From the IMG/VR virus record IMGVR_UViG_3300025769_000517, positions 1 to 31,081 of that record: 31,081 nucleotides of DNA; one strand, written 5' to 3'. Shown here in pieces: positions 1 to 31,081 of this stretch; position 1 is the stretch's first letter, and each line of letters begins with the position of its first letter. Under the pieces are notes generated by a model. It ran no database searches, had not been told where the DNA came from, and was given only the letters and a program-made list of their open reading frames with translations. This DNA is from a virus. Made by a program: the position numbers and the translations under genes.

Positions 1-2
1 CA

Positions 3-41
3 AATTTTACAGCACTTTCAACAAAAGGATTAAATTTATAA
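3..41 (+). CDS. C-terminal end of an upstream tail-fibre-like gene (partial)
   Basis: The third reading frame is open from the window edge to a TAA that shares its last base with the ATG at 41 (TAATG). This overlap style recurs throughout this phage. The visible tail reads NFTALSTKGLNL, which fits the end of a marine phage fibre or adaptor protein. Only 12 residues are visible, and the frame of the next gene is also open to the edge, so the assignment is tentative. Confidence 0.4.
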   Translation, partial: NFTALSTKGLNL

Positions 42-1078
42 TGGCATACACAACAATTAATAAATCTACAGATTATTTTAATACTAAACTTTATACAGGA
101 ACAGGTGCAAATTTATCTATAACAGGAGTTGGTCATCAACCAGATTTTACTTGGATTAAAAATAGAGCAAATACAGATGACCATAATTTATTTGATGTTC
201 TTAGAGGATTTTCTACTGATTCTTTACTACGTTCTAATACCAGTGGTGCAGCAACAGATACTACTGAGGGAATTAAATCTTTTGATAGTGATGGATTTAG
301 TTTAGGTAATAATGGTTCTTCAAATGGTAATGGTCAAGGAATGGTATCATGGAACTGGAAAGCAAATGGTGCAGGTTCATCAAACACAGATGGAAGCATA
401 ACCTCAACTGTTAGTGCTAATGCTACAAGTGGATTTAGTATTGTGTCTTATACAGGAAATGGCTCTGCTGGTGCAACGATTGGTCATGGATTAGGTTCAG
501 CACCATCAATGATAATAGCTAAAAGAAGAAGTGCAGTCGAAGATTGGGGAATTTATCATCAATCTATGGGTGCAAGTAAATATATAAATTTAAACACAAC
601 TGCAGCAGAACAATCATCTACAAGTAGATGGAATGGAACTGAACCAACTTCTTCTGTTTTTTCAGTAAATACTCATGGCTCAGTAAATGGAAGTGGAGAT
701 ACTTACATAGCCTACTGCTTCGCAGAGAAACAAGGTTATAGCAAGTTTGGTTCTTACGTTGGTAATGAAAGTACAAATGGTTCATATATTTATTTGGGAT
801 TTAAACCCTCATTCGTTCTATTTAAAAAGACAACTGGAAGTGCAGGCGATTGGCAACTTTGGGATAATAAAAGAGACCCTATAAATCCAGTAGAAAAAGC
901 AATGCACCCTAATGCTAATGGTGGGGCATCAACAGACCAAGACATAGATTTTTTAAGTAATGGTTTTAAATTAAGAAGCAATACGTCTCATTTAAATGCA
1001 AGTGGAGTAGTTTTTATATATATGGCATTTGGTCAATCATTAGTAGGTTCAAACAATGTACCATGTACAGCGAGGTAA
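41..1078 (+). CDS. Tail fibre / receptor-binding type protein (DUF7483-like)
   Basis: 345 aa, rich in G, S, T and N with alternating hydrophobic residues, as in beta-rich phage adhesins. The N-terminal block (YTGTGANLSITGVGHQPDFTW, residues about 18-38, followed by IKNR) and a related block further in (SYTGNGSAGATIGHGLGSAP, about 145-165) look like repeats of one domain that I associate with marine phage DUF7483 proteins. It probably lies on the virion surface and contacts the host. An AAAGGATT ribosome site precedes the ATG. Conserved marine phage fibre genes follow directly. The host receptor cannot be read from the sequence, and the family name is from memory. Confidence 0.65.
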   Translation: MAYTTINKSTDYFNTKLYTGTGANLSITGVGHQPDFTWIKNRANTDDHNLFDVLRGFSTDSLLRSNTSGAATDTTEGIKSFDSDGFSLGNNGSSNGNGQGMVSWNWKANGAGSSNTDGSITSTVSANATSGFSIVSYTGNGSAGATIGHGLGSAPSMIIAKRRSAVEDWGIYHQSMGASKYINLNTTAAEQSSTSRWNGTEPTSSVFSVNTHGSVNGSGDTYIAYCFAEKQGYSKFGSYVGNESTNGSYIYLGFKPSFVLFKKTTGSAGDWQLWDNKRDPINPVEKAMHPNANGGASTDQDIDFLSNGFKLRSNTSHLNASGVVFIYMAFGQSLVGSNNVPCTAR

Positions 1079-1085
1079 ATAGAAT

Positions 1086-1373
1086 ATGACAAAAGCAAGA
1101 GACATAGCAGACATAGCAAGTAATCTTTCAGCCAATGCTGGTAAAGCAATCCTGGTTAAAGATGATGGATCTGAATTAATATTCGGTAATGCCAGCTCAG
1201 CAGAGGTTTATGGCTTAGTTAAAAATGGCAACAATTTGAATGTTATTACTACAAATCAAGGAGCAGATAATATTTCAAATACTACTTACAATAGTTTTGA
1301 TGAAACTATCTTTGCAGCAAGTGGTTTTGTTTTTAGCATTAATTCAAGCGGCAATCTTATAGCTACTATCTAG
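1086..1373 (+). CDS. Small tail-fibre-associated protein
   Basis: 95 aa beginning MTKARDIADIASN, a short N-terminal segment that recurs at the start of many marine phage tail-fibre proteins. The rest is beta-prone and rich in N, S and G. It starts 7 nt after the preceding fibre gene. Its stop codon lies inside the stem of a terminator hairpin. It may be a small accessory fibre subunit or an adaptor for its neighbours. No catalytic motif is visible. Confidence 0.55.
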   Translation: MTKARDIADIASNLSANAGKAILVKDDGSELIFGNASSAEVYGLVKNGNNLNVITTNQGADNISNTTYNSFDETIFAASGFVFSINSSGNLIATI

Positions 1374-1397
1374 AACAATAAATGTTCTAGTTTTTAT
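1370..1397 (+). terminator. Rho-independent terminator between fibre genes
   Basis: A perfect 8-bp stem (CTAGAACA at 1370-1377 with TGTTCTAG at 1383-1390) has a 5-nt loop and is followed by TTTTTATT. The stop codon of the gene at 1086-1373 is within the 5' arm. It probably lowers expression of the downstream fibre and lysis genes relative to those upstream. Confidence 0.75.
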
Positions 1398-1426
1398 TAC
1401 AGGCTATTTACTATAAAGGAGAAAAT

Positions 1427-2314
1427 ATGAGTACATTAGATTTGGGAAAAATTAAACTGGTATGGCGTGGACCATACGATAACTCAACTGCATACACACC
1501 AGACGATGTTGTGTCTAGCGGAGGGTCAAGCTATATTTGCATCCTCGCATCAACTGGCAATGCTGTCACTAACACGACTTACTGGAATGTATTAGCTCAA
1601 GCTGGAACGGATGGAACAGATGTAGGAACAACTTTAACTACCCAGGGAGATATTTTATATCGTGATGGTAGCGGATTACAAAGACTAGCTGCGGGTACTT
1701 CTGGTCAAGTTTTACAAACTGGTGGCTCTGGTGCTAATCCAAGTTGGGGAACAGTATCATCTGACTTTGTAAGATTAGGAACAACTACTTTATCTTCTGG
1801 TGCAAATGCTATCGTTTTAGATAGTATTTTTAGTTCAACATACGAAGCATATAGAATAAATATTATAAATTATAGAACAAACCAAGGTAATGGACAACCT
1901 AGAATACTTTGGCGAGCAGGCTCTAGTGATATAAGTGAAAACTGGTCATCAGTTTATAACTATACTTATGGAAATTGGAATAGCACTAGCGGTAGTCTTG
2001 GTGGTGGTTATAAAAAATATACTACTGAAGGTGGTTACATTGGAAATACTTGGGATTTTCCTGATGAAGGAAATCATTTTTCTTATGATATATTTTTATC
2101 AGATGGTCAAAAACCAACAATGTATGGTTTTTCTACTGGAAAACAACTTTCAAGTGATGCGGGTACACACTGGTTAATGTATGGTTCTATGATGAGTGCT
2201 ACTGATGTTAATATGGGAAGTAGCTCGCATACTGGAGTTAAAATATATGCCATGAACTCTGCAACAATTCAAGCAGGTTGTAAAATGGTAGTTTATGGAA
2301 TGAAACATAGTTAA
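1427..2314 (+). CDS. Tail fibre protein with N-terminal chitin/carbohydrate-binding-like module
   Basis: 295 aa. Residues about 13-55 (WRGPYDNSTAYTPDDVV, then SYICI and YW) match the aromatic pattern of CBM5/12-type carbohydrate-binding modules found at the start of many phage fibres. Residues about 70-110 carry a GDILYRDGSGLQRLAAGTSG collagen/fibre-type linker, and the C-terminal half is a Y-, W- and S-rich beta domain. A strong ribosome site (AAAGGAGAAAAT) precedes the ATG after the terminator at 1370. It is likely a sugar-binding fibre or side tail protein. The ligand is unknown. Confidence 0.65.
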   Translation: MSTLDLGKIKLVWRGPYDNSTAYTPDDVVSSGGSSYICILASTGNAVTNTTYWNVLAQAGTDGTDVGTTLTTQGDILYRDGSGLQRLAAGTSGQVLQTGGSGANPSWGTVSSDFVRLGTTTLSSGANAIVLDSIFSSTYEAYRINIINYRTNQGNGQPRILWRAGSSDISENWSSVYNYTYGNWNSTSGSLGGGYKKYTTEGGYIGNTWDFPDEGNHFSYDIFLSDGQKPTMYGFSTGKQLSSDAGTHWLMYGSMMSATDVNMGSSSHTGVKIYAMNSATIQAGCKMVVYGMKHS

Positions 2315-2323
2315 GGAGATAAA

Positions 2324-2530
2324 ATGAAAATATGTATTAATAATGTTATAAGAGATATGACACCTGCTGAAGAAGAAGCACATAACAAACTTTGTGAGAT
2401 TGCTTCTGCAAATGCAGTAGAAGAACAAACAGCTCAAGAAAATTTAGCAAATCTTAAAGCTAGTGCTAAAGCAAAGTTAATAGCTGGAGAAGCTTTAACT
2501 GCGGAAGAGGCAGATACAATAGTTTTATAA
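2324..2530 (+). CDS. Small helical protein after tail fibre gene
   Basis: 68 aa, predicted mostly alpha-helical (MTPAEEEAHNKL, then AKAKLIAGEALTAEEADTIV). The C-terminal KAKLIAGExLTxEEAD pattern is common in small proteins next to phage fibre genes and may mark a fibre-assembly or chaperone role, but this is inference from position. A GGAGAT ribosome site precedes it. Confidence 0.6.
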   Translation: MKICINNVIRDMTPAEEEAHNKLCEIASANAVEEQTAQENLANLKASAKAKLIAGEALTAEEADTIVL

Positions 2531-2534
2531 TTCA

Positions 2535-2750
2535 ATGAAAGTGTTGCTGACTATGATTATGTGCAGCAACATACATTCAATGTGTTTAGATCCACATCCT
2601 CTTTCTTACCATGACACTATGTATGATTGTCTAATGAGTGGTTATGAAGAGGCATCCAAAAAACAAATAGAAGTAGGTAAGGAAGACACTAAAAAATATG
2701 AGGTGTTTGTAAAGTTTTCTTGTACCTGGGAGCAAACAAATAATGCGTAA
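2535..2750 (+). CDS. Conserved small phage protein with N-terminal hydrophobic segment
   Basis: 71 aa. Residues 1-20 (MKVLLTMIMCSNIHSMCLDP) are hydrophobic and Cys-rich like a short signal or anchor. The remainder is a soluble segment with a conserved-looking YDC and KFSC pair that could form a disulfide if exported. I recognise similar proteins beside lysis genes of marine podoviruses, but no function is assigned. Its stop overlaps the next start by 8 nt. Confidence 0.6.
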   Translation: MKVLLTMIMCSNIHSMCLDPHPLSYHDTMYDCLMSGYEEASKKQIEVGKEDTKKYEVFVKFSCTWEQTNNA

Positions 2751-2976
2751 ACGTAAAACAACTACTAAGAATCAAGAAGATATGAATGCTTTAAAAATAT
2801 CTTACCATGAAAAGGTTTGCCAGGAGCGCATGAAAACTATTTTTAAAGTATTAGATGAAATGCGAAAAGACGTTAAAGAATTAAAAGCCGATATGAATCG
2901 GGGTAAAGGTGCCGCTGCAATTATAATATTAATTGGAGGTTTACTTGGCTCGATCTTTTACTACTTCACGAAATAG
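2743..2976 (+). CDS. C-terminally anchored coiled-coil protein (holin/haemolysin XhlA-like candidate)
   Basis: 77 aa: a basic N-terminus, an amphipathic coiled-coil-like stretch (about 20-52, RMKTIFKVLDEMRKDVKELK) and a single C-terminal transmembrane helix (about 57-75, AAAIIILIGGLLGSIFYYF). This layout resembles XhlA-type lysis proteins. The genes around it (TM proteins, lysozyme) support a lysis role. The 3' end of the gene contains the ribosome site of the next gene. Confidence 0.55.
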   Translation: MRKRKTTTKNQEDMNALKISYHEKVCQERMKTIFKVLDEMRKDVKELKADMNRGKGAAAIIILIGGLLGSIFYYFTK

Positions 2977-3244
2977 AAACACCGCTGCCGTAGGCTTATC
3001 GAATGAGCTGCTTGCTCAATCTCATTTTGCAAAGGATCCAAACTTAATTGTTTTCGTTCCTGCAGGTGGTCTTGGACCAATCGATATACTTACGCTTAAC
3101 ATCAAAACAGGGGAGTACCAAGCTTATGACGTTAAGACTCAAAACTATCGAAGATCTGGAACAAAGATCTATCGAGCTAAAACAAAAGAGCAAAATAAAC
3201 TAGGTGTCAAAATTCTTAACTTTGACCCGAGAAAGGATAAATGA
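2945..3244 (+). CDS. Small PD-(D/E)XK endonuclease-like protein
   Basis: 99 aa. The core GPIDI (D47), followed by YDVKTQ (D62-x-K64), matches the PD-(D/E)XK nuclease signature, with N20-E21 as a possible helix-1 acid. The start chosen is TTG at 2945, because GGAGG lies 5 nt upstream at 2935-2939. A TTG at 2933 lies before that site. The start is inside the preceding TM gene, which implies translational coupling. It may act as a Holliday-junction or debranching nuclease during packaging, or in host DNA breakdown. Its place in the lysis cluster is unusual. Confidence 0.6.
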   Translation: MARSFTTSRNRNTAAVGLSNELLAQSHFAKDPNLIVFVPAGGLGPIDILTLNIKTGEYQAYDVKTQNYRRSGTKIYRAKTKEQNKLGVKILNFDPRKDK

Positions 3245-3247
3245 TTT

Positions 3248-3685
3248 ATGGAAGATGTTAAAGAAAGAATCCGACAACATGAGGGGTTTAGGCGTTCTGT
3301 CTATTCCGATAGCTTGGGTTTCGCTACTATTGGTTATGGTCATTTGGTATTACCTACCGATAACTTTGTTGAGGGTGTGGAGTATTCTAAAGAAGAGCTT
3401 GATGCTGTGTTTGATAAAGACTTTCAAATTGCTCTCACTTCTGCTGATGAGCTGTTGGAAGAAATAGATCCTAACGAAAAATTTACTACAATTAGAGGAT
3501 TGATTTGCGAGATGTGTTTCCAGCTGGGAAAACCTCGAGTATCTAAATTTAAAAAAATGTGGGAGGGTATTAGAGCTGCAGACTATAATAAAGCTGCGGA
3601 TGAGATGATTGATAGTGCCTGGCATAAACAAACAACTAAAAGATGTGAAGAGTTAGCTGGCATAATGAGGAGCTGCGCATCATGA
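3248..3685 (+). CDS. Endolysin, T4-type lysozyme (GH24)
   Basis: 145 aa. The N-terminal HEGFRRSVYSDSLGFATIGYGH block is the GH24 signature, with the catalytic triad positions E12, D21 and T27 all present. Such enzymes cleave the MurNAc-GlcNAc bond of peptidoglycan at the end of infection. No signal peptide or SAR domain is visible, so release should depend on a holin such as a neighbouring TM protein. Length is usual for the compact family. It overlaps the next gene by 4 nt (ATGA). Confidence 0.9.
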   Translation: MEDVKERIRQHEGFRRSVYSDSLGFATIGYGHLVLPTDNFVEGVEYSKEELDAVFDKDFQIALTSADELLEEIDPNEKFTTIRGLICEMCFQLGKPRVSKFKKMWEGIRAADYNKAADEMIDSAWHKQTTKRCEELAGIMRSCAS

Positions 3686-4050
3686 TCCATCTATTAAAAA
3701 TATTTAATAATCCTGTCACAAAACTTGTATTAAATAAAGGATCTGAATATTTAAAACATCGTGCAGAGAAAGTTAAAACAATTAGAGCTGCTGAAATAGA
3801 GGCAGCTAAAGATACAGATCTAGCTAGAATCAAAAGCCAGGATAACTCGATTAAAGATGAGGTGTTAATGTTTTGGCTAATCGGTATGTTAAGTACAGGT
3901 TGGTTCCCTGCTACTAGAGATAACTTTAGAGAGTGGGTATCGATTATTAATGATTTGCCAGACTCAGTTTGGTATCTGGTTATTATAGTTTTTACTGCAA
4001 GCTTTGGTTCCAAAGTCACTAAGTCTGTTCTTGATCGAAAGAAAAAGTAA
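3682..4050 (+). CDS. Holin candidate (two TM segments, GTA-holin-like)
   Basis: 122 aa: an amphipathic, charged N-terminal half (RAAEIEAAKDTDLARIKSQD) followed by hydrophobic segments at about 61-76 and 95-110 and a basic tail (LDRKKK). This resembles the holin family with an AxxELAKI-like helix before TM segments found in gene-transfer agents and marine phages. It overlaps the lysozyme stop by 4 nt, and its ribosome site (GGAGCTGC) is inside the lysozyme gene. It is the best holin candidate here. Confidence 0.55.
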   Translation: MIHLLKIFNNPVTKLVLNKGSEYLKHRAEKVKTIRAAEIEAAKDTDLARIKSQDNSIKDEVLMFWLIGMLSTGWFPATRDNFREWVSIINDLPDSVWYLVIIVFTASFGSKVTKSVLDRKKK

Positions 4051-4194
4051 ATGGCTCGTATCAAGTTTGATATTACTAAACAGCCACACGAACGGATCCC
4101 AAAGAAAACAAGTATTGGCAGACGACCCAAATTCTCAAGTATGAATAAACATAAGAAGAGATCTTGGAAAGCAAAGAATAGAGGTGGAATGTGA
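4051..4194 (+). CDS. Very basic 47-aa conserved phage protein
   Basis: ATG directly follows the stop of the preceding gene. The 47 residues are strongly basic (IPKKTSIGRRPKFSS, then MNKHKKRSWKAKNRG). I recognise this small protein from several marine podovirus lysis regions. Its function is unknown, and binding to nucleic acid or membrane is only suggested by charge. The next gene starts with GTG inside its last codons. Confidence 0.7.
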   Translation: MARIKFDITKQPHERIPKKTSIGRRPKFSSMNKHKKRSWKAKNRGGM

Positions 4195-4544
4195 AAAATA
4201 TTAAGTTATCTGAAAATACTGGAATACAACTTCCAGCTAAAAATTTAATAGCTATTGTAGCTGGTGCAATTTTAGCAACAGTTTCTTTCTTTGAATTAGA
4301 AAATAGAATTAGCTCATTAGAAACTGCTGATACTTTATTTCAAGCTGATCTTTTAAAAAAGGCTGAGCAAGAACCTAAGAACCTAGAGATGTATATGTTG
4401 ATTGAACATCTTGCGGGACAAATAGAAAGTATTGAAAAAGAGATTGAGGCAAGCAGATATAACAAAGTTAATATCGATCACATAAAAGAACAAGTAAACG
4501 TTCTACAAAAACAAATAGATAAATTAAGAAACGGAAGTCATTAA
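4191..4544 (+). CDS. TM plus coiled-coil lysis-region protein (i-spanin-like candidate)
   Basis: 117 aa with one TM segment near the N-terminus (about 18-35, NLIAIVAGAILATVSFFE), then a long charged helical region with heptad-like spacing (LETADTLFQADLLKKAEQ; HIKEQVNVLQKQIDKLR). A single TM and a periplasmic coiled coil are the layout of Rz-type spanins, and the following gene could be a partner. The GTG start at 4191 overlaps the previous stop. Similar proteins are known to me from pelagiphages, without proven function. Confidence 0.55.
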   Translation: MKNIKLSENTGIQLPAKNLIAIVAGAILATVSFFELENRISSLETADTLFQADLLKKAEQEPKNLEMYMLIEHLAGQIESIEKEIEASRYNKVNIDHIKEQVNVLQKQIDKLRNGSH

Positions 4545-4757
4545 ATGGAACAAACAATTATAGCTTTACTTCTCCTGGTCAACAATGAGATTAAGGAGGC
4601 AAGATTGCAGCCAGATTTAAGTACCTGTTTAAAAGGTAAAAGAATTGCAAACAGAAATATTTCAGACAATGTAGAATATAGATGTATTAAATCAAAAGCT
4701 GAGCTTGAAAAAAATATTGATGGCTCATACTCAATTAAAAAACTTATAGTAGAATAA
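4545..4757 (+). CDS. Small exported-type protein in lysis cluster
   Basis: 70 aa. A hydrophobic N-terminus (TIIALLLLVNN) precedes a soluble part with two cysteines (TCLKGKR; YRCIKS). There is no clear lipobox. It begins on the base after the preceding stop, and its own stop shares a base with the next ATG. It might be the outer partner of the TM plus coiled-coil protein, but that is inference from position. Confidence 0.55.
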   Translation: MEQTIIALLLLVNNEIKEARLQPDLSTCLKGKRIANRNISDNVEYRCIKSKAELEKNIDGSYSIKKLIVE

Positions 4758-4912
4758 TGATAGATAGATTTTTATATAATTGCTTTGCAGCTCTAGACAC
4801 TTTTTCTAATTTCTTATTTGGTTGGATGGAACCCAAGTATTGTAAGTGCAATATTAATACTGGATCCAAAAGAAAATGTAAGAGATGTGGATGCAAAAGA
4901 AAACACAAATAA
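4757..4912 (+). CDS. 51-aa Cys-rich basic protein (possible zinc-knuckle)
   Basis: Starts by TAATG overlap with the preceding gene. It has a hydrophobic/aromatic N-terminal half (RFLYNCFAALDTF, then LFGWMEP) and a basic tail with cysteines at 29, 31, 41, 44 and 46 (YCKC, then CKRCGCKRKHK), suitable for metal binding. It is the last gene before attP. I do not recognise a family. Composition and the overlapped start support it being real. Confidence 0.55.
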   Translation: MIDRFLYNCFAALDTFSNFLFGWMEPKYCKCNINTGSKRKCKRCGCKRKHK

Positions 4913-4914
4913 AC

Positions 4915-4944
4915 TTGTGTTAGACTTGTGTTAAAATCGTGTTT
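4915..4944 (+). repeat. attP left arm: three 8-bp repeats at 11-bp phasing
   Basis: TTGTGTTA at 4915-4922, TTGTGTTA at 4926-4933 and TCGTGTTT at 4937-4944 lie exactly 11 bp apart. The same motif, same orientation and same 11-bp step occurs on the other side of the tRNA core (5142, 5153). This is the arrangement expected for integrase arm-type binding sites. That role is inference. Confidence 0.55.
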
Positions 4945-4960
4945 CAAACTGAAACATGAT
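4936..4960 (-). terminator. Hairpin beyond attP on the int side transcript
   Basis: A 10-bp stem with one G:T pair (4936-4945 with 4951-4960) and a 5-nt loop. Read leftward, it is followed by a short T-run (TTTTAAC). It would end or process the leftward recombinase transcript after it has crossed attP. The short T-run makes termination strength uncertain. Confidence 0.35.
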
Positions 4961-5059
4961 TGTAAAATAAAGCTTATTGTATAGGTATATTTGCTAATAC
5001 TTTTTAATCTAAAACAGGTTGTTTCTGTTGATACAAAATAATAGTATTAGATTTAAGAG

Positions 5060-5109
5060 TCGGTTTTCTAAACCGAGGGTCGGAGGTTCGAATCCTCCAG
5101 GGCGCGCCA
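5060..5109 (+). other. attP: attP core: 3' half of tRNA-Arg(TCT)
   Basis: The segment folds as the 3' half of a tRNA. It has an anticodon stem (TCGGT/ACCGA), loop TTTCTAA with anticodon TCT at 5067-5069, a 5-nt variable region, T-arm GGAGG-TTCGAAT-CCTCC, acceptor strand AGGGCGC, discriminator G and CCA. The D-arm and 5' acceptor strand are absent, so this is not a working tRNA gene. It is the sequence a tRNA-targeting phage carries to restore the host gene after integration. Phage genes on both sides mark it as attP rather than attL or attR. Confidence 0.85.
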
Positions 5110-5141
5110 TTTATCTAACTTTTTTTATTTGGTAAATTAAT

Positions 5142-5160
5142 TTGTGTAAGAATTGTGTTA
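5142..5160 (+). repeat. attP right arm: two 8-bp repeats at 11-bp phasing
   Basis: TTGTGTAA at 5142-5149 and TTGTGTTA at 5153-5160 repeat the left-arm motif in the same orientation with the same 11-bp step. They are likely recombinase arm sites or sites for an accessory bending factor. Confidence 0.55.
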
Positions 5161-5161
5161 A

Positions 5162-5191
5162 GCGGGGATAAGAATCCCCGCCTTTTTTTTT
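5162..5191 (+). terminator. Strong Rho-independent terminator ending the late/lysis transcript
   Basis: A perfect 8-bp GC-rich stem (GCGGGGAT at 5162-5169, ATCCCCGC at 5174-5181), loop AAGA, then CTTTTTTTTT. It faces the plus-strand transcript that comes out of the lysis genes and crosses attP. It shields the convergent leftward operon, whose last stop codon is 10 nt away. Confidence 0.9.
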
Positions 5192-5200
5192 GCTATAAAC

Positions 5201-5686
5201 TTATGCAAATTTTTTATTATCTTCTTCAATATAACTATCTGCAACTGGCTCTTTAAAAGTATTTTGATAAGCCATTTCTCGTTCAAGCTTTGGCAGAACA
5301 GGAGCGTAATTATTCTGCAGCCTTTGCTCTTCCTCGATATTAAGATCTATTTCTTTCCACTTCTTGTAGATCATGCCGTGTTTTGTATGGTCTATATCGG
5401 CAAGTAGATCCTCTGGTTTACCAGCAAAAAATTTATTAATATCGTATCCCTCAGTTTTACATAAGAAGAATAGCCTATCAGCTGATATGCCGTTGGCAGC
5501 TTTCTCGTACTTCTGTATCTGTTGGAACGTTAAGTTTTGTTTTTCTGCTATCTTAGATTGAGTCTTAACATTTGGGATCGCTTTCTCAGATCCGTCTCCA
5601 TGTTTAATGATCTTATCTAAGTGTCTTAATGCAAACATAACTTTTGCTATATTTGCTTTCTCAAGTAGTATTGCGCTAATAATCAT
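5201..5686 (-). CDS. HTH (XRE-type) regulator linked to integrase
   Basis: 161 aa from the ATG at 5686, chosen because GGAGGAGCT lies just upstream. An ATG at 5698 would put this ribosome site inside the gene. Residues about 43-80 (TQSKIAEKQNLTFQQIQKYE, then AANGISADRLFFL) are a classic XRE helix-turn-helix with QQIQKYE as recognition helix. The C-terminal part is charged and helical with no known domain. It overlaps the integrase 3' end by 11 nt, so the two are probably translated together. It may control integration or act as a directionality factor. Confidence 0.75.
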   Translation of the reverse strand: MIISAILLEKANIAKVMFALRHLDKIIKHGDGSEKAIPNVKTQSKIAEKQNLTFQQIQKYEKAANGISADRLFFLCKTEGYDINKFFAGKPEDLLADIDHTKHGMIYKKWKEIDLNIEEEQRLQNNYAPVLPKLEREMAYQNTFKEPVADSYIEEDNKKFA

Positions 5687-6872
5687 TAGCTCCTCCATTG
5701 GTTATTAGATTATTTAGTGCAGCGGTTCTTTTGTTTTTATTCAAATCAGATAAAGGCTTTTGATAGAAACCTTTAAATGTTTTCAATTCTTTTTCCCATC
5801 CATATCTTGCAGCGAATGAGGCATCATCCAAGACTCTCTTAGCGTACATAACTGATGCGCTAAACTTTCTAAAAGGAGAGGCTCCCTTGTGCCATTCGAC
5901 TCCAACTCTAGCAGCTGCTTTCTTAACTATACTTGCAGCATATTCTTTTCTGTATGGAAAGACTCTTCTGTATTGTCTAGCAAAAGTCTTAGGATTAATT
6001 TGTATATCCATCCAAGCTTTTAATAACTGATATAATGTTGCAGTTATCTGAACTTGTCTTTTTCTTTTATCTGTCTTTAGATAGTTTGGTCTAAAATTAC
6101 TATCTCCATCTAGTGAATGCTTAACATCGATCACATAGAATCCTTGCTCTTCATCTTGGTAAACATCCTCGTAGCAAACACCAAGAGCTGCGCTTAGCTC
6201 TATTCCAGTTTCTGCTAACATGTGGACCCATGCTTTTTTACCTGGGTGTGTTTCTGAATTAATCATATTAAAGACTTCATTAGATTTAGGCAGCCAGTTA
6301 TCTTTAGGTGCAGCTCTGTTTTCTAATTGTCTAGGATGAAACTCAAATGCTAAGATCTCTTCAATCTCAATGTTCCATTCCTGGTCTTTACAAAAGATCA
6401 AAAAGTTTTTGAAATATCTTAATGCTCTATTAACTACAAGCTTACCTATCTTTTCCTTGGTTCTGATACCATTGGATACCTTACAGCTTGTTAGTAAGCC
6501 ATGCTTGGTGCTTAGAGCGCCATGTTTAAAATCTGATGCCTTGTACTCATCTAAGTACGTTTTGCTAATATACGGCTGGATATGGGACTCTAATATAGAG
6601 ATATATCCATCTTTAGTCTTAGATTCTAGATCTGGCTCAGATCTTATAGATTTAAAGTATTCTTTAAAAGCATAGTCAAAAGTAATTCTATTAGTCTCTA
6701 CTGGTTCCATTTTTATACCCAGCTCATCTAGTGATTTTGTTAAGCAATCCTTTTCAAATTTGATTGCCTCTCTTTTTTTATTGATAGGGAAAGATCCAAC
6801 AGTAAATTCTTTACCACCTACCTTAACGTAAACTTTATACTTATTACCATTCTTAGCTGTTCTTGTTTCCAC
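5676..6872 (-). CDS. int: Tyrosine recombinase / integrase with atypical active site
   Basis: 398 aa: an N-terminal arm-binding-like part (YKVYVKVGGKEFTVGSFP), SAM-like core-binding domain (about 62-165) and C-terminal catalytic domain. The Tyr nucleophile context (KGFYQKP, Y370), box II Arg (SPFR, R335) and beta-hairpin Lys (LKTDKRKRQV, K266) are visible. The box I position normally Arg (TGxR) is Glu (TGIE, E225), and the box II His is Ser (S332). The start is GTG at 6872 with GGAGAAAGGAAAAC before it. Located next to attP, it should integrate the phage into a tRNA-Arg gene. The active-site changes are noted as a finding. Confidence 0.85.
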   Translation of the reverse strand: METRTAKNGNKYKVYVKVGGKEFTVGSFPINKKREAIKFEKDCLTKSLDELGIKMEPVETNRITFDYAFKEYFKSIRSEPDLESKTKDGYISILESHIQPYISKTYLDEYKASDFKHGALSTKHGLLTSCKVSNGIRTKEKIGKLVVNRALRYFKNFLIFCKDQEWNIEIEEILAFEFHPRQLENRAAPKDNWLPKSNEVFNMINSETHPGKKAWVHMLAETGIELSAALGVCYEDVYQDEEQGFYVIDVKHSLDGDSNFRPNYLKTDKRKRQVQITATLYQLLKAWMDIQINPKTFARQYRRVFPYRKEYAASIVKKAAARVGVEWHKGASPFRKFSASVMYAKRVLDDASFAARYGWEKELKTFKGFYQKPLSDLNKNKRTAALNNLITNGGANDY

Positions 6873-7002
6873 GTTTTCCTTTCTCCTTATATGGATTGTA
6901 AACTTCCAACTCTACCCAGGTAGTGTCTTTATGCTTTGGATCCTGGGTAGTAGTTTTCTTAGTTATCAATAATGGCTTTTTCCAAAAGGGTTTTTTCTTC
7001 AA
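6853..7002 (-). CDS. 49-aa basic protein overlapping integrase start (possible excisionase)
   Basis: An open frame starts with TTG at 7002 with AAAGGAG 7-8 nt upstream, overlaps the stop of the previous gene and ends 20 nt inside the integrase gene. The sequence is protein-like and basic (KKKPFWKKPLLITKK, then HKDTTWVELEVYNPYKEKGK). Without it there would be a 126-nt gap in an otherwise gap-free operon. Small basic proteins just before int are often Xis, but no wHTH fold can be read with confidence here. Confidence 0.5.
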   Translation of the reverse strand: MKKKPFWKKPLLITKKTTTQDPKHKDTTWVELEVYNPYKEKGKRGNKNS

Positions 7003-7190
7003 GCAGATTTCTCCTTTATTAAAACTCTCTTGCCATTAGCATCAATCTTATAAGTCTTAACTGATGTAATTGGATCTGGCTTAGTATTATAGACAACTTT
7101 TTTTAAAGCAGATTTAATTGCTTTTTCTTTCTTCTTGTCATCGTCTAAAGTCATAACGACAACATGTTTATCGAACCAATCTTTAGCCAT
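6999..7190 (-). CDS. Small hypothetical protein of early leftward operon
   Basis: 63 aa, basic (KKKEKAIKSALKKVVYN) with a VKTYKIDANGKRVLIKEK hairpin-like end. Its ATG is coupled to the upstream gene by the recurring GGAG-CTGC-TTAATG junction. I do not recognise a family. The predicted alpha-beta content and position before the integrase leave regulatory or DNA-binding roles possible. Confidence 0.6.
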   Translation of the reverse strand: MAKDWFDKHVVVMTLDDDKKKEKAIKSALKKVVYNTKPDPITSVKTYKIDANGKRVLIKEKSA

Positions 7191-7564
7191 TAAGCAGCTC
7201 CTTTCTCATATTTAGATTTTAAATGATCGTTAGCGACATGTTGTTTTTCAAAATATTTTTCAAAACCAACATCGGCTACTTGATACCAAACCTCTTTGAA
7301 TCCATTACCTTTTGGATTGTCATAACAAACCACCATAAGATCTCCAACCATTGTAGATCTTTGATCTGTAGTAGGGATCACAGAAAAATTAGATTTATCT
7401 TTTATCCAACTCTCTTCAATATTCTGTGTTCTTGAATATAACTGTTCAAGATTTTCCTCGACAGTTATGTTTTGACTTGGAACATAAGTAGCAACATGAT
7501 CCCAAACTTTGTGATCTATTTCTCCTTTAAATGTTTTGTGTATTAATCTGATTTGTTCAATCAT
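7190..7564 (-). CDS. Hypothetical early protein with RSTxVGD motif
   Basis: 124 aa. It contains LEQLYSRTQNIEESWI, then DQRSTMVGDLMVV and VWYQVADVGFE. I recognise this pattern (tqN..SW..., RSTsVGD, Y.V...GF) from small phage and plasmid proteins of unknown role, often near antirestriction or polyvalent-protein genes. It ends in GAA, and its start is coupled to the gene before it by GGAGGCTGCGTAATG. Confidence 0.65.
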   Translation of the reverse strand: MIEQIRLIHKTFKGEIDHKVWDHVATYVPSQNITVEENLEQLYSRTQNIEESWIKDKSNFSVIPTTDQRSTMVGDLMVVCYDNPKGNGFKEVWYQVADVGFEKYFEKQHVANDHLKSKYEKGAA

Positions 7565-7743
7565 TACGCAGCCTCCTTAATTGTTATCTTAGCTTTATTA
7601 TTGTGTAAAATATTTCTAGCTTGTTTAATTGCTTTTTTATTTGTTCCACAATTTAAATTATGAATTTTAATATAATTTTTTGATTGATCTAATTTAGTAA
7701 AATTATACCAACCATTACTAATATGAATAACTATATTAGCCAT
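7564..7743 (-). CDS. 59-aa hypothetical early protein
   Basis: This open frame (ATG at 7743, TAA at 7564-7566) fills the space between two recognised genes. It is linked to both by the same junction motif, GGAGGCTGC followed by TAATG. The protein (MANIVIHISNGWYNFTKLDQ at the start, KEAA at the end) has aromatic and Asn/Lys-rich alpha-beta composition. No family is recognised. The shared junctions are the main support. Confidence 0.65.
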   Translation of the reverse strand: MANIVIHISNGWYNFTKLDQSKNYIKIHNLNCGTNKKAIKQARNILHNNKAKITIKEAA

Positions 7744-8075
7744 TATGCAGCCTCCATTTCGTAGTATTGTTGACGTTTTAATTGTGCATTGAAAACTTCT
7801 CCCTCAAAATGATGCTGCTTTAATTTCTTAAGATTCTTAAACCAAGCAACCATAACAGACAAATCGTTATTCATTTTGTAAGTAGTAGTTTTTAATTTTA
7901 AATGAATCTTACCAACGTAATCGTAGTTATGAGATCCAGTTAAAAACTTTTTAACAAAAGCATTTAACCATTTACCTTTGTCAGTTTTGATACCAATCTT
8001 TGGTATTTTATATTCGCAATCTTTTTTGTAATTGCTGTAGCCAGTATTAAGATTTTTTTGAAACTTAATTATCAT
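7743..8075 (-). CDS. Hypothetical early protein (110 aa)
   Basis: 110 aa, basic, rich in K, Y and N, with no TM segment and no recognised motif. Read-through features are GIKTDKGKWLNAFVKKFL and MVAWFKNLKKLKQHHFEGEV. It ends in EMEAA, whose codons form the ribosome site of the next gene, and starts by ATGA overlap with the LPD29-like gene. It is probably a host-takeover or anti-defence accessory gene by location only. Confidence 0.6.
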   Translation of the reverse strand: MIIKFQKNLNTGYSNYKKDCEYKIPKIGIKTDKGKWLNAFVKKFLTGSHNYDYVGKIHLKLKTTTYKMNNDLSVMVAWFKNLKKLKQHHFEGEVFNAQLKRQQYYEMEAA

Positions 8076-8593
8076 GCAGCCTCCTGGTTAAGTTTATTTT
8101 CTACTTCAAATAAATATCCATCTTTACCAAATGGAAATTTGAAATTTTCTGAGATCATGGCTTTTAAAGCATGCTGCCAACCATCATTTTTATTACAAAC
8201 TTCTTTAAGTTTATTTACAAACTGATACCAAGATCTAACTTTTTCTCCGTTTACTTTGAAAGTTAAATCGTAATACTTATCTCCTTTAAAAGTTTCCATG
8301 ATGTATTGCGCTCTTTGGTCATCAATGAACAAGTATTTAGTTTGTGCGATGTCATCTCTAACATTGTCATAATTATAAATGTCATTCATGCCATCAAAAG
8401 TACCTGCCTCATGTTTGATAGCGTAGTCTTTTAAAGTTTTAAGAGCATCATCTGTTCCAGTAAGAACTTTGACACTTACTGAATTACCCATAGAAAAGTA
8501 TTGAGATGTTGCTGTGACTTTCATACCAAGATCCTTAGCTTTGTTTTTTAAAAGCTTAGCAACTTGAGCAGCTTGACTTAGTTTCTTAGTCAT
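8072..8593 (-). CDS. LPD29-domain protein (phage/plasmid accessory)
   Basis: 173 aa. The N-terminal part (LSQAAQVAKLLKNKAK; YFSMGNSVSVKVLTGTDDA; AGTFDGMNDIYNY; YLFIDDQR) matches the LPD29 domain pattern known from large polyvalent proteins and from free-standing phage proteins near antirestriction genes. The biochemical role is unknown. The start chosen is ATG 8593 with GGAGGTAAA directly before it. ATG 8635 is in frame and sits 8 nt past a -10 box, so a longer leaderless form is possible. Confidence 0.7.
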   Translation of the reverse strand: MTKKLSQAAQVAKLLKNKAKDLGMKVTATSQYFSMGNSVSVKVLTGTDDALKTLKDYAIKHEAGTFDGMNDIYNYDNVRDDIAQTKYLFIDDQRAQYIMETFKGDKYYDLTFKVNGEKVRSWYQFVNKLKEVCNKNDGWQHALKAMISENFKFPFGKDGYLFEVENKLNQEAA

Positions 8594-8643
8594 TTTACCT
8601 CCGATGTTTTGATTAGTAATTTTTTTGTGAACCATACATTTCT

Positions 8644-8671
8644 AATATAGGCATGATTGTCAATATGTCAA
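8644..8671 (-). promoter_or_regulatory. Leftward promoter with operator-like TTGACA repeats
   Basis: On the minus strand, -35 TTGACA (8671-8666), a 16-bp spacer and -10 TATATT (8649-8644) make a near-consensus sigma70 promoter driving the LPD29 to int genes. The box is embedded in a direct repeat TTGTCAAT/ATGTCAAT (8657-8672). An inverted copy, ATTGACAAT, lies at 8689-8697. The half-sites resemble the operator at the repressor gene, so repressor control is plausible. Confidence 0.65.
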
Positions 8672-8772
8672 TGCCATAATCGTAATTAATTGACAATAAG
8701 GCAAAGTAAAAAAGGCGTAGGGGAATCCTCTGCTAAAGCAGCAATTTAAACGTGGTTATAAAAGGCTAGTAA
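8672..8772. other. Noncoding gap upstream of leftward promoter
   Basis: About 100 nt between the promoter above and the stop of the coiled-coil gene. It holds one inverted TTGACAAT copy (8689-8697) and a C/G-containing stretch (GGCGTAGGGGAATCC). No clear terminator was seen, so transcripts from further upstream may read through. Confidence 0.4.
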
Positions 8773-8979
8773 TTACGCTTGTAATTTAACTAGCTGATCT
8801 TGCAGCTGGATCACATCAACAAGTTTTGTGTGAGCCGTTTTTGAGAGAGCTGCTATACCTGGCGGGTAGATCCCGTCATTTTTTTTCTTTAGTCTCAGAA
8901 TTTTTGCGTTCAGAGACTTTCTCTCTTTTTCCTTTTCCTGGATCTTTTGTTCCAGGTGTTGGTAGTGTGTTATCGCCAT
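8773..8979 (-). CDS. Small coiled-coil protein
   Basis: 68 aa, mostly one long charged helix (YQHLEQKIQEKEKERKSLNA, then KILRLKKK) and a second helix (HTKLVDVIQLQDQLVKLQ) separated by GIYPPG. A strong ribosome site, GGAGG, lies 9 nt before the ATG. It overlaps the 3' end of the preceding gene by 104 nt in another frame. Its function is unknown. A dimeric helical hairpin regulator or adaptor would fit. Confidence 0.6.
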   Translation of the reverse strand: MAITHYQHLEQKIQEKEKERKSLNAKILRLKKKNDGIYPPGIAALSKTAHTKLVDVIQLQDQLVKLQA

Positions 8980-9154
8980 CGGTCTTTACCTCCTTTATGC
9001 GATTAAAATCATAGCTGATTGTTTTATCATCTATAATTATTTCAGCAGCGGTACTTGGCACACTTGCTTGGACCGCGCTATTCAGATCTTTAAAATTCTC
9101 ATGAGCAGTAAAGCTTACGGAACCAGACCAGAATTTTTCAAATAGTTTACCCAT
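8876..9154 (-). CDS. Hypothetical early protein with lysine-rich tail
   Basis: 92 aa. Residues 1-58 are an ordinary soluble segment (FEKFWSGSVSFTAHENFKDL; AAEIIIDDKTISYDFNRIKE). The last about 33 residues are low-complexity K, E, G and S and lie entirely over the next gene in another frame. It starts 8 nt before the end of the DUF3310 gene. The tail may be an overprinted extension. No family recognised. Confidence 0.5.
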   Translation of the reverse strand: MGKLFEKFWSGSVSFTAHENFKDLNSAVQASVPSTAAEIIIDDKTISYDFNRIKEVKTDGDNTLPTPGTKDPGKGKREKVSERKNSETKEKK

Positions 9155-9392
9155 TGGGATAATCTCTTTCTTTAATCATTTGTAGGTAGTGAATGGCTTT
9201 ATTGATGTCTTTTATTTTGCCTTTTTTTTTATGTCTGCAGATGTATTTTATAGCGTTTCCCTCTGCAAAAGGCAAATCGTTTTCGTTAATAAATTCTGCT
9301 GGTTGGATCTTCATATTTTTATAATGATCTCCATCGACTTGCTCTTGCAAGCTCTCGTATATTACTGGTTTAAAATCTTGACTCATTGTCAT
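9147..9392 (-). CDS. DUF3310 family protein
   Basis: 81 aa. QVDGDHYKNMKIQPAEFI, then LPFAEGNAIKYICRHKKKGKI and DINKAIHYLQMI match the DUF3310 signature (GDHY at 21-24; EGNxIKYxxRxKxK), a small phage protein of uncertain role often near nucleotide-metabolism or replication genes. The start at 9392 is preferred because it overlaps the previous stop as ATGA. Starting at 9440 would extend 52 nt into the LexA-like gene. Confidence 0.85.
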   Translation of the reverse strand: MTMSQDFKPVIYESLQEQVDGDHYKNMKIQPAEFINENDLPFAEGNAIKYICRHKKKGKIKDINKAIHYLQMIKERDYPNG

Positions 9393-9610
9393 TTTATTAT
9401 TTGAATACTTCTTGATTTTCCTTTTAAGTTTGTCAGCCATCCTCTTGCTATTAATTGTTTAATATATTCATGAACACTATTTTTAGATTTAAGTTTAAGC
9501 GCCAGCTTAATTTCATCATAAGATGGCGCTATATTATTCTTAGAAATTTGTTTCTTGATAAACAAGTAAACGTTATTTTGTTTTTTTGTTAATCCAAATT
9601 TCTTAGACAT
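9389..9610 (-). CDS. LexA-like DNA-binding protein lacking the protease domain
   Basis: 73 aa, entirely the LexA-type winged helix. LTKKQNNVYLFIKKQI, then IAPSYDEIKLALKLKSKNSV, HEYIKQLIARGWL and KGKSRSIQI follow the LexA N-terminal pattern (LTxxQ, PSxxEI, LxLKSxxxVHxxxxxLxxRGxL, RxI). No S24 peptidase domain, cleavage site or Ser/Lys dyad follows. It could compete with host LexA at SOS operators or regulate phage genes. It sits in the early recombination operon. Confidence 0.75.
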   Translation of the reverse strand: MSKKFGLTKKQNNVYLFIKKQISKNNIAPSYDEIKLALKLKSKNSVHEYIKQLIARGWLTNLKGKSRSIQIIK

Positions 9611-9618
9611 TTCCCACT

Positions 9619-9900
9619 CTAAAATTGATCCGCAAATCCATCATCAGCTGCAGGTTTACTGCCTGTCTTTTTGATGGTAATTTTTAGATCTTTATTTTCT
9701 TGGATATAACAAGATGCCTCCATCCAGGTTCCATCTATAGTAAAATTCTTTCTATAAGCTTTACCTGTTTTTTGGTTCATCTTATCACTATCCACTAACA
9801 CTAAGTCTGGTTTATTATCTCCAGGCTTTTTGTCAGCATTCCTTTTCATCGAAAAGGTACAGACCCAATTAGGATCCTTTGGTTTTTGAAAGTCAGCCAT
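9619..9900 (-). CDS. Small protein with SSB-like acidic C-terminal tip
   Basis: 93 aa: a beta-rich body (WVCTFSMKRN; KPDLVLVDSDKM; KNFTIDGTWMEASCYIQENK; LKITIKKT) followed by a linker and the acidic/aromatic end ADDGFADQF, like the protein-interaction tip of bacterial SSB. A GGAGG site precedes the ATG. It lies between a recombinase-type gene and DNA-processing genes, so single-strand DNA binding or coating is plausible, but no OB-fold signature can be proven by eye. Confidence 0.5.
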   Translation of the reverse strand: MADFQKPKDPNWVCTFSMKRNADKKPGDNKPDLVLVDSDKMNQKTGKAYRKNFTIDGTWMEASCYIQENKDLKITIKKTGSKPAADDGFADQF

Positions 9901-9904
9901 AAAA

Positions 9905-10489
9905 TTATCCTCCTATTAATTGCTGTTTTCTATCCTTAAAAGCTTTGACGATTTCATCAAACTTTTGAGAATCTTTTGTTTTAAGCTCAGTTAAATATTT
10001 TTTATTTTTACTTGCGAGCTGATCCAAGTTTGCTTGTGATGCAATATTTTTAATTCTTTCTAAAATGATAGAGCTTATATTTAGATCTAAACCTACACTC
10101 TCATTGTTGTTTGTTTGTAAGTTAGGCAGCTCTTCATTAGAATAAACTTGACCATGAATCCCCAATGCTTTTAAGATTGCTCTATCAGCAGCTCTCTTTT
10201 CAGCAACAGATACTGGATACATATAGTCATTGTTAAGAGGAGAGACTTCTCCAAATGTAATATATTTTTTACCTTTAAATTCAGCTACAGCTTTAACTAC
10301 AACACATCCTTTTTCTAAATTACAACTTTGTAAAAATGGTTCTACTTGGATGTCATATCTTGCTGCTAGTTTTTCTACTTCAAAATGTTTGATTGCAAAC
10401 TTACCATTATCAATCTGCCACATACCACCATTAGCTCTAAGCTTAGCTAGATCTGTTTGTATGTTAGTTATATCTACTACTTTACCCAT
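9905..10489 (-). CDS. Single-strand annealing protein candidate (Rad52/Sak-like)
   Basis: 194 aa from ATG 10489 (GTG 10495 is two codons upstream). The central GxVVVKAVAEFKGKKYITFG, then EVSP and YPVSVAEKRAADRAILKALG (93-110) resembles the Rad52-type core where an AxxKRAxxRAIxxALGI helix follows a beta sheet. The C-terminal third is a helical tail. It lies between an exonuclease and the SSB-like protein, matching exonuclease/SSAP pairs such as those of lambda. Family assignment by eye is moderate, and ERF or DUF1071 relatives are alternatives. Confidence 0.5.
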   Translation of the reverse strand: MGKVVDITNIQTDLAKLRANGGMWQIDNGKFAIKHFEVEKLAARYDIQVEPFLQSCNLEKGCVVVKAVAEFKGKKYITFGEVSPLNNDYMYPVSVAEKRAADRAILKALGIHGQVYSNEELPNLQTNNNESVGLDLNISSIILERIKNIASQANLDQLASKNKKYLTELKTKDSQKFDEIVKAFKDRKQQLIGG

Positions 10490-10797
10490 AAACACTTTCC
10501 GTTATCCAGGCAGTTTGAATAAGAAACAGCACCCGCTGCGGTGTGCAAACTATTCTGATCCGCCTGGACAACATCATTCGCATTTACTTTTATAACTAAC
10601 AGGGAGAGAAAAATTACTAGCAATAGACAAAGATTCTTTAAACTAGCTTTTTTCTTTCGTGCGAATTTTTTTTCTAAAAGAATCTGCTGCATATTTAATA
10701 CTTCTGGATTCTTCATAAACTCATTACCAATTCGATTACTTCTACAGTAGCTACTATTGCAAGCTCTATAGCCAGTATTGTATGATAGATATGCCAT
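10477..10797 (-). CDS. Membrane-anchored hypothetical protein
   Basis: 106 aa from ATG 10797, with GGAG 4 nt upstream. A hydrophobic segment near 54-71 (LKNLCLLLVIFLSLLVIKV) follows a basic stretch (KKFARKKK), then a short exported-type part with two cysteines (YSNCLDNGKC) that may pair with the CNSSYC at the N-terminus only if topology allows. A start at 10716 gives a 79-aa form linked by ATGA to a competing 37-aa frame (10826-10713). It may be a superinfection-exclusion or membrane accessory protein, by inference only. Confidence 0.45.
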   Translation of the reverse strand: MAYLSYNTGYRACNSSYCRSNRIGNEFMKNPEVLNMQQILLEKKFARKKKASLKNLCLLLVIFLSLLVIKVNANDVVQADQNSLHTAAGAVSYSNCLDNGKCLWVK

Positions 10798-10825
10798 ACG
10801 ACTCCTTTGCTTTTTATTTTTTTCA

Positions 10826-11788
10826 TTAATTTAAACCCCATAATTTTTTAGCTATATCCAAATGCTCTCCCATACCTTTCCAAAAGAAGTGGGTAAAGTC
10901 TGGAGAGATCTCTTCTACCCAGGTAGATTTACCTGCGTGTCTTTCCATAATTAATTCTCTTTCTTGAGCAACTCTATCCATCTTACTTAAATAAAGTTTT
11001 AAGTTTTCTGGTTTTAAATCATCGCAATTTTCTGGAGTAAAAATATTATAATTCTCCTCATTCATTACGAGTAAGTGTGGTTTCTTTTTTTCTTCACATG
11101 CAAAATAGTATGTGGCTACTTGTAAAATATGATCGGACCATCCCATATAACCTTTTTTAATATTTGGCAGTGAGTAGGTACTGGTTCCATCTTTCTTGGG
11201 TCGATTCTTTTTTCTGTGTTTGGTTTTAAATTCTACAAACGCATTCTCATTTTCTATATCAATTCTACCTGTCACTGGCAGAACCGCATTTTTTAAATTT
11301 AATGCAATAGATCTTTCGCATTCTGTTTCTCCAGTTAATGCAATTTCTTTCATTGCATCTTTTAATGTTTGGTATGACTTTGCTAAACCAGCTCTTGAGA
11401 TCTCGTAAACTTTTTTATCTTCTTCATCTACTGGTTTGTAAGTATTAAAATCTTCTAAAACTTTTTCAAAAATTTTTCTTTGTGCTGGTATAGGTTCTTT
11501 AGTTAATCCTTTACCTTTGATATACATCCACTCAAACTTTCCGAATGTAAGTTTAAGCAGCTCTCCAAGACATGTTCCCGTAAACATCTTTGCATTACCA
11601 GGTAGATCTCTTCTTTCTTCTTGTGATAAGTATAAATATTTATATGCCCAGAGACATATCATCGAATTTAATTGAGTAGGGGACCAGTGATTAAGTTTGT
11701 AGATCTCTACCCAAGCAGGCAGCTCTTTAATGTTTTCTAAAAAATCATCTGTAATTTCTTTTGCTACAGCTTTTTCTTTTGTAATCAT
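10826..11788 (-). CDS. PD-(D/E)XK exonuclease (RecB/Cas4-like, lambda-exo role)
   Basis: 320 aa. WSPTQLNSMICLWAYKYLY (35-53) is the RecB-type helix that opens this family. GTCLGELL (71-78) supplies the early acid. VTGRIDIENENAFVEFKTK contains the catalytic D177 and E186-x-K188. The C-terminal DHILQVATYYFACE helix (Q of motif IV) is also typical. It probably resects double-strand ends to feed the annealing protein encoded downstream. A TTGACA box lies about 45 nt upstream of the start. No clear ribosome site is seen. Confidence 0.8.
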   Translation of the reverse strand: MITKEKAVAKEITDDFLENIKELPAWVEIYKLNHWSPTQLNSMICLWAYKYLYLSQEERRDLPGNAKMFTGTCLGELLKLTFGKFEWMYIKGKGLTKEPIPAQRKIFEKVLEDFNTYKPVDEEDKKVYEISRAGLAKSYQTLKDAMKEIALTGETECERSIALNLKNAVLPVTGRIDIENENAFVEFKTKHRKKNRPKKDGTSTYSLPNIKKGYMGWSDHILQVATYYFACEEKKKPHLLVMNEENYNIFTPENCDDLKPENLKLYLSKMDRVAQERELIMERHAGKSTWVEEISPDFTHFFWKGMGEHLDIAKKLWGLN

Positions 11789-11809
11789 AAAATCAAATCA
11801 ATAGATTCT

Positions 11810-11837
11810 TTTATGTACAAATATGGAATAGTGTCAA
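11810..11837 (-). promoter_or_regulatory. Candidate leftward promoter for recombination operon
   Basis: The minus strand has TTGACA (11837-11832), then a weak -10 (CATAAA, 11815-11810) after 16 bp, 20 nt before the exonuclease ATG. The -35 is perfect and the -10 is poor. It lies in the 82-nt gap between the repressor stop and the exonuclease start. Confidence 0.4.
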
Positions 11838-11870
11838 TACAAAATAGGTATATTTGTGTATTTTTACAAC

Positions 11871-12617
11871 TTATGTGTTAATTAATTGGTTAATAAGCAA
11901 AGGATTATACTTAACTTTAACAGGTGTAGCCAAATCCAAATCTTTTGGTGTGATGTTATTTAATACTGGCTGTCTATTTAATGGGTTTATAACTGATAAG
12001 GTAAAATCTGCATTTGATGTTAAAACACCAACAACATCTGAAATATTTTTAAATCTTTTTTTATAATCTTTTGATGGTTCGCAATAACAAAGTTTACTTA
12101 TTGCTAAACTACTAAATTTTTTAATTTTTGGAATATCAAATAACATTATTTCTCCATCAATAAAGGATCCAGGTATATTACTTTGAATAGCTTTTATGTT
12201 TTTATGGTAATATTCATAAGGTATTTGAATTAATTGTTGATCCTCTTTATCTATTTTTTGTACTTTAAAAGATTCAGTAAAATAATATTTTAAAGGCACT
12301 TCTTTTTTAGGTGTATATACTTCCATTGGATGGCAGCCAATAACTTTAGCAATATCTTCTGCTTGATCCCATTTAATATCTCTTGAATTTTTAGCCCAAC
12401 GATTAATTGTTGTAGTATCTTTATGTAATTCTTTTGCTAACTGTCTTTGGTTCCAGCCTTTACGATCTAATAAATCTTTTAGTAATGCCATAGTTTTTTT
12501 ATCGTGATTGTTAGGTATTACTTTTTCATTTTTATAGTCTAGTTTATTATTAGCAGTAGAATCTACTAATATACCCATATCTGATTCTTTCAATTCATAA
12601 ATATTATTTTTTGACAT
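11871..12617 (-). CDS. CI-like phage repressor
   Basis: 248 aa. After a 40-residue leader, residues 43-101 are an XRE-type HTH (LLDRKGWNQRQLAKELHKDT, then TTINRWAKN, ending GCHPMEVY). The C-terminal half (IPGSFIDGEIMLFDIPK; DVVGVLT) resembles the S24/LexA-type beta domain, but the usual G-x-S-M Ser motif and downstream Lys are not recognisable, so RecA-stimulated self-cleavage may be lost. It is divergent from the Cro-like gene, and its start codon lies inside a palindromic operator, implying autoregulation. It maintains lysogeny by inference. Confidence 0.8.
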   Translation of the reverse strand: MSKNNIYELKESDMGILVDSTANNKLDYKNEKVIPNNHDKKTMALLKDLLDRKGWNQRQLAKELHKDTTTINRWAKNSRDIKWDQAEDIAKVIGCHPMEVYTPKKEVPLKYYFTESFKVQKIDKEDQQLIQIPYEYYHKNIKAIQSNIPGSFIDGEIMLFDIPKIKKFSSLAISKLCYCEPSKDYKKRFKNISDVVGVLTSNADFTLSVINPLNRQPVLNNITPKDLDLATPVKVKYNPLLINQLINT

Positions 12618-12625
12618 TATGTCAA
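12611..12625. promoter_or_regulatory. Palindromic operator over repressor start codon
   Basis: TTGACATTATGTCAA is a perfect 15-bp palindrome (7-bp arms, central T). The repressor start codon occupies 12615-12617 within it. Related half-sites occur at the repressor -35 (12649-12654), the Cro-side -35 (12736-12741) and the leftward promoter at 8657-8697. It probably binds the repressor or the Cro-like protein. Confidence 0.6.
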
Positions 12626-12626
12626 T

Positions 12627-12654
12627 AATGTAATCTTTAAGTTATAAATGTCAA
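12627..12654 (-). promoter_or_regulatory. Repressor promoter (leaderless transcript expected)
   Basis: The minus strand has TTGACA (12654-12649), a 16-bp spacer and TACATT (12632-12627). The ATG begins 9 nt after the -10 box, so the transcript would have a leader of about 0-3 nt and no ribosome site, as for lambda cI from PRM. Confidence 0.6.
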
Positions 12655-12735
12655 CATATTCCTTTTAAAGTAATTAATGGTTGTAATTATCTACTATTTA
12701 TCCCGTATTATGCACATATAATATAGGTATTAATT

Positions 12736-12763
12736 TTGACAAATAAGCAATTATCCATATAAG
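12736..12763 (+). promoter_or_regulatory. Rightward early promoter for Cro-like gene (leaderless)
   Basis: TTGACA (12736-12741), a 16-bp spacer and TATAAG (12758-12763). The ATG at 12771 begins 7 nt after the -10 box with no ribosome site between, so transcription would start at or next to the A of ATG. It drives the early plus-strand genes. Confidence 0.7.
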
Positions 12764-12770
12764 CAAATTT

Positions 12771-12968
12771 ATGAGCTTAGAACAATTCAGATTAAAAAAA
12801 GGTTTTTCACATAAAGCATTAGCTAAGTTTTTAGGTTTAGCAGGTACATCTCCAGAAAGCACAGTTTGCAGGTGGTGTACTGGAGACAGGATTCCAAGAC
12901 CAAAGTACATGGATCTTATTAAAAATAAAACTAAAGGAGCTGTAAAGCCAGCTAGCTTTTATGCGTAA
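12771..12968 (+). CDS. Cro-like HTH protein
   Basis: 65 aa, almost all one XRE-like HTH. FRLKKGFSHKALAKFLGLAG, then SPESTVCRWCTGDRIPRP reads as helices 1-4, with STVCRWCTG as recognition helix. It is divergent from the CI-like repressor and first in the rightward early operon, the position of Cro. It probably shuts off repressor synthesis at the shared operators. It overlaps the next gene by 8 nt. Confidence 0.75.
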   Translation: MSLEQFRLKKGFSHKALAKFLGLAGTSPESTVCRWCTGDRIPRPKYMDLIKNKTKGAVKPASFYA

Positions 12969-13236
12969 GAAAAAAAAACTTACAGGCACAATAGATGATT
13001 ACAAAATGGTTCATGTTATTACTCATGATTGGGTTTCTAATTCTGAGTGGATGTCAATTTCCAAAGCAAAAAAACTTGAACCCGCTAAGTGTCATTCGAT
13101 CGGTAGGCTCTTTAATAAAACAAAAACCAAAATCCAATTATTCGGATCCTGGAGTATTGATGAAGATGGATCTATTGAAATTGGAACAGTAGAAACAATC
13201 CCTAATTCATGGGTCATTGAAATAAAGGATCTATGA
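12961..13236 (+). CDS. Conserved small early phage protein
   Basis: 91 aa. MVHVITHDWVSNSEWMSISKAKKLEPAKCHSIGRL, seen here in parts (DWVSNSEWMSISKA; AKCHSIGRL), then SIEIGTVETIPNSWV. I recognise the SxSxAKKLxPAxCxSIG and TIPxSWV blocks from small marine phage proteins of unknown function. Beta-rich, no TM, no catalytic motif. It overlaps its neighbours by 8 and 4 nt. Confidence 0.65.
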   Translation: MRKKKKLTGTIDDYKMVHVITHDWVSNSEWMSISKAKKLEPAKCHSIGRLFNKTKTKIQLFGSWSIDEDGSIEIGTVETIPNSWVIEIKDL

Positions 13237-13472
13237 AATTAATTATTTTTATAGTTTTGTTTTCGTTATTGTATTGGACCCTTGCACCTAAATACGTCAA
13301 ATCTGATGAATGGGATGAGTTTTGTAAAGTATGGATGAAGTATGTAAACAAACATCCACAAGCTTTACATGCAGGCTGTTGCGACATCGATCATCCAACA
13401 AACGATATATTAAAACAAGAATATCTTGGGGATCCTATGCTTATGTGTGATGGAGAGTATGTTCATGGATAA
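13233..13472 (+). CDS. Small exported or membrane-anchored protein
   Basis: 79 aa. A hydrophobic N-terminus (LIIFIVLFSLLYWTLAP) can serve as signal anchor. The rest has three cysteines and histidines (HAGCCDIDHP; MLMCDGEY) suited to disulfide or metal binding outside the membrane. ATGA-type overlap with the previous gene. No recognised family. An envelope-located early protein could act in superinfection exclusion, by inference only. Confidence 0.55.
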   Translation: MKLIIFIVLFSLLYWTLAPKYVKSDEWDEFCKVWMKYVNKHPQALHAGCCDIDHPTNDILKQEYLGDPMLMCDGEYVHG

Positions 13473-13701
13473 TGATAAAGAAAAAAAATACCAAGAGATA
13501 ATAGCTTTAAGAGATCAGACTATTGCACAGCTTAAAAAAGATATTGATAGACTCCAGGAAGAGTTTGATAATTTTAAGATTATTAATGCGGACCACCAAA
13601 AGTTAAATGGAGAGCTGCGTCTTGAAGTTAATAAATTAAAAAAAGAAAATGAAAGTTTTAAAGATCCTTTGAATGAATTGCGAAAGGATGGGGATCTGTA
13701 G
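13465..13701 (+). CDS. Coiled-coil early protein
   Basis: 78 aa from ATG 13465, chosen because GGAGAG lies 7 nt upstream. Nearly the whole protein is a heptad-rich helix (IAQLKKDIDRLQEEFDNFK; LRLEVNKLKKENESFKD). It overlaps the previous gene by 8 nt and shares a base with the next start. Likely a dimer. Role unknown. Confidence 0.6.
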   Translation: MDNDKEKKYQEIIALRDQTIAQLKKDIDRLQEEFDNFKIINADHQKLNGELRLEVNKLKKENESFKDPLNELRKDGDL

Positions 13702-14087
13702 TGGCTCGGAAAATTTATTTTAAAGATGTGAAGTTTTCCGCGTATTCGATTTGGCATAGATCTTTGCCAGAACGGCTTGGCATGATTGATATTGATGCGG
13801 TGGGTATTTGTTTAAAATGTAAAAAACCGCTTTATCTTGCCGAAACCGCATTCGATGTCGGTCAGAGTTTTAAAGCAACAACTACTACTGAGGCTTTAGC
13901 TAATATGGCTGGTTTACCCTCATTCCTGGTTTTCTATAAGGTTGATGGAGCTGCGGTCACTTCATTTAGAATTAAACAATTAACACCTATTAAAACAGAT
14001 GAGATGTTAATGGAACCCGATGGCTGGCTACAGGTTATGGAATTGCTAAAAGAAAGGCACGATATGATTTGTGATAAAAATAAATGA
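13701..14087 (+). CDS. Hypothetical protein, possibly restriction-endonuclease-like fold
   Basis: 128 aa from GTG 13701, immediately at the previous stop. YSIWHRSLP, then MIDIDAV and a CxxC pair (CLKCKK), LAETA, and a later AGLPSFLVFYKVD resemble a phage family in which a YSxWHRxLP motif precedes D-x-D and E residues, which suggested a PD-(D/E)XK-like core to me. The catalytic Lys is not obvious, so activity is uncertain. It lies directly before the initiator candidate. Confidence 0.5.
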   Translation: MARKIYFKDVKFSAYSIWHRSLPERLGMIDIDAVGICLKCKKPLYLAETAFDVGQSFKATTTTEALANMAGLPSFLVFYKVDGAAVTSFRIKQLTPIKTDEMLMEPDGWLQVMELLKERHDMICDKNK

Positions 14088-14719
14088 GTCTATTTTTTGT
14101 TGCCGATAAAGCTATCTTGGATGACTCCAGGCTAAGTTCGAACGATGTTCGGGTTTATTATAAATTAGTATCTTATATGAACCGCCACACTGGCAGCTGT
14201 TATCCGCGCCATGCAACAATATCTAAAGGTATTGGATTAAGTAGATCTACTATTTATAGAAGTATTCTACATCTTGCTAAGCTGGGGTATGTTAAAATAA
14301 CAAGGAAGAGTTCAACTAACGAATATCATTTACCTAAACAAGTAATACTAGAAAATACTAGAAAGAAACTGATTGTGGATAATTATGTGTCAAATAAATC
14401 AAATAATGTGTCAGTAGTGACTGATATTAATAAAACTAAATATAACTATTATAGGGGTAAGAATAATAATAGGTATAACTATAATAGAGCATATTCCGAC
14501 AGGGGGGTTGCAAATCATTCTAGACGAACGATCGATCATAAAGGAGAAAGTTATAAGAATGACGGAGAATGGGGAGATTACCTGGAATTTCGGTCGGAAA
14601 GTGGTAAAAGAATTAAGGTTCATAAGTTTAAGAATCTAATCGAGGAGATTAATAAGCCAAAAAAGAATAGCACCGCTGCACAAATTATTATTACGCAGCA
14701 TGCACGAAAGATTAATTAA
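14084..14719 (+). CDS. Replication initiator candidate (HTH_36, lambda-O-like)
   Basis: 211 aa. Residues 1-85 hold a winged HTH of the HTH_36 type (LSSNDVRVYYKLVSYM, then SCYPRHATISKGIGLSRSTI and LAKLGYVKI). The middle (about 115-150) is low-complexity N, Y and R, encoded by AT-rich repeated DNA, and the C-terminal part is basic. The layout (DNA-binding head, repeat-containing middle, tail) and its place in the early rightward operon resemble lambda O. It overlaps both neighbours. It could instead be a transcription regulator. Confidence 0.6.
   Translation: MSLFFVADKAILDDSRLSSNDVRVYYKLVSYMNRHTGSCYPRHATISKGIGLSRSTIYRSILHLAKLGYVKITRKSSTNEYHLPKQVILENTRKKLIVDNYVSNKSNNVSVVTDINKTKYNYYRGKNNNRYNYNRAYSDRGVANHSRRTIDHKGESYKNDGEWGDYLEFRSESGKRIKVHKFKNLIEEINKPKKNSTAAQIIITQHARKIN
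14441..14488. repeat. Intragenic AT-rich direct repeats (possible origin iterons)
   Basis: TATAACTAT occurs at 14441-14449 and 14474-14482, 33 bp apart, each followed by WATAG. An AATAATAAT tract lies between. They sit in the low-complexity middle of the initiator-like gene, as lambda ori does within O. Function is inferred from position and composition. Confidence 0.4.
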
Positions 14720-15110
14720 GTTAATTGAAATATTTGAACAAGCAGGTTCCTGCGAACGTTTAATGAGCAAACCCAAAGCTCCTGGAACACCTGCCATGTG
14801 GGATCTCTTAGACATGAGTTATGACCCAAAAGATATAGGCTTTTATGACAAGAAACCTGGACTCAAATTACGAGCTAATTTCAAGCAAATGGCGTGTTGG
14901 GAGCTTGCCATTGATTTACTTATCCTGGTTGAATTGGACCAAAGAAGATTGATTTGGGGTCGAGCCATGAGGTTTTCCTGGGCAGCTCTATCTAGACGTT
15001 ATGGCGTACACAGAACAACAATTAAGAATCGATACTTGTCAGCACTTATCAAATTGGAAGAACAAGCAAAAAAGAAAAACATGCTCGACAACATCGACAA
15101 AATAAATTAA
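14700..15110 (+). CDS. DUF6362-like protein with HTH
   Basis: 136 aa. The C-terminal half, DQRRLIWGRAMRFSWAALSR, then RYGVHRTTIKNRYLSALIKL, matches the pattern (DRxLIWxRA, WxxIxxxFGxxRTTxxxRxxxALxKI) of the phage DUF6362 family, an HTH-like DNA-binding segment. The N-terminal part (PGTPAMWDLLDMSYDP) is also typical. It overlaps the initiator gene by 20 nt and is followed by a promoter-like site before the terminase region. A late-gene regulator role is possible. Confidence 0.65.
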   Translation: MHERLIKLIEIFEQAGSCERLMSKPKAPGTPAMWDLLDMSYDPKDIGFYDKKPGLKLRANFKQMACWELAIDLLILVELDQRRLIWGRAMRFSWAALSRRYGVHRTTIKNRYLSALIKLEEQAKKKNMLDNIDKIN

Positions 15111-15125
15111 ACAAAGTGTTATAAT
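15096..15125 (+). promoter_or_regulatory. Candidate promoter for terminase/structural genes
   Basis: An extended -10 (TG-T-TATAAT, TATAAT at 15120-15125) lies in the gap after the DUF6362-like gene. The -35 is weak (GACAAA at 15096-15101, 18-bp spacer). It could give late transcription with an activator's help. Confidence 0.45.
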
Positions 15126-15181
15126 GAAAGCAAAAGTATGCACGCAAAGTGTTTCTTTCATTTCCCACCTTTAAATCCTCT

Positions 15182-15421
15182 ATGCCTGGCAGACCACTAA
15201 AAAAAATTCAATGTGAGTCTATTGCTAGACACAGTGGAGTTCGCTGCAAGGCAAAGGGGTACTTAAAAAAGAGTGGTCATTACAGGTGTAGATTCCATGG
15301 AGGGATGTGCGAGGGAGCAACTACACTTGAGGGAAAGATTAAAGCTTATAAGAATTTATTGCCGTTTAAAAATAAGACGGATGAAGAAATTAAAAAATGG
15401 ATAATCGATACGAAGAAATAA
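15182..15421 (+). CDS. HGG-motif zinc-ribbon-like protein
   Basis: 79 aa from ATG 15182 (a GTG at 15149 would add 11 residues). C11, C22, C36 and H39 fit a zinc-binding knuckle that ends in CRFHGGMCEGA, the HGGxxxG motif found in small proteins encoded beside phage terminase small subunits. The C-terminal helix is basic. It overlaps the TerS gene by 25 nt, so it is probably co-translated and may assist packaging or bind DNA. No strong ribosome site is visible. Confidence 0.7.
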   Translation: MPGRPLKKIQCESIARHSGVRCKAKGYLKKSGHYRCRFHGGMCEGATTLEGKIKAYKNLLPFKNKTDEEIKKWIIDTKK

Positions 15422-15858
15422 TTAAACGTTTGGAATTGGGAGAACCACTTTCAAAGATCTGTAGAGATAAGACTATGCCTAGTTTATCTTCTGTTTACAA
15501 AGCACAAAGAGAAGATGAAGATCTACAAAAAAAGATTAGGCACGCAAGAGAGACAGGCGTTTACACATTGTTAGATAAGATTGCAGAAGATATGGAGATC
15601 CCAAAGTCTAATCAAGAGATGCATTTCATTAAAGAAAAATGGAGTCATATCAGATGGATTGCCAGCAAGTTAGCAAGCAACGTGTTCGCTGATAAAACTA
15701 AATCAGAAGTGAAACAAGACTTAACTATGTCTATATCGTGGGGTAAGCCAGATGTTAAAAAAGATATTATCGAAGTTAAAGAGATTATGGATCAAGTACC
15801 AGGTATGGGCGCTCAAGCAATATCTGGAACAGGCGGAGTTAATCAAGAAAAGGAATAA
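15397..15858 (+). CDS. terS: Terminase small subunit
   Basis: 153 aa. The N-terminal HTH (IIKRLELGEPLSKICRDKTM, then PSLSSVYKAQRED) is typical of TerS, followed by the helical oligomerisation region (LQKKIRHARETGVYTLLDKI). The C-terminal region is the usual flexible tail that contacts the large subunit. TerS recognises the packaging site. The GC-rich noncoding segment right after it could be that site. It overlaps the HGG protein gene. Confidence 0.8.
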   Translation: MDNRYEEIIKRLELGEPLSKICRDKTMPSLSSVYKAQREDEDLQKKIRHARETGVYTLLDKIAEDMEIPKSNQEMHFIKEKWSHIRWIASKLASNVFADKTKSEVKQDLTMSISWGKPDVKKDIIEVKEIMDQVPGMGAQAISGTGGVNQEKE

Positions 15859-16181
15859 GGATTAGTTCTGGTTGACCCTTGTTTTTCGGGTACATCAGAC
15901 GCAGCTGCAGCTTTCCGCGCGCGCGTATGATTTCTGAAATGTTCGCTGTTTGTTCTCGAATGATTCTAAATAGCAACACAAATATAACACAAGGCTTTTA
16001 TTTTTTAGATTTAGTATAGGTTCTCTGCGGTTTAAGAAACCAATGACGTATTAAAAGGCTTGATTTCTAAAAAGTGAAAAGGGAAATGCGCAAAGGGGGT
16101 ACCCCCCAAAAAGTGGGCGCTGGCGCGTAATATATATTTATCCCGACTAAGCCACACACACACATACATAGAAAGGTAAAC
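15859..16181. other. GC-rich noncoding segment; possible cos/pac site
   Basis: 323 nt with no supported gene. It holds (CG)5 at 15916-15925, a palindrome GGGGGTACCCCC at 16095-16106, GCGC-T-GGCGC around 16118-16126, GCAGCTGCAGC near 15901 and a (CA)n tract before the next gene. This composition stands out from the AT-rich surroundings. A ribosome site (GAAAGG) and AT-rich stretch precede the gene at 16182. Packaging initiation or late regulation are the likely uses. Confidence 0.5.
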
Positions 16182-16457
16182 ATGGGTTATTCAAAAGAAC
16201 ATAAGAGCAAAACAGGTGGATTAAATGCAAGAGGTAGAGCATTCTTTAATAGAACAACAGGATCTAACCTAAAGAAACAATTAAGCTCTGGTACATCTGG
16301 CAGGCGCGTATCATTTGCAGCTCGCTTTGCAGGGATGGCTGGTCCCATGAAAGATAAAAACGGCAAGCCTACAAGAAAAGCTCTAGCATTAAAGAAATGG
16401 GGTTTTGGTTCTGTAGCTGCTGCAAGAAATTTTGCAAATAAAAACAAGAAAGCATAA
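16182..16457 (+). CDS. DUF6321-like small basic protein
   Basis: 91 aa, strongly basic. GGLNARGRAFFNRTTGSNLKK, seen as GGLNARGRAFFNRTTG, then GRRVSFAARFAGMAGPMKD and GKPTRKALALKKWGFG match the block order of DUF6321 (GGLxxKGRxxxNxxTG, RRKSFxARMxGMxGPMKD, GKPTRKALALxKW). Function unknown. A nucleic-acid-binding virion or packaging accessory would fit its charge and position between the terminase genes. Confidence 0.75.
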   Translation: MGYSKEHKSKTGGLNARGRAFFNRTTGSNLKKQLSSGTSGRRVSFAARFAGMAGPMKDKNGKPTRKALALKKWGFGSVAAARNFANKNKKA

Positions 16458-16655
16458 ATGGCAAAAGATAGATTCACAGATGAATTAATTACCGCTATGG
16501 TTTTTATAGCTGAGGATACAAATGGATTAGTAATTCATTTAAACGGATTCCAGAATGAGCATCACGCTAATAAGTTTGTAAACAAGTTAATGAAAAATAG
16601 TGGCATAGATTATAAATCTGTAAGAGATCTATTCGATTTACCAACAATACATTAG
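16458..16655 (+). CDS. Hypothetical protein between terminase genes
   Basis: 65 aa starting directly at the previous stop codon. It reads DELITAMVFIAEDTNGLVIH, then LNGFQNEHHANKFVNKLMKN and DLFDLPTIH. It has an alpha-beta pattern and is acidic at its ends. I do not recognise a family, but position and coding character are good. Confidence 0.6.
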   Translation: MAKDRFTDELITAMVFIAEDTNGLVIHLNGFQNEHHANKFVNKLMKNSGIDYKSVRDLFDLPTIH

Positions 16656-16663
16656 GAGGGTTA

Positions 16664-16759
16664 ATGAAACTTAAAGACCATATTCCACATATTGTTAAAG
16701 AACATAAAACAGTTTGTGCAATTATAGCGGTAGTTATTGTTGTTCTAGCTATTTTATAA
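16664..16759 (+). CDS. 31-aa single-pass membrane peptide
   Basis: ATG 16664 has an excellent ribosome site (GGAGGG) and its TAA shares a base with the TerL ATG (TAATG). The protein is a short basic head (MKLKDHIPHIVKEHKT) and one TM helix (VCAIIAVVIVVLAIL). The clean start signal and coupling support a real gene. Role unknown. Confidence 0.7.
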   Translation: MKLKDHIPHIVKEHKTVCAIIAVVIVVLAIL

Positions 16760-18042
16760 TGCACGTTGAGATACCATACACTCCAAGGGAGCTGCAGGCT
16801 AAACTACATGATGATCTAGATAAATATAGATTTGCTGTACTTGCATGCCACAGAAGATTTGGAAAAACAGTATGTATGTTAAACCATCTTATTCGCGCTG
16901 CTTTACAAAATACTTTAGTCAATCCTAGATACGCTTATATAGCTCCCACTTATAAGCAGGCTAAATCCATAGCCTGGGATTATATGAAAATGTTTGCTGG
17001 AGCTATTCCAACAACCAGGTTCAATGAAACAGAATTAAGATGCGATCTGCCGAATGGCGCAAGAATTACTTTGTTATCTTCTGAACAACCAGATTCACTA
17101 AGGGGATTAGCCTTAGACGGAGTAGTAATTGACGAGGTAGCTCAGATAGAACCTAAGCTCTGGAATGAGATAATTAGACCCGCTCTATCTGACAGAAAGG
17201 GATTCGCATATATGATCGGTACGCCAGCTGGGATGTCGAATCTATTTTACGAATTGTATCAATCAGCTTTAGCAGATCCTAAATGGTTCGCTTATACAGC
17301 AGCTGCATCGGATACTAAGATTATAGACCAGGAAGAATTAGACGCTGCTAAGAAAGCTATGGGGGAAACAAAATTCCGCCAGGAGTTCGAGTGCGATTGG
17401 ATTGCAAATATCGAGGGATCCATTTACGGCAACATTATGAAAGCTGTAGAAGATCAAGAGCAGATTACTCTTATGGAATATGATCCAAGTTTATTAGTAT
17501 CTACTGCTTGGGATATAGGAGTCGGAGATTCCACAGCTATTGTTTTTTTTCAAAAGCTTGGTAATACGATAAGGATTATAGATTATTACGAGAATAGACG
17601 AGAGGGATTACCGCATTATATTTCTATTCTTAAAGATAAAGATTACATTTACGATAAGCATTATGCACCGCATGATATTGAGGTACAGGAATTTTCTTCT
17701 GGTAAAACTAGGAGAGAGGTAGCATATCAACTAGGAGTCAATTTTAGAATACTTCCTAAGATTCCACTAGAAGATGGGATCCATAGTTTGAAAATGTTAT
17801 TACCCAGATGTTGGTTTAACCTGGATAAGACTAAACCTTTAATAGATGCTTTGAAACATTATCATCGAAAATATAACGAGAAGATGAAAATGTTTCATAA
17901 TAAGCCAACTCATGATTGGAGTTCGCACGCAGCAGATGCGATGAGATATTTAGCTATGTCGATAAATGATTATGAGAACAAAAGTAAAATACAACAAACG
18001 ATCGCAGTGAGCGATTATAAAATACATGAGGGTATAAGATGA
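16759..18042 (+). CDS. terL: Terminase large subunit
   Basis: 427 aa from ATG 16759. A longer frame from 16714 would run into the preceding small gene and lacks its own ribosome site. Walker A ACHRRFGKT (29-37), Walker B VVIDE (D125-E126), and nuclease acids WDIGVGDST (D252, D257) and AADAM (D393) are visible. It pumps DNA into proheads and cuts concatemers. The family type is close to terminases of marine podoviruses. Overlaps the next gene by 4 nt. Confidence 0.92.
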   Translation: MHVEIPYTPRELQAKLHDDLDKYRFAVLACHRRFGKTVCMLNHLIRAALQNTLVNPRYAYIAPTYKQAKSIAWDYMKMFAGAIPTTRFNETELRCDLPNGARITLLSSEQPDSLRGLALDGVVIDEVAQIEPKLWNEIIRPALSDRKGFAYMIGTPAGMSNLFYELYQSALADPKWFAYTAAASDTKIIDQEELDAAKKAMGETKFRQEFECDWIANIEGSIYGNIMKAVEDQEQITLMEYDPSLLVSTAWDIGVGDSTAIVFFQKLGNTIRIIDYYENRREGLPHYISILKDKDYIYDKHYAPHDIEVQEFSSGKTRREVAYQLGVNFRILPKIPLEDGIHSLKMLLPRCWFNLDKTKPLIDALKHYHRKYNEKMKMFHNKPTHDWSSHAADAMRYLAMSINDYENKSKIQQTIAVSDYKIHEGIR

Positions 18043-18263
18043 GTTTTTTAACACCAAAAATTCCAGCGATGCCGCCAGTTCCACCAGTGGAACCTTTACC
18101 GCAATCCCCAGATTACGAGGATGAGGAAAGAAGAAAACAGGCAGCAGCTGATGCAGCAAAACTTAGAAGAAACAGAGTAGGAAGAAAACAGACTATTCTT
18201 ACTTCTCCTTTAGGGGATGAGTCTGAGGCAACTGTTGAAAAGAAAACTTTATTAGGAGGATAG
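18039..18263 (+). CDS. Small virion-associated protein, paralogue 1
   Basis: 74 aa: a Pro-rich N-terminus (IPAMPPVPPVEPLPQSP), an acidic/basic helix (DEERRKQAAADAAKLRRNR) and a C-terminal GRKQTILTSPLGDE plus KKTLLGG. The last two blocks recur in the next gene. Its position just before the portal is that of small T7-like virion assembly proteins. Role inferred from position. Confidence 0.6.
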   Translation: MSFLTPKIPAMPPVPPVEPLPQSPDYEDEERRKQAAADAAKLRRNRVGRKQTILTSPLGDESEATVEKKTLLGG

Positions 18264-18264
18264 T

Positions 18265-18465
18265 ATGGGAGGAGTAGTATCAAGACCAAAACCACCCGCT
18301 CCAGCTCCTGTAGTCGTTGCGCCAACAAAAGCAGAAGTATCACAAGCAACATCTACTGATTCTGGAATTGATAGGGGTAAAGGAAGATCATCAATGATAT
18401 TAACGGGTCCGCAAGGATTAGGCAGTGGCGATTTAAAATTAAGAAAGAAAACTTTATTAGGATAA
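18265..18465 (+). CDS. Small virion-associated protein, paralogue 2
   Basis: 66 aa: Pro/Ala-rich N-terminus (RPKPPAPAPVVVAPTKAE), then GRSSMILTGPQGLGSG and the ending RKKTLLG, parallel to the gene before it. One nucleotide separates the two genes. Marine podoviruses often carry such a protein with the MILTxxxGLG and KKTLLG ends before the portal. A head-tail joining or virion-stabilising role is inferred. Confidence 0.6.
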   Translation: MGGVVSRPKPPAPAPVVVAPTKAEVSQATSTDSGIDRGKGRSSMILTGPQGLGSGDLKLRKKTLLG

Positions 18466-18468
18466 TTT

Positions 18469-20067
18469 ATGGAAATAATACCAAAGGCTAAAAGAGTTAT
18501 AGACACATATAATTCTTTACGGGGTCAAAGAGGAACATGGGAATCTCACTGGCAAGATGTAGCAGATTACATGCTACCAAGAAAAGCAGATATTACACAG
18601 AAAAGATCTAAAGGAGATAAAAGGCATGAGCAAATCTTCGATGGTACTGCAACACATGCTTTAGAATTATTAGCAGCATCTTTACATGGGATGTTGACTT
18701 CTACTACTTCCGCTTGGTTTTCTTTAAAGTACAGAAACGAAATGGTAGATCAAGACGATTCAGCGTCTGAATGGTTAGAAGATTGTAATAAAGTTATGTT
18801 GCAAGCATTCTCTAGATCTAACTTCCAACAAGAAATTTTTGAATTATACCATGATCTAATTGCATTTGGTACAGCAGGAATGTTTATCCAAAGTGATGAA
18901 GATGATGATTTAAGATTTAAAACTATTCATATCTCAGAGTTATTTATATCAGAGAACCAGAAAGGTTTAGTAGATACAGTTATTAGAAAGTTTATTCTAA
19001 AAGCTAGATCTTTACCTGCGATGTTTCCAAAAGCAGAATTACCTCATGATATAATGGAACAAGTAAGAAATAATCCTCAAGATGATGTAGTTATACTTCA
19101 TGCTGTTATGCCTAATGAGATGGGTGGTATATATGAGAACAATGTAAACAAACCTTATTCAAGCTGTTATGTTCATGAAGATACTGGTTTCTTATTAAGT
19201 GAAAGTGGTTTCAATGATTTCCCTTATGTAGTTCCAAGATATTTAAAAGCATCTAATGAGATCTATGGCAGATCTCCTGCGATGAATGCTTTACCAGATG
19301 TTAAGATGTTAAACACAATGGCTAAAGTTTCTATCAAAGCAGCTCAGAAACAAATAGATCCACCTTTAATGGTACCCGATGATGGTTTTGTATTACCTGT
19401 AAGAACAGTACCTGGAGGATTAAATTTCTACAGATCTGGAACCAGAGAAAGAATTGAACCATTAAATATTGGTAGCAACCAGCCTTTAGGTTTACAGATG
19501 GAAGAGCAAAGAAGAAAAGCTATTAGAGAAAACTTCTTTGTCGATCAATTATTATCTGTTCAAGGATCTAACATGACAGCAACAGAAGTCATGCAAAAAC
19601 AAGAAGAGAAGATGAGAATACTTGGTCCAGTATTAGGTAGATTACAATCTGAGTTATTACAGCCATTAATAACAAGATGTTTTAATATTTTACTTAAACA
19701 AAAGAAATTCCAGGAAGTTCCAGAGTTTTTAGCAAATCAAGTTATAGAAATAGAATATGTTTCTCCAATAGCTAAAGCTCAAAAATCTGGAGATCTATCA
19801 TCTATCATGAGAGGTATTGAAGTATTTGGAGCAATCCAACAAGTATCTCCTGTATTTGATTATTTAGATGTAGATGGATTAGTAGCTCATCTAAAAGATG
19901 TAATTGGTTTACCTGCTAAGATATTAAGATCTAGAGCTGAGGTAGAGCAGATGAGAGAACAGAAACAAGCTCAAGCCGAACAGATGCAGCAAATGCAACA
20001 AGAGATGCAAATGGCAGAGGCAGCAGGCAAAGCAGCTCCAGCAATCAAGGCGGTAGCTGATGAATGA
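18469..20067 (+). CDS. Portal (head-to-tail connector) protein
   Basis: 532 aa, the usual size for T7-like connectors. The N-terminal YNSLRGQRGTWESHWQDVAD, then YMLPRK and HALELLAASLHGMLTSTTS, with a central FPYVVPRYLKASNEIYGRSP are signature blocks of the Head-tail_con family. The C-terminus is a Gln/Met-rich helix. It forms the dodecameric DNA gate at the capsid vertex and the platform for the short tail. Overlaps the next gene by 8 nt. Confidence 0.93.
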   Translation: MEIIPKAKRVIDTYNSLRGQRGTWESHWQDVADYMLPRKADITQKRSKGDKRHEQIFDGTATHALELLAASLHGMLTSTTSAWFSLKYRNEMVDQDDSASEWLEDCNKVMLQAFSRSNFQQEIFELYHDLIAFGTAGMFIQSDEDDDLRFKTIHISELFISENQKGLVDTVIRKFILKARSLPAMFPKAELPHDIMEQVRNNPQDDVVILHAVMPNEMGGIYENNVNKPYSSCYVHEDTGFLLSESGFNDFPYVVPRYLKASNEIYGRSPAMNALPDVKMLNTMAKVSIKAAQKQIDPPLMVPDDGFVLPVRTVPGGLNFYRSGTRERIEPLNIGSNQPLGLQMEEQRRKAIRENFFVDQLLSVQGSNMTATEVMQKQEEKMRILGPVLGRLQSELLQPLITRCFNILLKQKKFQEVPEFLANQVIEIEYVSPIAKAQKSGDLSSIMRGIEVFGAIQQVSPVFDYLDVDGLVAHLKDVIGLPAKILRSRAEVEQMREQKQAQAEQMQQMQQEMQMAEAAGKAAPAIKAVADE

Positions 20068-20272
20068 GAAAGATATTAAACAATTAGAGATAGACTATAA
20101 AACGACTTTTGGATCCGAGAGTGGACAACGTGTACTTGAAGATCTTAAAAAGAGATGCAGCTTTAATTCGACTACTCACATAAAAGGAGATAGCCACGAA
20201 AGCGCATACTTAGAGGGATCAAGATCCGTGGTCTTGTTCATTAATAACATGATAAACAAAAAGGATAAATAA
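20060..20272 (+). CDS. Bbp19-like small phage protein
   Basis: 70 aa. IDYKTTFGSESGQRVLEDL, then KKRCSFNSTTH, SAYLEGSRSVVLFI match the small Bbp19 family (DYxxxFxxxxGxxVLxDLxxxC, YxEGxRxVVLxI) encoded next to the portal in many podoviruses. Function unknown, likely in head assembly. It starts inside the portal gene. Confidence 0.75.
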   Translation: MNEKDIKQLEIDYKTTFGSESGQRVLEDLKKRCSFNSTTHIKGDSHESAYLEGSRSVVLFINNMINKKDK

Positions 20273-20274
20273 CA

Positions 20275-21099
20275 ATGTCAAGTGAAAATCAAGAGGTAGC
20301 AGTACAAGAACAAGGTTCGGTATTGTCTGGAGAAACTGCAGCGACAACTGCAGAAACAAACACAGATTGGAAAGCAAGTCTTTCTGATGAAATAAGAGCA
20401 GATAAATCTTTAGAAAATATTAAAGATATTGAAAGCTTAGCAAAAAGTTTTGTGCATGCACAAAAAATGGTAGGAGCTGATAAGATTCCTGTACCGAATA
20501 AATTTGCAACAGAAAAAGATTGGGATGCAGTTTACGAAAAACTTGGCAGACCAAAAACTGCTGATGAATATAAATTTGAATCTCAAGATGTAAATCAAGA
20601 GGGTTTAAAATCATTTGCAACAGCAGCTCATAAAATGGGATTACTTCCTAACCAGGCGAACGAAATGGTTAAGTGGTATCAAGAAAATGTTGCAGCTGAA
20701 TCTAATGCTAAGAATGCAGCAGCAGAAAAAGCAAGAACAGATGCTGTATCAGATCTTAAAAAAGAATATGGTTTAGCTTATGACCAAAAATTAAAAGCAG
20801 CTAGCTCTATGGCTAAGCAATATGTTGCAGCAGAAGTATTAGATGCTCCAATGGCAGATGGATCTAAGTTAGGAGACAATCCTGCTATTATAAAAGCATT
20901 TGCAACACTTGCTGAAAAAATGGGAGAGGATCAGTTTGTTAATCCATCTGGACCAACATTCTTAACTCCTCAAGCAATAGATAAACAAATAGGAGAATTA
21001 ACTGCTCCTAATTCTGCATATTGGGATAAAATGCATCCTAATCATGAGGCAGCTGTTGAAGAAGTTTTGGCTTTACGAGAACAAAAAGAATCTGTATAG
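20275..21099 (+). CDS. Scaffolding protein
   Basis: 274 aa, acidic, without strong hydrophobic core and mostly helical, as for scaffolds. It begins with a disordered Q, E and T-rich stretch, then DKSLENIKDIESLAKSFVHA, then KFATEKDWDAVYEKLGRPKT. These blocks are common in scaffolding proteins of marine podoviruses. It guides capsid assembly and leaves before DNA entry. Directly upstream of the capsid gene. Confidence 0.8.
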   Translation: MSSENQEVAVQEQGSVLSGETAATTAETNTDWKASLSDEIRADKSLENIKDIESLAKSFVHAQKMVGADKIPVPNKFATEKDWDAVYEKLGRPKTADEYKFESQDVNQEGLKSFATAAHKMGLLPNQANEMVKWYQENVAAESNAKNAAAEKARTDAVSDLKKEYGLAYDQKLKAASSMAKQYVAAEVLDAPMADGSKLGDNPAIIKAFATLAEKMGEDQFVNPSGPTFLTPQAIDKQIGELTAPNSAYWDKMHPNHEAAVEEVLALREQKESV

Positions 21100-21243
21100 C
21101 TGAAATATATTTGGATAATCGAAAGACCCAAATTGACACTATGAATAGAATAGGATCCATGAGATCTAAAATTTAGGAACGACCCGCAAGGATAATCATC
21201 CGTTTTAACATAACAACAACAATAACCAATATAGGAGACAATT
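21100..21243 (+). promoter_or_regulatory. Long leader upstream of the capsid gene
   Basis: 144 nt separate scaffold and capsid genes, long for this compact genome. There is a TTGACA (21133-21138) without a good -10 at the right distance, a small hairpin-like GGAT-AATC-ATCC (21191-21202) and an AC-rich unstructured tract ending in ATAGGAGAC before the ATG. It probably boosts capsid translation and stability. Confidence 0.4.
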
Positions 21244-22116
21244 ATGTCTGTTAATATAACTAACGCATTTGTTGAACAGTATTCATCAAATGTGACTATG
21301 CTATCTCAACAAATGGGTAGCAAATTAAGAGGTGCTGTTGATGTTGAAACTGTAAGAGGAAAAAATGCGTTCTTCGATCAAATTGGAGCAACTGCAGCTG
21401 TGGCTAGAACAACTAGACACGGAGATACTCCTAGAGTAGATACACCACACAGCAGAAGACGTGTCAGCTTAGGCGATTTCGAATGGGCTGATTTAATTGA
21501 TGATTTAGACAAAGTAAGAATGCTAAATGATCCTACGTCAAACTACGCAAAAGCTGCGGCAGCTGCTATGAACAGAACAATCGATGACCAAATCATCGCT
21601 GCTCTTGGCGGATCTGCTGATACAGGCGTTGCTGGAGGAACAGCGGTAGCTTTACCAAGTTCTTCTAAGTTCTCAACTGCACAGCAAACTGATGGACTAA
21701 CAATCGCTAAACTTTTAGAAACTAAGTTTTTCTTTGATAATGGCGATGTGGACCCAAGCATAAAAAGATATTTTGTTTGTGGACCAAAACAGATCCAAGA
21801 TCTATTAGCAACTACAGAAGTTAAATCATCTGATTTCAACACTGTAAAAGCTTTAGCTCAAGGCGATATTAATTCGTTCTTAGGATTTGAGTTCATTATG
21901 TCAACTAGACTTAACAATGATGCTACAAACACAGACGACAGATTGTGTTTCGGTTTCACTCAAGATGCGGTTAAATTAGCGATTGGTGCTGAGCCAAAAG
22001 CTAAAATCACTGAAAGAGATGACAAGTCTTACGCGACTCAAGTTTACTATTCAATGGCATTAGGTGCTACTAGAATGCAAGAAACTCATGTATTCCAAGT
22101 ACCTTGTGACGAGTAA
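21244..22116 (+). CDS. Major capsid protein
   Basis: 290 aa. MSVNITNAFVEQYSSNVTML, then GATAAVARTTRHGDTPRVDT and FEWADLIDDLDKVRMLNDP are diagnostic of a marine podovirus coat protein group with the HK97 fold. The gene is followed by a stable hairpin and preceded by a long leader, as for highly expressed coat genes. It builds the icosahedral shell around the scaffold. Confidence 0.9.
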   Translation: MSVNITNAFVEQYSSNVTMLSQQMGSKLRGAVDVETVRGKNAFFDQIGATAAVARTTRHGDTPRVDTPHSRRRVSLGDFEWADLIDDLDKVRMLNDPTSNYAKAAAAAMNRTIDDQIIAALGGSADTGVAGGTAVALPSSSKFSTAQQTDGLTIAKLLETKFFFDNGDVDPSIKRYFVCGPKQIQDLLATTEVKSSDFNTVKALAQGDINSFLGFEFIMSTRLNNDATNTDDRLCFGFTQDAVKLAIGAEPKAKITERDDKSYATQVYYSMALGATRMQETHVFQVPCDE

Positions 22117-22128
22117 TAATCACTAATT

Positions 22129-22154
22129 ATAGGCGGGATTAATTTCCCGCCTAT
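22129..22154 (+). terminator. Hairpin after capsid gene (partial terminator or mRNA stabiliser)
   Basis: A perfect 10-bp stem (22129-22138 with 22145-22154; ATAGGCGGGA and its complement) and a 6-nt loop begin 12 nt after the capsid stop. Only a short CTTATG follows, so termination is likely incomplete. It could protect capsid mRNA. The next ATG is 3 nt past the stem. Confidence 0.6.
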
Positions 22155-22157
22155 CTT

Positions 22158-22370
22158 ATGACAAAGAAAATAGATCAACCAAAACTTGTCTTACATTTCA
22201 AATGTAAAGATCACATTTACCGATATGTTTTGGTAGATCGATTTAAAAACGATAGCAAATATCATTATGGTTTTGATACCAAGCAAGAATTAACAGAGGC
22301 AGAAATACATGCCTTAGTTAAGCCAAGAACATTAAGACGTAAATATATAATAAAAACAAACAACAAATAG
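22158..22370 (+). CDS. Hypothetical protein after capsid
   Basis: 70 aa, basic (KLVLHFKCKDHIYRYVLVDR, then YHYGFDTKQELTEAEIHALV and PRTLRRKYIIK). No ribosome site is visible because a hairpin occupies the space before the ATG, so translation is probably weak or depends on unfolding. No family recognised. Confidence 0.6.
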   Translation: MTKKIDQPKLVLHFKCKDHIYRYVLVDRFKNDSKYHYGFDTKQELTEAEIHALVKPRTLRRKYIIKTNNK

Positions 22371-22379
22371 GAGAACCTT

Positions 22380-22505
22380 ATGCCAATGGGACCAGGTACA
22401 TACGGAAAGAAAAAAGGCAGACCAAGTAATAAATTAAAAGGTGGTCAAAAAAGATTACCAGCTACTCTAAAGAAAAAAATAATGAACAGTAAGAGAGGCA
22501 AGTAA
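22380..22505 (+). CDS. 41-aa very basic protein (MPMGPGTYGKKKGRP type)
   Basis: The ATG follows AGGAGAACCTT. MPMGPGTYGKKKGRPSNKLK is a hallmark start of a tiny conserved protein found between capsid and tail tube genes in many marine podoviruses. It is Lys/Arg-rich with a GRP element resembling an AT-hook. It may bind packaged DNA. That role is inference. Confidence 0.75.
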   Translation: MPMGPGTYGKKKGRPSNKLKGGQKRLPATLKKKIMNSKRGK

Positions 22506-22506
22506 T

Positions 22507-22641
22507 ATGAGTCTCTATCGTAATATTAACGCTAGGAAACGTGCTGGCACTTCAAGATCTAAGAAGAAGTCAACAATAACAGCTAAAGCATATAAAAATA
22601 TGCAAGCTGGTTTTCCTAAAAAAAATAAAAAAAAGGCATAA
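22507..22641 (+). CDS. 44-aa very basic protein (MSLYRNINARK type)
   Basis: ATG one base after the preceding stop. MSLYRNINARKRAGTSRSKK, then TAKAYKNMQAGFPKK is another tiny conserved marine phage protein that I recognise from this same location. Strongly basic. Probably a virion or DNA-associated component. It precedes the tail tubular A gene by 4 nt. Confidence 0.75.
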   Translation: MSLYRNINARKRAGTSRSKKKSTITAKAYKNMQAGFPKKNKKKA

Positions 22642-22645
22642 TTAA

Positions 22646-23230
22646 ATGGCATCTGTAATTGAAATTTGTAATTCTGCATTAAACCAACTCGGAGCTAGCG
22701 CAATCACATCTCTTTCTGAAAATAGTAAGAATGGTAGATTGTGTAATGCAAGATATAATACTGTAAGAGATGCAGTATTTAGAGCGCATCCTTGGAATTG
22801 TTTAACAAAAAGAATTACTTTAGCAGCTGATACTACAGCTCCAGATTGGGGTTATACTCATGCTTTTACTTTACCAAGTGATTGCTTGAGAGTTTTAGGT
22901 ATTAATGCTTATGATACTAATTATAAGATTGAGGGTAGAAAAATATTATCTACAGAATCTGCAATTAAATTAGTTTATATTTCACAAGTCACAGATCCAA
23001 ACGAAATGGATGTCTTATTAAGAGAGACTATATCTGCAGCTCTTGCAGCAGATATGGGTTTCTCTATTACAGCTAACTTACAAACAGCAAAAGTATTTAA
23101 CGAAAAATATCAACTTAAATTATCTGAGGCTAGACACACAGACGCTAGCGAGGGTGGTTATAATACAGATCAAAGTCTTGGACCAACAGATCAAGTTCAA
23201 GCAGACGAATTTATAAATAGCAGATACTAA
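22646..23230 (+). CDS. Tail tubular protein A (adaptor, gp11-like)
   Basis: 194 aa, the normal length. ICNSALNQLGASAITSLSEN, then ARYNTVRDAVFRAHPWNCL and FTLPSDCLRVLGI are signature blocks of the T7 gp11-like tail tubular A family. It joins the portal to the nozzle. Immediately followed by the nozzle gene. Confidence 0.92.
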   Translation: MASVIEICNSALNQLGASAITSLSENSKNGRLCNARYNTVRDAVFRAHPWNCLTKRITLAADTTAPDWGYTHAFTLPSDCLRVLGINAYDTNYKIEGRKILSTESAIKLVYISQVTDPNEMDVLLRETISAALAADMGFSITANLQTAKVFNEKYQLKLSEARHTDASEGGYNTDQSLGPTDQVQADEFINSRY

Positions 23231-23231
23231 T

Positions 23232-25736
23232 ATGGGAAAACAACTTCTATCAGTTCCCAGCTTTACCGCTGGGGAGCTTTCTTCGCGTATGCAAGGAAGA
23301 ACAGATTTTAAGAAATACTTTAGTGGATGTACACGATTAGAAAATTTTGTAGTTCTTCCACATGGTCCCGTCACTAGACGACCAGGCACATATTATGTTT
23401 CTCCTGTAAAAACACAAACTGCTAAAACAAGATTAATACCTTTTGAGTTTTCTACTACTCAAACTTATATTTTAGAATTTGGCAATCAATACATAAGATT
23501 TTATAAAGATGATGGTCAAATAGAATCTTCTGGTTCTCCTTATGAGATTAGCTCTCCATATTTAACTGCAGAATTATTTGATATTAAATTCGCACAATCT
23601 GCAGATGTAATGTATCTAGTTCACAATAACCATTCTGTAAGAAAGTTATCTAGAACAGGTCACACATCTTGGAGCTTAACAGAAGTAGAATTTACTAATG
23701 GACCATATCTAGATGCAAATACTTCAACTACTACAATGGCTCCATCTGCAACTACTGGATCCTCGATTACAATCACTGCCAGCAGCTCTACATTTGTAAG
23801 TACAGACGTAAATAGATTAATTAGTTTTTCTAATGGTCATGCAAAGATTACAGCTTTTGGATCTGCAACTTCTGTCACTGCAGAAGTAAAAGATGATTTT
23901 GATAATACGAATGCTGTAGAAGATTGGAAGTTAGGAGCCTGGAGTACCACTACTGGTTTTCCATCTTGTGTTTCTTTCTTTGAACAAAGATTAGTTTTTG
24001 CATCTACAACTAACAATCCACAAACTTTATACTTCTCTAAATCTGGAGATTACGAAAATTTTACTAGCGGAACAAATGCTGATGATGCCATGATTTATAC
24101 TATTGCATCAAACCAGGTAAACGTTATTGAGGCATTAAAAGCAACAAGAACACTTATTGTTATGACAACAGGTGGAGAATATTCAGTTAGTTCTGGATCT
24201 TCTCAAGATGCAATTACACCTACAAATATTAATATTAGAAAACAATCTAATTACGGAAGTGCAGGAGTAGATGCGCTATCGATTGGTAATGCCACTATCT
24301 TTCTACAAAGAGCGAAAAGAAAGATTCGAGAGCTAGCATATAATTTTGACTCAGATGGTTATCAAGCTCCAGATATGACTATCTTGGCAGAACATATAAC
24401 GGAATCGGGTATTACTCAAATGGATTATCAGCAGGAGCCTTTTTCCATAGTCTGGTGTGTAAGAACCGATGGAGTGCTAGCAGGTCTTACATACAATCGA
24501 TTAGAGCAAGTCACAGCTTGGCATAGACACATATTCGGTGGCAAGTCTGATACAGGTAAAGATATTAAACAACAACAAATAGCTTTTACCGCAAACTCTA
24601 CAAATGTTAGTACAGCTAACAATACAATTACAATATCATCTCATGGCTTAGCTACTGGAGATCCAGTTTATTATAATGCTCCATCAAATGCTATTGGAGG
24701 ATTAAATAATTCTAATTTATATTATGTAATATCTGTTGATGCTAATACTATTAAATTAGCATCTACATCTGGAAATGCTAGTGGAGGAACAGCTATCAGT
24801 TTAACAACAGCTCCAGGATCTGATACTACACAATATATTTATCAAGGAATTAATATTTATACTGATATTATTTTTTCTGCTAATCATGGATTCAAAACTG
24901 GAGATATTGTTTACTACGATAACACAGGAACATCTATTGGTGGTTTAGCTGAAAACACTAAATACTTTGTAGGTAAAGTAGATGATAATCAATTTCAACT
25001 TTATAGAAATGAAGATCTACTTACAGAAGTAAATATGACTTCTGCTCATACATCAGAGCAAACAGATAATATTTTAACTCATGCTCAAGTAGAGAGTGTT
25101 GCAGTTATAGCTGGTGCAGAAGAGGATCAAGTCTGGGTTATAGTTAAGAGATGGATTAATGGTGCAGAAAAAAGATATGTAGAATATTTAACACCTTTTA
25201 ATTTTAATTCAGATCTTACAGCGTTTCATTATTTAGATTCTGGTTTAAATTATAGTGGAGATGCCACAAGCTCATTAAGTGGTTTATCTCACTTAGAGGG
25301 AGAACAAGTTTCTATTATTGGCGAGGGTGCAGCACAAAATGATAAGGTGGTATCTTCGGGAGCTGTTAGCCTGGACAACGCTATAGAAGAGGCAAACATA
25401 GGATTAGGCTATACATCTGATCTACAAACAATGAGATTAGATGAGGGATACCAAGAAACTACACAAACAAAAGTAAAAAGAATTTATGACTTATCTGTTC
25501 GATTTCATGAAACAGTAGGAGCAAGTGTTGGACCAAACGCAGACACTTTAACTGCAATAGATTTCAGAGATAGTTCAGCTAGTATGGATTTACCTGTTCC
25601 ATTATTTACTGGAGATAAACATATAGAATTTGATTCAGATTATGGTACAGAGGGATTAGTATATATAAAACAACCACAGGCGCTGCCAATGACAATCTTG
25701 GGTATATATCCAAGACTAGAAACTGAAAGTGTCTAA
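23232..25736 (+). CDS. Tail tubular protein B (nozzle, gp12-like) with duplicated insert domain
   Basis: 834 aa. The N-terminal PSFTAGELSSRMQGRTDFKK, then RLENFVVLPHGPVTRRPGT and YILEFGNQYIRFYKDDGQI are typical of T7 gp12-like nozzle proteins, and the middle (SVSSGSSQDAITPTNI; ERAKRKIRE-like QRAKRKIREL) supports this. An insertion carries two copies of a beta domain marked by HG-x-xTGD-x-VYY at residues 471 and 552. It forms the tail tip through which DNA passes. It overlaps the next gene. Confidence 0.9.
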   Translation: MGKQLLSVPSFTAGELSSRMQGRTDFKKYFSGCTRLENFVVLPHGPVTRRPGTYYVSPVKTQTAKTRLIPFEFSTTQTYILEFGNQYIRFYKDDGQIESSGSPYEISSPYLTAELFDIKFAQSADVMYLVHNNHSVRKLSRTGHTSWSLTEVEFTNGPYLDANTSTTTMAPSATTGSSITITASSSTFVSTDVNRLISFSNGHAKITAFGSATSVTAEVKDDFDNTNAVEDWKLGAWSTTTGFPSCVSFFEQRLVFASTTNNPQTLYFSKSGDYENFTSGTNADDAMIYTIASNQVNVIEALKATRTLIVMTTGGEYSVSSGSSQDAITPTNINIRKQSNYGSAGVDALSIGNATIFLQRAKRKIRELAYNFDSDGYQAPDMTILAEHITESGITQMDYQQEPFSIVWCVRTDGVLAGLTYNRLEQVTAWHRHIFGGKSDTGKDIKQQQIAFTANSTNVSTANNTITISSHGLATGDPVYYNAPSNAIGGLNNSNLYYVISVDANTIKLASTSGNASGGTAISLTTAPGSDTTQYIYQGINIYTDIIFSANHGFKTGDIVYYDNTGTSIGGLAENTKYFVGKVDDNQFQLYRNEDLLTEVNMTSAHTSEQTDNILTHAQVESVAVIAGAEEDQVWVIVKRWINGAEKRYVEYLTPFNFNSDLTAFHYLDSGLNYSGDATSSLSGLSHLEGEQVSIIGEGAAQNDKVVSSGAVSLDNAIEEANIGLGYTSDLQTMRLDEGYQETTQTKVKRIYDLSVRFHETVGASVGPNADTLTAIDFRDSSASMDLPVPLFTGDKHIEFDSDYGTEGLVYIKQPQALPMTILGIYPRLETESV

Positions 25737-26178
25737 AATAGAAATAGTACCTTTTACTAAAGAGCATGCCAAACAAATCCTAGAGTTAGGCATGAATGAT
25801 GTTGCTCTTGAATTAAAACCAGAACATAGAAAATATGTTGTGGATATTGAAGATGTTGGAATGTCGTTTACTGGTTTACTTAATAACAAACCTATAGCGG
25901 CAGGAGGTATCTGTTATCTCTGGGATGGCGTTGCTGAGGGGTGGGTCTTAGCATCGAGGGATATATTCAAATATCCGATTTTTTGTGCTAAAACAATCAA
26001 ACGAAGAACCGATTTATTAGCAAAAAATAACAAATTAAAAAGAATACAAACTGCCGTCAAAGCAGACTCTGATACAGCTATCAGATTTGCTGAGTGGCTA
26101 GGATTCAAACGAGAGGGATTAATGAAAAATTATGGTCCCGATGGTGCGGATCATTACTTATACGCAAAGGTTTATTAA
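25729..26178 (+). CDS. GNAT-fold internal virion protein (T7 gp13-like)
   Basis: 149 aa from GTG 25729. IEIVPFTKEHAKQILELG, then GGICYLWDGVAEGWVLAS and AIRFAEWLGFKREGLMKNYG, ending in DHYLYAKV follow the GNAT acetyltransferase fold order, like T7 gp13 and relatives. The acetyl-CoA loop (Q/RxxGxG/A) is not clear, so catalysis is doubtful. Located between nozzle and gp14-like genes as in T7-like virions. Confidence 0.7.
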   Translation: MSKIEIVPFTKEHAKQILELGMNDVALELKPEHRKYVVDIEDVGMSFTGLLNNKPIAAGGICYLWDGVAEGWVLASRDIFKYPIFCAKTIKRRTDLLAKNNKLKRIQTAVKADSDTAIRFAEWLGFKREGLMKNYGPDGADHYLYAKVY

Positions 26179-26630
26179 TGTCATTTATTAGTATTTTATC
26201 AGGTGGAAAAGCAGCAAAGAAGTTAGGAGCTTATAATAACGAGATATACAAAAGAGATGCTGCTATTCAAAGACAAGAAAAAGATCAAGCATTTCATTTT
26301 TACGAAACTTTTGAAAAACCTAAATTTGAAAAAACTGCAGAAGAAATAAGAGATCAATTAAAAGTATCTTATCTAAATAGTGGTGTGACTATGGAGGGTA
26401 CTCCTATAATTGCATTTATAGATCAAGATTACGAATTAAAAACTGATGCAGAAATTTTAAAGTTTAATGCAGAGAATGCTAGAGCAAGATCTGAAAACCA
26501 AGCATTGATGTCAGAGGCAAAAGGTATGTTAGCTCAGTGGGAGGGTAAACTTCTTAAAAGACAAAGCTACTATGATGCTGGACAATCTCTACTTAACACT
26601 GGTGCAACTGTATATGGAGCGATGAATTAA
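26178..26630 (+). CDS. Internal virion / ejection protein (gp14-like)
   Basis: 150 aa from ATG 26178, which overlaps the previous stop (TAATG). It starts with a Gly-containing hydrophobic head (SFISILSGGKAAKK) and continues as a long amphipathic helix (YKRDAAIQRQEKDQAF; FNAENARARSENQALM) with a short C-terminal hydrophobic part (LLNTGATVYGAM). This is the shape of T7 gp14-like proteins that enter the outer membrane during ejection. Confidence 0.65.
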   Translation: MSFISILSGGKAAKKLGAYNNEIYKRDAAIQRQEKDQAFHFYETFEKPKFEKTAEEIRDQLKVSYLNSGVTMEGTPIIAFIDQDYELKTDAEILKFNAENARARSENQALMSEAKGMLAQWEGKLLKRQSYYDAGQSLLNTGATVYGAMN

Positions 26631-28342
26631 TGGCTATTAAACTTTATAAATCGCAAGCAACTATAGATACTAAATCAACTAATGTATCTGCTACTCAATT
26701 AGCTGTTTCTCCTAGTTCAGTTTATAGTTCTGCAAAAGCTAGCGCAGGTGCTGCAGATGCTGCTGTTAATCTATTTGCTGTAATTAAAAAAACTAAAGAC
26801 GACAGTAAAGCAACAGCTATCAATAATGATATAGAATCTAAAATGAATAAGATGGCTATCAATTATGATAGATCTAATAATCCAGAAGATCTAACTACAT
26901 TTAATAGCATGATGTCTTTAGTTAAAGACAAAGCAATACTTGGTTCTAATAACTCAGTTAAAAAGAAAGTTAATTCTTGGTTTGCATCTAAGTTATCTAG
27001 TTCTTCTTTAGATTTAGAAAAGAGTATAACTAATAATATTATAGAGGAAAAAATTGCTACAGATAAAATTGAGCTAGAAAAATATCAAGGAATTATTGCA
27101 ACATCTAATAATAGAAAAGAAGTTAATCAAGCTAAGGGATGGATTAATAATTATTTTGCAAATGAAAATAATAAATTATTTTATAAGCCTGCAGATTGGA
27201 TTACTTTACAAGATGAACAAGAAAATAAGATCCAAGAAAATGCAGCTATTATGCTTGCAACAAATGATCCTAACTCTGTAATTGATAATCCTAAGATTAT
27301 TACTGATAACATTAAAGACACAGAAACAGCAGAGTATATTTTAGAAAAAGCTTACGAAAATTCAGCAGCAAATGTTGAGGCTGAAATAAAAGATATGGAA
27401 ATTATTGATGCTAAGAATTTAGAAGATCAAGCAAATAACTTTGCTGAGCTTGCTGTAAGAATAAAAGACTTTCACGAAAACGCTAACAATCAAGATTTTT
27501 CAGATAAGTTAATTACATATTCAGAATTAAAAAGAGCTTATGTTAATAATGATATTGACGAAACTATGTATAGAAAGCTCATTGATTATAGAGCTGGTGT
27601 TATAGCTTTAGATGATGAAAGACTTGTTGCTGATATTAATGAAGAAATAATAAACAGCGACTCTCCTGTAGAATTACAAGCATTATCTAAAAGAGTACAA
27701 GTTAAAGATTCAGATCTTTCTTTTTTAAAATTATCTGCTGAATCTACTGGTAAAGCATTAAAGAAAATTAATCTGCTTAAAAAAGATTCAGAATTATATT
27801 CAGAATACAAAACAACAACATCTATGATGAAAGCAATATTTTTTGCTAGTGATAGTTATGAGTTTGATGTTGGAGAAGATTCAAGAACAGTTAAAGCTGT
27901 TGGCGGACAAGCTATGGAATACTTTGATAACCTAGTAATTAACCAGGGAATGAACGTCACTGATGCGATGTTTAAAACAATTACTAAGTTTAATCCAGGA
28001 GCTGCTCTACCAAACATGACTATCTTTCCTTTACCTGCTTTTTCAGAAGAGAGCGATTGGACCAGCCAAATATTACAACACGGAGGATCTGGTTATTTTA
28101 TAAAATCTAAAGATAAAATGGCTACTCTTTATAAAGATGGAAAATTAAGTCATGACGAATTTATATTTGAAATAGAAAACTTAAATAAAGCAGAAAGACT
28201 TTTCCAAGTTAGACATAAATACGCAATCTCGGTCAGTAAAGCTTATGAAGATGTAAACGATGATAATGTATTATCTTTTGCTGCAGGAGAGGGTGCAAGT
28301 GGTTTATCAACTATAATTAAAAACTTAATGAAGAAAGACTAA
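26630..28342 (+). CDS. Internal virion / ejection protein (gp15-like)
   Basis: 570 aa, mostly helical, rich in N, K, D and S, with SSVYSSAKASAGAADAAVNL near the start and long coiled segments afterwards. No TM or catalytic motif is obvious. It matches T7 gp15 in order and type, between the gp14-like and the large proteins, and would form part of the trans-envelope DNA channel. Sequence similarity to gp15 cannot be claimed by eye. Confidence 0.6.
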   Translation: MAIKLYKSQATIDTKSTNVSATQLAVSPSSVYSSAKASAGAADAAVNLFAVIKKTKDDSKATAINNDIESKMNKMAINYDRSNNPEDLTTFNSMMSLVKDKAILGSNNSVKKKVNSWFASKLSSSSLDLEKSITNNIIEEKIATDKIELEKYQGIIATSNNRKEVNQAKGWINNYFANENNKLFYKPADWITLQDEQENKIQENAAIMLATNDPNSVIDNPKIITDNIKDTETAEYILEKAYENSAANVEAEIKDMEIIDAKNLEDQANNFAELAVRIKDFHENANNQDFSDKLITYSELKRAYVNNDIDETMYRKLIDYRAGVIALDDERLVADINEEIINSDSPVELQALSKRVQVKDSDLSFLKLSAESTGKALKKINLLKKDSELYSEYKTTTSMMKAIFFASDSYEFDVGEDSRTVKAVGGQAMEYFDNLVINQGMNVTDAMFKTITKFNPGAALPNMTIFPLPAFSEESDWTSQILQHGGSGYFIKSKDKMATLYKDGKLSHDEFIFEIENLNKAERLFQVRHKYAISVSKAYEDVNDDNVLSFAAGEGASGLSTIIKNLMKKD

Positions 28343-30057
28343 TGGAATTAAATATTACAGAAAATTTAGAGAAGAGCGTATTACTACCTTTATACACACA
28401 AGAGAATGAGCTTAACTCAGATGGTATGAGTGCTGCTGAAAAACTTGGTTTAGATACAGGTAATTTTTATTTAGATAGTCAAAACAGAAACGAAAAAAAT
28501 ACACAGATACCATTTTATAATGAAGTAGAAATTAAGGCTAAGAAAAAATCTTTAGAAATGACTAAAGAATTTTTTGTAGATAACTTACCTAGATTTTTTA
28601 AAAATTTACCAGAGGATGCTCTTTACGGAATATTCAAAGGAATTGAAAATGGTGTAAGTGCAACAACAGAATCTTTCCCTGGTATTAAACCATTTGTTGA
28701 TGAAGTAGCAGAAAAGAATATTGCTCCAGAACCTTTTAATTTAACATTAAAACAATTATCAGAAAGAGTACATAATTTAGATCAAGAAAGAGATAAGACG
28801 TTTGCTAATGATTTAGCAGGTTATATGTTCCAAGCAGCTCCATATTTATTCCTTGCAAGATCTAGATTAATACAAGGTGGTATAGGAATAGAAAGAGCTA
28901 ACCTTTTAGCCTGGATGTTTGCATCGGGTATGGGATTCAAAAATGAAGAATTATTAGTTAGTGATGTTTTTGCTAAATCTTTAGGAGATTCTAAGTTTAT
29001 GGATTCTCTTAAAAAATTTGACGAAAAAATTGTTGATACTGGAGTGAGTGTTGAGGGAATAGTAAACTTTAGTGCAAGAGCTATGGATGGCTTATTGTTC
29101 GAAAAATTATTTGGTAAAATAAAAGAAGTTTATAAGAATTGGAAAATATCTAAATTACCTCCTAAAGAAAAAGTTAAGTATCTTGGCGATCAAAAAGAAA
29201 TAAAAAAATTATCTGAGGGTATGGTTGAACAACAAAATAAACCATTAAAATTCTTTCCAAATCAAGACGATGTTAATACAGCTACAGCTGTAGTTAAAAA
29301 CATGGATAATCCTAGCGATGCTGTAATAGATCAAATTAAAAAAGATCCTAATGTTAAAGAGGTTATAGATAATCAAAAAAAAGGAGAGCTAGGTAGTACA
29401 GCTGAAAAATTTAATAATCCAGAATGGCAAGCTAATAGAAAGTTTAATTTTGACGGAGAAGAAATAACAGGTTTTGAAAATGCTATAAATAAATATTATG
29501 GAAATGGTGCATCTAAAAAAGATAAGATTGTTCATATTATGATTGGCAATCCAGCATCTGGTAAATCTTTAAAAGGAAATGTGATTGCTGAACACTTTGG
29601 TTCAAAAGTTATTGATTCAGATGATTTTAAATTAGCTTTAACAGGTAAAAAAAATACATCAGCTACATCTGCTGTTCATGATGAGGGTAAATTTTTAGCA
29701 GATAAAACTTTACAAATAGCTATGGGTAATGGAGATAATTTAGTGGTTCCTATTATTGGTAAATCTGAGGATAAAGTTATGAACTATGTAAATTTATTTA
29801 ATCAGAATGGCTACACAGTTAAATTGGTATATGCCAAAGCTCCAACAAATAAATCTAGAATGTATAATATTAAAAGAAGTTTAGTCACTGGTCGATTAAT
29901 ACCAGATGAATATTTTAGTCAAGATTTAGACAGCAAAATTAATTTTGTTTATGATGTAGTAAAACCCAAAGTAGATGGTTCTGCTACAATCAAAACAGGA
30001 ACAATAAGAAAGAACGCTATCGTTGAAAAAGAAACTACAGGTAGCGGTATATATTAA
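28342..30057 (+). CDS. Virion-type protein with C-terminal zeta-toxin-like kinase domain
   Basis: 571 aa. Residues 1-380 look like a helical virion/ejection protein. Residues about 394-545 form a P-loop kinase of the zeta-toxin/PNK type: Walker A IGNPASGKS (401-409), VIDSDDF (423-429), AVHDEGKFLADKTLQ, LVVPIIGKS, KLVYAKAP and an Arg-containing lid (NIKRSLVTGRLIP). Zeta toxins phosphorylate UDP-GlcNAc and block wall synthesis, but the substrate here is unknown. It lies between the gp15-like gene and the large ejection gene, so it may be injected with the DNA. It starts by overlap with the previous stop. Confidence 0.8.
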   Translation: MELNITENLEKSVLLPLYTQENELNSDGMSAAEKLGLDTGNFYLDSQNRNEKNTQIPFYNEVEIKAKKKSLEMTKEFFVDNLPRFFKNLPEDALYGIFKGIENGVSATTESFPGIKPFVDEVAEKNIAPEPFNLTLKQLSERVHNLDQERDKTFANDLAGYMFQAAPYLFLARSRLIQGGIGIERANLLAWMFASGMGFKNEELLVSDVFAKSLGDSKFMDSLKKFDEKIVDTGVSVEGIVNFSARAMDGLLFEKLFGKIKEVYKNWKISKLPPKEKVKYLGDQKEIKKLSEGMVEQQNKPLKFFPNQDDVNTATAVVKNMDNPSDAVIDQIKKDPNVKEVIDNQKKGELGSTAEKFNNPEWQANRKFNFDGEEITGFENAINKYYGNGASKKDKIVHIMIGNPASGKSLKGNVIAEHFGSKVIDSDDFKLALTGKKNTSATSAVHDEGKFLADKTLQIAMGNGDNLVVPIIGKSEDKVMNYVNLFNQNGYTVKLVYAKAPTNKSRMYNIKRSLVTGRLIPDEYFSQDLDSKINFVYDVVKPKVDGSATIKTGTIRKNAIVEKETTGSGIY

Positions 30058-30131
30058 CACTACACAATAAACATTAATTAGTATAAGAGAAAGGAAAATG
30101 GGATAATTCCTATCCTAAACAAAATCATATC

Positions 30132-31081
30132 ATGGCTGGACCAATATTAAAAAAGACGATTATTGAACCTATTGTAGATCTAACTAAACCTGTAGTCTCA
30201 AATATTTTAAAAAAATCTTCTGAGATTATAACTAAGGCAGATGGTAAACCTAAAAAGATAGATGAATCTACTATAGTAAAAGATAAGACAGATTTTTCTG
30301 GAGAGGCTAAAGAGCTTACTGAGGGAGCTAGTCAAGCTGAGGGTGGCAATATTATTGAAAACGACAGCATTTTAAAAAATGATGGATCTACTGCTATTCC
30401 TAAAAAAGTTTTACCAGACAATAGCATTAAACCTACAGACTCAGATGTTAATGTTATATTAGATCTTGCAAAACCAGAATCTACAAGCGTTTATAAAAAT
30501 TCAAAACATTTAGATACATTTAATATTAAGTATATCGATAGCGATCAAAGTATCTATGACATGATTGCAGCTCATGAAAAACTTTATAAAAATAAATTAA
30601 CTACAAAAACAAAAGATAAAGATATTAACGATATAGCTAATTTATTAAGTAAAGATCCAGATAAATTAAGTTTTGACTTCTTAGCTACAAAGCCTGGCGA
30701 AATACCACCACCAGGCAAGATAAGAGCTTTTAGAGATTTTTATATTTATAAAACTGAACAATTAGATCTATTAGCTAAAAAGGCTGTTAATGGTACAGAT
30801 GCTGATAGAGTTTTATTTAAACAAGAAATGGCATTGGTTGCTAATCTTCATCAAAAACTAGCAGCTATAAGATCTGATGCAGGTAGAGCTTTAAGAGAAT
30901 GGCAGCTTACATCTAAATCTACAAGGTTTGATGACACAAGTTTTGCTGAGCTTAACTTATCTAATACTTTAGAAAAATTAGGTGGAGCTGAGGATATAGC
31001 ACAAACTGCTAAGATGTATTTATCTCTTCCTAAAAACAAGAGAGCGCAATTTGTTGATGGTGCTGGATTTGCAAAAAAATT
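30132..31081 (+). CDS. Large ejection/internal virion protein, N-terminal part (runs off window)
   Basis: An open frame from ATG 30132 continues without stop to the window edge (316 complete codons). The first about 130 residues are linker-like (KPKKIDESTIVKDK; AEGGNIIENDSI). The later part (DADRVLFKQEMALVANLHQK, then LAAIRSDAGRALREWQ) resembles the helical signature in very large phage virion proteins that take the place of T7 gp16. The full length and any enzyme domain lie outside the window. No strong ribosome site is next to this ATG. A strong one serves a two-codon frame at 30098. Confidence 0.7.
   Translation, partial: MAGPILKKTIIEPIVDLTKPVVSNILKKSSEIITKADGKPKKIDESTIVKDKTDFSGEAKELTEGASQAEGGNIIENDSILKNDGSTAIPKKVLPDNSIKPTDSDVNVILDLAKPESTSVYKNSKHLDTFNIKYIDSDQSIYDMIAAHEKLYKNKLTTKTKDKDINDIANLLSKDPDKLSFDFLATKPGEIPPPGKIRAFRDFYIYKTEQLDLLAKKAVNGTDADRVLFKQEMALVANLHQKLAAIRSDAGRALREWQLTSKSTRFDDTSFAELNLSNTLEKLGGAEDIAQTAKMYLSLPKNKRAQFVDGAGFAKK

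Follow-up and report, generated by a model that had tools for sequence, protein, structure and literature searches.

Zeta-like kinases in injected phage proteins have already been proposed, as has the targeting of the cell wall by phage zeta domains (Iyer 2017, PMC5512222). For MuF toxins carried by temperate phages, a 2017 study suggested delivery at infection and an effect on lysogeny or competition (PMC5576092). In the zeta toxin itself, D67 acts as the catalytic base, and UDP-GlcNAc is bound through T118 at the beta-phosphate, R120 at the phosphates, T128 at the uracil, and E100 at the ribose; a T-to-V change at the equivalent threonine leaves PezT nontoxic (PMC3062530).

The window, that is, the whole stretch of 31,081 nucleotides that we analyzed, has a G+C content of 0.338, and its portal protein is nearest to those of HTVC010P-type pelagiphages (~60%). 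A temperate phage is suggested because an integrase and repressor-like genes are present (Table 1), and from its genes we judge it to be probably a temperate pelagiphage-like podovirus. No tRNA was found in the window that could serve as an attachment site. The host is probably a SAR11-like marine bacterium. The contig is broken in the gp16-fiber region (window positions 1 to 1078 and 30132 to 31081), and roughly 6 kb may be missing compared to the related contig L007.

Table 1. Coordinates of the features discussed in the text (window numbering)
Feature	Position	Strand	Basis or comment
Integrase and divergent Cro/CI-type regulators	5676-6872, 11871-12617, 12771-12968	-, -, +	
gp13-position GNAT-like protein	25729..26178	+	phrog_4177, 1.7e-31; phrog_308 internal virion protein, 1.1e-11
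gp14-like internal virion protein	26178..26630	+	phrog_418 internal virion protein, 1.2e-4; blastp to HTVC203P gp48, 2.6e-11
gp15-position protein, 570 aa	26630..28342	+	Homologous to HTVC028P gp35, E 1.2e-10
Kinase-protein gene	28342..30057	+	ATG start, 571 aa; helical N-terminal part (1-~352) and C-terminal zeta-type kinase; ORF and translation
N-terminal part	28342..29397	+	Mostly helical by prediction; proposed virion-targeting/ejection part
Zeta/PezT-type kinase domain, residues 353-551	29398..29995	+	Pfam, profile versus PDB, AlphaFold2, Foldseek, VIA-align
Walker A loop GNPASGKS, residues 402-409, with K408	29545..29568	+	Lys invariant in 16/16 domains
IDSDDF motif, residues 424-429	29611..29628	+	D427 at the position of the zeta catalytic base D67; invariant in 16/16
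P470-I-I-G-K474 turn	29750..29764	+	I472 in place of zeta T118, K474 in place of R120
Lid region R506-R518	29857..29895	+	R512 and R518 at the positions of zeta R158 and R171
gp16-like protein, start	30132..31079	+	316 of ~945 aa, window ends inside gene; full copies in L001, L003-L005, L007

An earlier note on this DNA had read a zeta-toxin-like P-loop kinase from motifs in the 571-aa protein, and the fold comparisons bear this out. Pfam Zeta_toxin (PF06414) matched residues 391 to 526 with an E value of 4.7e-11 (43 bits against a cutoff of 22.3), and AAA_33 matched the same residues at 3.3e-9. In PHROGs, an ATPase family matched at 7.7e-9 and polynucleotide kinase more weakly; the kinase matches in NCBIfam were all below threshold, including a weak one to XopAJ (2.8e-4). 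PADLOC gave no match to the kinase protein, and phmmer with the single protein against the PDB gave none at an E value of ≤1. Sixteen sequences of the kinase domain were aligned (A5), and this alignment served as the basis of both an AlphaFold2 model and a profile. The domain model had a mean pLDDT of 84.6 and a pTM of 0.81, and its best Foldseek matches in the PDB were the zeta toxin (1gvn/3q8x, E 4.5e-9) and PezT (2p5t, 3.2e-7). By VIA-align, the best match was zeta 1gvn (Z 17.3, rmsd 3.2, 196 residues, model residues 1 to 219), followed by PezT (Z 16.4). The A5 profile ranked PDB entries in the order zeta 1gvn (1.4e-19), Pnkp1 (3.6e-15), PezT (3.1e-12), AvrRxo1 (2e-7), and T4 Pnk (2.5e-6). 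The C-terminal domain is, on the strength of this predicted structure, a well-supported zeta/PezT-fold kinase.

The domain is slightly longer than had been read from the motifs. Because model residues 1 to 40 (protein residues 353 to 392) align with zeta, PezT, and AvrRxo1, although not with polynucleotide kinases, the zeta-specific N-terminal extension begins near residue 353. The span of 29494 to 30000 given in the earlier note thus holds for the kinase but not for its start, and we place the domain at about 29398 to 29995. All of the motifs quoted there (GNPASGKS, IDSDDF, HDEGKF, and an arginine-bearing lid) are present in the open reading frame, with HDEGKF at residues 446 to 451 and the lid at residues 506 to 518 of the 571-aa protein. 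A helical N-terminal part of 380 residues had also been described; about 350 residues are mostly helical by prediction, but with a pLDDT of about 30 to 45, which is very low confidence. The whole-protein AlphaFold model (7 sequences, pLDDT 46) was used only for helicity and to note that zeta and PezT were still the top matches.

Two rival readings draw on neighboring branches of this fold. In the first, the protein is a counterdefense or repair enzyme that phosphorylates nucleic acid ends or a nucleotide signal in the manner of a polynucleotide kinase, undoing host defense early. The fold is indeed near that of bacterial polynucleotide kinase (Z 15.5) and Pnkp1, and a zeta-like fold is contained in a 1134-aa phage protein named anti-CBASS Acb1 (BFVD A0A6J5LTH6), which hints at a counterdefense setting. 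However, the polynucleotide kinase alignment covers 160 residues and lacks the N-terminal extension, whereas zeta and PezT are matched over 193 to 196 residues with the extension included. The sequence profile also favors zeta, and no partner ligase or phosphatase gene was found among the proteins scanned, so that we regard this reading as rather unlikely. In the second, the protein is a NAD-type or other metabolite kinase after the manner of the AvrRxo1/XopAJ branch, with which the weak XopAJ match and a structural match to AvrRxo1 (Z 14.9 over 202 residues, N-terminal extension included) are consistent. The AvrRxo1 profile match is weaker than that to zeta, and we consider this reading quite unlikely.

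Conservation of the catalytic residues suggests that the domain is a working enzyme. Close relatives of the kinase protein occur in seven IMG/VR contigs (L001 to L007) at 62 to 95% identity, with L006 cut by the contig end. K408, D427, R512, and R518 are invariant in all 16 aligned domains; in the HMMER alignments from which the zeta residue numbers were taken, they correspond to K46, D67, R158, and R171, the last two of which we take to be lid residues. Loss of the Walker lysine in close relatives, named in the earlier note as evidence that would speak against its reading, was not seen. The VHxE motif was one search pattern, so its conservation is partly ascertainment, and we gave it no weight. 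The dN/dS of the kinase domain (Nei-Gojobori) was 0.16 to 0.30, and the N-terminal part and the gp15-like gene gave similar values. Judging from these residues, the kinase active site is complete and the enzyme apparently active. It is very unlikely that the domain is structural or a relic that has no enzymatic role, for which one might cite HTVC203P gp46, a protein at a comparable position that lacks a recognized kinase; the invariance of the four catalytic residues and a dN/dS well below 1 argue against it.

The classic UDP-GlcNAc site, unlike the catalytic core, is not intact. The position of zeta T118 is isoleucine (I472) in 6 of the 6 aligned sequences of the window clade. That of R120 is K474 in the window protein and K, Q, or H across the clade, and that of T128 is Y482 in the window protein and Y, V, or N across the clade. 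The sole contact of the four that is retained is E100, which is D454 in the window protein and D or E in the clade. These substitutions bear on the proposal, made in the earlier note, that the kinase phosphorylates UDP-GlcNAc and halts wall growth. In its full form, an ejected kinase would phosphorylate UDP-GlcNAc at the 3' position, block peptidoglycan synthesis, and arrest or weaken the host as PezT does. The closest solved relatives are UDP-GlcNAc kinases, wall targeting by phage zeta domains has been suggested (PMC5512222), and two proteins from the same gene slot with about 30% domain identity (in contigs L035 and L037) retain T, R, T, and E at the four positions. With three of the four contacts changed in the window clade, and with the T-to-V form of PezT nontoxic (PMC3062530), we consider this reading unlikely. 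Because the core is kept while the pocket appears mostly lost, wall arrest is not favored as the action of the window kinase, nor is UDP-GlcNAc as its substrate.

The position of the gene points to the virion. The kinase protein falls within a T7-type gp13-17 module, and the order gp13-gp14-gp15-like-kinase-gp16-like-fiber is identical in every relative with enough sequence to display it. The stop codon of the 570-aa gp15-position gene overlaps the start of the kinase gene in the sequence TAATG. By tblastn, the gp16-like family matched annotated internal virion protein (D) of HTVC028P, HTVC011P, HTVC025P, Syn5, and others. Neither the 570-aa gp15-like protein, the ~945-aa gp16-like protein, nor the N-terminal part of the kinase protein (a shallow profile) had a profile match to T7 gp15 or gp16; the gp15-like and gp16-like labels therefore rest on position and on marine relatives, and by position the earlier placement of the gene between two such ejection genes was correct. 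The GNAT-like protein upstream (Pfam Acetyltransf_4, below threshold) could itself be an ejected acetyltransferase.

An ordinary prophage toxin-antitoxin module or addiction toxin would suit a phage that looks temperate. However, the neighbors of the kinase gene are virion-module genes, one of which it overlaps, and we rejected this reading, which we regard as extremely unlikely, on gene context. No antitoxin is adjacent, as had been observed before, and no epsilon/PezA-type match was found among the window proteins scanned; the gp15-like and gp16-like genes are the neighbors also in those relatives whose sequence covers them. For an injected enzyme, the lack of an antitoxin is to be expected and does not count as an anomaly.

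In other phages, the same gene slot holds other proteins. In the pelagiphage HTVC028P, the 954-aa gp34 (L040 6944-9808; MW273921) sits between gp35 and gp33, which are homologous to the 570-aa protein of the window clade (E 1.2e-10) and the gp16-like family (hhalign E 4.7e-53), respectively. Residues 9 to 204 of the kinase protein aligned start to start with the gp34 N terminus (hhalign E 1.8e-4, probability 48%; reversed-sequence controls, 0.32 to 0.37), a weak homology that is suggestive but not proof. The C terminus of gp34 differs from the kinase and is a domain in common with the polyvalent protein of contig L034 (hhalign E 3.4e-12). This C-terminal domain has a VVEEMQSDL motif and no Pfam match. 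Relatives of gp34 were found in five more contigs (L043 to L047), with the same gene order where the contig allows. In the podovirus contigs L035 and L037, the same relative position is taken by a 1176-aa protein that contains a zeta domain (Pfam 1.8e-17 in L037). No homology was detected between the N-terminal part of the kinase protein and either the L035/L037 proteins or HTVC203P gp46. A possible peptidoglycan hydrolase at the C terminus of HTVC203P gp47 was seen by eye, had no Pfam match, and is not claimed.

HTVC010P-type pelagiphage records contained no similar kinase protein. These phages have hypervariable regions near internal virion and fiber genes (PMC10504331, PMC6487183), to which we give no weight as evidence on the kinase slot. 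A 504-aa hypothetical protein in the ejection-gene region of HTVC010P (L009 14832-16346) matches Pfam LPD38 (large polyvalent protein associated domain 38; E 9.3e-49), which links pelagiphage ejection genes to polyvalent proteins; the gp16-like protein of the window clade showed no LPD38-type homology to HTVC010P.

We favor, as fairly probable, the reading that the kinase protein belongs to the ejection module, carries a zeta kinase with an intact active site, and is ejected into the host to phosphorylate a small molecule or nucleic acid early in infection. The fold, the catalytic residues, purifying selection, the slot and gene order, and the presence of another domain in the HTVC028P slot are observed; from these we infer packaging, ejection, and activity. 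The protein would be expressed late, alongside the ejection proteins, as the observed gene order and overlap suggest. Its N-terminal helical part would most likely lodge it in the virion's internal core alongside the gp14-, gp15-, and gp16-like proteins, and by analogy with T7-type phages the kinase would enter the host cytoplasm with the DNA. There, given the intact active site, it may phosphorylate a cytoplasmic substrate with ATP within minutes of the start of infection. ATP and sugar nucleotides are found in the cytoplasm, so the kinase would have to enter before it could act and is unlikely to help open the wall for DNA. The outcome, more speculatively, could be an early shift in host metabolism, in defense, or in the balance of lysis and lysogeny. 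We also considered an extension that is possible but somewhat doubtful, in which the gp15-like/gp16-like interval of HTVC028P- and window-related marine podoviruses is an exchangeable cargo slot; the window clade's kinase would have switched from UDP-GlcNAc to another host metabolite or defense signal, with a UDP-GlcNAc-type kinase or a different domain loaded in other lineages.

If the protein is ejected, the kinase would represent a short, single-cargo form of the injected-effector strategy in phages with probable SAR11-like hosts. It would also offer a clean comparison within one slot, both among different domains and between zeta kinases that keep the UDP-GlcNAc pocket and those that lack it. 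Phage action on the host at the very start of infection, in the minutes that precede gene expression, would become directly open to experiment, and a new substrate of a well-known toxin family might come to light.

Zeta domains also occur elsewhere. A 3683-aa phage polyvalent protein (L034 1054-12105) combines a zeta kinase with an ART-PolyVal domain and LPD38, and a MuF protein from a Myxococcales MAG (L026 3832-9036) has two tandem zeta kinase domains and, by eye, repeated ParB-like NGHNR segments. Cyanophage PSS2 has a zeta domain in its minor head protein, and in halovirus HCTV-1 another adjoins a MuF-like gene. In contig L015, a zeta kinase (7521-8585) lies a few genes past a probable capsid gene (by eye), and the next open reading frame (8761-9186) is macro-domain-like by eye. 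The kinase-protein gene lies among virion genes and carries a domain known from the L034 and L026 proteins. Pfam, PHROGs, and NCBIfam recognized only one enzymatic domain in the kinase protein, compared to the at least two disparate ones of a polyvalent protein, and Pfam gave no Phage_Mu_F match.

Taken as a whole, the best explanation, which we hold with reasonable but not high confidence, is that the kinase is akin to the enzymatic cargo of injected phage proteins (T4 Alt, MuF fusions, and polyvalent proteins) and not to a toxin-antitoxin module. With the zeta/PezT toxins (1gvn, 3q8x, 2p5t), it has in common the fold with its N-terminal extension, the Walker lysine, the catalytic aspartate, and the two lid arginines; it differs in the replaced T118, R120, and T128 positions, in having no antitoxin, and in its fusion to a virion-module protein. 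HTVC028P gp34 occupies the same slot with a weakly homologous N terminus but has another C-terminal domain and no zeta kinase. The L035 and L037 proteins stand in the same order (gp14, gp15-like, zeta protein, gp16-like, fiber), but they have an extra domain upstream of zeta (ParB-like by eye), complete UDP-GlcNAc contacts, and an N terminus that is not detectably related. T4 Alt provides the working model of a packaged enzyme that is injected with the DNA (reviewed in PMC5512222), although Alt is an ADP-ribosyltransferase of unrelated fold. The polyvalent and MuF zeta kinases (PMC5512222), such as those of L034 and L026, are alike in placing a zeta kinase inside a predicted injected phage protein, whereas the window protein has a single enzymatic domain, an N-terminal part of its own, and a podoviral gp15/gp16 slot, with neither MuF nor a recognized LPD domain.
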